From NCBI RefSeq assembly GCF_016593235.1, contig NZ_AP023065.1, positions 682,001 to 746,000 of the forward strand: a DNA stretch of 64,000 nucleotides, written 5' to 3'. This document shows, one piece after another, positions 1-64,000 of this stretch. Within the stretch, counting starts at the first letter, position 1; the number at the start of each line of letters is the position of its first letter. The notes beneath the pieces are model-generated. The model saw only the letters and a list, made by a program, of their open reading frames with translations. It searched no databases and was not told the DNA's origin. A program made the translations under genes and the position numbers. This DNA comes from Nitratiruptor sp. YY09-18. Its GTDB lineage: Bacteria; Campylobacterota; Campylobacteria; Campylobacterales; Nitratiruptoraceae.

Positions 1-69
1 ATTCTTTTCTATATCTTTTTTTATACGCTCTTTGAGAGGAATTTTTGTTGTTGTTTGTATCTGTGGCAT
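1..69 (-). CDS. 5' fragment of an unidentified gene running off the window
   Basis: Starting 7 nt after the antiporter stop on the minus strand, an ATG opens a frame of 23 codons that reaches the window edge without a stop. It begins MPQIQTTTKIPLKERIKKD and is rich in Lys, Thr and Ile. The ribosome-binding site is poor. It would be the next gene of the hemW-dedA-antiporter run. Too little is visible to assign a family, and it may be a chance open frame. Confidence 0.35.
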   Translation of the reverse strand, partial: MPQIQTTTKIPLKERIKKDIEKN

Positions 70-76
70 ATGTCTG

Positions 77-1633
77 TTAGGCTTCTTCATTCTCTAGTGC
101 AAATATTTCGCCATCGAGCTCGTTTTTCAATGTCTCATACGTTAGATAATCAATAGAACCGTTGCGAAAGAGTTCTAGGAGTGTTTGTTTTTGTTCGGTA
201 AGGAGATGGAGCTTGATACGTACAAGCTCGCTTTTGAGAAGTGCCTCTTTTGCAGGTGTCATAGACTGTAGCTTTTGTGTAAGCTCTTCAAGCTCTTTTT
301 GGAAAGTCTCTTGAAGAATCTGCGCATTTTGTTCACTGATAATTTTGTGCTTGCGAAGATATGCAATTTTTTCGAGACTATTTTGCAAAAGTGTGATGCG
401 CGTTCTGATCTTTTCATACTCTAAAATTTGTGCTATAGGAGAGACGAGACCCAGCAGGCGAAGGAGTGGAGCCATAGTAAGCCCCTGGATAAAAATTGAT
501 AGTAGTACAACACCAAAAACTAGTGTGACGATGAGGTCTTTGTATGCAAAGCTATCAGGAAGCGAGAGAGCCAGTACCATAGAAAGGGCGCCTCTCAATC
601 CTCCCCAACTCAACACAGGTGTCCAACGTAATGGAAATCTCATCTTTGTTGGATAAAAGATTGCCCATGTGGCAAAAACTACAATAAATCGTGCTACAAG
701 AGTAGCAACATAAGCGAGCAGCACAAAGGGCCAAAGACCCCATAGCATCTTGAGATCGATCGCCATCCCCATCAAAAGAAAAATCAATGAGTTCATAGCA
801 AATGCGATATATTCCCAAAAATTCTCCGTACTTAGACGAATGGCGGGGAAGAGTGTATTGGCAAAGCCTCTTTGCCCAATGACCAGTCCGGTAGCCACAG
901 TACTCATAACCCCTGATGTATCGAGATTTTTGGCAATAAGAAAAGAGCCGTATGCTGCTACAGTGGTAAGGGTGATGACGACCATGGCATCATCGAGATT
1001 TTTTATAATCTCTGCCATCAAAAAGCCAATGATTGTCCCGATGATAAGACCAAGACCGACAACACGGAAAAATTCAAAAGCTGCGTCTTGGGGAGTGGAG
1101 AGTTGTCCATGGACATAAATCCACACAATCATGAAAAGAACAATCGCCGTACCATCATTGAGGAGGCTCTCACTCTCGGTGATGATGCGCAGACGATTTG
1201 GGACGCCCAATTGCTTAAAAAGTGCTACGACTGCGACGGGATCGGTGGCCGCGACGGCAGCTCCAAAGAGGATACCAATCGCCCAGCTGAGTCCATGAAG
1301 ATCGGGAACGGACTCACTGATTGGAATCATCACCGCTGCAGTAGTCAGTGTAGAGAGAATGACTCCCGGCACCACCAGAGTGGTGATAATCCCGAAATCT
1401 CGTTTCAAATCCTCAAATTTTAGATGAATGGCCGCTTCAAAAATAAGAGGTGGCAAGAAAATATCGTAGAGGAGATCTTGTGTGAGATGTGGTGCATTGA
1501 GCAGATGGAGTGAGCCGATGATAATGCCAACTGCCATGAGGGCAATTGTATATGGCAGGTGAATGTGTCTTGCTACAACTGCAACAATTGAGGCGATGAT
1601 AAAGAGTATTAAAACTACACTCTCATAATTCAC
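77..1633 (-). CDS. CPA1-family Na+/H+ antiporter (NhaP-like)
   Basis: Inner-membrane monovalent cation/proton antiporter of about 518 residues. The first 400 residues are a dozen or so hydrophobic segments. They carry the CPA1 ion-binding signatures TDP (about 130-132) and ESLLND (about 155-160). The last 100 residues are a charged, probably coiled cytosolic tail rich in Glu, Lys and Leu, where this family usually places its regulatory region. I chose the GTG at 1633 because an AAGGA-type site sits just before it; an upstream in-frame ATG at 1654 would add seven basic residues. The gene overlaps the end of dedA by 11 nt, so the two are probably translationally coupled. The transported ion (Na+, K+ or both) cannot be told from sequence. 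Confidence 0.9.
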   Translation of the reverse strand: MNYESVVLILFIIASIVAVVARHIHLPYTIALMAVGIIIGSLHLLNAPHLTQDLLYDIFLPPLIFEAAIHLKFEDLKRDFGIITTLVVPGVILSTLTTAAVMIPISESVPDLHGLSWAIGILFGAAVAATDPVAVVALFKQLGVPNRLRIITESESLLNDGTAIVLFMIVWIYVHGQLSTPQDAAFEFFRVVGLGLIIGTIIGFLMAEIIKNLDDAMVVITLTTVAAYGSFLIAKNLDTSGVMSTVATGLVIGQRGFANTLFPAIRLSTENFWEYIAFAMNSLIFLLMGMAIDLKMLWGLWPFVLLAYVATLVARFIVVFATWAIFYPTKMRFPLRWTPVLSWGGLRGALSMVLALSLPDSFAYKDLIVTLVFGVVLLSIFIQGLTMAPLLRLLGLVSPIAQILEYEKIRTRITLLQNSLEKIAYLRKHKIISEQNAQILQETFQKELEELTQKLQSMTPAKEALLKSELVRIKLHLLTEQKQTLLELFRNGSIDYLTYETLKNELDGEIFALENEEA

Positions 1634-2213
1634 TGCTTTCCTTTTGACTCTCATCCTCTGTGAAGATTGTATAGATCCAATAGATAAAAAGAAGAATGAG
1701 AATGAGTGCAAGAAGCCTCTTTTGTAACAAGATAACAATTTGGATAGCTGTATCACCGAGATAGTAACCAATAGAGGTAAACGTAACAGCCCATAAAAAG
1801 ACACCTACGATCTCATAGAGAAAAAATTTGGCATAGCTGTAGCCTGTCATTCCTAGTGTAAGCATGACAGGAATATGCGTTCCATAGATAAAACGCTCAA
1901 AAATGATTATGAGTGAGCCATATTTTCTAACAAGGCGATTTGCTATCTTCTTTTTTTGCGGATGGGTATTGAGCCATTTTTGAGCTCTATTTTTGAAAAA
2001 TCTCCCCACAGAAAATGTAAATGTATCACCAAGAAGTGCGCCGATGGAGGCTATGAGAATGATGTTTTCATAAGTAAAGACTTTGCCTTTGTGTGCAAGC
2101 CATCCAGCTAACATGAGGCCGATTTCGCCTTCTAAAACACTCCAGATAAAAAGAGCTACATATCCATACCCCAAGAGAAGATGCACAGGATATGTGAAGA
2201 GTTTCAAAATCAT
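1623..2213 (-). CDS. DedA/SNARE-associated family membrane protein
   Basis: A 196-residue DedA-family integral membrane protein. Members are thought to move lipids, notably undecaprenyl phosphate or phosphatidylethanolamine, across the inner membrane and to affect envelope homeostasis. Visible family features are the early acidic motif LEGEIGLMLAG (about 28-38), the GALLGDTFTFSVGR segment (about 58-71) and a later amphipathic stretch FERFIYGTHIPV. In that stretch the usual P-G-x-R is replaced by Y-G-T-H. The start has a good AAGAGGA site. It lies between hemW and the antiporter on the same strand. A second DedA paralogue is at 47768-48463. The exact substrate is not known. Confidence 0.85.
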   Translation of the reverse strand: MILKLFTYPVHLLLGYGYVALFIWSVLEGEIGLMLAGWLAHKGKVFTYENIILIASIGALLGDTFTFSVGRFFKNRAQKWLNTHPQKKKIANRLVRKYGSLIIIFERFIYGTHIPVMLTLGMTGYSYAKFFLYEIVGVFLWAVTFTSIGYYLGDTAIQIVILLQKRLLALILILLFIYWIYTIFTEDESQKESSEL

Positions 2214-2241
2214 ATTTTCCTCTTATGCACAAATTTATTTG

Positions 2242-2247
2242 ATTATA
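2242..2247 (-). promoter_or_regulatory. putative -10 box upstream of dedA
   Basis: In the 57-nt gap between hemW and dedA the minus strand reads TATAAT about 29 nt before the dedA start, within a very AT-rich stretch. No good -35 hexamer is visible. That is common in Campylobacterota, where -35 regions are often replaced by periodic AT tracts. It may give dedA and the antiporter a start independent of hemW. Confidence 0.4.
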
Positions 2248-2270
2248 TATTTTTTTATATAAAGATAAAT

Positions 2271-3302
2271 TTAGTTAGTGAGAAAGAGAGCTAATTCATC
2301 AGCGAGGAAGAAGTTGGTATTATAGACTCTCTTGCCCTTTTGGACAAGTTTTCCCTCATCGATTAAAATCGTTACTTTTTGTGGATTAAGAAGATCTTTA
2401 TCTACACCGACAATACTACGTAGTCCCAAAAAAATCTGTTCAAAGCATAAATCTTCGTGATTTAAGTGTTCAAGCTCTTTATGTATTGGGTCTTTTGTAT
2501 AGTGTATGAGATCAGTATGAGGATAGTAGCGAGTAGTACTCACAAATCCTACTGCACCACAGCCAATGCCAAGATACTCTTCCAATCTCCAGTATCCCAG
2601 ATTGTGTTTTGATCGATATGCACCAAAGTTGCTCACCTCATACTGCTCAAATGGGATGAGCTCTTTGAGGAGGTAACCAAGGTTTTCATCATTTTTTTGC
2701 ACGTGCGGGGTGGATGCAAATGGAGTATTCTCTTCGATTGTGAGTGCATATGCGCTAATATGATCGATTGGCAGCTCTAAAGCTTGCTCGATATCGCTCC
2801 TGAGTAGCTCCTTGGAATCTATGGCAGTATCGTAGATAATATCAAGATTAATATGCTTAAAGCCAGCTTTTGCAGCATTTTCGATAGCCTCAATAGCATC
2901 TTTTTTAGAGTGAGCACGACCGAGAAATTTTAGCTTTGCTTCATCAAAACTTTGTACCCCAAAACTTATACGGTTGACCCCTAGCTCTCTCATACCCTCT
3001 AGCCAGCTCTTTGAAGCGCTGTTAGGATTGGCTTCTACAGTTATTTCACAATTTTTATCTAGCAAAGGCTCAAGAGTTTGAAAGAGAGGGATAAAAAGCT
3101 CAGGCTTGATAGTTGAGGGAGTACCACCACCAATAAAAACAGTTTCGATTTTTTGGACGTCAAATTCATGCAGATCTTTTTGGAGTTGGAGCAAAAGAGC
3201 TTGCATATATCTACTTTTGAGATGATAGTTTTGGGTAAAAGAGTTAAATGCACAGTAGTGGCACTTACTATCACAAAAAGGAATATGAATGTATATGAGC
3301 AA
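2271..3302 (-). CDS. hemW: HemW-type radical SAM protein (heme chaperone)
   Basis: Radical SAM protein of 343 residues. The N-terminus carries the cluster motif C10-x3-C14-x2-C17 (CDSKCHYC) followed by the FIGGGTPS SAM-binding loop at about 56-63. The length and the absence of the HemN N-terminal extension favour HemW, a heme-binding protein thought to deliver heme, over the true oxygen-independent coproporphyrinogen oxidase HemN. Many databases still label this family as coproporphyrinogen oxidase-like. The start codon appears to be TTG, placed five bases after AAGGAT. The gene is divergent from rppH, and a TATAAT lies upstream at 3333-3338. Confidence 0.88.
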   Translation of the reverse strand: MLIYIHIPFCDSKCHYCAFNSFTQNYHLKSRYMQALLLQLQKDLHEFDVQKIETVFIGGGTPSTIKPELFIPLFQTLEPLLDKNCEITVEANPNSASKSWLEGMRELGVNRISFGVQSFDEAKLKFLGRAHSKKDAIEAIENAAKAGFKHINLDIIYDTAIDSKELLRSDIEQALELPIDHISAYALTIEENTPFASTPHVQKNDENLGYLLKELIPFEQYEVSNFGAYRSKHNLGYWRLEEYLGIGCGAVGFVSTTRYYPHTDLIHYTKDPIHKELEHLNHEDLCFEQIFLGLRSIVGVDKDLLNPQKVTILIDEGKLVQKGKRVYNTNFFLADELALFLTN

Positions 3303-3332
3303 TTTTTATCCTTTTTTAAATAGTAAGTGAGT

Positions 3333-3338
3333 ATTATA
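3333..3338 (-). promoter_or_regulatory. putative -10 box for hemW
   Basis: The minus strand reads TATAAT about 31 nt before the hemW TTG start, in the hemW/rppH divergent gap. The hexamer 17 nt upstream (AGGTCA) is a weak -35. The plus-strand promoter for the rppH operon must lie in the same 110-nt gap, but I cannot place it with confidence. Confidence 0.4.
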
Positions 3339-3412
3339 TCAATTAAAAAAAAGTGTGACCTAAAGTGAAACATAATTTCGTTTTAGGTCTGGCTTTTTGG
3401 AAAAGAGGGTAT

Positions 3413-3880
3413 ATGGCAAAAAAGAGATATAGGCCAAATGTAGCAGCGATAGTATTGTCAAGTGACTACCCGAAAAATGTCCGATTTTTAATAGCCGCAC
3501 GGACTGATGTTGAAGATTCGTGGCAATTTCCTCAAGGAGGTATAGATAAAGGCGAGACACCAAAAGAAGCCCTTTTGCGTGAGCTCAAAGAGGAGATAGG
3601 CACAGATGAGGTGGAGATCATTGCTGAATATCCTGAATGGGTAAGTTACGATTTTCCTAAAACAATTGCAAAAAAAATGTATCCATTTGATGGACAGACA
3701 CAAAAATATTTTCTGGTTCGGCTCAAACCTGGCGCAAAAATCAATCTCGATACAAAAGATCCTGAGTTTAGCGCTTATAAGTTTGTCTCTTATCCAGAGC
3801 TTTTTAATTATGTGACATTTTTTAAAAGACCGGTTTATAAAAAAGTCTTGGAATACTTCAAAAAAGAGGGGTATGTTTAA
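3413..3880 (+). CDS. rppH: RNA 5'-pyrophosphohydrolase (Nudix)
   Basis: RppH removes pyrophosphate from 5'-triphosphate mRNA ends and so starts RNA decay; the family also includes diadenosine polyphosphate hydrolases. The 155-residue protein has a complete Nudix box at residues 42-64: G42, E48 and the R56-E57-x-x-E60-E61-x-G63 core. The WQFPQGGID context is characteristic of RppH. I take the ATG at 3413, which follows an AGAGGG site, not the upstream start at 3365, which would add 16 residues unlike the family. This is the first gene of a long overlapping operon, and its stop shares a base with the lysC start (TAATG). Confidence 0.9.
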   Translation: MAKKRYRPNVAAIVLSSDYPKNVRFLIAARTDVEDSWQFPQGGIDKGETPKEALLRELKEEIGTDEVEIIAEYPEWVSYDFPKTIAKKMYPFDGQTQKYFLVRLKPGAKINLDTKDPEFSAYKFVSYPELFNYVTFFKRPVYKKVLEYFKKEGYV

Positions 3881-5085
3881 TGCTTATTGTCCAAAAATAT
3901 GGTGGAACGAGTGTAGGAAATCTTGAGCGCATTGAAAATGTTGCTAAGAGAGTAGCAAAAACAAAAGAGGCAGGCAATGATGTTGTCGTAGTTGTCTCAG
4001 CAATGAGTGGAGAGACGAATAAACTCATAGAGTTTGCTAAATACTTTAGCCCGACTCCAAGCAGACGTGATATGGACCTGCTACTTAGTAGTGGTGAGCG
4101 TATTACTGCAGCATTGCTCTCTATTGCACTCAATGAGATGGGGCTTCCAACTGTTGCCATGACCGGTCGCCAAGCTGGTATCGTAACGGACAAATCCCAC
4201 ACAGTTGCACGCATCGAAAAGATCAATCCAGAACCTATGCAAAAAGCACTCAAAGAGGGAAAAATTGTAGTAGTTGCTGGTTTTCAAGGAATTACTGAAG
4301 ATGGGGAAGTAACAACTTTGGGTCGTGGTGGAAGTGACCTCACAGCTGTAGCGATTGCTGGGGCACTGGGAGCAGGTAAGTGTGAAATATACTCTGATGT
4401 TGATGGAGTCTACACGACAGATCCAAGGATAGAGCCAAAAGCGAAGAAGCTTGATAAAATAAGCTATGATGAGATGCTAGAGCTTGCGAGTCTTGGAGCA
4501 AAAGTTTTGCAAAATAGAAGCGTAGAACTTGCTAAAAAGTTAGGAGTAGTGATCGAAGCACGCAGCAGTTTCAACGACAATCCTGGAACAATTATCACAA
4601 AGGAAGAGGATATCATGGAAAAACCACTTGTAAGCGGTATAGCTCTTGATAAAAATCAAGCAAGGGTGAGTCTCAGAGGAGTCAAAGATAGACCAGGTAT
4701 CGCAGCAGAGATCTTCAAAGCTTTGGCAAAAGAGAATATCAATGTCGATATGATTGTACAGACAATCGGTGAAGATGGAAAAACAAATCTCGACTTTACT
4801 GTGCCGCAAAATGAGCTCGAGCTTGTGAAAAAAGTGATGGAAAAGTTTAAAGATGAGTATGAAAAGGTTGAGTACGATCCTAATGTGGCAAAAGTGAGTA
4901 TCGTTGGAGTCGGTATGAAGTCTCACAGTGGTGTAGCTAGCAAAGCTTTTGAAACAATGGCAAATGAGAATATCAATATCGAGATGATAAGCACAAGCGA
5001 GATAAAAATCTCTATGATTATCGATGAAAAATATGGAGAGCTAGCTGTTCGTGCTTTGCACGCAGCCTATGAATTAGACAAATGA
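3880..5085 (+). CDS. lysC: aspartate kinase
   Basis: Aspartokinase phosphorylates aspartate, the first step towards lysine, threonine, methionine and diaminopimelate. The 401-residue protein has the kinase signature KYGGTSVG at 6-13 and the GRGGSDLTA substrate loop at about 147-155. Two ACT regulatory domains occupy roughly 265-401, seen as the paired RPGIAAEIFKAL and HSGVASKAFETM segments. That architecture suggests feedback control by lysine and/or threonine. It overlaps rppH by 1 nt and hobA by 4 nt (ATGA). The neighbours hobA, holB and folP match the order seen in Helicobacter pylori. Confidence 0.95.
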   Translation: MLIVQKYGGTSVGNLERIENVAKRVAKTKEAGNDVVVVVSAMSGETNKLIEFAKYFSPTPSRRDMDLLLSSGERITAALLSIALNEMGLPTVAMTGRQAGIVTDKSHTVARIEKINPEPMQKALKEGKIVVVAGFQGITEDGEVTTLGRGGSDLTAVAIAGALGAGKCEIYSDVDGVYTTDPRIEPKAKKLDKISYDEMLELASLGAKVLQNRSVELAKKLGVVIEARSSFNDNPGTIITKEEDIMEKPLVSGIALDKNQARVSLRGVKDRPGIAAEIFKALAKENINVDMIVQTIGEDGKTNLDFTVPQNELELVKKVMEKFKDEYEKVEYDPNVAKVSIVGVGMKSHSGVASKAFETMANENINIEMISTSEIKISMIIDEKYGELAVRALHAAYELDK

Positions 5086-5633
5086 GCCAGTCAATAGATC
5101 AGTGGACACTTAAGACAATACGCTATGATAAGAGCATGATGAATTGGCTAGAGGAGCGCCGCTATGAGTGGATTCCTCTCGCAGCAGATGCAATTGCGCG
5201 TATCATCGATGGTTTTAGTGTCTTGGTGCTCACTGATGATGAGCATGAGTGGTTTTGTCGCTATGTAGTCACTTCACTCAACAAACCAAATAAAAACCGT
5301 CCCTTTATCCCTGTTTACGATCTCAAAAGAGCATTTCCAGCAACGCAGTTTGTCAATACCAACCAAGATGTGGAATTTTTGTTCGATATGCTCTCTATAT
5401 CTTTTGAGGAACGCTTCTTTATCTGGTATATTGGAAGATCCACTTCACGATACGTTAAAATTGCCAAACGGAGCGATGATAGCTTTTTGTGGATTATGGA
5501 TGAGGATATGCAAAACAATTTTACTCTCAAATCATATGATGATCTTTTAGATGTAAAGCTCATACAGCTCTTTCGCCTCTTTGATAAAAGTATCGATGCA
5601 GCAATTTTTGGAGAGATCGATCTTGCCATATGA
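5082..5633 (+). CDS. hobA: HobA, DnaA-interacting initiation factor
   Basis: HobA binds domain I-II of DnaA and promotes assembly of the initiation complex at oriC. It is the Campylobacterota structural counterpart of DiaA and is confined to that phylum. This 183-residue protein has the right length and position: directly after lysC and before holB, overlapping each by 4 nt. It has no membrane segments and no enzymatic motif. Its N-terminus has the compact WxLxxIR start and aromatic residues expected of the family. I rely heavily on gene order, because HobA sequences diverge strongly. It is the best single phylum marker in the window. Confidence 0.85.
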   Translation: MSQSIDQWTLKTIRYDKSMMNWLEERRYEWIPLAADAIARIIDGFSVLVLTDDEHEWFCRYVVTSLNKPNKNRPFIPVYDLKRAFPATQFVNTNQDVEFLFDMLSISFEERFFIWYIGRSTSRYVKIAKRSDDSFLWIMDEDMQNNFTLKSYDDLLDVKLIQLFRLFDKSIDAAIFGEIDLAI

Positions 5634-6241
5634 TAGAACCGCATAATCAGATTATCATTACCCAAGATTTTGATACTCTGCGTCAAAATTTGCAAGAGAG
5701 TATCGAAAAAGAGAATCTCGATATCATTGAAACAGATGAACTCAAAATTGAACATGCCAAAGAGATCATATCCAAAGCCTATAAAGCTACAAAAACTAAT
5801 CATTACATTGTTGTTTTTGCAAACAAATTCAATATCTATGCACAAAATGCACTGCTAAAAATCTTAGAAGAGCCGCCAGATAATATCTCTATAGTGCTCT
5901 GTGCCAAAAACAGATCTCTCTTTTTGCCTACAATCCTCTCACGCTTGCCACAAAAAATATTTGACCAAAAGATTGATAAGGAAGATTTGGAGTTCGAGAG
6001 GTTTGACCTTGAGAGACTCTATGAGCTTGTACACAACGCTAAGTTTTTATCTAAAGCAGATGCCAAGGCTTTAATTAAAGCTATGTTACACTTTGCAATA
6101 AAGCAAAATTATGCACTGAATGAAAGAGAACTAGATTATTTTGCACATGCGATTAAGTTGATCGATCTTAATTCTAATGTAGCAAATGTTTTGCTTACAG
6201 CTGGTTTAATCCTATTAACGCACAAAAAGAGAGGAAAATGA
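5630..6241 (+). CDS. holB: DNA polymerase III delta' subunit
   Basis: The delta' subunit is part of the clamp-loader complex that places the beta clamp on DNA. At 203 residues it is much shorter than the E. coli protein (334), as is usual in Campylobacterota. The clamp-loader signature NALLKILEEPP is at 73-83, followed by a segment ending in LSRLPQK where an SRC-type sensor sits. There is no Walker A motif, consistent with delta' being a non-ATPase stator. It overlaps hobA and folP by 4 nt each, placing two replication proteins side by side. Confidence 0.88.
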   Translation: MIEPHNQIIITQDFDTLRQNLQESIEKENLDIIETDELKIEHAKEIISKAYKATKTNHYIVVFANKFNIYAQNALLKILEEPPDNISIVLCAKNRSLFLPTILSRLPQKIFDQKIDKEDLEFERFDLERLYELVHNAKFLSKADAKALIKAMLHFAIKQNYALNERELDYFAHAIKLIDLNSNVANVLLTAGLILLTHKKRGK

Positions 6242-7370
6242 GAGTAGAAAAGCTTGGCTCACTCACTGATGCCGCAGCACTTATGCAGCGACTCAATGTT
6301 GATAAGCCAGGTATCAAAATCATGGCAAAAAAATCTGAAATTATGCTCTTTTTAATCAAAGATCTCCATGTAGGAGCTGCAAATATTCTCAAGCAGGATG
6401 CTTTAAGTGTGGGAGCCGATTTTGCAGTACCAAATGGCACGATTACATGTCAGTTCAAGAGGGTTGATGGACTACTCATTGGCTCGAAAAAACATATAGA
6501 GATTTTGGCAAGAAAAGAGTTAGCTCAGCCCTATGGTTTGAAAGAGCTTGCAAAGGAGCTGCGCAAATATCTTGGCTCAAAAAGCTTTCCTCTGCAGATC
6601 ATGGGTATTATAAATGCCAATGAAGATAGCTTCTATCCCCAAAGTCGCTTCATGGGCGAAAGAGCGATTGCAGCAATTGAGCAGATGATTGCAGATGGAG
6701 CAGATATTATCGATATAGGTGGCATGAGTACAAGACCTGGAAGTGAGGAGATTAGCGAAGATGAAGAGTTTGCTCGAGTCAAGCCAATTATTGATGCAAT
6801 TACAAAAAAAGATTGGAGTGTGAAGCTAAGCATTGATACCTATAGGCCAAAAGTTGCTCGCTACGCTTTAGAGAATGGCTTTAGTATAGTCAATGATATT
6901 ACAGGTTTAGAAAGTGATGAAATGGCAAAAGTTGTAGCGAAGTTTAATGCGCAAGTGGTTATAATGCATAAAAAAGGCACACCAAAAACGATGCAGCAAA
7001 ATCCATACTATGAGGATGTGCTCTTTGAAGTGGAGTGGTTTTTTGCTCAGCGTATTCAAAAAGCACAAGCTTTTGGCATAAAAGATATTATTCTTGATCC
7101 TGGAATCGGTTTTGGGAAGCGGCTTGAGGATAATATAGCACTTATAAAAAATCTCTCCCACTTTCAAAAGTTTGGATTGCCGCTATTGATTGGTGCAAGC
7201 CGCAAATCGATGATAGATAAAATCGAGTCAACACCAATCCAAGAGCGACTTCCTGGGACTTTGGCCCTCCATGCAGCAGCTGTGCAAGAGGGAGCAACAA
7301 TTGTGCGCTGTCACGATGTCAAAGAGCACAGGCAATTCTTCACAATCCAGCAAGCATTGGAAAGAGCAGT

Positions 7371-7374
<4 letters not shown>
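6238..7374 (+). CDS. folP: dihydropteroate synthase with N-terminal extension
   Basis: FolP joins 4-aminobenzoate to 6-hydroxymethyl-dihydropterin diphosphate in folate synthesis and is the sulfonamide target. The TIM-barrel core spans about 120-378. It starts at IMGIINANEDSF (121-132), a variant of the usual IMGILNVTPDSF, and continues with DIGGMSTRPGS, SIDTYRP, DPGIGFGK and GASRKS. The first 120 residues are an extra domain, so the 378-residue length exceeds the typical 270-280; such an extension is common in this phylum. It overlaps holB and the following methyltransferase gene by 4 nt each. Confidence 0.92.
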
Positions 7375-11219
<3,845 letters not shown>

Positions 11220-12002
11220 ATTCATAGCGATAGGCGCTTTTGATGGTATGCACAGAGCCCATCAAGAACTTTTTAAAAGAGCTGAAGCAATAGTGGTTAT
11301 AGAAAAAGGAAATGCACAGCTAACTCCTGGCAAAGTTCGCTGTGAGTTTACCAAGCTGCCATGCTACTTTTTTCATCTCAAAGATATTAAACAACTTGAT
11401 GCTAGGGGTTTTTTGCACCTTTTACAAGAGAAATTTCCCAATCTCCAAAAGATAGTAATAGGTTACGATTTTGCCTTCGGGAAAGATCGCAAATACTCAA
11501 TAAAAGATCTCCAAGAACTCTTTGATGGTGAAGTAGAGGTAGTTCCTGAGATCAAGATCGATGGTATTTCAGTCCATTCAAGAGTCATCAAAGAGTTCAT
11601 CAAAGAGGGGAAAATCGAAGAAGCCAACAAGCTTCTTGGAAGGCCATATATGATAGAAGGCAAGGTAGTAAAGGGACAAGGAATTGGCAAAGAGAAGCTT
11701 GTGCCTACTATCAATCTGCAGGTACACAACTTCCTCCTTCCAAAAGAAGGGGTATACGCTACGAAGACACAAATTGATGGTAAGATATATAAAAGTGTCA
11801 CATTTATTGGACATAGAATTACAACTGATGGGAGTTTTGCAGTGGAGACGCATATCCTAGAGTCATTTGAAGGAGAACCTAAGAGTGCAAGGATCTATTT
11901 CTATGCATTTTTGCGTCCCAACAAGGCATTTGACTCTTTGGATGCACTCAAGCGCCAAATTATGCAGGATATTCAAAAGGCGAAAGTAGTTTTGGAGCAG
12001 GT

Positions 12003-14006
12003 ATGAAAAGAGTGTTACTATTTATCCTTTTGAGTATTTTTGTCTATGGGCATACAAATGCTCTCATCGACGAGGAGTCTCCCTATTTGCGTCAGCATGC
12101 TCACAATCCTGTGGATTGGCTGCCCTGGGGAGAGGAGGCTTTTGAAAAAGCAAAAAAAGAGCACAAGCCCCTCTTTGTCTCAATCGGATATAGCACATGC
12201 CACTGGTGCCATGTGATGGAGAAGGAGTCATTTGAGAATGAGGAGATTGCAAAGCTTCTCAACCTCTACTATGTTCCTGTCAAAGTAGATAAAGAGGAGC
12301 GCCCAGATCTAGATAAATACTATCAGCTTGTATTTAGTGTAATGCACCATAGAAGTGGTGGATGGCCACTCACTATTATTATGAGTGAAGATGGCATACC
12401 CTTCTTTTCTGGTACATATATCCCACCTGAAGATGGGTATGGAGTCAAAGGTCTCAAGACGATCTTGCCTTACTATGCAAAAGTATATAAAAAAAATCGA
12501 GAAAAGTTAGAGAATAGGGGCAGAGCAGTTCTTAGGCTAGTAGAGTCCTATCTCTATGCACAATCACCAAAAGTGTCTTTGGATAAGAGTTTGGCAAAGA
12601 GTGCACTGGTTGAGCTAGAGAAGAGTTTTGATAGGATTTATGGTGGCTTTGGTAAGAGAGTGAAGTTTCCAGAGAGCGCTAAACTTGAGCTCTTACTAGA
12701 TATCTATGAGATTACAAAGAACAAAAAAGCACTTACTATGGTCACAAAGACACTTGATAATATGGCCGATAGGGGGCTGTATGATCAGATAGAGGGGGCA
12801 TTTTTTCGCTATACCACAGATAGAGCTTGGGAGATTCCACACTTTGAGAAGATGCTCTATACAAACGCTGAGCTCATCAGAGTCTATACAAGAGCCTATA
12901 CCCTGACAAAAAATCCTCGCTACAAAGAGGTGGTTGAGCAAACTATCAAAGAGATAGATAGACGCTTTGGAATAGTAGGGCTTTATAAAAGTGCAAGCGA
13001 TGCAGATACGCTTGGAGAGGAAGGAAGATACTTCCTCTTTGATTATAATGAAGCGTTGCGCTATCTTACAACACATGGGATTGATCCAAAAAAGGCGAAA
13101 GAGGCTTTGAAAAACCTAGCAATCACTCCTTATGGCAATTTTGATGGTGAGCTCTCTCATGCGCAGAAAGAGGGGAAAGTAGATGAGAAGATAGTGCGGC
13201 TTTTAGCAAAACTTCGCACAAAATATCCCTATCCATTTATTGACGAGAAGATCATAACTGCTTGGAATGCGATGTATATCGATGCAAAGATGCGTAGTTT
13301 CATCTTTGATAGAAGATATTTAGATGAGGCTGTGCAATCACTTGAAAAACTACTCAAAGCAAGCCTGAGAAATGGCAAACTCTACCATCAGCAACTGCCG
13401 AACAAAGCTCCTACCAAAGAGGCAATGCTAGAAGATTATGCCTTTTTGATCAAAGCATTGAGCAGCGCTTATCAACTAACGTTTCAAAAACGCTATCTCG
13501 ATCTAGCCAACAGGCTCTTTGTGCAAGCAAAGCAGAAATTTTATAAAAACGGCACCTGGTATTATAGCGCTATTGTGCCGGCAGATTTGAATGATAGCTA
13601 CTACTCAAGCGCATTAGGGACGCTCTATCACGCTATGCTAGATCTAGCGATGCTACAAGAGGACTTCCAGCTCTATAACTTTGCAAAAGCTTCTATTGAG
13701 GCAAAAGGAGCTCTTATTAAACAGATGCCAGCATCCTATCCAACTGCTACAAGAGCTATGCTAAGAGTCATCGTAGGAGATGTGCTACTCAAAAGTGCCA
13801 ATATCGATAAATACCTTGAAAAAATAGCCTCTATTCCCTACCCCTATCTTTTGGATAAAAAAGAGCCTATCAAAGATTTTATGGCATGCAAGATCGATAG
13901 CTGCTTTGCAAGCAGCGAGAGTTTTGATGAGATAGAAGAAAAAATAGTAAAACTGCTCGAAGAACAGCAAGCAAAACAAACATGGGGAAGTAAAAATGCG
14001 CGATAA
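12003..14006 (+). CDS. exported DUF255/YyaL-type thioredoxin-domain protein
   Basis: A 667-residue member of the DUF255 (YyaL, spermatogenesis-associated 20) family: an N-terminal thioredoxin-like domain followed by an (alpha/alpha)6 barrel like N-acylglucosamine 2-epimerase. It begins with a signal peptide (basic MKR, hydrophobic core, cleavage after about Ala20), so I place it in the periplasm. The CHWC motif is at 66-69 within [12 protein letters not shown], and the barrel carries conserved [12 protein letters not shown] and [13 protein letters not shown]. No activity is established for the family. A paralogue without a signal peptide is at 23968-25884. It overlaps ribF by 4 nt and cmoA by 11 nt. 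Confidence 0.82.
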
Positions 14007-14703
14007 GATTTTTGAAAAACCCGTAAAGAAGAAATTTGAGTTTGATGAAGAGGTAGCTGCAGTATTTGATGATATGATAACACGCTCAGTCCCTTTTTAT
14101 GAGCAAAATATCCATCTCATCTCTAAACTCATAATAATGAATACAAAAAAAGGAGATCTCGTATACGATCTTGGCTCTTCAACTGGCTCATTGCTCATAA
14201 ATATAGCCAAAAAATCTCCACATGCTCTCGAGTTAATCGGTATCGACAATGCAGAGGCTATGGTAGGGCGAGCGCGTAAAAAAGCAAAAGCCTTTGGGGT
14301 AGATATCTCTTTTGAATATGGAGATATTTTGGAGTATCCCTATAAAAAAGCCCAAGTTGTCGTAGCAAATTATACTTTGCAGTTTATTCGACCAATAAAG
14401 CGGGAAAAGTTTGTAAGAAAAATCTATGAAACTTTAGAAAAGGGTGGGATATTTATTTTTAGTGAAAAGATAATAAGTGAAGATAAAAGGCTCGATAAGC
14501 AGCTTATTGAAATCTACCACGATTTTAAGCGAGAGCATGGCTATAGCGATTATGAAATAGCGCAAAAGAGAGAGGCTTTAGAAAACGTTTTGGTTCCCTT
14601 TACACTCCAAGAGAATTTAGAGATGGTAAAAAACTGCGGATTTACACATACTGAACCGATTTTTCGATGGGCAAATTTTGCTACATTTATAGCAAAGAAG
14701 TAG
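13996..14703 (+). CDS. cmoA: carboxy-S-adenosyl-L-methionine synthase
   Basis: CmoA makes carboxy-SAM from SAM and prephenate for CmoB, which builds 5-oxyacetyluridine at the tRNA wobble position. The 235-residue protein matches the family length. It has the typical start (DKIFEKP), the [14 protein letters not shown] segment at 24-37, the SAM loop DLGSSTGS (58-65) and NYTLQFIRP. cmoB is not in this window. It is the last gene of the 3.4-14.7 kb plus-strand operon and meets the next gene tail to tail with no spacer. Confidence 0.9.
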
Positions 14704-14958
14704 TTAGCAAAAGAGTTTTGGGCGAGTCTTTTTGAGGTGTTCTATAACTTTTATCACCTCTTCATAGCCCATTTCACCTTCCATATCATCACCAAATATC
14801 TCATCGAGAGCATCGAGATATGCTTCAACTGCTACAGGCATATTCTCATCACACACACCTGCATAGTGCAAAGCAGCGCCTAGCATATCTGCTAGCTGCA
14901 TGGCAAGCTCTTCTATCTCAAATTCTGCCTCTTCGAGGCGCTCTGTATCGCTTTTCAC
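14704..14958 (-). CDS. small acidic protein of unknown function
   Basis: An 84-residue, strongly acidic soluble protein with a Glu/Asp-rich helical profile. It begins MKSDTERLEEAEFEIEELA, contains GDDMEGEMGYEE near residue 60, and ends in a basic KKTRPKLFC tail. I do not recognise a family. It overlaps the DHH phosphoesterase gene by 4 nt and lies downstream of it, so it is probably co-expressed with it and with the Rrf2 regulator. No signal peptide, membrane segment or metal motif is evident. Confidence 0.7.
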   Translation of the reverse strand: MKSDTERLEEAEFEIEELAMQLADMLGAALHYAGVCDENMPVAVEAYLDALDEIFGDDMEGEMGYEEVIKVIEHLKKTRPKLFC

Positions 14959-15980
14959 TCTTTTTCCTTTAGTAGCTCTTCTATAAATGATTTTAACTGC
15001 TCATATCTGAAAAATTCTTTAAACTCTTTTATTTTACCGCCGCTAGCATTTGGATGTCCACCACCGCCAGCAATGAGAGAAGCCATTTGCGATACATCCA
15101 TTTTGTTGTCAGCCCTGAGACTAAAGGTACCACGTGGATTGACATTCATGAAAAAGTGATAGTCCGGGAACTCTTTTAAGAACGCATTTCCTACAATAGA
15201 GCTATTTTGCACACCAAAAGTCAATATCCCTTTATTTCCCTGGAAATAGATTGTCATCTCCTCTTTGTGTGTGCGGAGGAGGTCTAGAAGGTGTTTGGTG
15301 ATGAGATTATCGAGAGTATCATTGTGTTCATGGATAAAAAAGCTCTTTTTGATTTTGCATACATCATCATCGAGTGCGATATGTCCGTTATCAATTTTGA
15401 GATAGGGCATTGCAGCTTTGAGCATATGGAATTTGTATGCAAGATTGTCGCTGTTGAATGTGTAGCGGTTGATCTCTTTAGCTTCATCAATGAGACGCAT
15501 GAGGACTTTGCCAAATTCAAAACCTTCTACATCTTGCAGCCATATATCTACAGCATTGACCGCGCTAATGAGAGGCTCTAGATGCTCAACTTTTTCATTT
15601 TTAAAGTGATCATACACAATCTTTGAAGCGCTGCGTAAGACATCGAGGTGATACCATGGATAGATCTGGGCAGTCTCAAGACCACTTGCATGGTGATCTA
15701 AAAGTAAGAGTTTGATACTTTTTTCTTCGTTGAGCCTTTTTATGCGCTTATCCACATATGCTGCTTCTTGCGGTGAGAGATTGAGGTCACTTATCAAAAA
15801 GAGATGCTCTTTTGCAGTCGAATCTTCTATTTTTTCTATAATCTCATCTATGCGTACTTCTACCTCTTCGCCGTAGTTTGCATTGATAAAGTAGCCATCA
15901 GGATAGAGGTGAGAGGTAATAAATTGGCATGTATAGCCATCAAGGTCGGTATGGGAGAGGTGATAAAACTTCATCATCAC
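14955..15980 (-). CDS. DHH/DHHA1-family phosphoesterase
   Basis: A 341-residue DHH-superfamily phosphoesterase. Members include nanoRNases, cyclic-dinucleotide phosphodiesterases and pyrophosphatases using two Mn2+ ions. Metal motifs are visible: SHTDLDGYT (9-17), SDLNLS, LLLDHHASG (about 94-102) and a C-terminal GGGGHPNASGG DHHA1 loop. The first motif has TDLDG where NrnA has DxDG. A phosphatase of oligonucleotides or of cyclic dinucleotides is the likely class; the substrate cannot be set from sequence. The start could be any of three successive Met codons. It overlaps the Rrf2 gene by 4 nt. Confidence 0.85.
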   Translation of the reverse strand: MMMKFYHLSHTDLDGYTCQFITSHLYPDGYFINANYGEEVEVRIDEIIEKIEDSTAKEHLFLISDLNLSPQEAAYVDKRIKRLNEEKSIKLLLLDHHASGLETAQIYPWYHLDVLRSASKIVYDHFKNEKVEHLEPLISAVNAVDIWLQDVEGFEFGKVLMRLIDEAKEINRYTFNSDNLAYKFHMLKAAMPYLKIDNGHIALDDDVCKIKKSFFIHEHNDTLDNLITKHLLDLLRTHKEEMTIYFQGNKGILTFGVQNSSIVGNAFLKEFPDYHFFMNVNPRGTFSLRADNKMDVSQMASLIAGGGGHPNASGGKIKEFKEFFRYEQLKSFIEELLKEKE

Positions 15981-16378
15981 TCCAAGATATCTTCGAGGGT
16001 GAGTTCATCGAGGTAGTTGTCTACTTTTGTTTGAAGCCTATTTAGAAATGGCCACAGAGTACAAAAATCCCCCTTGTTACTAGGACAGCATGCTTGGTCA
16101 GTGGAGCAGTCGAAGACTGCAATATTTTTGCCCTCAGCTGCTTGTGTGATCTCTTTGATGGAGAGCTCACGGGGTGGGCGAGCAAGCATAAAACCACCAG
16201 TAGCACCTTTGTAGGATTTGAGAATGTTTTGCTTTGCAAGAGATTGTAATATTTTTGCCAAAAAACTGCGGGATATATTTAATCTTTTTGAGAGATAATC
16301 GGTTCCTAATGGTTTCTCTTCTTTTGCAATGAGCACAAGAGCCAATAGTGCATATTCTGTAGCACGGGTAAAAAGCAT
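15977..16378 (-). CDS. Rrf2-family transcriptional regulator with cysteine cluster
   Basis: A 133-residue Rrf2-type winged-helix regulator, the family of IscR, NsrR and CymR. The N-terminal helix-turn-helix includes TRATEYALLAL and the recognition region NISRSFLAKILQSLAK (34-49), followed by the KGATGGFML wing. Four cysteines (C91, C97, C98, C106) sit where IscR and NsrR bind a [2Fe-2S] or [4Fe-4S] cluster, so iron-sulfur, NO or redox sensing is plausible. It heads a minus-strand operon with the DHH phosphoesterase and is divergent from rpsO. Its target genes are unknown; autoregulation would be typical. Confidence 0.88.
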   Translation of the reverse strand: MLFTRATEYALLALVLIAKEEKPLGTDYLSKRLNISRSFLAKILQSLAKQNILKSYKGATGGFMLARPPRELSIKEITQAAEGKNIAVFDCSTDQACCPSNKGDFCTLWPFLNRLQTKVDNYLDELTLEDILE

Positions 16379-16470
16379 ATTAAAACCTTTTATATTTGAC
16401 TGACTAAATTATACAAAATTTGTCTTAATTAAAATCTTATCTATTAAATTAATAGATGCTCTAAATATCC

Positions 16471-16498
16471 TTGCAATATCGAATTTTTTCGCTATAAT
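16471..16498 (+). promoter_or_regulatory. sigma-70 promoter of rpsO
   Basis: TTGCAA at 16471-16476, a 16-nt spacer, and a perfect TATAAT at 16493-16498. Transcription would start near 16505, leaving a leader of about 30 nt before the rpsO ATG, which has an AGGAGG-type ribosome site. On the opposite strand an AT-rich TATAAT near 16410 could serve the Rrf2 gene. Confidence 0.65.
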
Positions 16499-16536
16499 GT
16501 CATTTCACAAAATTTTAGACCAATCAGGAGGCTGCT

Positions 16537-16806
16537 ATGGCTTTGGATTCGGCGAAAAAACAAGAGATTATCTCTAAATTCGCAGAGCATGAAGGTGACA
16601 CTGGAAGTCCAGCTGTTCAGATCGCACTTTTGAGTGAAAGAATCAGTTATTTGACTGAACACCTCAAAGAACATAAAAAAGACCACTCATCAAGACTAGG
16701 TCTTCTCAAACTCGTAGGACAGAGAAAAAGACTACTTAATTATCTCAAAAGAAAAGACTACGATAAATATGTAAATCTTATCAAAGAGCTTGGCATTCGG
16801 GGATAA
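16537..16806 (+). CDS. rpsO: 30S ribosomal protein S15
   Basis: S15 is a primary 16S rRNA-binding protein of the small subunit platform. The 89-residue length is exactly typical. Conserved segments include [19 protein letters not shown] and [19 protein letters not shown] (about 20-60), and the C-terminal [17 protein letters not shown] strong ribosome site (AGGAGG) precedes the ATG. It is transcribed alone from its own promoter. A short G/C hairpin (CGGGGAT, ATCCTCG with one G-T pair) spans the stop and may weakly terminate. Confidence 0.97.
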
Positions 16807-16948
16807 ATCCTCGGATGTTTCATACCAATTTCTCCACTTCTTTTATCTTCCCATAATTTCCTTGATTTTTCTAGAGTCTATTTTAAGTAATCAATTATGC
16901 CTAAATGTACTTTTCTATCCTTATCATAAAACATTTATTTCAATAAAC

Positions 16949-16978
16949 TTGACAACAATATACTCAATTTATTATAAT
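16949..16978 (+). promoter_or_regulatory. consensus sigma-70 promoter of hrcA-grpE-dnaK
   Basis: A perfect -35 TTGACA (16949-16954) and a perfect -10 TATAAT (16973-16978) are separated by 18 nt. The expected transcription start near 16985 falls inside the left arm of the CIRCE-like operator, so bound HrcA would block the promoter. A fully consensus -35 is unusual for this group. Confidence 0.8.
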
Positions 16979-16982
16979 TCAT

Positions 16983-17009
16983 ATAGCAAATAAAACACTA
17001 GAGTGCTAA
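16983..17009 (+). promoter_or_regulatory. CIRCE-like HrcA operator, half degenerate
   Basis: The CIRCE consensus is TTAGCACTC-N9-GAGTGCTAA. Here the right arm GAGTGCTAA (17001-17009) is exact. The left arm, exactly nine bases upstream (16983-16991), reads ATAGCAAAT and keeps only the TAGCA core. The element overlaps the predicted transcription start and ends two bases before the hrcA ATG. The right arm also provides the only SD-like bases for hrcA. Autorepression by HrcA, relieved by heat, is the expected control. Confidence 0.75.
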
Positions 17010-17011
17010 AA

Positions 17012-17818
17012 ATGGAAAAGAAATTTGTCATATTGGAGCAGTTGATACGAGAATATATCGACAATCCAGAGCCAATCAGTTCAAAACTGTTGCAAGAAAA
17101 GCTCTATCTAGGGCTCTCTAGTGCTACAATTCGTTACTATTTTAAACAATTAACAGAGAATGGCTATTTGCAAAAAGAGCATATTAGTAGTGGACGCATT
17201 CCAACAAAGAGATCTTTGAAACAGTTTTGGAGAAAAAATCTCAAAGAAAACGAGATAGTTATCAAACAAATAGATTTGCTCGAAGAAGCTTCAAAGAGTC
17301 AATCTATATTTTGTGAGTATAGTCTTTATAAAAATCTCATCCTTACTCACATAGAAAATCTCAATAATAAATTTCTCATTCTTGGATTTGATACAAAAGA
17401 GTTAATAGTTCCTTACAATGCAAAAGTTGCAGCGCTTTTACAAAACTTTGTAGGTGTGCAAGCATTTGATATAGCACGCATGCTATACGACTATGATATG
17501 GTCAATCTGGCCAATAGGATAAAAGAGTTTTTGAAAGATGAGTTTAAGATCTGCAATATTGATGAGATTGTAGATATGGCAAATGATGATAAAAGGTGGG
17601 CAAACTCCTACCTTATATATGTATTGAGCGGGAAAAATCTCATACAAGAGCCAATTGGGCTTAGGTTTTATGATAATTTTCTCAGCTACAAATTCTATGT
17701 ATCTATTAATAATGAAAAAAAGGGTGAAGTGTTGCTCGTGGGTAAACTTCACCGCAACTATCTAAAATTCATGCAAAACCTAAAAGGAGTAGACAATGGC
17801 GAAAAGAGAGCATCATAA
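17012..17818 (+). CDS. hrcA: heat-inducible transcription repressor HrcA
   Basis: HrcA represses chaperone genes at CIRCE operators and needs GroEL for activity. The 268-residue protein starts with the family's winged-helix DNA-binding region. This includes REYIDNPEPISSK (about 12-24), the LSSATIRYYFKQL recognition segment and HISSGRIPTKR (about 57-67). The remainder is divergent and shorter than the typical 340 residues, as in other Campylobacterota. I prefer the ATG at 17012 to the in-frame GTG at 17003 because that GTG is part of the operator arm. It overlaps grpE by 23 nt and is the first gene of a heat-shock operon. Confidence 0.88.
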   Translation: MEKKFVILEQLIREYIDNPEPISSKLLQEKLYLGLSSATIRYYFKQLTENGYLQKEHISSGRIPTKRSLKQFWRKNLKENEIVIKQIDLLEEASKSQSIFCEYSLYKNLILTHIENLNNKFLILGFDTKELIVPYNAKVAALLQNFVGVQAFDIARMLYDYDMVNLANRIKEFLKDEFKICNIDEIVDMANDDKRWANSYLIYVLSGKNLIQEPIGLRFYDNFLSYKFYVSINNEKKGEVLLVGKLHRNYLKFMQNLKGVDNGEKRAS

Positions 17819-18359
17819 AAATAGCGAAGAGCAAAAAGAGCAAAAAGCACAAAATAGTCAAGAAAATTGTGCCGAGTTTGAAGAGAGAGTAAAAGAGCTA
17901 GAATCTAAGCTCAAAGAGTGCGAAGAGAACTATCTTCGTGTCCATGCAGATTTTGAAAATACCAAAAAAAGACTTGAGAAAGAAAAGATCCAAGCTATCG
18001 AGTATTCACTCGAAAAGTTTGCGCAAGATCTATTGCCAGCACTTGATAGCCTCGATATGGCTCTTGTGGCAGTAAGCAATGATAATCTCAATGCAGAAGA
18101 GGCTGTTCAAGAGCTCAAAAAAGGGATTGAACTGACAATCGATCAATTTATCAAAGCTTTCAATAAACATGGTATAGAGGTAATTGAGATTGAAGAGGGT
18201 GGAGAGTTCAATCCGCATCTGCATGAAGCGATTTTACAAGTAGATGATGCCGAGAAAAAAGCTGGTGAAATTGTACAAGTCCTTCAAAAAGGATATAAAT
18301 ATAAAGAGCGCATCTTAAGACCTGCCAAAGTGAGTGTTGCTAAAGGGGATGAAGAGTAA
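17796..18359 (+). CDS. grpE: nucleotide exchange factor GrpE
   Basis: GrpE releases ADP from DnaK. The 187-residue protein has the expected layout. There is a charged N-terminal tail rich in Gln, Glu and Lys, a long coiled coil (about 25-75, with NYLRVHADFENTKKR at about 48-62), and a C-terminal beta domain with GIEVIEIEEGGEFNPHLHEA and GYKYKERILRPAKVSV. A good AAGGAG site lies within the end of hrcA. It is followed by a small hairpin and a 70-nt gap before dnaK. Confidence 0.95.
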   Translation: MAKREHHKNSEEQKEQKAQNSQENCAEFEERVKELESKLKECEENYLRVHADFENTKKRLEKEKIQAIEYSLEKFAQDLLPALDSLDMALVAVSNDNLNAEEAVQELKKGIELTIDQFIKAFNKHGIEVIEIEEGGEFNPHLHEAILQVDDAEKKAGEIVQVLQKGYKYKERILRPAKVSVAKGDEE

Positions 18360-18360
18360 A

Positions 18361-18376
18361 TGCTACAAAAGTAGCA
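18361..18376 (+). other. intercistronic hairpin between grpE and dnaK
   Basis: A perfect 6-bp inverted repeat, TGCTAC-AAAA-GTAGCA, starts two bases after the grpE stop. There is no T-tract after it, so it is not a canonical terminator. A role in mRNA processing or 3'-end protection of the hrcA-grpE part is possible. Confidence 0.5.
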
Positions 18377-18429
18377 GAAAAATTTAGTCGAGCAGGCTAT
18401 ACTTACACAAAAACAACAAAGGAGCGAAA

Positions 18430-20328
18430 ATGAGTAAAGTCTTAGGAATAGATTTAGGTACAACTAACTCATGTATGGCAATTTATGAAGGAAAAGAAGC
18501 AAAAGTTATCCCAAATAAAGAGGGTAAAAACACAACTCCTTCAGTAGTTGCATTTACTGATAAAGGGGAAGTACTTGTAGGTGATCCTGCAAAACGCCAG
18601 ATGATTACCAACCCTAAACGTACAATCTATTCAGTAAAACGTATTATGGGTATGATGTGCAATGAACCACAAGCACAAGAAGCAAAAAAACGCCTTCCCT
18701 ATAATATCGTAGATAGAAACGGTGCTTGTGCAGTGGATGTAGATGGAAAAGTCTATACACCACAAGAGATAAGTGCAAAAATCTTGATGAAACTCAAAGA
18801 AGATGCGGAGGCTTACCTTGGTCAAGAGATAACTGAAGCAGTTATTACTGTTCCTGCATACTTCAACGATGCTCAAAGAAAAGCAACAAAAGAGGCAGGT
18901 ACCATTGCAGGTTTGAATGTATTAAGAATCATCAACGAACCAACAGCAGCAGCACTTGCGTATGGACTTGACAAAAAAGAAGCAGAAAAGATTGTGGTTT
19001 ATGACCTTGGTGGTGGTACATTTGACGTAACAATTCTTGAAACTGGTGATAACGTTGTAGAAGTTCTTGCAACTGGTGGTGATGCATTCCTTGGTGGGGA
19101 TGACTTTGACAACCGCATCATCGACTGGCTCGTAGAAGAGTTCAAGAAAGAGACAGGTATTGATCTCAAACAAGATATCATGGCGCTTCAAAGACTTAAA
19201 GAAGCGGCTGAAAACGCGAAAAAAGAGCTCAGCTCAGCAATGGAGACTGAGATCAACTTGCCATTTATTACAGCAGATCAGACTGGACCAAAACACCTTG
19301 TGAAAAAACTCACAAGAGCAAAATTTGAAAGTTTAATCGAAGATCTTGTAGACAAAACTATCCAAATTGCAGCAAATGTACTCAAAGATTCAGGTCTTAG
19401 CAAAGATCAAGTCAATGAAGTAGTTCTTGTTGGTGGTTCTACAAGAATTCCAATGGTACAGAGAAAAGTACAAGAGTTCTTTGGAAAAGAGCCAAACAAA
19501 TCTGTCAACCCTGATGAGGTTGTCGCTATTGGTGCTGCTATCCAAGGTGCAGTTCTCAAAGGTGAAGTAAAAGATGTATTACTTCTTGATGTTACACCAC
19601 TTAGCCTTGGAATTGAGACTCTTGGTGGAGTAATGACTAAGATTATCGAAAAAGGTACAACAATACCAGTGAAAAAATCACAAATCTTCAGCACAGCTGA
19701 AGATAACCAGCCTGCAGTGACTATCCATGTATTGCAGGGTGAACGTGAAATGGCAAAAGATAACAAATCTCTTGGGCAATTTACTCTTGAAGGTATTCCA
19801 CCAGCCCCAAGAGGTGTACCACAAATTGAAGTAACATTTGATATTGATGCCAATGGTATCTTGACAGTAAGTGCTAAGGATAAAGCGACTGGCAAAGAGC
19901 AAAAAATTACTGTAACAGGTACAAGTGGTCTCAGTGAAGAAGAGATTCAAAGAATGATTCAAGAAGCTGAGGCTCACAAAGAAGAGGATAGAAAACGTAG
20001 AGAACTTGTAGAGACACGTAACCAAGCTGATGCGCTTGCATATCAAACTGAAAAGAGCCTCAAAGAGGTAGGTGATGCAATCAGTGCAGATGAGCGTGCT
20101 CAAATTGAAGCTGCTCTCAATGACCTCAAAGCGGTTCTTAAAGATGAAAATGCTACGAAAGAGCAAATTGAAGCAAAAGTTCAAGCACTCACACAAGTGA
20201 GCCATAAACTTGCTGAGGCTATGTATAAAAAAGAGCAAGGTCAAGCAGGTGGTGCAGCAGAACAAGGTAGCACTGAACAGAAAAAAAGCGGCGGAGATGA
20301 CGAAGTCATCGATGCAGAAGTAGAGTAA
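18430..20328 (+). CDS. dnaK: molecular chaperone DnaK (Hsp70)
   Basis: The 632-residue Hsp70 chaperone folds and refolds client proteins with DnaJ and GrpE. The ATPase domain carries [12 protein letters not shown] (5-16), [14 protein letters not shown] (about 190-203) and [10 protein letters not shown] (about 335-344). The substrate-binding domain starts after [14 protein letters not shown], and the acidic C-terminus ends in a Gly/Gln-rich tail and [11 protein letters not shown] strong AAAGGAG site precedes the start. It follows grpE in the heat-shock operon; dnaJ is not nearby. Confidence 0.98.
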
Positions 20329-20342
20329 TCCAAGGCTTGGCC

Positions 20343-20831
20343 TTGGCTCTTGCTCACCCCTTTGAACCAATCATAGATAAAAACTCTAAAGTACTCATAT
20401 TAGGTACATTTCCAAGCATTAAGTCTTGTGAAAACTCCTTCTACTATGGTCATCCACAAAATCAGTTCTGGAAAATTCTTGCATCTTTGTTTCATGAAGA
20501 AATTCCACACACAATAGAAGAGAAAAGAGAGTTCTTGCAAAGATACAACATTGCTTTGTGGGATATGGTAAAAAGATGCAAGAGGGAAAATTCTCTTGAT
20601 ACTTCGCTTAAAAACATAGAAGTCAATGATATAGCTGCTCTGTTGCAAAAGTATCCAAATATTGAAGCTCTCTTTTTTACTGGCAAAAAAGCACAAGAGC
20701 TCTATGAAAAAAATTTTAGCGATCTTACAATTCCTACCTTTTATCTCCCATCTCCATCGCCTGCTTATCGCAAGATGAGTTTGGATGAAAAGATGGCGAA
20801 ATGGTCAATTTTAAAAAAATTTTTACGATAA
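20343..20831 (+). CDS. DNA-deoxyinosine glycosylase, uracil-DNA glycosylase superfamily
   Basis: A 162-residue protein of the Mug/UDG superfamily resembling hypoxanthine (deoxyinosine)-DNA glycosylases, which excise deaminated adenine. The first motif is ILGTFPSIKS (about 17-26), followed by YYGHPQNQFWKIL (about 32-44), with LPSPSPAYR near the C-terminus. The start is uncertain. A TTG at 20343, seven bases after AAGG, fits better than the TTG at 20337, which leaves almost no spacing. It begins 14 nt after dnaK and may be read through from it, which would place a repair enzyme under heat-shock control. Confidence 0.8.
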   Translation: MALAHPFEPIIDKNSKVLILGTFPSIKSCENSFYYGHPQNQFWKILASLFHEEIPHTIEEKREFLQRYNIALWDMVKRCKRENSLDTSLKNIEVNDIAALLQKYPNIEALFFTGKKAQELYEKNFSDLTIPTFYLPSPSPAYRKMSLDEKMAKWSILKKFLR

Positions 20832-20870
20832 TAATGATAGAATCAAAGAAATTCTCTTTAAAGGTAAAAT

Positions 20871-23144
20871 ATGTTTAAAAGTTTTGCAGCAGCTCTTTCG
20901 ATATTTTTTAGCTCAATTTTTTCTGTAACTACCCCTCAGACTCCTACGCAAAATATGAATAATCCAAGTATCGTCAAAGAGAACACTACTATAACAACTT
21001 CAACAAATTACTTTTACTATATTGATCCCACACATATAAAATGTAAAGTGGATATTGGGGATAACAGATCAATTGATACAAGTAATGCTAAAAGAAATTT
21101 CTATATTACTCATATCCAGCTTACTGGCTCAACTTGTCAAATAGAGGATCTATCTATACAAGATAATACTCTTATTAATGATCAAGAGAATTTGGAGTTT
21201 ACTGCAACTTTAGCCGGCCAATGCATGGATAATCAAATAAACTTTAGCGCAAAAAAGATTATCGAAAATGTAGTTATAGCAAATGGTAAAATGTATAAAG
21301 GAAAAAAAGAGCAAAAAATTGGACCTCTTACGCTACTCAATAAATATCCATCATCATATGGTACTACCGGAAATGGAGCTACTCAAAACAGCGCTATAAA
21401 TTTGAATAGTAAATATAAAATAGCTCTTTTTACTCAAGATGATAATTTTCTTCTCAAAGCTAATGATGAAAAAGCAATTATTTATCAAATTGTCGATAGG
21501 AATGGTAATGAAATTGAAGAAGGAAACCTGCAGTCACTATTTATTAAATCATATAACGGTTTGGCTATTAAAATAGTTGATAATAATGGTACACTTCATA
21601 ATGAGTATACTATCGATTCTCCAACTGTTGATGGAGAATTTGTACTCAAGAGTTTTGATCGTGCTGGTGAGATACCTCTAAAAATAAAAGCTACAATAAA
21701 AGTAGGAGAGGTAATTGGGGAGGTAAGCAGGGAGTTTTTTGTAACTGTTGCACAACTTCCTACTATCTCATATGATCTCATGCTCTCATTCGACCATGAT
21801 AATCTCATAATCGATAAGGCAGAGTATCTCAATTATGCAATCTTGTCACCTTCAACGAATAACTATATTCCTGCAGATCAAATAAAATCAATACAGGTGG
21901 AATCAACTACGTCCAATGCAGTTTGTGTAGATGAAAATGGCAATGAGGTACAAAACTATACAATTCCACTGTCACAGATCAAAAATCATGGCTTTTTCTA
22001 TGTTGCCGGTAAGAAAAGAGGACTTGCTTCTTTCAAAGTGACAGTTGATTTGCAAAATGGAAAGAGATTAACAAAATTTATATCTACGCATGTTGATTAT
22101 ACCTATGATAATAAAATAGCTCTTGAATATGCAGGAACAGAATATAACAAAACCTCAGGATTTTTCATTGATACCTATACTATAAAATTGAAAGACACTT
22201 ATTATAATGGGAAAATATTACACGTATCTGCGATAAATCCAAAGATAGATTATGAATATTACTATAATCACTTTTTTTCCACTGAATTTGATCATGAAAA
22301 TCCATATGTATATTATGATGGAATAGATGATGGAGCACAAACAGGTAGATTAGAAGGGAATGAGACATTAGGATATACATATTTTACAAGTACACGATAT
22401 GAGCTCAATAAATCAATTCCAAATGATGACAAACTTCTTATACTACCAAACTTGCAAAGAAACAGTACAAATTATCTAGGAAGCTGGGAAATAGTGGATG
22501 CGACTGATGATAATAAGCTCTATTTGCAGCAATATTTTGATGTGCATGAGGAAGGACTCAGTTTTGTTATAGGAAATGAGCAGAGATTAAATCCAATTCA
22601 AGATACATTTGCAGCGATATTTCTTGACCATAGAAACGGAGAGTATGTCATTGACAATAATCAAGTACAGATAAAACTCTACTATCCTAATTTCTTTGCT
22701 GGGAAAGATATCTTTATAGGTGCGTATGTGGGAGATGGGGTAAAAAGAGAAGGGAATTCTTTTAAAAGAACGTTGACAGGAACTGCTTTGGCTCAGCCAG
22801 AGTTAATGAAATGCAATACTTCTCCATGCTCACAAATCGTACAGTTAAATTTTAAGGATAGCAATCAACATTTAGAATTATCAAGATTTGGAGTCCGATG
22901 CAAAATGGATCAAGCTCGATATTATTATTTTACTCCTGTTTCTGTACCATGTGCATCAGATATTACTTTTGGACAAGTGCACACACAAAAAACAAATGGT
23001 AATGGTGATGTAAAATTATGTATTTATCCAGAGCCAGCATATAAAGAGGTACAAGAAGGAAATCAAACTTATCGTGTACAAGACGGTTTTGAAGAGGTTC
23101 AGCCAGAATGTACTTTCACCGTTTCTGAAGAGTTTCCTTACTAA
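20871..23144 (+). CDS. large secreted protein of unknown function with Ig-like segments
   Basis: A 757-residue protein with a short signal peptide (MFKSFAAALSIFFSSIFS) and no C-terminal anchor or outer-membrane barrel signature that I can see. The body is beta-rich, with Asn, Asp, Thr and Tyr over-represented. It contains stretches resembling invasin/Ig-like repeats (VDGEFVLKSFDRAGEIPLKI near 250; VAGKKRGLASFKVTVDLQNG near 380). About ten cysteines are spread in spaced pairs, suggesting disulfides formed in the periplasm or outside. Codons are more A/T-rich than in its neighbours. It stands alone, with its own AAAGGT site, and ends 4 nt into the convergent gene. I do not recognise a family; surface or extracellular matrix roles are guesses. 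Confidence 0.75.
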   Translation: MFKSFAAALSIFFSSIFSVTTPQTPTQNMNNPSIVKENTTITTSTNYFYYIDPTHIKCKVDIGDNRSIDTSNAKRNFYITHIQLTGSTCQIEDLSIQDNTLINDQENLEFTATLAGQCMDNQINFSAKKIIENVVIANGKMYKGKKEQKIGPLTLLNKYPSSYGTTGNGATQNSAINLNSKYKIALFTQDDNFLLKANDEKAIIYQIVDRNGNEIEEGNLQSLFIKSYNGLAIKIVDNNGTLHNEYTIDSPTVDGEFVLKSFDRAGEIPLKIKATIKVGEVIGEVSREFFVTVAQLPTISYDLMLSFDHDNLIIDKAEYLNYAILSPSTNNYIPADQIKSIQVESTTSNAVCVDENGNEVQNYTIPLSQIKNHGFFYVAGKKRGLASFKVTVDLQNGKRLTKFISTHVDYTYDNKIALEYAGTEYNKTSGFFIDTYTIKLKDTYYNGKILHVSAINPKIDYEYYYNHFFSTEFDHENPYVYYDGIDDGAQTGRLEGNETLGYTYFTSTRYELNKSIPNDDKLLILPNLQRNSTNYLGSWEIVDATDDNKLYLQQYFDVHEEGLSFVIGNEQRLNPIQDTFAAIFLDHRNGEYVIDNNQVQIKLYYPNFFAGKDIFIGAYVGDGVKREGNSFKRTLTGTALAQPELMKCNTSPCSQIVQLNFKDSNQHLELSRFGVRCKMDQARYYYFTPVSVPCASDITFGQVHTQKTNGNGDVKLCIYPEPAYKEVQEGNQTYRVQDGFEEVQPECTFTVSEEFPY

Positions 23145-23458
23145 AAAGAGCTAACGCTATAACCAAGTAGAAAAAATGCCCCGATGGAGAAAATCGGGGT
23201 AAAAATAAGCCACAAGTTTTTCGTCTTTCCAAAAAGATAGAGATAGAAACTTCCCCAAGCCACGAGTACTAATACTATATGGACTACAAAAAGGGGGAGA
23301 TAGACGCGCATATACTTCGTAAATCCAGTAAAAACCAAAAGGATAAGTAAAAGAGATATATCTTTTACAAATTTTACTTTGTCCCCTTCGTAATCTCTAT
23401 AGAGCTTATAAATTGTTAGTAAAAAGAGAAAAGCGAGAAGAAAGGCTAATTTACTCAT
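23141..23458 (-). CDS. small four-helix membrane protein, unknown
   Basis: A 105-residue protein made almost wholly of hydrophobic segments (about 4-19, 34-49, 53-75 and 82-102). A short charged loop, YRDYEGDKVKFVK, lies at 20-32. No recognised motif. It overlaps msrA by 8 nt on the same strand and converges on the secreted-protein gene with a 4-nt overlap. Probably co-expressed with msrA. Confidence 0.72.
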   Translation of the reverse strand: MSKLAFLLAFLFLLTIYKLYRDYEGDKVKFVKDISLLLILLVFTGFTKYMRVYLPLFVVHIVLVLVAWGSFYLYLFGKTKNLWLIFTPIFSIGAFFLLGYSVSSF

Positions 23459-23975
23459 TTACATACTCACTAAAGAGTTTTTTGAACTTTTCTACTTTTG
23501 GTGCAATAACTACTTGACAATATCCTTGGTTTGGATGTGTATCAAAGTAGTTTTGGTGATACTCTTCAGCTTTATAGAACTCTCCCCGCTCAATTGTAGT
23601 GACAATCTTATTATCAAAGAGTGTATTGAGCTCATCTATTACCTTTTTTGCTATCTCTTCTTGCTTTTCATTTTGAGGAAAGATGACGCTGCGATACTGG
23701 GTTCCAACATCAGCTCCTTGTCTATTGAGCTGTGTAGGGTCGTGTATAGCAAAGAAGATCTTGAGAAGCTCTTCATAGCTAATAATATCAGGATCATAAG
23801 TGATCTTTACAACTTCTGCGCACTGTGTTGTGCCAGTACAGACCTGCTCATAGGTAGGGTTTTTGCGTCTACAACCCGCATATCCGCTCTCTACCTTTAC
23901 AACACCTTTTACTCGCTTAAAGACCGCTTCCAAACACCAAAAACATCCTCCACCTAGAATCGCTACTTCATGCAT
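23451..23975 (-). CDS. msrA: peptide-methionine (S)-S-oxide reductase
   Basis: MsrA repairs methionine-S-sulfoxide in proteins. The 174-residue protein carries the catalytic GGGCFWC motif (nucleophile C11, C14) and the downstream GYAGC, QCAEVV and [18 protein letters not shown] segments of the family. I place the start at 23975, behind an AAGGGA site, because the in-frame codons upstream belong to the end of the previous gene. It overlaps that DUF255 gene by 8 nt (ATGCATGA). Together they form a protein-oxidation repair and thiol-redox group with dsbD nearby. Confidence 0.95.
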
Positions 23976-25884
23976 CGAGTTCCCTTTTGACAGCATCACA
24001 ATCATTTGTCTCTAAAAAGCAGGCGTTGCGATTGCAAAGAGTATATTTGTCATGTTCAACTTCTTTGAGAAGTACAAATGGATACCTGACAGAATCGATA
24101 TCTTTACACTTACTCAAGAGCTCTTCATTAGCCTTGAGAACTCTATCTTCATAGACAAAGCGGAGTACATCTTCTATAAATTTTGCAGCCCAGGTAGCAT
24201 AGCGATAAATCTTGTCGCTATAAAACTCAATTGTCTCAAAAGCAAGTCTGATGTAGCGCTCATCTACAAGCATTCCAAGAGTTAGCATCGCATCAGTGAT
24301 GACTGCTGCGCTACTTGGATAGGAGGTATCTTTGTGTTCAGCTTCAGTCCAGATCTCTCCTTTGCTAAAATACCATCGACCCTCATCATAAAACTCCACA
24401 ATTGCATCATTTACCAAAAGATTAGATAGAGCGAGATACTCTTCATTGAGAGTAGTTTTGTATGCTTCAAGCAAAGCTACAGTAAGATAAGCATAATCTT
24501 CCAAAAATGCTTTGATAGTAGGTTCTTTGTCGATAAGGGCACTATGGTAGAGGTGCTGATCTTTATACATTTTTTCCAAAAGCTTTTGCATCGACTCTTC
24601 TGCTAGCTCAAAATATTTGTTATCAATGCGAGCGGCGATGTAGAGAGATTTGATGATCATCGCATTCCAGCTTGTAATGATCTTTTTGTCAATAAAAGGA
24701 TAGCAGCGATCTTTACGCAGCTCTTTGAGGCTTTTGATGGCTCTTTTGCTCTGCTCACACAAAAGTCCTTCTTGTGTGCGGACTATGTTTTTTCCTTCAA
24801 AGTTTCCTGCACGTGTGATACCGAGTTTATCGAGAACTGCTCTTATCTCTTTATCACTAAATCCATCCTCTTTGAGTTTTTTGACTACTTCGGCGTATTC
24901 GTATACAAAGTATTTGCCCTCTTCACCCTCTGTATCTGCATCACTTGCACTATAAAAGAGCCCTTTTTCATACATATATTCATATAAAAAGTCAGCTATT
25001 TCAAATGCTATATCTTTGTAAAACTCATCTTTGGTAGTATGGTAGGCTTTGAGATAACTCTCAAGCAGCAGTGCATTATCATATGCCATCTTCTCAAAAT
25101 GAGGTACAAGCCACATCTCATCAGTGCTATAGCGGCAAAATCCACCATCTATCAGGTCTCGTAGTCCCCCTTTCGCCATATTTTTGAGTGAATATGTGGC
25201 CATATGGAGGGCATCTTCATTGCCGGTGAGGCGATATATATCTAGGAGTGTATTGATGGTGGAAGTATGAGGGAATTTTGGCTTGGAGCCAAATCCTCCA
25301 TAGACCGGATCAAAGAACTTCTTCGTTGCATCTACAAAGATCTCTGCAATTTTTTTATCAAACTTTATTGCTTTTGTAGGATTTTGGGGCTTGAGATAAG
25401 CCATGAGTTCCTCTCCCTGTTTTTCTAGGCTTTGTGGGTCTTCTTGGTAGATTTTGACCATATTTTTGACTAGTTCCAAAAACCCAGGCATCCCATAGCG
25501 TGGTTCAGGTGGAATGTATGTAGCAGCAAAAAATGGTTTTTTGTTTGGTGTCATAAATATGCTTAATGGCCATCCCCCTGGACGTTGATTAAGTATTTGA
25601 TGTATCTCTTGATAAAACTTATCTATATCTGGTCGCTCTTCCCTATCAACCTTAATAGAGGCAAAGTGCTCATTGAGAAATTTTGCTATCTCTTCTTTTT
25701 CAAAAACCTCTCTCTCCATTACATGGCACCAGTGACAGCTACTATATCCGATAGAGAGGAAAATGAGCTTGTTTTGATTTTTTGCTTTTTTAAATGCTTC
25801 ATCACCCCACGGATACCACTCAACTGGATTGTTGGCATGTTGTTGCAAGTAGGGCGATTGCTCATTTTTTAATCTATTTGCCAT
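23968..25884 (-). CDS. cytosolic DUF255/YyaL-type thioredoxin-domain protein
   Basis: A 638-residue paralogue of the exported protein at 12003-14006. It has the same N-terminal signature ([20 protein letters not shown]), a [14 protein letters not shown] thioredoxin-type CHWC motif at about 46-59, and the barrel segments [13 protein letters not shown] and [13 protein letters not shown]. It has no signal peptide, so it should stay in the cytoplasm. I take the ATG at 25884 (AAGG seven bases upstream); a longer start at 25944 would add a non-homologous 20 residues. It is upstream of and overlaps msrA, and is divergent from dsbD. Confidence 0.85.
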
Positions 25885-25972
25885 AGAAAAACCTTTTTTA
25901 TAAATTTTACCAATGATAAACAGTTTTTCGTTAAAATAAAGCACAATGATAAAATTAAAAGGGGATCTTGTG

Positions 25973-27703
25973 ATGAGAATAGTTGTATTCGTAGCACTTT
26001 TACTGCATACACTTTTTGGTTTTGGATTCGTGACTGAACCATCACAGATAGTCCCTGTTGAAAAAGCGTATAAACCGCAAGTCTCTTTAAATAATAATAG
26101 GCTTGATGTGAATATTTCAATTGATAAAAGCGCATATCTTTACAAAAAATATATCAAACTCAAAATAAACAATCAAGAGGTAAAGCTCCACCTTCCACCT
26201 GCATTTAAAGAGCATGGTGAAGAGGTGTATGAGAAGCAGCTTAATTTCAGCGTGCCTCTAAAAATGAGTGGAAAAATCGATGTGGATTTAGAGTATCAAG
26301 GGTGTAATAAGGCTGGAGTATGTTATCCACCACAACAAAAGCACTTTACTTTTACCATCGAAGAGCCCCAAGCTGCATCTGCTAAAAAATCTCAAACTCC
26401 CAAACTCTCTGAAGCTGATAGCATTGCTTCTACATTGCAAAAAGGCTCTCTTGGCGTGATATTGGCTACATTTTTTGGATTTGGTGTTTTACTAGCTCTT
26501 ACTCCTTGTGTCTTTCCTATGATTCCTATCCTCTCCTCTTTAATAGTTGGTGCGAAGAATATGAATACCAAAAAGGCATTTCTCTACTCAGTTGTCTATG
26601 TATTGGCAATGAGTATCGCATATACAGGAGCTGGAGTATTAGCTGGTATTTTTGGAGCAAATTTACAAAGTGCACTGCAAAATCCTCTCATTATCATCCT
26701 CTTTGCTCTCATTTTTGTAGTATTGGCGCTAAGTATGTTTGGTTTTTATGAGATAGGTCTGCCTGCATCGTGGCAGACAAAAATTGCCCAAAAGAGTGAC
26801 GAAGCAGGAAGTAAAGGTGGATTGATCGGTGTGGCTATAATGGGATTTTTATCAGCACTCATAGTGGGACCATGCGTTGCGCCACCACTTGCTGGAGCAC
26901 TGATCTATATTGGCCAGACAGGAGATGCCATCTTGGGTGGATTGGCTCTTTTTGCTATGAGTTTGGGTATGGGTCTGCCATTATTGCTTGTGGGTGTTGG
27001 AGCAGGTAAATTCATGCCAAAACCTGGTGGCTGGATGGAAGCAGTGAGCAAGGTCTTTGGTGTGATAATGCTAGGACTTGCAATTTGGATGTTAGAGCGT
27101 ATCTTGCCGCCCGCAGTGACTATGTTTTTGTGGGGAGTGCTCTTTATTGGGAGTGCGGTATATCTGCGCGCTCTTGAGCAGATACCAGAGGAAGCTCACT
27201 GGTTTGTCTATTTTAAAAAGAGTGTAGGAATAGTGCTTCTTATCTATGGAGTATTTGTACTCTATGGCTCCCTCAAAGGTGCTACTAATGTTTTGAAGCC
27301 TTTTGGATTTATTGAGCAATCAGTGACTAATCAAATACAAAAGAGCATTTTTGAGCCAATATCAAGCTTGGATGAACTCAAAAAAATACTTGCAACTGCT
27401 AAAAAACCGGTTATGGTAGATGTGACAGCCAAATGGTGCGCAAGCTGCAAAGAGCTTGAGGAGAATACTTTCAGTGATCCAAGGGTGCGCCAAAAACTTG
27501 GAGAATTTCGGGCTTTGCGGCTAGATATGACGAAGAACACCCCGCAGGCCAAAGAATTTTTGCGCCATTTTGGTCTCTTTGGCCCGCCTGCAATCATCTT
27601 TTTTGATAGAAGTGGAAAAGAGATAAAAAATCTTCGTATAATAGGATATAAGGATCCAAATGAGTTTTTGGAGATCTTGAATAAAGCACAAAGGATGCAG
27701 TAA
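25973..27703 (+). CDS. dsbD: thiol:disulfide interchange protein DsbD
   Basis: DsbD carries reducing power from cytosolic thioredoxin to periplasmic thiol proteins. The 576-residue protein shows all three domains. A signal peptide and periplasmic alpha domain contain C111 and C117. An eight-helix membrane domain has conserved [10 protein letters not shown] (Cys at about 179) and [10 protein letters not shown] (Cys about 298). A C-terminal thioredoxin-like domain has WCASC at about 482-486. The ATG at 25973 follows AAGGGGA by seven bases; an earlier ATG at 25946 lacks a site. The stop touches the next gene's start base (TAATG). Confidence 0.95.
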
Positions 27704-28095
27704 TGAGATATATTCTTGCTTTAATACTTTTAGCTTTTATGCTTTTAGCAGCAGATTTTGACTGGATTGCTTATGATAAAGCTTTCTTAAAAGCAAAAAA
27801 ACTCAATAAACCTATAATGGTAATGATTAGTCAAAAAAACTGTCCTACATGTGAATATATGGATGATGTTGCTTTTGAAAATGAGGAGCTAGTTGATTTT
27901 GTAGAGTATAACTTCATTCCTGTCAAAATCGATCTTGATGAAGCTAAAAAGCTAGGACTTAAAGCGTATGGAACTCCGACATTTTACTTTTTGCGTCCCA
28001 ATGGCAAACCATTTGAACCACCTTTAGTAGGAGGAGCCGCTGCAAAAGTCTTTTTAGATAAACTCAAAGAGATAAAGGCTGATTATGGTCATTAA
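27703..28095 (+). CDS. exported thioredoxin-like protein
   Basis: A 130-residue protein with a signal peptide (first ~16 residues) and one thioredoxin fold. Its active site is NCPTC (C47, C50), and the cis-Pro is within YGTPTFYFL (about 89-97). It resembles SoxW and related periplasmic thioredoxins and would be a natural client of DsbD, whose stop codon it overlaps by one base. It overlaps the following gene by 11 nt. Its own substrate is unknown (cytochrome c biogenesis or sulfur oxidation proteins are possible). Confidence 0.88.
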   Translation: MRYILALILLAFMLLAADFDWIAYDKAFLKAKKLNKPIMVMISQKNCPTCEYMDDVAFENEELVDFVEYNFIPVKIDLDEAKKLGLKAYGTPTFYFLRPNGKPFEPPLVGGAAAKVFLDKLKEIKADYGH

Positions 28096-29278
28096 GAATG
28101 CAAAGGTTGTAAATTTTGATAGTGAATTTCTCGCAGATGTTAAAATCGAAAATGGAACAATCACGCATATCGGACACGGTTTAGAAGATGATGAGGTTTT
28201 GGATATTGAAGGGAGATACCTTCTGCCAGGGCTTATTGACTTAAATGTTCGCACTTTAGATGACAAGATCAATAGTGATAGCTTCACCAAACTAGCACAA
28301 AACGCCAAAAGTGGTGGTGTGGCTCATATTGCTCTCATTGCAGATTTGCAACATCCTATTAATGACGAGATAACGCTGGAATTTGTCAAATCTCAAAAAG
28401 TAGATATAGATATCTATCCACTGGTGATGGCGCTCAAAGATGAGAAGAGTCTTAGTGAATTGGCAATTTTGCTCAAAAAAGGGGCTTTGTCTATCTATAC
28501 TCCCTCAGATATCAATGAGTATCTTTTGGCTAGAGTCTTTGAGTATGCCAAAAAGAGTAGTGTTGTTATACATATAGAGCCAAAAAACGGTGTCTTTCGT
28601 GATGTTGGTGTGATGAATGAGTCTGAGGTCTCTTTTCGTTTGGGGCTTGGGGGAATAAGTGAGCTTGAAGAGGTGAGTGAGATAGCTAAGATTTTGGAGT
28701 TTGCAAACTATTATAAAGTCCCGGTGCTTTTTAAGAGTATATCGACTCCGAGAGGATTGGAGCTCATAGCAAAGAGTAGGTATGCATACGCAGAGGTCTC
28801 TGTCCATCATCTTCTCTTTACCGACGAGGCGTGTGAAGGGTATAACACCTTTGCAAAGCTCTCACCACCACTGCGCAGCAAAGAGCAAAGAGCAGCACTC
28901 TTGCGAGCCTTGCAAACTGGCAAAATCGATCTGCTCACATCACTCCACTCTCCCAAATCCATAGTCAACAAAGATGTGAGCTTTGATGAAGCGAGTTTTG
29001 GAATCGATGCCCTAGGCTACTATCTTCCACTTCTTTATGATAGACTGGTAGCTTCAGAAGTGATCTCTTTTTCTAAGCTTATTGAACTTACAGCTACAAA
29101 TCCTGGCTGTTTCCTTGGCAAAAGAATAGGAAAAATCGAAGAGGGATATAGAGCGGACCTGGTGGTTTTTGATCCAAAGAGTTCTACACATGTAAGTGTG
29201 CCATCTTTGTATACAAACCAGATGCTGCAAGGAGGTGTTGAGAAATTGATGAAAGATGGAGAGCTGGTATATGGGTAG
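28085..29278 (+). CDS. non-catalytic dihydroorotase homologue
   Basis: A 397-residue amidohydrolase of the dihydroorotase type, which normally cyclises carbamoyl aspartate in pyrimidine synthesis. The metal-binding H-x-H of the LIDxHxH motif is replaced by N54-V-R56 in GLIDLNVRTL. The later TDHAP-type segment reads TSLHSP, losing the catalytic Asp. A His pair (SVHHLLFTDE, about 239-248) is retained. It therefore looks inactive, like the PyrC' subunits that structurally support aspartate carbamoyltransferase in other bacteria. That role is an inference, as pyrB is not in the window. It follows the thioredoxin gene with an 11-nt overlap. Confidence 0.82.
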   Translation: MVIKNAKVVNFDSEFLADVKIENGTITHIGHGLEDDEVLDIEGRYLLPGLIDLNVRTLDDKINSDSFTKLAQNAKSGGVAHIALIADLQHPINDEITLEFVKSQKVDIDIYPLVMALKDEKSLSELAILLKKGALSIYTPSDINEYLLARVFEYAKKSSVVIHIEPKNGVFRDVGVMNESEVSFRLGLGGISELEEVSEIAKILEFANYYKVPVLFKSISTPRGLELIAKSRYAYAEVSVHHLLFTDEACEGYNTFAKLSPPLRSKEQRAALLRALQTGKIDLLTSLHSPKSIVNKDVSFDEASFGIDALGYYLPLLYDRLVASEVISFSKLIELTATNPGCFLGKRIGKIEEGYRADLVVFDPKSSTHVSVPSLYTNQMLQGGVEKLMKDGELVYG

Positions 29279-29369
29279 TTTTCTCAAAAAATTTTTAGGC
29301 TTTTTCTTTTTGCTTTTTAGTGCAGGATTTGTATGCTGGTATCCACTCATATATCTTATAAAGAATTAA
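29271..29369 (+). CDS. 32-residue single-span membrane protein
   Basis: A short frame starts inside the end of the dihydroorotase-like gene (GGAGA nine bases upstream) and stops one base before the next ATG. It encodes MGSFLKKFLGFF, a Phe/Leu-rich hydrophobic stretch and a WYPLIYLIKN tail. That is a classic small transmembrane protein with positive residues at both ends. The tight fit between two genes and the clean hydrophobic profile argue it is real. It may belong to the XpaC-TelA cassette that follows. Function unknown. Confidence 0.55.
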   Translation: MGSFLKKFLGFFFLLFSAGFVCWYPLIYLIKN

Positions 29370-29370
29370 T

Positions 29371-30192
29371 ATGCCACTAGCCAAACGATATGAGGGAAAA
29401 ATCGTCAAACATACCAAAACCATAGGTATTCTCCTCTACCTCTTTATCATTCCACCTCTCATAGCCACTATCGCTGCAGTTATCGTGCTTGATATCAAGA
29501 GCTTTATGCTCAATCTTCTCTCATTTTTGCTCTTCTTTGCAGCCTTGTATCTGAGCAAGAAAGGGTTTGCACAAGAGTTTGCATACAAGCAAGCTGCATT
29601 TGCACAAGCTCCAAAGATTCCCTATAAACTACTAGGGGCGCTCACGTTAGCAGTTGCAGTCTTTTATACCTCATTTGCAATATCCCATCGATCGTTTTTG
29701 CATGCGCTCTTTTTAGCACTCATCGCATTTGCTGGTTATGTGCTTTGGTATGGTCTTGATCCAAAAGAGGACAAAATACCAGATACGAAAGATGTAGGTT
29801 ACAAAGTGGCCTTGCAAACAATCAATGAAGCAAAAGAGCGCTTAAATGCAATCGAAGGGCAGGCTGCAAAGATAAAAAATGAGGATTTAAGAAAGAGAGT
29901 CTATGCAACTATAGAAAAAGCAAGAAAAATCATAGATGAAGTTGAGAAAAAGCCCTATTTTGTACGAGAATTGCGTAAATTTCTCGTCGTCTATATCGAT
30001 GGAGTCTATGAGGTGACAGAGTCTTACATCAAAGTGCAAGAGTCTTTGACACAAGAGAAAAAACAAGAGCTCTTTTGGCTTCTTGAAGATGTGCAAAAGC
30101 GCTTTGATAAAGAGCTCAAAAAAATTGAAAACAGGGGTGCTACAGAGCTTGATATCAAGATGGATACACTCAATTTACAAATTAATGAATAA
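29371..30192 (+). CDS. XpaC-like membrane protein (5-bromo-4-chloroindolyl phosphate hydrolysis family)
   Basis: A 273-residue protein with four hydrophobic segments in the first half (about 18-40, 45-63, 88-106, 110-130). A cytosolic Lys/Glu-rich helical region follows from about 140 to the end, resembling the XpaC family. XpaC proteins commonly sit next to TelA, and the name reflects an old phenotype, not a proven enzyme activity. It lies 10 nt before telA. I infer a membrane-stress or toxic-anion tolerance role from the partners; no catalytic motif is visible. Confidence 0.75.
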   Translation: MPLAKRYEGKIVKHTKTIGILLYLFIIPPLIATIAAVIVLDIKSFMLNLLSFLLFFAALYLSKKGFAQEFAYKQAAFAQAPKIPYKLLGALTLAVAVFYTSFAISHRSFLHALFLALIAFAGYVLWYGLDPKEDKIPDTKDVGYKVALQTINEAKERLNAIEGQAAKIKNEDLRKRVYATIEKARKIIDEVEKKPYFVRELRKFLVVYIDGVYEVTESYIKVQESLTQEKKQELFWLLEDVQKRFDKELKKIENRGATELDIKMDTLNLQINE

Positions 30193-30202
30193 AGGATAAA
30201 AG

Positions 30203-31321
30203 ATGCAAAAAGAGATCAAAGAAAAAATTGAACATGAAATTAGCAAGCAAGACTCTTCAATCTTACCACCTTTAGAAGAGAGTGAACAAAAGATAATCGA
30301 AGAGCTTAAAAAGAGTCTTGATTTTACCAATCGTAATGCAGTGATTACATTTGGTGTAGAGGCACAAGAGAAGCTTGATGAGATCTCAAGCTCTATGATT
30401 GAAGGAGTTAAAAACAAAGATCTAGAAGAGGCTGGTGAGACTCTCAATAAGATGGTGCTGACTCTCCGAGGATTTAATGTAGAAAACCTCAAAGATGAAG
30501 AGCTTCCATGGTGGAAAAAACTCCTTGGCTTTACCTCTCCAATTGTCGAGACGCTCCAGCAATATGAAGAGGTGAAGGATCAGATTGAGCTTATTGCAAA
30601 TGATCTAGAAAAGCACAAAGCCAAACTCATGCAAGATATGGTAGCCCTTGAGAAGCTCTATGAGGCTAATCTTGACTATTTTAGAAAGCTTGAGCTCTAC
30701 ATCAAAGCTGGAGAAGAGAAGATCAAAGAGCTCGATGAAAAGATCATTCCAGAGTTTGAAAAAAAGGCTCATGAGGGAGAGCTTATCGATGCACAAAACC
30801 TTCGCGAAATAAAAGAGTTTCGCGATGAGCTTGAAAGACGCGTGCATGATCTCAAACTCTCTCGCCAAGTCGCAATGCAAGCACTTCCAAGTATTAGACT
30901 CATTCAAGAAAATGACAAGGCACTTATCAATAAGATCACTTCAACTCTTGTGAATACCATTCCTCTTTGGCGCAATCAGCTTGCACAAGTTGTCACAGTC
31001 TATCGCAGTAGAGGAGCCGCAAAATCTCTCAAAGCTTCTGCAGATCTTACCAACGAACTCCTAGAAAAAAATGCCGAAGCATTGAAAATGGCAAACAAAG
31101 AGGTCAAAGAGCAGGTAGAGCGAGGAGTCTTTGATATCGAAAGCATCAAAAAAGCAAATCAAACTCTCATTGACACGCTCCATGAATCGATGCAGATTGC
31201 TGATGAGGGAAAAAAACAGCGTGAGCTTGCTGAAAAAGAGCTCCATAAGCTTGAGAGTGAACTCAAAAATGCGCTTATTGAGATGAAGAGGAAAAAAGAG
31301 GCGAGCAATGGGACTCTTTGA
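30203..31321 (+). CDS. TelA-family (toxic anion resistance) protein
   Basis: A 372-residue, almost entirely alpha-helical protein of the TelA/KlaA family, named for tellurite resistance but of unknown mechanism. It has the family's central segment around WWKKLLGF (about 95-102) and long coiled-coil stretches (about 145-225 and 300-372). The conserved TLVNTIPLWRNQ lies at about 248-259. There is no signal peptide or membrane span. It is bracketed by xpaC (10-nt gap) and the SPFH gene (14-nt overlap), so the three are almost certainly one unit. Confidence 0.85.
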   Translation: MQKEIKEKIEHEISKQDSSILPPLEESEQKIIEELKKSLDFTNRNAVITFGVEAQEKLDEISSSMIEGVKNKDLEEAGETLNKMVLTLRGFNVENLKDEELPWWKKLLGFTSPIVETLQQYEEVKDQIELIANDLEKHKAKLMQDMVALEKLYEANLDYFRKLELYIKAGEEKIKELDEKIIPEFEKKAHEGELIDAQNLREIKEFRDELERRVHDLKLSRQVAMQALPSIRLIQENDKALINKITSTLVNTIPLWRNQLAQVVTVYRSRGAAKSLKASADLTNELLEKNAEALKMANKEVKEQVERGVFDIESIKKANQTLIDTLHESMQIADEGKKQRELAEKELHKLESELKNALIEMKRKKEASNGTL

Positions 31322-32360
31322 TTGGCTTCGTGGGCAGTTTATAGACGTTATAGAGTGGCTTGATGATAGTAGCGATACTATAGTCTATCGCTTTCCAAGG
31401 CATGAGAATGAGATAAAATATGGAGCAAAGCTTATTGTCAGGCCTGGACAAAAGGCAGTCTTTGTCAATGAGGGGCAAATTGCAGATGTGCTAGGACCTG
31501 GAACGTGGCAGCTTGAGACCAAAAACTTACCGATACTCACTGATTTGCAGCATTGGGATCATGGGTTTACCTCTCCTTTTAAGGCTGAAGTATACTTTGT
31601 AAATACCAAGCGCTTTGGTGATCTGAAGTTTGGTACCAAAACACCAATTATTGTCAATGATCCACAGCTTGGTCCTGTGCGTCTCAAAGCCTATGGTACC
31701 TATGAGATTCGCATCAAGGATCCTGCAAAGATTTTACGAGAACTCTCAAGTACAGATGGAAACTTCACAACTGAAGAGATTGAAAAGTTTTTGGCTAATC
31801 TCATCCTTGCAAAACTTCCAATAGTTCTAGCAAAAAGTGGAATCTCTATCTTTGATTTGGCCAAGCATTATGATAGGCTTGGAGAGAAAATAAAAGAGGA
31901 GCTGCAGCCATATTTTGATGATTATGGGGTATTGTTAGAGAAGATACTGCTCCAAAGTATATCCCTACCAAAAGAGCTCCAAAAAGCTATTGATGCAAAG
32001 GGTGCACAAAATGTCCTCGGTGATATGCAAGAGTTTATCAAATATAAAAGTGCGCAAGGAATCGAGAAGGGTGGAAGTGCATCAGATATAGTAGGACTTG
32101 GAGCAGGGCTTTATGCAGCTAAAGAGATGTTTGAAGAAAAGACTACTCCTCCGCCACTACCGCAAGAGCACTACTACATAGCAATGGAGAATAAGCCTAT
32201 GGGACCTGTGAGTAAAGATCAACTCCAAAAGATGATAGTGCAGGGTGAGCTAAAGCCAGATACACTGCTGTGGCAAGAGGGTATGGAGCAGTGGCAAAGA
32301 GCAGATGAAGTAGTAAAAGAGCTATTCAAAAAGATCCCTCCACCAATAGATGAAAGTTGA
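31308..32360 (+). CDS. SPFH-domain protein with C-terminal GYF_2 domain
   Basis: A 350-residue protein of the YdjI/virion core-like SPFH group. It starts GLFDWLRGQFIDVIEW, typical of YdjI relatives, followed by a stomatin-like domain (about 35-260) without an obvious membrane anchor. After a Pro-rich linker (TTPPPLPQ, about 280) comes a GYF_2 domain (about 287-335) with the GPVSKDQLQKMI and LLWQEGMEQW signatures; these domains bind proline-rich or other partner peptides. In Bacillus subtilis the SPFH relative YdjI works with YdjG and a PspA protein at the membrane; no PspA gene is next to this one. It overlaps telA by 14 nt and the zinc-ribbon gene by 11 nt. Confidence 0.82.
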   Translation: MGLFDWLRGQFIDVIEWLDDSSDTIVYRFPRHENEIKYGAKLIVRPGQKAVFVNEGQIADVLGPGTWQLETKNLPILTDLQHWDHGFTSPFKAEVYFVNTKRFGDLKFGTKTPIIVNDPQLGPVRLKAYGTYEIRIKDPAKILRELSSTDGNFTTEEIEKFLANLILAKLPIVLAKSGISIFDLAKHYDRLGEKIKEELQPYFDDYGVLLEKILLQSISLPKELQKAIDAKGAQNVLGDMQEFIKYKSAQGIEKGGSASDIVGLGAGLYAAKEMFEEKTTPPPLPQEHYYIAMENKPMGPVSKDQLQKMIVQGELKPDTLLWQEGMEQWQRADEVVKELFKKIPPPIDES

Positions 32361-33393
32361 AGTAAAAAAGCTTGAGTGCCCCTCTTGCGGGGCGGATCTG
32401 CGCTATGAGTGCGATAAATTAGCCTGCGCATATTGTGGCTATGAAGAGCAGTTATCTTTGCAACCCACTATGCCACACTATATTCCAGTCTATCAAATAG
32501 AGCCAGAGAATGAAGCAAAAGAGTATCAATGCGTCAGTTGTGGAGCTAGCTTTGCTACCGATAGTGTTGCTACACTGTGCCCCTACTGCAAAAGTGCACT
32601 CATTGGAGAGTTTACTAATACGCTCCGGCCCTTTGGCTTCATTCCTTTTGTAGTGTGCGCAAAAGAGGCAAAGAGAAGAATCAAAAAACATATTCACTCT
32701 TTGTGGTTCGCTCCAGATGATTTTATAAAAGATTATCGCAAACATAGAGATATTACACCCTTTTATTATCCCTTGTGGCTCTTTAATATGGATGTAACTG
32801 CACAATATGAAGGCAGACGTGGAGAGTATTACTATATTACCCAAACGCGCTATGTCAATGGAAAGCCGGTGCAGGTACAAGAGCGTAGAACCAGATGGTA
32901 TCCAGCAAGCGGAGTTGTCAATTTACAATTTCATAATATACCAGTAGGTGGATACAAAAATATGAGTAGTTTGTTAAGACAACTGCGATATGATCTGAGA
33001 TCATGCAATAGTGTAGACAAACAGTATCTTAGTGGTATAGAGACAAAAGAGTTTGATATTGGGTCTCAAGAAGCGAAGATTTTAGCTCAAATATCACTCC
33101 ATGGCGCCATACGCAGGGCTATTAAGCAAGATATCGGAGGCGATACCCAGCAGATCATCTCCTATTTACCACACTTTTATAACGAAGAGATGAGCTATAT
33201 TTTAGTTCCATTATACCACTTTAGCGTCAAATTCAAAGGCAAAGAGTACATCTACTTTGTCAACGGAGAGAGTGGGGAAGTGGTAGGGGAGAGGCCCTAT
33301 AGTTGGATCAAAATATTTTTCTTTATATTGTTTCTCCTAGCTCTTTTGGGTGGTGGAATCTATCTTTTGGACAGATTTGGTTACTTCTCTTAG
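32350..33393 (+). CDS. double zinc-ribbon membrane protein (YdjG-like)
   Basis: A 347-residue protein with two N-terminal zinc ribbons (C10, C13, C26, C29 and C61, C64, C77, C80). A soluble middle region of beta character includes FYYPLWLFNMDVTAQYEG. One membrane span lies near the C-terminus (about 322-342), ending in a short tail. The pattern resembles YdjG of B. subtilis, which partners an SPFH protein. No catalytic motif is seen. The last 57 nt overlap the 3' end of the convergent flippase-like gene. It closes the XpaC-TelA-SPFH cassette. Confidence 0.75.
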   Translation: MKVEVKKLECPSCGADLRYECDKLACAYCGYEEQLSLQPTMPHYIPVYQIEPENEAKEYQCVSCGASFATDSVATLCPYCKSALIGEFTNTLRPFGFIPFVVCAKEAKRRIKKHIHSLWFAPDDFIKDYRKHRDITPFYYPLWLFNMDVTAQYEGRRGEYYYITQTRYVNGKPVQVQERRTRWYPASGVVNLQFHNIPVGGYKNMSSLLRQLRYDLRSCNSVDKQYLSGIETKEFDIGSQEAKILAQISLHGAIRRAIKQDIGGDTQQIISYLPHFYNEEMSYILVPLYHFSVKFKGKEYIYFVNGESGEVVGERPYSWIKIFFFILFLLALLGGGIYLLDRFGYFS

Positions 33394-34230
33394 CGGCTTA
33401 TGAACAAAGAGGATGCCGATGGCACTAGAGAGAAGGGTAATGAGAAAAAAGAGAAAACTCATAGCGATTCCAACTGAAGGCTCTTTGCCAATAATTTTGA
33501 GGCCATAGAGGAAGGTAAACTCCCTCGCCCCCACCCCACCAATAGTCAGAGGCAATACTGCTACAATGCTAGAAATTAAAAAGAGTGTTAGATAGTCTAC
33601 CATTTCACTCTGGACATGGAGCGCTTTGAGAATTGCATAAGCACTCGCAACTTGCAAGAGCTGCACAAGTAATCCTAAAAGAGTAGTAGCAACGATATAT
33701 GTCATAAATTTTGCAAAGAGCTTTTTATGAAGAATGAGAAAAACGGGATAGGCTAAGAGTGCTGTTGCAATTGCTAAGAGGTTAAGTAGTTCAGAAAACT
33801 TTGCAAAACTGCTTTCAAGCCAAAGGAGTGCAGCTAAAAATAGAAGTGCTACAAGACCACTGAGACGATCGAGGAGTGTAGCAGCTACGAGATTTTTATA
33901 TCCACATTTATGTCTATTTTGCAAAAGGTAGATCTTATATCCATCTCCTCCTATACCTCCTGGCAAGAAGAGATTATAAAACATTCCTACATAGTAGAGG
34001 CGAAGAGCCTCAAGTTCGCTTAAAACTACGCCAATATCTTTGAAGTAGTAGTTAAGGCGCACTGAGCTTACAATCTTAGAGAGATTGAAGAGTATAAAGG
34101 CGCCAATGAGCCAGAGAGGATCGCTTCTTTGGACGATCTGAAGCAGTTTTTTTGTATCGATTTGCAAAAGAACAAAGAGCAATAGCGCAAGAGAGAGCGC
34201 TATTTTTATAAAGATTTTGAGTTTTTTCAC
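33337..34230 (-). CDS. YbhN/UPF0104-family flippase-like membrane protein
   Basis: A 297-residue integral membrane protein of the lysylphosphatidylglycerol synthase transmembrane (YbhN) family, with about eight spans and the family motif LFLPGGIGGDGYK (about 88-100). The late LPLTIGGVGARE segment is also typical. Such proteins are thought to move or bind lipid-linked substrates. It is the last gene of a minus-strand set with GT2, PAP2 and GT39 proteins and overlaps the GT2 gene by 4 nt. Its end overlaps the convergent zinc-ribbon gene by 57 nt. Confidence 0.82.
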   Translation of the reverse strand: MKKLKIFIKIALSLALLLFVLLQIDTKKLLQIVQRSDPLWLIGAFILFNLSKIVSSVRLNYYFKDIGVVLSELEALRLYYVGMFYNLFLPGGIGGDGYKIYLLQNRHKCGYKNLVAATLLDRLSGLVALLFLAALLWLESSFAKFSELLNLLAIATALLAYPVFLILHKKLFAKFMTYIVATTLLGLLVQLLQVASAYAILKALHVQSEMVDYLTLFLISSIVAVLPLTIGGVGAREFTFLYGLKIIGKEPSVGIAMSFLFFLITLLSSAIGILFVHKPLREVTKSVQKIDSTTQKS

Positions 34231-35162
34231 TTATGCCCTTGGTAGATCTCTTTGACAACGTAGGGCTTTTTGTTTTGGGATTCATAGTATGTACGCATCA
34301 TGATCTCAGCCAAAAATCCAGTGGTAATGAGCTGAATACCTACAAGGGTGAGCATAACCCCAAGAATGAGCAGAGGTCTTCCTCCAATATCTTGGCCAAA
34401 GAGTTTGAGAATAAAGAGATAGAGATCTATGAGTGCTCCAATTCCAAAAGAGATAAATCCTAGTGTCCCAAAAAGGTGCATCGGCTTTGTACCATATTTT
34501 TGGAAAAAGAGCATGAGAAGCAGGTCACTTATGACTTTGAAAGTTCTACCTATGCCATATTTACTCTGCCCATGAATGCGTGGATGGTGGCGTACATTCA
34601 TCTCTGTCATCTTCGCACCATAGAGTTTGGCAAGCACCGGTATGAAGCGGTGAAGTTCTCCATAGAGCCCTAGGTTTTTTGCTACATCTTTTTTGAAAAG
34701 TTTTAAGGTACAACCATAATCTTGCAAATAGACACCTGTACTTTTGCGGATGATCCAATTAGCAATTTTGCTAGGGATCTTGCGCAAAACCAATCCATCT
34801 TGGCGATTTGCTCTCACACCTGCTACTACATCCCATCCCTCTTTTTGCATCTTTTCTAGCATCAAAGGAATATCTCGTGGATCGTTTTGTAAATCTCCAT
34901 CAATTGTAGCTATCACATCTCCTGAGGCAGCGTCTATGCCTGCTGCCATTGCAAGACTTTGGCCAAAGTTGCGGCTAAAGACTATGAGTTTAGTGCGCTC
35001 ATCTGCAAGTTCTTTGATTTTTTGCACTGTATTGTCTGTTGAGCCATCATCTACAAATATAAGCTCATAATCAAGCCTAGCAAGAGCTTCACGCAAAGCT
35101 TTAAAAAGTGGTTCAATATTATCCTCTTCATTCATTACTGGTATGACTACCGATAATTTCAT
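34227..35162 (-). CDS. GT2 glycosyltransferase, ArnC/DPM1-like
   Basis: A 311-residue family 2 glycosyltransferase. It probably transfers a sugar from a nucleotide donor onto a polyprenyl phosphate at the inner face of the inner membrane. Motifs seen are SVVIPVMNEEDNI (4-16), FVDDGSTDNT, DGDLQNDP (DxD metal site) and a C-terminal pair of membrane spans (about 230-255 and 265-290), as in ArnC and GtrB. I use the ATG at 35162, preceded by AAAGGA; the ATG at 35177 has no site. It overlaps the PAP2 gene by 35 nt. The sugar is unknown. Confidence 0.88.
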   Translation of the reverse strand: MKLSVVIPVMNEEDNIEPLFKALREALARLDYELIFVDDGSTDNTVQKIKELADERTKLIVFSRNFGQSLAMAAGIDAASGDVIATIDGDLQNDPRDIPLMLEKMQKEGWDVVAGVRANRQDGLVLRKIPSKIANWIIRKSTGVYLQDYGCTLKLFKKDVAKNLGLYGELHRFIPVLAKLYGAKMTEMNVRHHPRIHGQSKYGIGRTFKVISDLLLMLFFQKYGTKPMHLFGTLGFISFGIGALIDLYLFILKLFGQDIGGRPLLILGVMLTLVGIQLITTGFLAEIMMRTYYESQNKKPYVVKEIYQGHK

Positions 35163-35793
35163 TCCTGTTCCTTTCAAACATCAATCTATATAGAATTATT
35201 GCAACAAGGTAGACAACAACACTGCTACATACTACATCGCTGAGGAAATGGCCTCCTTGTATAATTCTAACATAACCAACTATCCCTCCCCATAAAAGCG
35301 CTAGGAGTGCCACAATATATCTTTTCTTACCTCTTAATAGTGGTACGAGGGCCAAAAAGTAAAAAGCAGCTGCAGCGTGTCCGCTGCTAAATGAGCAGTT
35401 ATGCTGGCACTGGTTGGTAATTTGCAAAGCGGGAGTAAACTTTTTTGTGCCTCCAAATTGGACAATCTGTGATGGACGGGCGCGGCCAAAATGCTCTTTG
35501 AAAACAACACTTACAATAAGACCAGGACCCAAAGCTAGCACTAGAAGAAGGTAGGCTATAACCTTTTTGCTTACTATCTCTTTTTTTGTAATAAAAGAAT
35601 AAAAAAATAGCAAAATAAGTGTTAAAACAAAAAGGATCAATACGATTTGTGTCGCTTTGTAGATAAATTTTGCAAACCACCAATCATGAAGATAAAAACC
35701 GTTATGGTAGAAGTAGCTACTCACTTTGAGATCAATTGATGGAAAGAGATAAAAGAGCAGACAGAGTGCAACTGCTAAGAGAGTAGCTCTCAT
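35128..35793 (-). CDS. PAP2-family lipid phosphatase
   Basis: A 221-residue membrane phosphatase of the PAP2 superfamily. The three signature motifs are KEHFGRARPSQ (about 102-112), SFSSGHAA (about 134-141) and GYVRIIQGGHFLSDV (about 178-192), giving the catalytic His pair. Relatives remove phosphate from lipid A, undecaprenyl diphosphate or phosphatidylglycerol phosphate. The position between a GT39 and a GT2 gene suggests recycling of a lipid carrier or trimming of lipid A before glycosylation. It overlaps both neighbours. Confidence 0.87.
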   Translation of the reverse strand: MRATLLAVALCLLFYLFPSIDLKVSSYFYHNGFYLHDWWFAKFIYKATQIVLILFVLTLILLFFYSFITKKEIVSKKVIAYLLLVLALGPGLIVSVVFKEHFGRARPSQIVQFGGTKKFTPALQITNQCQHNCSFSSGHAAAAFYFLALVPLLRGKKRYIVALLALLWGGIVGYVRIIQGGHFLSDVVCSSVVVYLVAIILYRLMFERNRNEIIGSHTSNE

Positions 35794-37217
35794 CTATACC
35801 CTTTAAAATCTCGTGCTTCGAAGATATAGTAGGTGCGTGAATAATCTTTATAAAGTTGGATTTTGATAGTTGTTATTTTTTTAAAAGATGCAAAATAGCG
35901 TGCTGCTTGGAGATTGTTTGATTTTGTTATATAGATGTAGTTTTGGTGCAGTTTTGGTGGGTTGAAGAGATGGTACTGGCTTGCTTTGACATGTTTTGGA
36001 TTGAGCATTGCAGCGTCAAATGGATGAGGCTTGAGGTAGTAAATCATCTCTGCCATAGTTGTGCGATCATCGAAGAGCAGCTTGTAGCCGGGATAGTTTT
36101 TGAGAATTGGTTCTAATTTCTTAGCAAGAACACTGTATCCTAAAACTCTTTTATATGGATCGTTATGGCTTGTAAGCTCGATGTGAAAAACTTTTGCAAC
36201 TGTATGGTAGTGATAAAAAAGAAGTGTCAAAAGGATATTGAGAATTATTGAAGCTATGAGGAGACGTTTACTGCGGATCATGAGTGCTACTACGAGAATA
36301 GTTGCAGCTATATAGGTAGGAGCAGCCCAGTTGGCAAGAGCTTTTGAGAGAAACGCTTGCAGTGAAATTACAGCAAGAAACGGCAAAGAAAATGCAAAAA
36401 GCAGCCTATACTTTAACTCTTTTATATAGCGCAATGCGTAGAGAAATGCAGCAAAAAAGATAGGTCCAAAGACCAAAAATTGAGAAGCGAGAAACTCTAT
36501 GAGTTTATTAGGGTGAAAATGGCTCTTGTGTTCGATACCGCTGAGGTTGCGAGTATGGATAAATGTGATAAATTCATGGTGTGCGTTCCACCATAGATTT
36601 GGTAAGTAGATGAGAGTTGCTAGGATCATTGTGATGTAGAGTTTAGGGTTTTTAAGATGATAGGAGAAGCGCTTATCCCATACAAGATACAAAAAGACGC
36701 TCACAATAAAGATTATCATAGTGTATTTACTTAGCAGCCCACATCCAGCGCTCACTGCAGCAATCAACCAATAGAGCCAGCTATCAGTCCGTATAGCTTT
36801 GATAAAAGCATACAGCGTCAAGGCCCAGAAAAAGAGAAAAACCACATCAGTAGAGATTATCATAGAGCTCATAGAAACAGCAGGGAGAGTGATATACGCT
36901 ACTCCACTCCAAAATCCTATACGCTCATCAAAAAGCTCTTTGGCGATAAAAAAGATAAGTATTGCAGTGAGCGGATGGAAAATGAGTGCTGGAAGCTTGA
37001 TACAAAAAGCTGTGTCGCCGCATAGATGGGTAAAGAGTGCTATGACCCATGCGATCATAGGAGGCTTTGAATAATAGCCAAATGCAAGTTCTTTGCTCCA
37101 TCCCCAGTAGTATGCTTCATCTACATAGAGGTCTATCTGTGCGTTAAGTAGCACAAAAATTCTATAAAGTTGTATTATAATTATGAAAAGAAGCAGTGAA
37201 GAGAAGTTTTCACGCAT
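35790..37217 (-). CDS. GT39-family membrane glycosyltransferase, ArnT-like
   Basis: A 475-residue protein with an N-terminal span, the catalytic first loop DLYVDEAYYWGWSKEL (about 29-44, with the D-E pair) and about ten further hydrophobic segments. It resembles ArnT and other GT39/PMT enzymes that move a sugar from a polyprenyl phosphate to an acceptor in the periplasm. The last 120 residues are a small soluble domain. As first gene of the set, it may use the carrier-linked sugar made by the GT2 enzyme. Acceptor (lipid A, glycan or protein) is unknown. Confidence 0.87.
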   Translation of the reverse strand: MRENFSSLLLFIIIIQLYRIFVLLNAQIDLYVDEAYYWGWSKELAFGYYSKPPMIAWVIALFTHLCGDTAFCIKLPALIFHPLTAILIFFIAKELFDERIGFWSGVAYITLPAVSMSSMIISTDVVFLFFWALTLYAFIKAIRTDSWLYWLIAAVSAGCGLLSKYTMIIFIVSVFLYLVWDKRFSYHLKNPKLYITMILATLIYLPNLWWNAHHEFITFIHTRNLSGIEHKSHFHPNKLIEFLASQFLVFGPIFFAAFLYALRYIKELKYRLLFAFSLPFLAVISLQAFLSKALANWAAPTYIAATILVVALMIRSKRLLIASIILNILLTLLFYHYHTVAKVFHIELTSHNDPYKRVLGYSVLAKKLEPILKNYPGYKLLFDDRTTMAEMIYYLKPHPFDAAMLNPKHVKASQYHLFNPPKLHQNYIYITKSNNLQAARYFASFKKITTIKIQLYKDYSRTYYIFEARDFKGYR

Positions 37218-37274
37218 CGACAGACCTTGCGAGTTTTTGCAATTCTACTCAAAAAGGGTTAAAAAGGGGATTAA

Positions 37275-38069
37275 ATGGTACGAGAAGCAGCAGTTGCGGG
37301 GATGTTTTATCCATCTGAGTGTGGGCAAATTGAGACAATGATAGCACAATTTAATTCTATATTAAATAAGGCTCTCAAAGATTCTGATGCATTACAAATT
37401 ATGCCAAGAGCAATCATCTCGCCACATGCAGGATATGTCTATAGCGGTTTTACAGCAAATATAGCACACAGAGTCCTCGGTAATGCCAAGCCAGAACGCA
37501 TTGTGGTTATTGGGCCTAGCCACAGAATCTACTTGCAAGGTATGAGCGGAAGTTTTTATGATAGATTCCAAACGCCTTGCGGGGATTTGGAGATTGACAA
37601 AGTATATCTTGAGCATTTAGCTTCACGCTTTGATATCGCTTTCGTTCCACAAGCCCATCAAGAGCACTCCACAGAGACTCAGATGCCTTTTATCAAACAC
37701 TATAATCCTCAAGCAGAAGTCGTAGAGATCGTCTATGGAGACCAAGACCCTGTATATCTAGCAAAAATGTGTGAAGCAATCCTTGCAGATCCGAGCAATG
37801 CGATAGTTATTAGCACAGATCTGAGCCATTACTATCCACTCAAGACTGCAGAGCAGCTTGATATGCATTGTCTTAAAGGTGTGCATGATCTGGATATACA
37901 AGAACTTCACAATGGATGTGAAGCGTGTGGAAAAATTGGAGTAGAAGCTATTGTAATAGCTGCAAAGGAACTTGGACTTAAACCTCGTATTCTTGATTAT
38001 CGTACAAGTGCAGATGCAAGTGGAGATGAATCACAAGTAGTAGGATATATGAGTGCAGCATTTATCTAG
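37275..38069 (+). CDS. MEMO1-family protein (AmmeMemoRadiSam system protein B)
   Basis: A 264-residue MEMO-family protein, related to extradiol dioxygenases. It has ISPHAGYVYSGFTA (about 48-61), GPSHRIYL (about 79-86), EHSTETQMPF (about 132-141) and STDLSHY (about 176-182), which supply the His residues of the metal site. Usually it is found with an AMMECR1 protein and a radical SAM protein; neither is adjacent here. A GGGGAT site precedes the ATG. Function is not established in bacteria. It converges on truA with a 4-nt overlap. Confidence 0.88.
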   Translation: MVREAAVAGMFYPSECGQIETMIAQFNSILNKALKDSDALQIMPRAIISPHAGYVYSGFTANIAHRVLGNAKPERIVVIGPSHRIYLQGMSGSFYDRFQTPCGDLEIDKVYLEHLASRFDIAFVPQAHQEHSTETQMPFIKHYNPQAEVVEIVYGDQDPVYLAKMCEAILADPSNAIVISTDLSHYYPLKTAEQLDMHCLKGVHDLDIQELHNGCEACGKIGVEAIVIAAKELGLKPRILDYRTSADASGDESQVVGYMSAAFI

Positions 38070-38788
38070 TAGATAATGCGACATAGATAGAGTCCATTTG
38101 GTGGAGCAAGCGTAGTGCTAGATCGCTCCTTTGCCTCGATTTGAGCTTGTAACTGGGAGAGTGTCATTCTCTTTTGTCCCATCTTTAAAAGTGCATCGAC
38201 AATGAGGCGAATCTGCCCTCGCAAAAATCCATCTCCTTCAAAGTAGAGCACATCAAAATCTCTGTATTCGTAGCGTTTGGCTTTGAAAAGAGTACGCACA
38301 CTGCTCTTCGTATCGCTTCCTGTTTTCATAAAGTAGACAAAATCGTGGCGGCCAATAAAAAGCTTTAAAGCTTCATCTACGAGATTTTTGTCGTAATTGG
38401 CGTGAAATGCATATGCAGCCATAAAAGGTGAGAGAGGTTTACGTGAGATGAGATAGCGATAAGCCCTACGTTTTGCGCTATAGCGTGCGTGAAAATTCTC
38501 GCTAACTCTCTCTATATTCCTGAGCCTCACATAGGGAGCCAAATTTTTATCAAAAGCAGTAGCAAACTTTTGCAGATCTTGCCAATATGGAGGTAGATCA
38601 AAGTGGATGACCTGCGCTGTAGCGTGAACTCCACTATCGGTGCGGCCACTTCCTACCACCTTACTCTCAACTCCTAGATTATGCAAAGCTTTAGTAATTG
38701 TATACATCACTGTGTTTTTGGTATGATTTTGGATCTGAAATCCATTGAATCTACTTCCATCATATGCAAGAACTGCCTTGATACGCAT
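38066..38788 (-). CDS. truA: tRNA pseudouridine(38-40) synthase
   Basis: TruA isomerises uridine to pseudouridine in the anticodon stem-loop. The 240-residue protein begins with AYDGSRFNGFQIQ (8-20) and has the catalytic Asp51 in GSGRTDSGVHA. ARYSAKRRAYRYLI and FLRGQIRLIV further mark the family. It abuts the LptF/G permease gene: its ATG and that gene's stop share a base. It is the last gene of a long minus-strand run from glmU. Confidence 0.95.
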   Translation of the reverse strand: MRIKAVLAYDGSRFNGFQIQNHTKNTVMYTITKALHNLGVESKVVGSGRTDSGVHATAQVIHFDLPPYWQDLQKFATAFDKNLAPYVRLRNIERVSENFHARYSAKRRAYRYLISRKPLSPFMAAYAFHANYDKNLVDEALKLFIGRHDFVYFMKTGSDTKSSVRTLFKAKRYEYRDFDVLYFEGDGFLRGQIRLIVDALLKMGQKRMTLSQLQAQIEAKERSSTTLAPPNGLYLCRIIY

Positions 38789-39801
38789 CAGTACCTCTTC
38801 GCAATGACTTTATTAAAAAGCAAAAAGGAGCCAAGAAGCCAGAGTGGAAAGAAGATGAGAGCTAGGATAGTAAACTTTTTGGCGAGCACAAAACTCAAGC
38901 TAAAGTATAAAAGCAGAGCAAAAAGAGCATAAAAAAAGCTCCCTTTTACTTCAAATCTTGGATTGTAAATACCCAAAATCGCAGCTATGTAAATTGCAGC
39001 TAGAGGAAAGAGAGAGATGAGCAAAAAGAGTGTCAAATCAAAGGCTCTTTGATGATTTTTTGCAGCAATAGCCCAGTAAGAAAATGGATCAGCATAGATG
39101 AGATATCTCTTTTTGGAGTTATCATAGATAGTCATTGTATCAAAAGTGATCTGTTTGAGTTTGTTATTATCTAGAGTATATGTATTACCATCAAAAAGCT
39201 CAAGTGCGAAACTATCACTCGAATGAACAATTTTTGCCGATTTTGCAACAATAAAGTGTTCCTCTTTGTCTGTTTTGTGATAGAGCGAAACATCTTTGTA
39301 GCTATTTTTCTTTTTTGCTCCGACATAGATGTACCAGTCGCCAAATTTATGACCGAGCTCACTCGGTTTGAGATTGAGCTGTGCACGTGCTTCTTTGAGG
39401 TAGATAAATCCCTTATACATCTGCTTTGCCTGCGGAATAATGAGCAGTGAAATAGTTGCAAGGAGCACTGATGTCCAAAAAGCGACTTTAAGTAGTGTAT
39501 TCGTGATTGTATGGGGTGAGATTGCGACTGAAAAGAGTGCAATACTCTCATACTCAAACGAGAGCTTTTTGAGCATCGCAACAGCTGCAGCAAAAAAGAC
39601 AACGGGAATACTAAAAAAAAGAATTTGGGGCAAGATATAGATATAGAGCCGTACAAGATCGAAAATATCGAGTTTGATAATAGATGTATAAGAGACGATC
39701 TTGATAAAAAATATCAAAGAGGCTATACCAAAAAGGGGTGTGAAAAAGGACCAGAAAGAGTCGGTAAAGTGGTTGTAGAGATATTTAGAGAGTAAGCGCA
39801 T
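38788..39801 (-). CDS. LptF/LptG-family permease
   Basis: A 337-residue YjgP/YjgQ-family protein: three spans at the N-terminus (about 13-35, 50-75, 95-122), a soluble periplasmic region (about 130-255) and three C-terminal spans. It belongs to the LptB2FG transporter that extracts lipopolysaccharide from the inner membrane. I cannot separate LptF from LptG; only one such gene is in the window. It overlaps the prepilin peptidase gene by 17 nt. Confidence 0.85.
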   Translation of the reverse strand: MRLLSKYLYNHFTDSFWSFFTPLFGIASLIFFIKIVSYTSIIKLDIFDLVRLYIYILPQILFFSIPVVFFAAAVAMLKKLSFEYESIALFSVAISPHTITNTLLKVAFWTSVLLATISLLIIPQAKQMYKGFIYLKEARAQLNLKPSELGHKFGDWYIYVGAKKKNSYKDVSLYHKTDKEEHFIVAKSAKIVHSSDSFALELFDGNTYTLDNNKLKQITFDTMTIYDNSKKRYLIYADPFSYWAIAAKNHQRAFDLTLFLLISLFPLAAIYIAAILGIYNPRFEVKGSFFYALFALLLYFSLSFVLAKKFTILALIFFPLWLLGSFLLFNKVIAKRY

Positions 39802-40618
39802 CGAGGTAGGCTCCTAGAGAGTCAGCAAAAATATAGGTAAGAAAAGTTCCAAGAGTCAAAAATGGAATAAATGGAAGGGCGTAGTCTTTATAGCGATAGC
39901 GATAGTAGAGTGAAACTGGCAAGGCAATCAGAGCAGCAAGAAAGAGTGCTACAAAAATGAGCTTGATCCCAAGAAGAGCACCCATTGTAAAACCTACAAT
40001 AATATCACCTTCTCCCATAGCCTCAATCATCAAAAATTTTGGATAGTAGACTCCAATCCAAGGTCGCTCTTTTTTGAATTTTTCTAAGAGCACCATCTCT
40101 TTTTTTGTCACATAGTAACTAACAAAAAAGCGCAACATACTCATCGCACCAGCTACCAAGAGTGCATTTTTGAGATTGGTAAGAGTATCAGGTGAACTAA
40201 AGATAGCTAGAAGTGCTGCTAAGAGATTGATGCTATCAGGAACTGCTTTGAAGCGTAGATCGATGATACTCAGAGCTAAAAGGAGTGAAAAAGTGATCGC
40301 TATATCTGCAGCATAGAGCGAAGCTCCCTCTTTGAAAAAGACGATAGCAAAAATAAATGCTGTTGCTAGCTCTATGAAAGGATACTGAATAGATATAGAA
40401 CTTTTACAATATGTGCATTTGCCTCCAAGGAGAATCCAAGAGAGTACTGGGATATTGTGCCACCACTTGAGCCTGTTTTTGCATTTTGGACAGTGACTTG
40501 CTGGAAAAGCTATACTCATTCCCTGAGGTATGCGTAAAATGACAACATTCAAAAATGAGCCAAAAATAAGTCCAAAGAGAGTTGCAAATATTACAGTGAA
40601 AAAATTTTCATATTCCAC
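39785..40618 (-). CDS. pilD: prepilin peptidase (type IV leader peptidase, A24)
   Basis: A 277-residue bifunctional leader peptidase and N-methyltransferase for type IV pilins or type II secretion pseudopilins. The N-terminal methyltransferase-type domain has two Cys pairs (C43, C46, C68, C71). The catalytic Asp residues lie in IDLRFKAVPD (about 118-127) and the GEGD motif (about 198-201). Eight hydrophobic segments are visible. No pilin or secretion genes are adjacent. It overlaps uppS by 11 nt. Confidence 0.92.
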   Translation of the reverse strand: MEYENFFTVIFATLFGLIFGSFLNVVILRIPQGMSIAFPASHCPKCKNRLKWWHNIPVLSWILLGGKCTYCKSSISIQYPFIELATAFIFAIVFFKEGASLYAADIAITFSLLLALSIIDLRFKAVPDSINLLAALLAIFSSPDTLTNLKNALLVAGAMSMLRFFVSYYVTKKEMVLLEKFKKERPWIGVYYPKFLMIEAMGEGDIIVGFTMGALLGIKLIFVALFLAALIALPVSLYYRYRYKDYALPFIPFLTLGTFLTYIFADSLGAYLDALTL

Positions 40619-41285
40619 CGAAACGCCTTTGACGTCTTTTGAACTGGTCGATAAGATTTTCTAGTTCCTTAGCGGTAAAATCTGGCCAATAGGTATCAGT
40701 AAAAAAGAGTTCTGCATAAGCAATGCGCCAAAGCAAAAAGTTAGAGATGCGTTTCTCTCCGCCTGTACGAATAAGCATATCTACATCACCAAGTTTTGCA
40801 TCAAAAAACTCCTCAAAATTCTCTTCACTTACTTCTTTGCCACTTGCACAAGCTTTTTTGCATGCACGAATTATCTCATCTCGCCCACCATAGTTGAGTG
40901 CCAAAACTTGTGTAAGTTTGGTGTTGTTTTTTGTTTGCTCTTTTGTGTAAGTGATGCGCTCTTGCAGTTTGGGAGAAAATTTACTTATATCACCTATGAC
41001 TTCGAAGCGGACATTTTCCCTTTGGTATGTTGGAAGCTCTTTTTGCAGCCAGTTATCTAAGAGCTTCATCAAAAACTCCACTTCCATTTTTGGGCGTTTC
41101 CAATTTTCTGTACTAAAAGCATAGAGAGTGAGTATCTCTATTTCTGGATGGTTAGCGCAGTATGTGGTGATTTCTCGCACTACCTCTGCGCCTTTCTCGT
41201 GCCCTTTTATACGTTTTAAACCTTTTTGCTGCGCCCAGCGTCCGTTTCCATCCATGATGATTGCTATATGGCGCGCTCTATTCAT
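40608..41285 (-). CDS. uppS: undecaprenyl diphosphate synthase
   Basis: UppS elongates farnesyl diphosphate with isopentenyl units in Z configuration to make the C55 carrier for peptidoglycan and O-antigen. The 225-residue protein has IIMDGNGRWA (9-18, catalytic Asp12), YAFSTENWKRP (about 56-66), NYGGRDEI (about 130-137) and the RTGGEKRISNFLLW signature, close to the usual GE-xRxSNFLxWQ. It is slightly short. It overlaps coaBC by 8 nt and pilD by 11 nt. Confidence 0.95.
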   Translation of the reverse strand: MNRARHIAIIMDGNGRWAQQKGLKRIKGHEKGAEVVREITTYCANHPEIEILTLYAFSTENWKRPKMEVEFLMKLLDNWLQKELPTYQRENVRFEVIGDISKFSPKLQERITYTKEQTKNNTKLTQVLALNYGGRDEIIRACKKACASGKEVSEENFEEFFDAKLGDVDMLIRTGGEKRISNFLLWRIAYAELFFTDTYWPDFTAKELENLIDQFKRRQRRFGGI

Positions 41286-42537
41286 CGAGATCCTTTACGA
41301 TTTCAGCAATATCAAGGCCAAGTTCAAGTTTGTCTTTGAGAGGACTTTTGATTATTTTCTCTTTAGTAATATAGACTATCTGATTTTTATCACTACCAAA
41401 TTTTGTAACACCTTTGACAAGATTGAGACAGACCGCATCGATGTTTTTAGCTTGAAGCATTTTTTGAGCACTCTCTAAAGCACTCTCTTCATCCATTTCT
41501 GCTTTAAAGCCAATTGTTTTGATTCCTTCTTTGTCAATTGAAGAGAGAATATCGATATTCTTTACTAATTCTAAACACCATTCTTCTCCAATCTGCTCTT
41601 TTTTGAGTTTGCCCCTTTGAGGATATTTCGGTTTATAGTCGCTCACTGCTGCAGCCATGAAAAGGTAGGGGGTTTTTTGAATGAGTTCGGGCTGGGTGAG
41701 ATCATTGATGAGATCTGGCTTTTTGACGATGCCTCGCTTTGCTACTTTTAGACGCTCTTGCAAAAACTCATACATCTCTTCGGCGCTTTCAACTTCATAA
41801 AGCTCTACACCTTGAGGAAGATTTTGACAAGGCTTCGTAGTGATAAGCTCTACTTGAGCTCCTTTGAGATACAGAGCAGTTGCGAGAGCACATGCTTGCT
41901 TACCACTTGAAAAGTTGGAGATAAAACGTACATCATCGATGCGCTCAATCGTACCACCACCTGTGATAATTGCGTAGCGATCTTGCCAGAAACTATCTGT
42001 TAGGAGTTCTTTTGCAGTTGCAAAGAAAATATCTTCAACAGGAGCCAATGCGCCAAGTCCCATTGTACCGCAGGCAAGCTCTTTGGTTACGGGCTCTACG
42101 ATTTTATATCCGTTGAGGCGCAAGAGCTTAAAGCTAGCTTCAGTAAAGCGGTTTTTATACATATTGGTATTCATAGCGGGAGCCAAAATTTTTGTTTTAT
42201 CAAATGCAAGTGCAGTTTGTGTCAGGAGATTGTCTGCAATACCGTTAGAGAGTTTATTGATAGTATTTGCAGTAGCTGGAGCTATGACGAAAATATCATA
42301 ATCTTGTGTTACATGGATATGGTTATTGCGGTTTGTCCAATCTTCGCTCTCTTCACACAGTACTTTCTGGCTTCCAGCCGCTTCAAATGTAAGAGGAGAG
42401 ATGAATTTTTTAGCACTTGGAGTCATCACTACCTTCACTTCTGCTCCGGCTTTAACAAAGAGGCGCAAAAGCTCAACAGCTTTATATATCGATATAGAGC
42501 CTGTGACTCCAAGGAGGATCTTTTTATTACTGAGCAT
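41278..42537 (-). CDS. coaBC: bifunctional phosphopantothenoylcysteine synthetase/decarboxylase
   Basis: CoaBC couples 4'-phosphopantothenate to cysteine and decarboxylates the product on the way to coenzyme A. The N-terminal CoaC flavoprotein domain has [11 protein letters not shown], the catalytic His in NRNNHIHV and APAMNTNMY. The C-terminal CoaB domain has [22 protein letters not shown] and [12 protein letters not shown] use the ATG at 42537 (GGGA upstream, overlapping the glmU end by 11 nt), not the in-frame TTG at 42549. Length is about 419 residues, typical. Confidence 0.95.
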
Positions 42538-43828
42538 CTTTTTTCCCAAAAAATTTGTAGTAGAAATCTTTAACGATTTTTAGTGGTGTACGGCTGATGG
42601 CGAGGCTTCCTCTTGGCACATCTTTTGTCACAGTAGTACCAGCAGCAATAATGACATCATCCTCTATCACTACAGGAGCAACAAGCTGCGTGTCACTGCC
42701 TACAAAAACATTCTTGCCAATTTTGGTTTTATATTTTGCTTTACCATCATAGTTGCACGTAATTGTTCCAGCTCCTATATTGGTGCCTTCATCTATCTCG
42801 CTGTCACCAAGATAGCTCAAGTGCCCAGCTTTGACACCTTTGAGGTGGCTTTTTTTGACTTCGACAAAGTTGCCAATATGGGTATCTTTAATAACGCTTC
42901 CAGGGCGAATACGCGCTAGAGGTCCAATTGTACTATATGAGATTTGGCTCTCTTCAATAACTGAGTGTGCTTTGATGTGTGACTCTTTGATATGAGTTTT
43001 TCCACGTAACACGCAGCCGTTTTCCACTTCACACTCACCTTCAAATGCTACATCAATCTCTACAAAAGTTGTTTGTGGCAAGCGAAAAATGACTCCCTCT
43101 TGCATCCAGCGCTTTTTGATGCGATCTTGCATAATCTCTTCGGCATGAGCCAAGTCTACTTTGGAGTTAACTCCTTTGAAATTCTCTTCACTCACAAAGA
43201 GAGGCTCAATTGTAAGGCCATCAGCTCTTGCCAGAGCTATGATATCTGTGAGGTAGTACTCTTTTTGTGCATTATCATTGGAGAGTTTTGGGAGGTATTT
43301 TTCTAAGATTTCTTTTTTAAAAAGATAGACACCTGCATTAACAGTGCATATAACAAGCTCCTCTTCGTTTGCATCCTTTTGCTCAATGATCTCTTGGACG
43401 CTTCCATCGCAGATTTTAACTCTTCCATAACCGCTTGGATCTTCAAGCTCAATTACGCTCATGACAATATCAGCACTGCTTCGAGTGAATTTTTCCAATT
43501 CACTTGCTTGTACAAGAGGCATATCACCATTGAGCACGAGGACTTTGTCACCATTAAAACTTATACCTCGCAATGCCCCGCCAGTTCCTGGATAGTTTGC
43601 ATGATCTTGCAAAACAAAATGGAGATTTTCGAACTCTTTTTCTAGATACTCTTGAATAATATCTGCTTTGTGATATAAAACAACAGTGATATCATTACTT
43701 ATCTTTTTGGCTTCTTTGATAATATGCCATATCATTGGGCGGCCACTAATTTTATGTAAAACTTTAGGAAGATTACTCTTCATTCTCGTACCTTGCCCAG
43801 CGGCCAGGATAACGATACTAAGTGACAT
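42527..43828 (-). CDS. glmU: bifunctional GlmU (UDP-GlcNAc synthesis)
   Basis: GlmU acetylates glucosamine-1-phosphate and uridylates it to UDP-GlcNAc for peptidoglycan and lipid A. The N-terminal uridyltransferase has [18 protein letters not shown] (7-24), and a left-handed beta-helix of hexapeptide repeats runs from about 245 to the end. Repeats such as [17 protein letters not shown] are near 340. The 433-residue length is a little shorter than the 455 of E. coli, chiefly at the C-terminus. It heads the minus-strand run glmU-coaBC-uppS-pilD-lpt-truA, which is rich in envelope synthesis genes. Confidence 0.95.
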
Positions 43829-43884
43829 AAAAACCCTTTAAGATATAATTTTGCTAATATTATCGCAAAAAGGCTAATAAATCG
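43829..43884. promoter_or_regulatory. divergent promoter region glmU/trmA
   Basis: A 56-nt gap between two divergent genes. A plus-strand TATAAT lies at 43844-43849 and could serve trmA. On the minus strand GATAAT-type boxes lie near 43860. A 6-bp inverted repeat TTTTGC...GCAAAA (43849-43854 and 43865-43870) spans the space between them and might be an operator, but no regulator can be named. Confidence 0.4.
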
Positions 43885-44967
43885 ATGAAATGTGAATATT
43901 TTGGAAAGTGTGGAAGCTGTAAAATCTATCCAGATTATGAAGAGCAGTTACTACTCAAAAGAGAGCAGTTTATCAAGCTTTTTGGCATAGAGCCAAGAGT
44001 TTTTGCTTCGCCTCCTGAGCATTTTCGCGCACGTGCTGAATTTCGCATTGTTGATGGTAGCTATGCAATGCATAGAGTAGATAGTGATGGACTTATAGAA
44101 ATTAAAGAGTGCCCGATAGTGTTAAAACCGATCTTTACACTCATGCCACAACTACTTATATCTCTTAAGCAAAATCATAGCCTTATGCATAAACTCTATC
44201 GTGTCGATTTTTTGAGTGGATTAAGCGGTGAAATATTAGTAACACTTGTCTATCATAGACCAATTGATGAGGATTGGGAAGAAGAAGCAAAAAAAATAGC
44301 ACAAAAGTTTCAAATAAATATTGTAGGACGAAGCAGGGGAGTTAAACGTATTATTGGCAAAGAGTATATAACTGAAGAGTTGCGCATTAATAACAAAAAA
44401 TATCTCTATCACCATTATGAAGGAAGTTTCACACAACCTAATCCTTATATGAATCAACAGATGATTGCATGGGTTTTAGAAATGGCTGGAAATAAAAAAA
44501 GAGATCTCTTAGAGCTCTATTGTGGGGCAGGTAATTTTACAATACCACTTGCTAGCAAGTTTCGCAAAATTTTGGCTACAGAAGTGAGTAAAACGAGTAT
44601 CAAGGCAGCAAAAGAGAACTGCGCGCTCAACAGTGTAGAAAATATTGCGTTTGTCAGGCTCTCAAGCGAAGAGGTGAGTCAAGCGCTAAGAGCAGAGCGT
44701 ACTTTTCGTAGACTGGCTCATTTAGACCTTGCAAGTTACGATTTTCAAACAGTCTTTGTAGATCCTCCTCGCTGCGGACTTGATGATGCTACAAGGGCTC
44801 TTATAAGAGATTTTGAGGAGATTGTATATATTTCATGTAATCCACAAACACTCTATAGAGATTTAGAAGAGTTACAAAAGAGCCATGAAATAAGAGAACT
44901 AGCTCTTTTTGATCAGTTTCCCTACACACCCCATATGGAGTGTGGGGTAAAACTCGTTAGACGTTAA
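43885..44967 (+). CDS. trmA: tRNA (uracil-54-C5)-methyltransferase
   Basis: TrmA makes ribothymidine at position 54 of tRNA. The 360-residue protein shows the SAM-binding LLELYCGAGNFTIPLA (about 205-220), DPPRCGLDDATR (about 292-303) and the SCNPQTLYRDL motif with the catalytic Cys (about 316-326). It has an N-terminal CEYFGKCGSCK motif; related 23S rRNA methyltransferases use such cysteines for an iron-sulfur cluster. The short length and lack of a TRAM domain support TrmA over RlmC or RlmD. It converges on ychF with an 11-nt overlap. Confidence 0.88.
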   Translation: MKCEYFGKCGSCKIYPDYEEQLLLKREQFIKLFGIEPRVFASPPEHFRARAEFRIVDGSYAMHRVDSDGLIEIKECPIVLKPIFTLMPQLLISLKQNHSLMHKLYRVDFLSGLSGEILVTLVYHRPIDEDWEEEAKKIAQKFQINIVGRSRGVKRIIGKEYITEELRINNKKYLYHHYEGSFTQPNPYMNQQMIAWVLEMAGNKKRDLLELYCGAGNFTIPLASKFRKILATEVSKTSIKAAKENCALNSVENIAFVRLSSEEVSQALRAERTFRRLAHLDLASYDFQTVFVDPPRCGLDDATRALIRDFEEIVYISCNPQTLYRDLEELQKSHEIRELALFDQFPYTPHMECGVKLVRR

Positions 44968-46054
44968 AGCGAAAATGCATTACATCGCCATCTTGGACGA
45001 TGTAATCTTTTCCTTCAAGGCGCATTTTTCCAGCCTCTTTAGCTCCCTGCTCGCCGCCATATTTGATAAAATCTTCATAGCTGATAACTTCTGCGCGGAT
45101 GAAACCCTTTTCAAAATCGCCATGAATTACTCCTGCAGCCTGAGGAGCAGTCCAACCCTTTTTAATTGTCCAGCTTCGTACCTCTTTGACGCCAGCAGTA
45201 AAGTAGCTTATGAGTCCCAAGCGATTAAAAGCTGTGCGAATAATCTTATCAAGACCGCTTTCTTGCACTCCCATCTCATTTAAAAGCTCTTTAGCCTCTT
45301 CATCACTTAAGCCTACAAGCTCCTCTTCAAGTTTTGCACAAAGTTTGATAACATCTGCACCAGTTTTAACTGCATACTCTTTTACTTGCTTTACATACTC
45401 ATTATCTTCAACCATTCCCTCTTCATCCACATTCGCACCAAATATGACTGGCTTTGCACTGAGGAATCGTAGCTCTTTATTGAGTGTTTCAAATGCTTCG
45501 TTTTTATTTGCAAATGTACGCACTGGCTGCAACTCTTCAAGATGTTTTTGCAGCTCTTTTGCTATCTCTAAGAGTGGCACAATTTTTTTATCTGCTTTTG
45601 CTTGCTTTTGGAGTCTTTCAATCTTCTTTTCAAGTTGCTGGAGATCTGCAAAAATGAGCTCAGTTTCAATTATTTCAATATCTCTAATTGGATTGACATC
45701 CCCTTCTACGTGAGTAATGTTACCATCTTCAAAGCAGCGTACCATATGGAGGATCATATCGGTTTCACGGATATTACTTAAAAACTGATTCCCAAGTCCT
45801 TCTCCTTTGCTAGCACCTTTGACAAGTCCTGCAATATCTACAAAATCGATTGTAGAGTGTTGTATGCGCTGGGGATTGACAATTTTTGCTAACTCCTCTA
45901 ACCTTTGGTCTGGTACAGGTACTACAGCTTTATTTGGCTCAATTGTGCAAAAAGGATAGTTTTGTGCTTCTGCATTCTGCGCTTTTGTCAAAGCATTAAA
46001 AGTAGTCGATTTTCCAACATTTGGCAGACCTACAAGTCCGACACTAAGTCCCAT
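44957..46054 (-). CDS. ychF: redox-regulated ATPase YchF
   Basis: A 365-residue Obg-like P-loop protein that hydrolyses ATP rather than GTP and associates with ribosomes and stress responses. It has the P-loop GLPNVGKST (9-17), DIAGLVKGASKGEGLGN as the G3 region, the atypical NVDE motif in place of NKxD, a coiled coil (about 130-160) and a C-terminal TGS domain ending in VMHFRFNV. Its own promoter lies upstream at 46080-46088. Confidence 0.96.
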   Translation of the reverse strand: MGLSVGLVGLPNVGKSTTFNALTKAQNAEAQNYPFCTIEPNKAVVPVPDQRLEELAKIVNPQRIQHSTIDFVDIAGLVKGASKGEGLGNQFLSNIRETDMILHMVRCFEDGNITHVEGDVNPIRDIEIIETELIFADLQQLEKKIERLQKQAKADKKIVPLLEIAKELQKHLEELQPVRTFANKNEAFETLNKELRFLSAKPVIFGANVDEEGMVEDNEYVKQVKEYAVKTGADVIKLCAKLEEELVGLSDEEAKELLNEMGVQESGLDKIIRTAFNRLGLISYFTAGVKEVRSWTIKKGWTAPQAAGVIHGDFEKGFIRAEVISYEDFIKYGGEQGAKEAGKMRLEGKDYIVQDGDVMHFRFNV

Positions 46055-46079
46055 TCTTTTCCTTCAAAAATTTTTTGCG

Positions 46080-46088
46080 ATTATAGCA
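46080..46088 (-). promoter_or_regulatory. extended -10 promoter of ychF
   Basis: The minus strand reads TGCTATAAT about 26-34 nt before the ychF start: a perfect -10 preceded by the extended TG dinucleotide. No good -35 (GCTCAA at 17-nt spacing), which an extended -10 promoter does not require. The ribosome site is GAAGGA. Confidence 0.6.
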
Positions 46089-46270
46089 TACTCTTGGAAT
46101 TATTGAGCGGTAGAAGTTTTGTGGTACTAGCTAAATAGAGCGAAACAATTGAAAATTTTAGCAAAGAAAAAGCGCACTTAACCCGTGGGGCAGCGAAGCT
46201 GTTTGTATTTAGCTTTTTTTGTAGCGTTAAAAAATTTACACTCTTGTTGAGTCTAATTAGTTAGTATCAG
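46089..46270. other. non-coding interval between pepA and ychF
   Basis: About 180 nt with no credible open frame in either direction, the longest gap in the window. It contains a locally G/C-rich block at about 46171-46200, including CCCGTGGGGCAGCGAAGCTG, flanked by A- and T-runs. Read on the plus strand, AAGCT-N10-AGCTT is followed by a T-run (about 46196-46220). Read on the minus strand, the block ends in TTTTTCTTT. This could be a degenerate terminator for pepA or an unrecognised small RNA; neither is established. Confidence 0.35.
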
Positions 46271-46302
46271 TTTTGCTAGCTCTCAAAAGAGAGCTAGCAA
46301 AA
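46271..46302. repeat. perfect 14-bp inverted repeat after pepA
   Basis: TTTTGCTAGCTCTC and GAGAGCTAGCAAAA flank a four-base loop, beginning two bases after the pepA stop on the minus strand. The hairpin is very stable, but neither strand has a T-tract after it. It may end or protect the pepA transcript in a Rho- or nuclease-dependent way, or bind a protein. Confidence 0.7.
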
Positions 46303-46304
46303 TG

Positions 46305-47771
46305 TTATGGGTGTTTTTTATTATAAACAAACTCTTTTTGTAGCCATTTGATAACCATGCGCACACCAGCTCCACTTGCTCCATGAGGATTGTATCCCCA
46401 CTCTTTTTCTACAAAAGCTGGACCTGCAATATCAAGATGGAGCCACTTGTCTCTTTTATCTTCTTCGATGAATTCACGTAAGAAAAGTGCTGCTGTAATA
46501 GCTCCACCATAGCGAGAAGAACTTATATTGCAAATGTCAGCGATATTTGATTTGAGGAGTTTTGGCAAATAGCGATTAAATGGAAGCTCTCCTGCTAGCT
46601 CACCACTCGCATCTGCTGCTTTGAGCATACTCTTTTTGAGCTCATTGTTCTCACCCATAACTCCTGTTGTATATTCACCAAGTGCCACTACACATGCACC
46701 TGTAAGAGTGGCTATGTCGATGATGTAATCTGGATCAGTTTTTTCCTGTGCATAACATAGGCAATCTGCTAAAACCAATCGTCCCTCTGCATCTGTATTG
46801 CGCACCTCAATGGTTTTGCCATTTTTTGCTGTGAGCACATCATCAGGTTTATAAGCATTACCGCCGATCATATTTTCTGCAAGCCCCAAAATTGCATGGA
46901 TTTCTACTGGAATCCCAAGCTTTTTAGCAGCTAAAACTATTCCAAGAGCTGCGCTTGCTCCACTCTTATCAGATTTCATTGTTACCATATAATCGCTTGG
47001 TTTGAGACTCAGACCTCCGCTATCATATGTAAGACCTTTCCCTACGAGTGCTACTTTTGCTTTTGCATTTTTTGGTTTGTACGTAATGTGGACGAGGCGA
47101 GGTGAGTGGACACTTGCACGTGCAACTGCCAAAAAAGCTCCCATCTTCTCTTCTTCTAAATCTTTTTCATCTAAAACTTCAATTTCGAGATCTTCTTTTT
47201 TTGCTAAATCTTTTGCGAGTTTTGCAAAGGTTTTTGGATAGATCTCGTTTGGTGGAGTATTGACAATATCGCGTACGATATTTGTAGTTTCAGCCACAAT
47301 TGTAGCCTCTTTTATGCTCTTTTTTGCATTTTCAAGAGTAAATGGTTTATCAGCATACTCTTCATTTGCCAAGATTATCTCTTTGAGACCTTTATCTTCT
47401 TTTTTGCTTTTATATCTATCAAAGCTGTAATCACCCAAAATTGCCCCCTCTACAAAAGCTTTGATATTTGTAATAGGACAGTTTTGGATATAGACTCCAG
47501 CTTTAGCACTTTTAAACTCTTTGCCTTTGAGTGTTTTGACAGCTTTGCTTACGGCTATGCGAATCTCATCGTGATCGAGCTTTGTACCAACATAGATACG
47601 ACCCTTTTCTGGCAAAAATGCCACCTCTTCTACTTCACCTTTAAAGCCTATTTTTTCTAAAGCTTCCTTATCTTTGACCCATTTATGATCAAGATTTTTA
47701 TCAATAACAAAGATTATCTCAATATCAGCCTTAATATCATGTAATTTCTTATCTTGTATCTCTACTTTCAT
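46305..47771 (-). CDS. pepA: leucyl aminopeptidase (M17)
   Basis: A cytosolic two-zinc aminopeptidase for peptide turnover; PepA of E. coli also binds DNA. The 488-residue protein has the M17 signature NTDAEGRLVLAD (about 328-339) and the metal ligands in KGLTYDSGGLSLKPSDYM and MKSDKSGASAALG (about 242-273). The N-terminal domain (1-165) is the divergent macrodomain. It overlaps the upstream dedA paralogue by 4 nt and is followed by a perfect hairpin. Confidence 0.95.
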   Translation of the reverse strand: MKVEIQDKKLHDIKADIEIIFVIDKNLDHKWVKDKEALEKIGFKGEVEEVAFLPEKGRIYVGTKLDHDEIRIAVSKAVKTLKGKEFKSAKAGVYIQNCPITNIKAFVEGAILGDYSFDRYKSKKEDKGLKEIILANEEYADKPFTLENAKKSIKEATIVAETTNIVRDIVNTPPNEIYPKTFAKLAKDLAKKEDLEIEVLDEKDLEEEKMGAFLAVARASVHSPRLVHITYKPKNAKAKVALVGKGLTYDSGGLSLKPSDYMVTMKSDKSGASAALGIVLAAKKLGIPVEIHAILGLAENMIGGNAYKPDDVLTAKNGKTIEVRNTDAEGRLVLADCLCYAQEKTDPDYIIDIATLTGACVVALGEYTTGVMGENNELKKSMLKAADASGELAGELPFNRYLPKLLKSNIADICNISSSRYGGAITAALFLREFIEEDKRDKWLHLDIAGPAFVEKEWGYNPHGASGAGVRMVIKWLQKEFVYNKKHP

Positions 47772-48463
47772 TTTCTCCCCCTTATAAGTTTTTTTTCTGT
47801 GACAACATGCAAGTAGTAGTAGATACCTCCTGCTATAATTATAGCGAGTGGTAATGCATAGTACCAGTGATGTTTAGCCCAGTGTACAATTGCCAAAATC
47901 TCTTCACCAAAGATATAGGCTGGAATGATTGTCATAGCAGCCCAAACCATTGCACTGATGAAATTAATAAGAGCAAACTTTTTGGCGCTATAGCGTGTAA
48001 GACCAATTGCCATAGGAATGATTGTACGCATACCGTAGAGGTAGCGTTGGATAAAGATGACAGGCCACCCATACTTTTTGAGAAGCAAGTGTGCAAGTGC
48101 AAATTTTCTGCGCTGTTTTTTCATGAGACTATGGATATAGTGTTTGTTAAATCTACCAATATAAAAGTAGATCTGATCACCCACAAACCCGCCAAGGCCT
48201 GCCACAAAAATAGAGATCCACAGATTCATGTCACCCGTATGGCTGAGTACTCCTGCCATGACAAGACCTGTCTCACCCTCCATAATACTCCAAACAAAAA
48301 GGATGATATATCCATACTCTTTGAGTAGATAAATAAACTTCTCTTCTAGATTGGCTCCTGGTGCATGGTAGAGTTGATAGCCAAGATAGGCTACAAAAAG
48401 AAAAACTCCTGCTAAAAGAAGTTGTATGAGCCAGTCTTTGTTTTTATTGAAAAAGTTACGCAT
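47768..48463 (-). CDS. second DedA-family membrane protein
   Basis: A 231-residue DedA-family lipid transporter homologue. It has the acidic motif IMEGETGLVMAGVLSH (about 60-75), GGFVGDQIYFYIGR (about 92-105), and RYLYGMRTIIPMAIGLTRYS (about 141-160). That last segment retains the Y-G-M-R form closer to the family's PGxR than the paralogue at 1623-2213. I take the ATG at 48463 after GAGG rather than an earlier start inside trpB. It lies 7 nt from the end of trpB. Confidence 0.86.
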   Translation of the reverse strand: MRNFFNKNKDWLIQLLLAGVFLFVAYLGYQLYHAPGANLEEKFIYLLKEYGYIILFVWSIMEGETGLVMAGVLSHTGDMNLWISIFVAGLGGFVGDQIYFYIGRFNKHYIHSLMKKQRRKFALAHLLLKKYGWPVIFIQRYLYGMRTIIPMAIGLTRYSAKKFALINFISAMVWAAMTIIPAYIFGEEILAIVHWAKHHWYYALPLAIIIAGGIYYYLHVVTEKKLIRGRK

Positions 48464-48470
48464 TTCTACC

Positions 48471-49670
48471 TCAATCGAAATGGAGCAAAGATTTGGCCTG
48501 TACCATATCTTTGTCGCCCCGACCACTGAGATTGACAATGATAAGTTTGTTCTTGATATCTTGCATTTTTTTCAGATATGCTACTGCATGGGAGCTCTCA
48601 AATGCAGGAATAATTCCCTCTTTTTGACTCAGCCATACAAATGCATCAAGTGCTTCTTGGTCTGTGATTGCATCATAGCGTACAACTCCCTCATCTTTTA
48701 AAAAGCTATGCTCTGGACCAATTCCAGGATAGTCAAGTCCGGCACTGATTGAGTGAGCCTCTTGGATCTGTCCCTCTTCATCTTGTAAAACATAACTCAT
48801 CTGTCCATGGAGTACCCCAGGACTTCCTTTAGCAAGACTTGCCCCATGCTTATTGGTATCAAGCCCCAGTCCACCGGCTTCGATGCCGATACATTGTACC
48901 TCCTCATCTTCCAAAAAGGCGTTAAATATTCCCATAGCGTTGCTTCCACCACCGATACATGCGATTACATAATCTGGAAGACGCTTTTCACTCGCAAGAA
49001 TCTGTGCTTTTGCTTCATAACCAATAATTCCTTGAAAATCCCTTACCATCATGGGGTAGGGGTGTGGTCCTGCAACTGTACCGATGACATAGAAGGTATC
49101 TCTTGCATGGGTAACCCAATGGCGAATCGCTTCATTCATGGCATCTTTGAGTGTACGAGAGCCGTTTTTGACTGCATACACTTTTGCTCCTAAGAGTTTC
49201 ATACGAAAGACATTGAGCTCTTGGCGTTTGACATCCTTTTCACCCATAAATATTTCACATTCCAGACCAAAAAGAGCAGCCATGGTTGCAGTAGCAACTC
49301 CATGCTGACCTGCTCCTGTCTCAGCAATCACCTTCTTTTTACCCAGACGCTTTGCAAGTAAACCTTGCAAAATGGTATTGTTAATTTTATGGGCACCTGT
49401 GTGATTGAGATCTTCTCTTTTAAGATAAATAGTCGCTCCAAGCTCTTTGGAGATATTTTGTGCATAATATAGAGGGCTTGGACGACCGACGTAATTTTCT
49501 AAATAGTAACGGGCCTCTTTCCAAAAATCTTCATCATGGCGAATTTTTTGGTACTCTTTGTCTAATTCAAGAAGTATAGGCATTAATGTTTCAGGCACAA
49601 AGCGTCCACCATGGATGCCAAAATGTCCAAATTGATCTGGGTCATATTTGCTTGGCTTTGGTATATACAT
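48471..49670 (-). CDS. trpB: tryptophan synthase beta chain
   Basis: TrpB joins indole and serine using pyridoxal phosphate. The 399-residue protein has the PLP lysine K95 in HTGAHKINN, the AETGAGQHG loop and the phosphate-binding GGGSNAMG (about 242-249). It is of the TrpB1 type, closest to true tryptophan synthase. No trpA or other trp gene is adjacent, so either trpA is elsewhere or the enzyme is used alone. It shares one base with the apt stop (TAATG). Confidence 0.95.
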
Positions 49671-50206
49671 TATTCTATCTCCAATATACTGTAAAAGTTT
49701 GTATGTTGTTTAAGTTTTTCATCTCCATGTAGAAATTTCAAATTAATTATAAAGCAAGCTTCCACAAGATTTGCACCAACTTTTTTGATGAGTTTTGCAG
49801 CGGCTTGTGCTGTGCCTCCTGTAGCTATAAGGTCATCTATGAGGAGTACGCGAGCATCTTTTTTGTCTCTAAAAGCATCGATATGTATCTCTATCTCATC
49901 CACTCCATATTCAAGCGCATACTTTTCACTCACAGTAGTATAGGGCAATTTGCCCTTTTTCCGCACTGGAACAAAGCCGACTTCGAGGCGTGTAGCAAGT
50001 GCTGCTCCAAAGATAAAACCACGACTCTCAATTCCAGCGATGAAGTCAAGGTTGTACTCTTTATAACGCTTTTGCAGGTGCTCCATGAGCATGGTGAAAG
50101 CTTTTGCATTATTAAGGAGAGTCGTTATATCTTTGAAAACGATTCCAGGTTTTGGAAAGTCGGGTACATCACGGATGGTAGAAAGGAGGTAGTCTCTATC
50201 TATCAT
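49670..50206 (-). CDS. apt: adenine phosphoribosyltransferase
   Basis: Apt salvages adenine to AMP using PRPP. The 178-residue protein has [12 protein letters not shown] (18-29), [14 protein letters not shown] (about 60-73) and the PRPP motif [14 protein letters not shown] (about 120-133). Its start overlaps the stop of a 30-codon membrane ORF (ATGA), and upstream of that is rpiB, which provides the ribose pathway context for PRPP. Confidence 0.95.
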
Positions 50207-50295
50207 TTCTTTCCTCCAAAGAGTATTATTTTTATACCAATTAATATCACCATTAGCAGTGCAAAAAAGAGATAGCCAACTACTTCTATACTCAT
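50203..50295 (-). CDS. 30-residue single-span membrane protein
   Basis: The frame starts in the rpiB stop (TAATG) and ends in the apt start (ATGA), filling the gap exactly. It encodes [16 protein letters not shown], a further hydrophobic run and a FGGKK tail: one transmembrane helix with a short acidic N-terminus and a basic C-terminus. The exact fit in both junctions and the hydrophobicity make it a strong small-gene candidate. The GGAGG near its end is also the ribosome site of apt. Function unknown. Confidence 0.65.
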
Positions 50296-50735
50296 TACTC
50301 TTCCAATGCCATTATCTTTTTGACTCTCTTTTCGTGACGTCCACCTTCAAATTCTGTCGTACACCATGCTTCTACAATCGACTCTACAACTCCTGGTCCT
50401 ACAACTCTTTCGCCAAAACAAAGTACGTTTGCATCATTGTGTGCTCGTGCCATCTGGGCGGTGTAGTAGTCATGCACTTCTGCAGCGCGTATACCTTTGA
50501 TCTTGTTTGCAGCAATACTCATGCCAATACCAGTACCACAAATAAGTACCCCTTGGCTATTTGGATCAGCAGCTACTGCACGTGCTACTTTTGCTGCATA
50601 GTCAGGATAATCTACGCGATCGCTACTATATGTACCGAGATCTTCTACGCTAAATCCTCTCTTTTCAAAGAGCTCTTTGACAAAGCCTTTGATTGCAAAG
50701 CCAGCATGGTCGCTGCCAATATAAACCTTTTTCAT
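50295..50735 (-). CDS. rpiB: ribose-5-phosphate isomerase B
   Basis: RpiB interconverts ribose-5-phosphate and ribulose-5-phosphate. The 146-residue protein begins [12 protein letters not shown] (5-16) and has the catalytic Cys in [17 protein letters not shown] (about 63-79), characteristic of RpiB rather than the unrelated RpiA. It precedes the small membrane ORF and apt on the same strand and follows the M50 protease gene by 2 nt. Confidence 0.95.
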
Positions 50736-50737
50736 GG

Positions 50738-51433
50738 CTATATCCTTTCTAGTTGGTTAATGAGTTGTATAAAATCGATTCCTGTCATCATTGAGAGCAA
50801 AATCAAAATATAGTATACCGGCAAAAAGAATATGCTACTTGCAGGTGTTGCCAAAATGAGTATGAGAATAACCATTCCATAGGGGAAGAGATACTCATAG
50901 AGGCGTACAATGGGAGTGAAGCGCAGCATACGAGCCAGATACATCACAGCATTTGCACCATCAAGTGGAGGTATCGGCCAGAGATTAAATACTCCAAGAA
51001 CTACATTGATAAGGACACTTTGGGCTAGAAAGAGGAAGAAAAACATTCCTACAAGTGAATCAGGTGTCCCAAGGAATGTGAGAATCAAAGCGCTAACAAT
51101 TGCTAGGATAAAGTTATAGGTAACGCCAGCTAAACTCACTGCTATTGCACCAAGTTCACCGCCATTGCGCAAAACTACTGCCATATTCACAGGCACCGGC
51201 TTTGCCCATCCAAATATAAATCCAGCGTTGAGGAGATAGAGGGCTGCCGGGACGATAATAGTCCCAACTGGATCGATATGTTTTATGGGATTGATGGAGA
51301 GGCGGCCAGCGAGTTTGGCGGTCTGGTCGCCAAGCTTGTAGGCTACGAAACCATGCATTATCTCATGGCCTACCACAGAGACTATAAGTGAGAGTACCAT
51401 GGCGATGATATTGAGAATTTTAACGGTCTCCAC
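50738..51433 (-). CDS. site-2 protease-like M50 zinc metallopeptidase
   Basis: A 231-residue multi-span membrane peptidase. The zinc motif HEIMH (H23, E24, H27) is inside the first hydrophobic segment, and the second site NLWPIPPLDGANAV (about 147-160) supplies the Asp ligand. It has no PDZ domain, so it belongs to the compact group often seen in thermophiles and Campylobacterota. Regulated intramembrane proteolysis is the class role; no partner is visible. It overlaps lepB by 14 nt. Confidence 0.88.
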   Translation of the reverse strand: METVKILNIIAMVLSLIVSVVGHEIMHGFVAYKLGDQTAKLAGRLSINPIKHIDPVGTIIVPAALYLLNAGFIFGWAKPVPVNMAVVLRNGGELGAIAVSLAGVTYNFILAIVSALILTFLGTPDSLVGMFFFLFLAQSVLINVVLGVFNLWPIPPLDGANAVMYLARMLRFTPIVRLYEYLFPYGMVILILILATPASSIFFLPVYYILILLSMMTGIDFIQLINQLERI

Positions 51434-52196
51434 GTCTTGCTTCTTTCATCTCTTCTTCTATTTGGTGGACAGTTTTTCCTACGCGATCCCATCTTGGTAT
51501 ATAGTTTTCATCCCAGCTCCAGTAGATGAACCATGGCTTGCCAACGACGAGTTTATAGGGTACCGGACCCCAAAAACGGCTATCATTAGAGTGGTCGCGA
51601 TTATCTCCCATCATAAAGTATTGTCCCTTAGGTACTTTGATAGGAGGGAAGTTGAAAATTTGCTGCGGAAAGCGTCCATCATTGATAATTTTAGGGTCAT
51701 GATGAATACCAGGATGATCTTTCATGTAGGGGTTTTTGACCCATAAATACCCTTCAATCTCTATAATACTATCCTTCGGATAGTGTTTTCGTACATATTC
51801 ATTCCCTTCATGAGGGTGGAGATAGAGGTCCTTGTTGTGCACAAAAAGCATATCTCCATCCACTGCTACACAGCGCTTGACATAGTGGATTTTGGGATTT
51901 ACGGGATAGCGAAATATAACAATATCTCCTCTTTTTGGGCCTTCTCCTCGTATGAGGTGGCCATCGCCATCTGGATCTGGAAGGACCGGAATTTCAAGCC
52001 ATGGAATATGGGGGGTTGGGACTCCGTACGCAAATTTTTTCACAAAGAGATGATCACCTATGAGAAGTGTGTTTTTCATACTACCACTTGGGATAACAAA
52101 AGCTTGTGCTACAAAAAATATCACAAGCAAAACAATGACAATCGTTCCGGTCCAGGTATTGGACCAGTGGTAAAATTTGATCAGCCTATCTTTCAA
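51420..52196 (-). CDS. lepB: signal peptidase I
   Basis: LepB cleaves signal peptides of exported proteins at the outer face of the inner membrane. The 258-residue protein has an N-terminal span (about 17-35), the catalytic Ser39 in PSGSM, a Lys in IHYVKRCVAVDGD (about 119) and the MGDNRDHSNDSRFWG box E (about 190-204). The start is preceded by GATTACT-type sequence inside folD, which it overlaps by 4 nt. Confidence 0.95.
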   Translation of the reverse strand: MKDRLIKFYHWSNTWTGTIVIVLLVIFFVAQAFVIPSGSMKNTLLIGDHLFVKKFAYGVPTPHIPWLEIPVLPDPDGDGHLIRGEGPKRGDIVIFRYPVNPKIHYVKRCVAVDGDMLFVHNKDLYLHPHEGNEYVRKHYPKDSIIEIEGYLWVKNPYMKDHPGIHHDPKIINDGRFPQQIFNFPPIKVPKGQYFMMGDNRDHSNDSRFWGPVPYKLVVGKPWFIYWSWDENYIPRWDRVGKTVHQIEEEMKEARRGDR

Positions 52197-53044
52197 TCAG
52201 TAATCCTTTTTTTGGCAGCTTTGAGAGTGTTTTGCAAGAGCATCGCAATAGTCATAGGTCCCACGCCACCAGGAACGGGAGTAATATAGGAAGCCTTTTT
52301 ACTTACCTCTTCAAAATCCACATCACCCACAAGTCTTCCATCATCAAGGCGGTTAATGCCGATATCGATGATAATGACTCCATCTTTGACCATATCAGCA
52401 GTTATGAGAGAGGGTTTACCTACTCCTACAACCACCATATCTGCTCTTTTGGTATGTGATTGTAGATCTTTTGTGTAAATATGGCAAATATCTACTGTGG
52501 CATTTGCATTGAGTAAAAGTGCAGCCATTGGTTTGCCGACAATGTTACTCGCACCTACAACACACACATCAAGACCTTGAGGATTAATGCTATACTCTTT
52601 GAGCAGCTCCATCACTCCAAGTGGCGTGCACGGAGCAAATGTCTCAAGCCCTTGCATGAGACGGCCAAAATTGTATGGGTGAAAACCATCCACATCTTTA
52701 GCTGGATCGATAAGCTCGAGTATGCGAGTAGTATCGATATGTGGCGGCAATGGAAGCTGTACCAAAATCCCGTCTATATTGGGATTTTTATTCATCATCT
52801 TAATAGTATCTTCGATTTTTTCTTGGGATATATCATCAGGCATTTCATGCACTATGGAGTAAAATCCCACCTCTTTGCAAGCTTTTGCTTTCATTTTCAC
52901 ATATGTGTGGCTCGCTGGATCATCACCTACGAGGATAACTGCAAGTCCAGGTGTAATTCCGTGATGCTGTTTAAGATCCTCAACTTCTGCTTTGATTTGC
53001 TCTTTTATCTTTTGAGAGAGTTTTTTACCGTCAAGTATCTTCAT
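52193..53044 (-). CDS. folD: methylenetetrahydrofolate dehydrogenase/cyclohydrolase
   Basis: FolD interconverts 5,10-methylene- and 10-formyl-tetrahydrofolate. The 283-residue protein has HTYVKMKAKACKEVG (about 46-60, catalytic Lys), the VQLPLPPHID signature (about 95-104), the NADP loop VVGASNIVGKPMA (about 157-169) and TPVPGGVGPMT near the C-terminus. It is the first gene of a long minus-strand run and divergent from the cytochrome c operon; a G-rich AAGAGG site precedes it. Confidence 0.96.
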   Translation of the reverse strand: MKILDGKKLSQKIKEQIKAEVEDLKQHHGITPGLAVILVGDDPASHTYVKMKAKACKEVGFYSIVHEMPDDISQEKIEDTIKMMNKNPNIDGILVQLPLPPHIDTTRILELIDPAKDVDGFHPYNFGRLMQGLETFAPCTPLGVMELLKEYSINPQGLDVCVVGASNIVGKPMAALLLNANATVDICHIYTKDLQSHTKRADMVVVGVGKPSLITADMVKDGVIIIDIGINRLDDGRLVGDVDFEEVSKKASYITPVPGGVGPMTIAMLLQNTLKAAKKRITD

Positions 53045-53122
53045 TTCGCCTCTTTTAGGTAGCTTCTAAAATATTTTTGCTATGATATCAAAAACAAATT
53101 TTGATTTGGTTTAAGGTGCTTG

Positions 53123-53455
53123 ATGTTACGGATATTTTTCCTACTATTTCCTCTTTTTTTGCTTGCTGATTCATTCATAACAAAAGATGAGTATGCAAAA
53201 ATGCTCTATCAAAATCCCAGAGGAATTGGCTGTCACAAGTGTCACGGCATTGAAGGGAGAGGCATGGTAATTGGAAAGTTTAAAAAAGATAGCAATACGA
53301 CAGTAGTACTGCGAGCCCCTGATATTACGAAACTCTCATATAAAAAATTCCAAGAAGCGCTCACCGCTTCAAAACACAAGCTCATGCCGCATTATTTTTT
53401 GACAAAGTATGAGATAAAGATACTCTATTACTATCTCAAAAAAAGAGCAAAGTGA
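53123..53455 (+). CDS. small periplasmic monoheme cytochrome c
   Basis: A 110-residue c-type cytochrome with a signal peptide (about 1-16) and one heme motif C37-H-K-C40-H41. The distal ligand may be the Met of HKLMPHYF (about 91). It has an AAGGTG site; the ATG at 53123 is preferred over the TTG at 53120. It heads a six-gene overlapping operon, meeting the CitE-like gene in a TGATG junction. Such small cytochromes pass electrons to oxidases or dehydrogenases; the partner is not seen here. Confidence 0.85.
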   Translation: MLRIFFLLFPLFLLADSFITKDEYAKMLYQNPRGIGCHKCHGIEGRGMVIGKFKKDSNTTVVLRAPDITKLSYKKFQEALTASKHKLMPHYFLTKYEIKILYYYLKKRAK

Positions 53456-54390
53456 TGCTATTTGACGAAAAATTTATCGAAATAGTGCAAGAGGCAATTG
53501 ATCAAGATAATGAGAACTTTTTCATAAAAGCTCTCTCCCACGCCTCTCCAAGACAAAGAAAAGAGAATTTTTGTGCTCCTATGATGGTCTCAGCGCTCAA
53601 TGCAAAGCATCTCAATCACCTCGATGAGTTTCCCAGTGATGCGGCAATCATCAACCTCGAAGATGGAGTCGCCCCACAAAAAAAGCGTATAGCCCTTCTT
53701 GCTGCATGCTACTTTTTGCAGCATTTACCTCAAAATGCTCCCTATACGATTGTGCGAATTAATCCACTGGATGAGGGTGGAGAAGAGGAGATAGCACTTC
53801 TCAATCGTTTTTTCCCCCACGCTATACGCGTACCAAAAGTAAGATCAAAAGAGGATTTGCAAAGAGCAAGAGAGCTTATAGATGATGCAATAAGCTTGCA
53901 TGCTTCAATTGAGACGAAAGAGGCTTTTGTAAATCTTCAAACATTAGCCACAAGCAAGGCAGAATGCTTCTATCTAGGAATTTTGGATCTGCTTGCAGAT
54001 ATGGGCATACCGCAAAATGTGCTCAAGCTCAGTAACCCCACAATTGATCATATTCTATCAATCTTTTTGCTTCAATCCCTTGCCAATGGCATAAAACCGG
54101 TCTCATTTGTGTATCAAGACTATAAAAATATTGAAGAGTTTACCCAGTGGTGTGAGTATGAGTATGCCATGGGGTATCGTGCCAAGGGAGTGTTGGGACC
54201 AAAGCAGGCTGAAGTGGCTCTAAGAATCTTTAAAACTGTGGATATCCAGAGGGCACGCTATATCAAGAAACGCTTTGAAGCTATGCAAAAGCAGGGAATC
54301 ACGGGTTTTATGGATGAGAAGTATGGATTTATCGATGAGCCAATCTATAAAGATGCTCTCAATATCCTCAAGTCTAAGGGAGAGCTATGA
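53455..54390 (+). CDS. CitE-like HpcH/HpaI aldolase family protein
   Basis: A 311-residue protein of the HpcH/HpaI aldolase/citrate lyase beta family, whose members cleave or join CoA-linked or free acids using Mg2+. It has IINLEDGVAPQKK (about 58-70, with the metal Glu-Asp), YTIVRINPLDEGG (about 96-108) and RVPKVRSKED (about 122-131). The second metal Glu is not obvious: the usual ETA region reads SIETKEAF. No citC, citD, citF or CoA ligase gene is near, so it is not the citrate lyase complex. Its position before an acyltransferase suggests a part in small-molecule synthesis. Confidence 0.8.
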   Translation: MLFDEKFIEIVQEAIDQDNENFFIKALSHASPRQRKENFCAPMMVSALNAKHLNHLDEFPSDAAIINLEDGVAPQKKRIALLAACYFLQHLPQNAPYTIVRINPLDEGGEEEIALLNRFFPHAIRVPKVRSKEDLQRARELIDDAISLHASIETKEAFVNLQTLATSKAECFYLGILDLLADMGIPQNVLKLSNPTIDHILSIFLLQSLANGIKPVSFVYQDYKNIEEFTQWCEYEYAMGYRAKGVLGPKQAEVALRIFKTVDIQRARYIKKRFEAMQKQGITGFMDEKYGFIDEPIYKDALNILKSKGEL

Positions 54391-54998
54391 TTAGATTTTT
54401 TGAAGTTTTGGATGAAGGGTTTTTAGAAGAGATATTTCGTTTTCGCTATGAAGTAGTGGTAGATGAGCTCGGTTTTTTTGATCCCAATGAGTATGAAGGC
54501 AAAAAGGAGCGTGATGAGTGGGATGACTACTCGACACATTTTGTAGCTTTGGATGAAGAGTGCAATATCGTAGCTACCACACGTATTATCCATCACTGTC
54601 CCTTTGCGTATCCTACTGAACGCTATATGCAAATAGATCCATCAATTCAAAAGCTTCTAGAGCTCAAGCGAGATAAATTGAGTGAAATCTCGAGGCTCTT
54701 CATAGCTAAAAATTACCGTAATATGCACGATACTAAAATCATTATAAATGGGTTTATCAAACAGCATACATACTTTACTATGAAAAGATTTGATTTGGAA
54801 TATGCATACAGTGCAATAGAGAGACGCTTTAAAAGATTGCTGCGTATGTATAGAGTCCACTTTGATGCAATTGGTCCAGAGCAAAAGGGGTATGGATCTC
54901 CAAGAATTCCTTGTTTGCTGAGCAGAGAGCGCCTTGGACGCGACAACCCAAATATTATTCAATATTACGAAAAGAAGAAACTATGGTTAGGCGTTTAG
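54387..54998 (+). CDS. N-acyl amino acid synthase-like (LuxI/FeeM-fold) acyltransferase
   Basis: A 203-residue protein related to FeeM and to the PEP-CTERM/exosortase-associated acyltransferases, in the same GNAT-like fold as LuxI. It has FRFRYEVVVDELGFFDP (about 17-33), a match to the LuxI-type FxxRxxVFxxRL region, THFVALDEECNIVATTRII (about 51-69) and the RLFIAKNYR segment (about 106-114). Known relatives link a fatty acyl group from acyl carrier protein to an amino acid. No exosortase is seen here. The gene overlaps citE by 4 nt and the TonB receptor by 16 nt. The product is unknown. Confidence 0.75.
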   Translation: MIRFFEVLDEGFLEEIFRFRYEVVVDELGFFDPNEYEGKKERDEWDDYSTHFVALDEECNIVATTRIIHHCPFAYPTERYMQIDPSIQKLLELKRDKLSEISRLFIAKNYRNMHDTKIIINGFIKQHTYFTMKRFDLEYAYSAIERRFKRLLRMYRVHFDAIGPEQKGYGSPRIPCLLSRERLGRDNPNIIQYYEKKKLWLGV

Positions 54999-57001
54999 TA
55001 GTAAGTTTATTAGCTACATGTACTCTCTTTGGAGCTGATCATACACAGAGTCTTTTTGACGAGTTGCAAACATTTTCAAATCTTGCTAAAGAGACCAAAG
55101 AGACCGAGTTTTATCAACCACACATCATCTCAGTCTACAAAGGAAAGGATCTTGAGAAGGTTGGAGCCCAAAATCTCATGCAGGCTCTGTGGCTTGTGCC
55201 AGGGCTTGATATCTATGGGGATAATCTTGATATAAAAACTGCAATTTTTAGAGGGTCTAATCCCTTTGCGTATGGGCAATCAAAGCTCTTCATAGATGGT
55301 GTATTAGTCAATGATGTAATGTTTGATAGCTACAGCACATTTTTGGATATGCCAATAGAGCTTATTAAACGTATAGAGGTGATCAGGGGTCCTGGCAGCA
55401 AAGCAGAAGGCTACAATGCATATGCTGGTTCAATCTATGTAATAACTTATGCAGAAGATGATGATGGTGGTAAGGTTTTTGCCAAGAGGGGCTCCTTTCG
55501 TTATCGTTCCATCGGCTTTTATAAAAAGTGGAAGATTGATGATTTTCATCTCTATACTGAAGGGTATTGGCAAAAAGATCATAAAGCCCTCAAGGCTGGT
55601 CCAGACTCTTTGGCTACAGGAGTATGGGGAGCGGATAATATTGCTTTAGCTAAAAGTGGCAAAGTTCCACTATGGCTCGATAACTACTCATTTGCACTTT
55701 ATGGAGATTATAAAGAGATCCATTTCAAACTACGTACTAACCGTCATAAAAAAGGTGCAGCGTATGGACTAAGCTTTATGCTTCCCCAAAGGGACGATTT
55801 TATCTATACTCCTTCACTCATTGGTGAAATCAACTACAAAAAATCTCTTGGAAAATATAATCTCGCTTTGCAAATAGGTCGCAAGTATGATAGTTTCAAA
55901 AATGATCTCGATGTAGCACCTCCAGGCTTTACATATCATGTAGGTGGACAAGAAGTTGTCTTTGCTGATGGTTTTCATGGTCTTTATGAAGCAAAACAGC
56001 GTACAGACTATGCAAAAGTAGAATATGCTTATATTCCATCTTCTCGTATGACCCTCAAAAGTGGTTTACTTCTCACAAAAGAGAAGACCTACAAAGTCAA
56101 AACTATCACGAACAGCCTCGATGGATCTGGTGCAGTAGTCGACTACTCTGTAATCCGGCCATTTCTCAATCCTCATGCTAAGAGAGTGAGACAAATATAC
56201 TATCTTAGTGCTGATTTTATGATAGATTCTCAGTGGAGTCTCTATACAGGAATAAACTATGAAAAGATCATTGGCAAATACGATGTAGTCAATCCAAGGC
56301 TCTGTGTGGTCTATTGGATTGATGATGAAAATATTCTCAAATTCTTAGCAAGCAGATCCAATCGTGATCCATCCTGGCAAGAGATGTTTACCATCAACAA
56401 TACTACTCGCGTGGGCAATCCTAACCTTGATCCAGAGCGTGTGACAGCATTTGAGATCAACTATATTAAAAAGCTAAGTACTGACGACTTCTTTCAAGGA
56501 ACAATCTTCTATCTTAAAAATAGTGATGTCATTTCAAATATTAATCCACAAAGAGAGTTTCACAATAGCTGTAAGAACAGTATCTATGGATTAGAGCTTG
56601 AACTGCGTAAGAATATAACCAACTCTTTGCAGCTCTATGCAAACTACTCATATGTATATGGAAAAGATGATCATTCGCATCCAATAGATAACGTAGCAAA
56701 CCATATGGCAAAGATTTATCTGCTCAAAAATATAGATGTGCATCTGGATATGAGTATTATGAGTAGATACATTGGAGCAAAGAGGAGAGTATATTACGAC
56801 AATCGTCCAAAACTTAATGATTATATTGATACAGATATTGCTATGCGCTACAAATATGATCAAAACTTAGAATTCTCATTTGTAGTGAAAAATATTTTTG
56901 ATAACGATATGCGCTTCCCATCCAAACCATATACATATGAAAAAGATTATCCTATCACTGATGGGCGCACATTCATGATAGTGTTGAGGGGTACGTTTTG
57001 A
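54983..57001 (+). CDS. TonB-dependent outer-membrane receptor
   Basis: A 672-residue outer-membrane receptor with a signal peptide (about 1-19), a plug domain (about 45-170) and a beta-barrel ending in Phe (VLRGTF). The plug has the characteristic NLMQALWLVPGLDIYG (about 72-87), IFRGSNPF, LFIDGVLVNDV and VIRGPGSKAEGYNAYAG. There is no clear TonB-box consensus. I take the ATG at 54983, overlapping the acyltransferase end by 16 nt. The ligand is unknown; siderophores, metals, cobalamin or a product of the upstream enzymes are all open. The stop overlaps the next start. Confidence 0.9.
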   Translation: MVRRLVVSLLATCTLFGADHTQSLFDELQTFSNLAKETKETEFYQPHIISVYKGKDLEKVGAQNLMQALWLVPGLDIYGDNLDIKTAIFRGSNPFAYGQSKLFIDGVLVNDVMFDSYSTFLDMPIELIKRIEVIRGPGSKAEGYNAYAGSIYVITYAEDDDGGKVFAKRGSFRYRSIGFYKKWKIDDFHLYTEGYWQKDHKALKAGPDSLATGVWGADNIALAKSGKVPLWLDNYSFALYGDYKEIHFKLRTNRHKKGAAYGLSFMLPQRDDFIYTPSLIGEINYKKSLGKYNLALQIGRKYDSFKNDLDVAPPGFTYHVGGQEVVFADGFHGLYEAKQRTDYAKVEYAYIPSSRMTLKSGLLLTKEKTYKVKTITNSLDGSGAVVDYSVIRPFLNPHAKRVRQIYYLSADFMIDSQWSLYTGINYEKIIGKYDVVNPRLCVVYWIDDENILKFLASRSNRDPSWQEMFTINNTTRVGNPNLDPERVTAFEINYIKKLSTDDFFQGTIFYLKNSDVISNINPQREFHNSCKNSIYGLELELRKNITNSLQLYANYSYVYGKDDHSHPIDNVANHMAKIYLLKNIDVHLDMSIMSRYIGAKRRVYYDNRPKLNDYIDTDIAMRYKYDQNLEFSFVVKNIFDNDMRFPSKPYTYEKDYPITDGRTFMIVLRGTF

Positions 57002-57546
57002 TACGGCTGATTTTGGTTTTGATAGTTATTTTTTTGGAACTTAGAGCATATGAATACAATGACTTCTTGCTTCATACCCAAATTTCAATCTATCCCAAAC
57101 TCCTCGCCTTTGATAAAAATCTCGGAAAAAATATCAAAGATGAAAAGATCGATTTTTACATCATTTATGCTTCCATAGACGAGCTTGTTGCACAAAAATT
57201 ACAATCTGCTATTAGTCAAAAATTTGATGCTATTCATGGGTATCCCCTCCAGGTGCATCTGCTAAAAGTTAATGAGGCTTTAGCCGATAAGAGATTGTAT
57301 GAGTATGTAGATGCAATCTATCTCTTGAAAATTGATGAAGCCAAGGCCAAGGAGTTGGCTATGAAAATAGCTAAACACAATGTTTACTCGTTTGTTTACG
57401 ATAAAAAGGATCTTCTCTATGGATATCTCTTTGCGATTGCCATCGAGCGGAGTGTAACAATATATATAAATAAAAAAGTTTTACAGCAAAACGATTTTGA
57501 TTTTATTACAGCTCTTTTTGAAAACTCCAAAATAGTTGCACCATGA
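56998..57546 (+). CDS. YfiR/DUF4154-like periplasmic protein
   Basis: A 182-residue protein with a short signal peptide and a small alpha/beta domain. It resembles YfiR-type (DUF4154) proteins, which bind and restrain the periplasmic region of a diguanylate cyclase. Its features are weak: YPKLLAFDKNL (about 32-42), IYASIDELVAQKL, and a final region of basic and hydrophobic residues. The start is TTG at 56998 behind GAGGGG. It is between a TonB receptor and a membrane GGDEF-EAL gene and overlaps both by 4 nt. No cysteines of the usual YfiR type are seen, so the call rests partly on position. Confidence 0.6.
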   Translation: MIRLILVLIVIFLELRAYEYNDFLLHTQISIYPKLLAFDKNLGKNIKDEKIDFYIIYASIDELVAQKLQSAISQKFDAIHGYPLQVHLLKVNEALADKRLYEYVDAIYLLKIDEAKAKELAMKIAKHNVYSFVYDKKDLLYGYLFAIAIERSVTIYINKKVLQQNDFDFITALFENSKIVAP

Positions 57547-59492
57547 AAAAAATAAGCTCTTCTCTTTCTAAGCGTATACTCTTCTATCTCTCCATTCTCT
57601 CTATAGCTCTCATTATATCTATCTTCTATGCTTTTGAAGAGGCGGGGAAAAACGCTTTTAAGAAAATGGAAGAAGAAAAAGCCCAGGTCATTATCGATAC
57701 TATCTTACCTAGTGTAGCTATGAATCTCTATCTTGGCTTTGATAATAAAGTCAAAGATATCATTACAAATATCCTCAAAACCAACAAGAATATCCTTGGA
57801 ATTACGATCATCAATCATGGCAAAGTGGTCTCAAGCAGTATCAAGCGAAAAATTGGATCGCAAAACTATTTCATTTTTACACGAGAAATAAAAGAGCCAA
57901 ATGCAGAGAATTCTCTTGGACGTATGCATGTAATTTACTCCTATGAGCATTTTAACACCCTTATGGATAAATACTCCAAGCTCTTGTGGCAGTTTCTCAT
58001 AGGTATTATATTGGTGATGGTGCTTTTTGGTATCTATATTGATAGACTTCTCAATCCTCTCAGACGTATTACAAATGAGTTGCTTCACTATTCTCCCAAA
58101 AAGCTCTTTAAGTTCAATCTCAAAGATAGAGATGATGAGATTGGCGCAATTGCCTCAGCTCTTGAAACTATGCAAGAGCGTATCGTCGAGTATGCTAGAA
58201 ACCAAGAGAATGTCAATGCACTCTTGGAGCAAAAAGTCAAAGAAAAGACCCAGGAGCTTAAAAATAGGCTCTATATCGATAGCCTTACTGGCCTTCCCAA
58301 TAGATTTAAGCTCAGTGATGATATCGAAAAATTTGATGAGATCGGCCTTGTAGTACTCAATATCGATAATTTTAAGGAGATCAACGACTTTTTTGGTCAT
58401 GAAATCGGTGACAAGATCCTCAAAGATTTTGCTCAAAAAATTCACAAACTCTTTAAAAGCGGCAACCCAAAATTTTATAGACTCTCAGGAGATGAGTTTG
58501 CACTTCTCTTTAGCGGAAAGATGAGCAAGAGTGATATAGAGCATTTTTTAAATATTTTTGCCGAAAAACTAGAGCAGATGATTTTTTTCCATGGAGATAA
58601 AGAGCTAGCACTCCATGTAACTATGGGAGCAGCACTTCAAAAAGAGGGAGCGCTCGAAAAAGCAGATATTGCACTGAAAAAAGCAAGGCAAAAGCGTAAA
58701 CTCTATGAGATCTACTATGATGAAGATAAAGAGGTAGAGCAGCAGTACAAAAACAACATCGAGTGGATCAAGAAACTCAAAAAATCGATTGAACTTGAGC
58801 GTGTTGTGCCATTTTTTCAGCCAATTGTCCATGTCGATACAAAAAGGCCTAAAGGGTATGAGTGTCTCATGCGCATCATTGATGATGATGGATCTATGGT
58901 CTCACCAGTGCACTTTTTGGATATTGCCAAAAAGAGCCGCTACTACTATAAGCTTACTGAAATTATGATCGAAAAGAGTTGTGAGTATTTTGAAAATTCA
59001 AGATGCAGTTTCTCTATCAATCTCTCTATCCTAGATATTCTCAATACCGATATTGTTCAAATTCTCAAAAACGCCTTGAAAAAATATAGTGTCAAAGATC
59101 GTCTCATTTTAGAGATAGTAGAATCTGAAGGAATTGAGAACTATGATGTAATCCACGTGTTTCTCCATGAGATGAAAGAGCTTGGATGCCAGGTGGCAAT
59201 TGATGATTTTGGCACAGGCTACTCTAATTTTGAGCATATTCTCAAGCTTCCCATAGATTACATCAAAATCGATGGCTCATTGATTAAAAATATCACTACT
59301 AACAAAGATGCAGAGCTTATTGTCTCGACTATTGTAGACTTTGCCAAGAAGAAACATATCAAAACAGTATCAGAATTTGTAAGTAGCGAAGAGATTTACA
59401 ATAAAGTCAAAGAGTTAGGTGTCGATTTTGCACAAGGCTACTACTTTTCACCTCCGAAGCAGTTCGTGCCAAAAGAGTGTATCAGTATATGA
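57543..59492 (+). CDS. membrane GGDEF-EAL cyclic-di-GMP protein
   Basis: A 649-residue protein with two spans (about 10-30 and 149-167) around a periplasmic sensor domain (about 31-148). A HAMP-like linker (168-220), a coiled coil, GGDEF (about 240-395) and EAL (about 415-640) domains follow. The GGDEF motif is SGDEF (315-319) and the EAL motif is ECL (440-442). Phosphodiesterase residues are otherwise largely kept: SINLS, LEIVES, DDFGTGYSN (554-562) and IKIDGS. Its activity could be synthesis, hydrolysis or both. The YfiR-like protein encoded just upstream would be its periplasmic regulator. Confidence 0.92.
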   Translation: MKKISSSLSKRILFYLSILSIALIISIFYAFEEAGKNAFKKMEEEKAQVIIDTILPSVAMNLYLGFDNKVKDIITNILKTNKNILGITIINHGKVVSSSIKRKIGSQNYFIFTREIKEPNAENSLGRMHVIYSYEHFNTLMDKYSKLLWQFLIGIILVMVLFGIYIDRLLNPLRRITNELLHYSPKKLFKFNLKDRDDEIGAIASALETMQERIVEYARNQENVNALLEQKVKEKTQELKNRLYIDSLTGLPNRFKLSDDIEKFDEIGLVVLNIDNFKEINDFFGHEIGDKILKDFAQKIHKLFKSGNPKFYRLSGDEFALLFSGKMSKSDIEHFLNIFAEKLEQMIFFHGDKELALHVTMGAALQKEGALEKADIALKKARQKRKLYEIYYDEDKEVEQQYKNNIEWIKKLKKSIELERVVPFFQPIVHVDTKRPKGYECLMRIIDDDGSMVSPVHFLDIAKKSRYYYKLTEIMIEKSCEYFENSRCSFSINLSILDILNTDIVQILKNALKKYSVKDRLILEIVESEGIENYDVIHVFLHEMKELGCQVAIDDFGTGYSNFEHILKLPIDYIKIDGSLIKNITTNKDAELIVSTIVDFAKKKHIKTVSEFVSSEEIYNKVKELGVDFAQGYYFSPPKQFVPKECISI

Positions 59493-60249
59493 TAGAGTAG
59501 CGCACTTTTATGCGAATGAGGGTAGTTTGTGATGGAAGAGGGTAGTCTTTGTAGGCAGTTTTGATAGTTTCTAGGGAGTTTTCATCAAGCACTTCAAATC
59601 CGCTCGATTGTATAATATGTAAATCTGTAATATCCCCATTTGGATGGAGATAAAACTCTACTATATTTGTGCCCTCTTGCTTTGTTTTTGCTGCAATGTA
59701 GGGGTAGCCTCTAAGATAGAGATACTTTTGTGTAATGAGACCGATTTTATCGAGATTGTCTTTAATGAATTCGCGCTGGGTCTTTGTAAAGGTCTCAAAC
59801 TTATCTTTATAAAGACGAGAGATATTTTTGGGAATAGCTATCTTCTTTTGAGGGTGCGATTTTTTTGCAAAAATTTGACTTAGACTTGGTAAGGCTTCGT
59901 GTGAAGATTTTGAAGCTCTTTTTTTGGCCACTCTCTTTTTTTTAATGCTTCTCTTTTTTAAAATCCGCACTCTCTTTTTGGCTCTTTTATTTACGCCTCT
60001 TTTTGCTATCTTGACAACCTTTTGCGGTTGTGCAATTTGCTGTTTTTTTGTAGCCTTTTTCTCTTTAATTAACGATTTTTTCATAGCTGGAGGCTGGGGT
60101 TTGAGCAGGCGTACTGAGCCTAGTGAGAGTGGATGGCGTTCTGGAAGTTTTCTATATTCTTGTTTTGGATGTAAATCGAGTGAAATTGCCAAAAAGAGGA
60201 GAATATAGAGAACGAGAGTAATAAAAAATGAGATGACTAATCTATGCAT
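59482..60249 (-). CDS. TonB-like energy transducer
   Basis: A 255-residue protein with one N-terminal span (about 7-25) and a long Lys/Arg/Pro-rich linker (about 35-130, with many KK and RVAKKRASK repeats). A C-terminal TonB domain (about 165-255) includes YPYIAAKTKQEGTNIVEFYLHPNG and the IIQSSGFEVLDE region. TonB links the proton gradient, through ExbB and ExbD, to outer-membrane receptors. ExbB and ExbD are not adjacent. It converges on the GGDEF-EAL gene with an 11-nt overlap, so its neighbour receptor at 54983 is a likely client. Confidence 0.85.
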   Translation of the reverse strand: MHRLVISFFITLVLYILLFLAISLDLHPKQEYRKLPERHPLSLGSVRLLKPQPPAMKKSLIKEKKATKKQQIAQPQKVVKIAKRGVNKRAKKRVRILKKRSIKKKRVAKKRASKSSHEALPSLSQIFAKKSHPQKKIAIPKNISRLYKDKFETFTKTQREFIKDNLDKIGLITQKYLYLRGYPYIAAKTKQEGTNIVEFYLHPNGDITDLHIIQSSGFEVLDENSLETIKTAYKDYPLPSQTTLIRIKVRYSIIY

Positions 60250-60300
60250 AAAGTGATTATAATGAATAATGGTGTAAAATCAAAATAAAAAAGGCAAAAA

Positions 60301-61584
60301 ATGCTAGAGAAATCGCAGCAAGCTTATCAAGAGGCAATACAATATATCCCGGGCGGTGTAGATTCTCCTGTCAGAGCTTTCAAGAGCGTAGGAGGTGTGC
60401 CGCCATTTATCGAAAGAGGTAAGGGAGCATTGCTCTATGATATTGATGGAAATGAGTATATAGATTATGTGCAAAGTTGGGGCCCACTCATCTTTGGGCA
60501 TGCGGATGAAGAGACTCTCCAGGCAGTTTGTGATCAAGCCCAAAAAGGCTTAAGTTTTGGCGCACCAACACTCCTAGAGACTGCACTGGCCAAAGAGATA
60601 GTTGAGCTTTTTGATAGCGTAGATAAGATTCGCTTTGTCAATAGTGGTACAGAAGCGGTAATGAGTGCAATAAGACTTGCTCGGGGATTTACTGGTAGAG
60701 ATGATATTATAAAATTTGAAGGCTGTTACCACGGTCATAGTGACTCTCTTTTGGTAAGTGCTGGAAGCGGTGCAGCTACCTTTGGAACTCCTTCTAGTCC
60801 AGGCGTCCCCGCAGATTTTACCAAGCATACACTTCTGGCTCGCTACAACGATATAGAAAGTGTTAAGAAATGTTTTGCAGCAAGTGATGAAATTGCTTGT
60901 GTGATCATTGAGCCAATTGCAGGAAATATGGGGCTTGTACCAGCCAAAGAAGAGTTTTTACAAGAGCTCAGAGCACTTTGTGATGAGCATGGCACGCTCC
61001 TTATTTTTGATGAAGTTATGAGTGGATTCCGTGCCCATCTCAAAGGTGCACAAGGATTGGTTGATATAAAACCAGATTTGGTGACATTTGGAAAAGTTAT
61101 TGGTGGAGGAATGCCAGTAGGTGCATTTGGCGGACGAGCTGAGATTATGAGTCATTTGAGTCCGGAAGGTCCGGTATATCAGGCAGGAACACTCAGTGGT
61201 AATCCTGTAGCCATGGCCGCTGGTCTTAGTGCGATACGAAGACTCAAAAAAGATCCATCTATCTATAATATTTTAGAAACAAGAGCAAAAGGATTGGTTG
61301 GAGGATTCAAAAAAATTGCGTCTGATCATGGTATTCCACTGCAAGTTGAAGTAAGAGGGAGTATGTTTGGATTCTTCTTTAATGATAAGCCAGTTGAGAA
61401 TTTTGATGATGCAAAAAGAAGCGATCTAGAGTTCTTTGCAAAATTCCACCAAGAGATGATCAAGAGAGGAGTATACTTTGCTTGCAGTCAGTTTGAGACT
61501 GGATTTATTTGTACTCCACTTGACGAGAAGCTCATAGATATGACATTAGAAAAAATCGATGAAGCGATGAAAAAGCTAGCATGA
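60301..61584 (+). CDS. hemL: glutamate-1-semialdehyde 2,1-aminomutase
   Basis: HemL makes 5-aminolevulinate from glutamate semialdehyde for heme in the C5 pathway. The 427-residue PLP enzyme has [12 protein letters not shown] (18-29), [11 protein letters not shown] (about 141-151), [11 protein letters not shown] (about 234-244) and the PLP lysine in [17 protein letters not shown] (about 262-278). A TATAAT upstream at 60258-60263 may be its -10. The AAAAAAGGC stretch gives the ribosome site. It starts 51 nt from the divergent tonB and overlaps the next gene by 4 nt. Confidence 0.95.
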
Positions 61585-61877
61585 GTGAGCCAAAGTATAA
61601 AAAGATTATAGAGGGGGCAGAAGTTCTCTCTCTTGGAATTTCTGTTGTAGTAGCTATCCTCATAGGTGTGGGATTGGGGATATGGATGAAGAGCATTTTT
61701 GGTTATGGGTGGCTTCTTTGGCTTGGGGTATTTTGGGGAATAGCTGCAGCAATCCTCAATATCTACAAAGCCTATCAAAAGCAAAAACGAGACCTTGATG
61801 AGCTAGCCAAAGATCCTCGCTACAAAAACTACTATGACAAGAGTGAAGAGGATGAATTAGAAGAGTATGAAAAATGA
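61581..61877 (+). CDS. AtpZ/AtpI-family small membrane protein
   Basis: A 98-residue protein with two hydrophobic segments (about 15-33 and 39-58) and a charged C-terminal tail. The GxGxxxGxW-like run ([16 protein letters not shown]) matches AtpZ/AtpI-type proteins, which assist ATP synthase assembly or Mg2+ and Ca2+ handling. No atp genes are adjacent, so the assignment is by resemblance. It overlaps hemL by 4 nt and the next gene by 4 nt. Confidence 0.72.
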
Positions 61878-62386
61878 AAAATTTCTTTTTCGTAGCTTTT
61901 TTTCTTGATATTTTGCTTATCATCTATGCATTTTTCTCTTCCCCCTATTTCCTCCTCAACTCCCAGCTTGGTTTCATTGCTGCTCTTTTAGTAATAATGG
62001 GATCATTTTATGGATATAAACGATTTATCCAAGCACGACAAAATTCTCAAAAAACTGATATTATAGACACAATCGAAGATAGATTTGATCTTTACAGTGA
62101 AGAAACACATGAAGAAAGAAGCGCAAAAGAGCTCTTTGAAGAGGAGAGAGCAAAAAGTAAAGCAAAAGGAGCTGGGCTCAAACACTTCCTCTCAACTGCT
62201 CCAGGATTTTTCTCTCCCTATCGCCTCTTTGGCTATCTCTTCTTGGTAGTAGCCGTATTGGTGCTGATTCGTAAAAATCTCTTTGAGCCGTGGAGTTTTT
62301 TAGCTGGACTTTCAGTAGTGCCTGTGAGTGTTATACTATTTGCGCTCTTTGCGAGCAGGAGCTCGCAAGATCAATCTTCGATATAG
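61874..62386 (+). CDS. conserved-looking four-span membrane protein, unknown
   Basis: A 170-residue protein with two N-terminal spans (about 4-22, 31-48), a charged cytosolic loop (about 52-105, rich in Glu and Lys) and two C-terminal spans (about 115-133 and 140-162). I do not recognise a family. It lies in an apparent unit with hemL and the AtpZ-like gene, overlapping by 4 nt. Its last 16 nt overlap the 3' end of the convergent rpoD. Confidence 0.7.
62349..62368 (-). other. hairpin beyond the rpoD stop
   Basis: TTGCGAGC-AGGA-GCTCGCAA, an 8-bp perfect inverted repeat with a four-base loop, begins two bases after the rpoD stop on the minus strand. It also lies in the coding end of the convergent gene. 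The minus strand has no T-tract after it. Position and form resemble the hairpins after pepA and grpE. Confidence 0.45.
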
Positions 62387-64000
62387 TTTTTTATTTTACG
62401 ACCAACTTTTGGATGCTTGAGCTTCTTGATAGCGCTGCTCTCTATTTGACGTACACGCTCACGTGTGACGTTAAGCTCCTTGCCAATCTCTTCTAATGTT
62501 CTGTCACTCTCATCTGGTAAGAGTCCGAAGCGCATACGCACAACTGCTTTTTCTCTCTCATTGAGGTTTTCCAAAATCTCATCAATTTTGCTCTTCATAT
62601 CCTCTTTCATGATCACTTCGAGTGGATTTGGAGCATTTTTATCTTCGATAAAGTCTCCAAACTTACCATCCTCTTCGCTTCCAATTGGTGCTTCGAGGCT
62701 TACCGGCTCTTTTGTAATTTTGATTACGTTTTTTACTTTATCAACCGGAAGTCCCACCTCTTTTGCAATGGTCTCTACATCTGGCTCTTTCCCTGTCTCT
62801 TGGAGGTGTTTACGCACAATCTTGTTGATACGATTAATCGTCTCAATCATATGGATAGGAATACGTATGGTGCGTGCTTGATCAGCAATAGCACGGCTGA
62901 TTGCCTGGCGTATCCACCATGTGGCATAGGTGGAGAATTTGTATCCCTTTTTGTACTCAAACTTATCAACAGCCTTCATGAGGCCGATATTTCCCTCTTG
63001 GATGAGATCAAGAAATGGTAAACCTCTATTGGTATAGCGTTTTGCAATTGAGACTACTAAACGTAGGTTGCTTTTTGCCATACGTGTCTTTGCTTCTTCG
63101 CTGATTTTTTTACCTCGTTTAATCTGCTCTAAGATTTCTGCTAACTTTTCGGGCTCAAGATTAAAACCCTTCTTGCTTGCCTCTTTAGCTTGAAAAAGCT
63201 TCTTTATATCCATATATGTGCTTACCATAGTTGCCTCAGGTACACGGGCAGCTATCTCTTCTTTGCTTAGTTCAGTGATTTCTTCAAGGAGTTTTCTATG
63301 ATTTTCTCGTAGTTGCTCATTAAAAAGTGGTAGACGGTACTCAAGTTTTTTGAGCTCTTTTTCAAATCCCTCATCACTCTTGAGTGCTGTCTCCATAGAT
63401 TTGACAAGCTCATTGATAAGTTTGCTTGTAGGTCCAAGTTCGAGGAGCTTTTCTTTCATCTGTTTTTTCTTAAACGCCACTACAAGCTCATGATGAAATT
63501 TCTCTTCTTCACTTGCATCTTCAGGGAGTTCTTTATCTCTAACTTTAAGCCACTCTTTTTTTGCTTTTTCCAAAGCTTTAAACAATTCGATAATGCGCTT
63601 TTCTCTTTTAGAGTATTTTGCTTTCTTGCGCTCCTCTTTATCGAGGCTCTCTTCTTCATCTCCCTCTTCTTCAAAGCTTTTAAAGAGCTCTTTTACTCTT
63701 CTCTCACGATTAATAAGGGGCTCTTTATAGTCAAGAATGAAGTCTATAAGATAGGGAACAGAGCAGATTGCATCAAGAATGATATTCTCACCCAGCTCTA
63801 TTTTTTTGGAAAGTTCTATCTCTTCCTCTTTTGTAAGAAGAGGAATTTGCCCCATCTCTCTTAAGTACATTCTCACAGGGCTATCGCTTCTGCTCCACTC
63901 AAGTAGCTCTTTATCTTTTGTGAGGTCGAACTCCTCAGCAAGCTCCTCTTCAGTGAGCTTCTTGCGCTCTTCTTCTTTTTTTGCTTTCTCTTCGATGTTG
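62371..64000 (-). CDS. rpoD: RNA polymerase sigma factor RpoD (5' end outside window)
   Basis: The primary sigma-70 factor. The visible 543 residues run to the window edge with no start. Region 1.2 begins at [17 protein letters not shown] large, acidic non-conserved insert follows. Regions 2.1-2.4 have [35 protein letters not shown] and RTIRIPIHM. Region 3 and region 4 end with the [14 protein letters not shown] helix-turn-helix. The frame continues upstream of the Met near 63876, so that Met is not the start. The KK/EE-rich N-terminal part is typical. It converges on the membrane protein gene with a 16-nt overlap. Confidence 0.97.

Follow-up and report, generated by a model that had tools for sequence, protein, structure and literature searches.

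A conserved cassette of an acyltransferase, a TonB-dependent receptor, a YfiR-fold protein and a GGDEF-EAL protein in Campylobacterota, with a possible make-and-sense role

Six consecutive plus-strand genes with overlapping ends lie in the window, the 64,000-nucleotide stretch of Nitratiruptor sp. YY09-18 DNA that was analysed (G000:C1:682001-746000; source genome 1.76 Mb). An earlier note on this DNA had proposed that they form one system in which the first enzymes make or modify a small molecule, a receptor recovers it and a YfiR-like/GGDEF-EAL pair reports its presence through cyclic-di-GMP. This raises two questions: which of the six genes belong together, and what might their products do? 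The genes, here called g1 to g6, and the gene that follows them are as follows.

g1, 53123..53455, plus strand: small c-type cytochrome with a CHKCH haem motif, its cytochrome c matches being weak only; ancestral folD-side neighbour outside the core cassette (folD-adjacent without the cassette in loci L135, L136, L137, L140 and L144)
g2, 53455..54390, plus strand: HpcH/HpaI (CitE-like) lyase, 67 bits; ancestral neighbour
g3, 54387..54998, plus strand: predicted LuxI/FeeM-fold acyltransferase of the N-acyl synthase type, from Pfam matches and an AF2 model; core cassette
g4, 54983..57001, plus strand: TonB-dependent receptor with plug and barrel; core cassette
g5, 56998..57546, plus strand: predicted YfiR-fold periplasmic protein with a TTG start, from its fold and the PF13689 matches of its relatives; core cassette
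g6, 57543..59492, plus strand: membrane protein having a periplasmic input domain, HAMP, GGDEF (SGDEF motif) and EAL; core cassette
tonB, 59482..60249, minus strand: convergent; member of an ancestral folD-g1-g2-tonB-hemL neighbourhood

All of these open reading frames and their junctions read as the earlier note had described them. The g1/g2 junction is TGATG (53453-53457), the g2/g3 junction ATGA (54387-54390), the g4/g5 junction TTGA (56998-57001) and the g5/g6 junction ATGA (57543-57546), and g3 and g4 overlap by 16 nt (54983-54998). The tonB gene does converge on the operon end, where it overlaps the 3' end of g6 by 11 bp.

The g3-g6 cassette and the g1-g2 pair

Genes g3 to g6 are a genuine conserved unit in Campylobacterota. 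In a sample of 249 genomes of this phylum, g3 was present in 11 and the g5 type in 19. Of the 11 genomes with g3, 10 had g3, g4 and g5 consecutively on one strand, and in 10 a receptor of the g4 subfamily adjoined g3. The g3 of G073 was solitary, without cassette partners; in G175 the g6-type gene was divergent and on the opposite side of the cassette, and in G056 g6 was broken into two open reading frames. Co-occurrence of g3 with the g4-type receptor subfamily gave a P of about 3e-15 across the sampled genomes and of about 4e-8 within the g2-bearing genomes only, the genomes being non-independent in both cases. We also scanned genome contigs with a single search pattern, the g3 alignment, built from Campylobacterota cassette proteins. 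The scan returned 29 loci, all from Campylobacterota or bacterial MAGs, a set that includes near relatives of one another and in which the contigs of L067 and L082 are equal in length to those of G185 and G198 of the 249-genome sample. At L066 and L077 the contig ends just past g3. The order g3-g4-g5 was kept in 26 of the 27 informative loci, the sole one with g3 but without g4-g5 alongside being L085, and g6 came next in all 24 loci whose contigs extend that far. Junctions across the 27 loci were mostly short gaps or overlaps, some of the overlaps hinging on the start codon chosen by the ORF caller. The scattering of genes in relatives that the earlier note had named as counter-evidence does not hold for g3-g6. 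Its chromosomal location differs among Nitratiruptor, Sulfurimonas, Hydrogenimonas and Arcobacteraceae, where the cassette lies as a block, and in four Sulfurimonas loci (L065, L071, L075 and L076) it lies on the opposite side of the folD block. The carriers are vent and sediment relatives of Campylobacter.

The g1-g2 pair is an ancestral folD-side pair, separate from the cassette. Where the cassette is absent, folD-g1-g2-tonB-hemL is contiguous (L137, L140 and L144, in other families), and g2 is convergent with tonB in cassette-free genomes. Two congeners (G029 and G035; loci L135 and L136) carry g1-g2 without g3-g6, and there the gap between g2 and tonB holds minus-strand genes with complex-I/hydrogenase-like domains. 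In the phylum sample, g2 was present in 53 of the 249 genomes, including all 11 with g3; since 42 carry g2 without g3, the co-occurrence of the two genes tracks lineage. At all nine Nitratiruptor-family loci g1-g2 lie immediately 5' of g3, and the gap between g2 and the cassette is only -8 to 84 nt, which makes co-transcription of g1-g2 with the cassette plausible, and probable, in that family. Congeners and members of other families keep g1-g2 without g3-g6, so the joining of all six genes is a juxtaposition restricted to the Nitratiruptor family. The earlier idea of one six-gene system therefore stands for g3-g6 and falls for g1-g2, and the search for the six-gene order in other Campylobacterota that the note had suggested finds it in this family only; elsewhere the cassette does not adjoin g1-g2.

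Predicted functions of the cassette proteins

The g3 protein scored above the Pfam cut-offs of Acetyltransf_5 (48.7 bits) and Autoind_synth (29.8 bits); against TIGR03694 it scored 83.2 bits, below the curated cut-off of 111.95 bits. Its AF2 model (mean pLDDT 93.3) matched TofI (Z 19.4), LasI (18.5), BjaI (17.7) and FeeM (17.5) better than the top plain GNAT (16.6). Residues R20, D43, D46, E100, S102 and R103 were invariant in 37 homologues and R66 was kept in 36, and the ExSR motif aligns with RpaI. With two Pfam cut-offs passed, fold scores above those of GNATs and a conserved active site, the LuxI-fold acyltransferase label first given to g3 is upheld, and the protein is probably a LuxI/FeeM-type enzyme of the N-acyl synthase type. 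The candidate aromatic positions 24, 30 and 80, assigned without superposition, vary among homologues; the corresponding SAM-pocket aromatics of AHL synthases we take to be F28, W34 and F82 of EsaI. N-acyl amides are the reported products of PF13444 relatives (PMC9762135), and in Nas354 the glutamate equivalent to that of g3 is catalytic and required (PMC4897644). The g3 protein is about 200 aa long, and its domain search returned no PilZ domain. Two candidate partners were disfavoured by their narrow distribution. Exosortase (PF09721) matched above cut-off in only two of the 11 g3 genomes, G000, where the match contains TGA, and G013, and was not found above cut-off in the other nine. A carboxyl methyltransferase (LCM) adjoins g3 only in L079 and L085 and is absent from 13 genomes.

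Plug and barrel domains were found in g4, in line with its designation as a TonB receptor, and the nearest solved relatives of its plug are BtuB and Cir. We built a tree of 49 receptors, 34 of them g3-linked. All 34 g3-linked receptors, including g4, fell in one clade of 37 (support 100/100), and the other 12 YfiR-paired receptors fell outside it. Three members of this clade have no adjacent g3 (L053, L057 and L058), L057 starting at a contig end. The g3-linkage label changed 3 times on the tree versus 13.1 times with shuffled labels, a comparison limited by the relatedness of the rows. This pattern fits one gain of g3 and a few losses. Most receptor-YfiR pairs in the phylum are without g3.

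For g5, sequence search alone did not bear out the YfiR-like label of the earlier note: the protein had no Pfam match, and YfiR appeared only at E=0.025. The label is recovered through its relatives and its predicted fold. PF13689 matched 6 of 19 g5 relatives (best 6e-8), though not the g5 of the window itself. The AF2 model (mean pLDDT 93.4) had P. aeruginosa YfiR as its top Foldseek match (E 2.5e-7; Z 15.1), with single-lobe substrate-binding folds scoring little below YfiR. Together, the model and the relatives support g5 as a YfiR-type protein.

HAMP, GGDEF and EAL domains were found in g6, as its description as a GGDEF-EAL protein had implied. The EAL catalytic motifs (E440, the NLS asparagine, E523, DD, the K574 region, E609 and Q631) are kept in 32 of 32 aligned g6-type proteins, and the cyclase motif across the 32 is mostly SGDEF. 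The EAL domain of g6 is predicted to be an intact phosphodiesterase. The first ~235 residues of g6 are common to YfiR-adjacent kinase, GGDEF and GGDEF-EAL proteins (E 1e-9 to 1e-46). Three of four comparison proteins gave no match to this input domain, and the one that matched itself bears the domain. Searched by sequence against solved structures, the input domain gave no credible match and no YfiN periplasmic domain.

A possible make-and-sense circuit and its alternatives

We propose that g3-g6 may be a self-contained make-and-sense circuit onto cyclic-di-GMP, a reading to which we give slightly less than an even chance. In such a circuit, g3 would move the fatty acyl group of acyl-ACP or acyl-CoA to a small amine, such as an amino acid or homoserine-lactone precursor, and the resulting N-acyl amphiphile would exit the cell. 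At the outer membrane g4 would bind this product, or its complex or variant, and its occupancy would be relayed in the periplasm to g5. g5 would then dock on the input domain of g6 and set its cyclic-di-GMP activity, most likely via the EAL phosphodiesterase. The acyl product, its export, contact between receptor and YfiR and the direction of the output are proposals, and from linkage alone we infer that the ligand of g4 could be the product of g3. On the assumption of comparable evolutionary rates, receptor and YfiR-like distances were correlated when EAL-domain distances were controlled for (partial r 0.66, p 0.002), those of g3 and the receptor weakly so (partial r 0.30, p 0.012), and those of the receptor and the g6 input domain were uncorrelated (0.13, p 0.17). 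A check of 13 genomes gave no LuxR autoinducer-binding domain (Autoind_bind), and the simplest reading is therefore a synthase, a surface receptor, a periplasmic relay and a cyclic-di-GMP enzyme. That this amounts to LuxR-independent quorum-type self-sensing of a cell-made N-acyl compound, with a TonB-dependent receptor detecting it from outside and a YfiR-fold protein passing the signal on to a GGDEF-EAL enzyme, we suggest tentatively, thinking it rather likelier to be wrong than right. No exporter gene accompanies the cassette at the loci examined. An AcrB-type pump 5' of g3 in Hydrogenimonas was rejected as the exporter because orthologs occur in the g3-less G124 and elsewhere in G000.

The same genes could be read differently. 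The receptor, g5 and g6 might sense an environmental ligand, and the N-acyl surfactant or lipid made by g3 might be part of the response, in motility or attachment, with co-regulation as the only link. Surface activity is a property of N-acyl amino acids, and g3 is missing from most receptor-YfiR-output modules of the phylum. NAS-PilZ fusions also suggest that cyclic-di-GMP acts on N-acyl synthases (PMC4897644). We nonetheless consider this reading unlikely, while leaving it a sizeable share of probability: g3 is the leading gene of the cassette and goes with a single receptor subfamily rather than with an output type, and its protein is about 200 aa long with no PilZ domain reported. A role in acquisition, with g3 making an acylated metal-binding compound of the amphiphilic siderophore type, g4 recovering it and YfiR/g6 reporting on it, is improbable in our judgement. 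TonB-dependent receptors often import metal complexes, and the kinship of the g4 plug with BtuB and Cir agrees with such a role; yet an N-acyl amino acid by itself chelates poorly and no further siderophore biosynthesis gene accompanies the cassette. A crude consensus scan 5' of g1 and g3 also gave no Fur-box-like site above shuffled sequence, and Fur regulation of these genes was rejected on this result.

Very improbable, finally, is a single six-gene pathway in which the cytochrome and the CitE-like lyase help to make the molecule. The tight placement of g1-g2 directly 5' of g3 throughout the Nitratiruptor family and the presence of g2 in every sampled g3 genome speak for it. Against it, g1-g2 occur without the cassette in two members of the same genus (G029 and G035) as well as at L137, L140 and L144, the cassette lies away from them outside that family, and the lineage effect seen in the 42 genomes with g2 alone accounts for the co-occurrence. 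If the make-and-sense circuit were correct, these chemolithotrophs would possess an acyl-signal pathway without LuxR, read at the cell surface directly into cyclic-di-GMP. It would also supply the first candidate ligand type for the receptor-YfiR modules of the phylum, with their kinase, cyclase and phosphodiesterase outputs.

Relation to known systems

The earlier note knew of no described system with these parts, and in the open-access literature, covered mainly by titles and abstracts, we likewise found no description of the receptor-YfiR-acyltransferase combination; the few papers there that mention both YfiR and TonB-dependent receptors are, by title and abstract, not on such a system. 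Already known are the modularity of YfiR (PMC3375315), the N-acyl synthases and, from PMC4897644, a link to cyclic-di-GMP by fusion.

As in YfiBNR of P. aeruginosa, a YfiR-fold periplasmic protein is encoded beside an inner-membrane HAMP-GGDEF protein. Unlike YfiBNR, the cassette has a TonB-dependent receptor in place of the YfiB lipoprotein, with no YfiB gene in the unit, it co-encodes an acyltransferase, and the g5 of the window is without cysteines. Malone 2012 (PMC3375315) described divergent YfiR-YfiN systems that lack yfiB and have a GGDEF-EAL or a kinase as output. The cassette shares with LuxI/LuxR quorum sensing the LuxI-type fold of g3 and its conserved R, D, D, R, E and R, but the 13 genomes checked gave no match to the autoinducer-binding domain of LuxR, and detection is proposed to come from outside, via a TonB-dependent receptor onto cyclic-di-GMP. 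The N-acyl amino acid and amide synthases (FeeM, PF13444, TIGR03694) resemble g3 in fold, family match and the position of the catalytic glutamate (PMC4897644, PMC9762135); in contrast to them, g3 lies within a receptor-cyclic-di-GMP operon. It also differs from the exosortase-linked TIGR03694 members in scoring below the cut-off and in that 9 of the 11 genomes with g3 gave no match to exosortase. The NAS-PilZ fusions Nas343 and Nas354 likewise link N-acyl amino acid synthesis to cyclic-di-GMP (PMC4897644). There, enzyme and messenger-binding domain form one protein, whereas the cassette has a separate chain of receptor, YfiR-fold protein and GGDEF-EAL protein.

The interval between g2 and tonB

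In the window, the interval between the CitE-like lyase gene (g2) and tonB is occupied by the g3-g6 cassette (LuxI/FeeM-fold acyltransferase, TonB-dependent receptor, YfiR-like protein and HAMP-GGDEF-EAL protein). Complex-I/group-4-hydrogenase-like genes lie there in two genomes of the same genus (L135:5826-12482 in G029 and L136:5780-12436 in G035); an MCP gene is found at locus L139 and ~11 kb of DNA at L142. The interval looks like a variable insertion slot.

A methyltransferase gene beside g3, and exosortase matches

A gene of the leucine-carboxyl-methyltransferase family (PF04072) is located immediately 5' of g3 at L079:6178-7065 and L085:8102-8989; none was detected in the 13 other genomes searched. 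This arrangement hints that the acyl product may be carboxyl-methylated in the L079/L085 clade. Exosortase family (PF09721) matches above cut-off were observed in only two of the 11 g3-bearing genomes, that of the window (G000:C1:1727289-1727771, with an internal TGA) and G013 (G013:C1:1629535-1629975).

Variants of g6 and modules lacking g3

The g6 gene of G056 is broken into two ORFs of 240 and 388 aa (L044:8211-10160), and in G175 a g6-type GGDEF-EAL gene is located upstream of g3 in divergent orientation, not after g5 (L051:9170-11128). In receptor/YfiR-like modules without g3 (L152, L151, L148, L055, L056 and L054), the outputs are GGDEF-only or histidine-kinase proteins with the same periplasmic input domain as g6.
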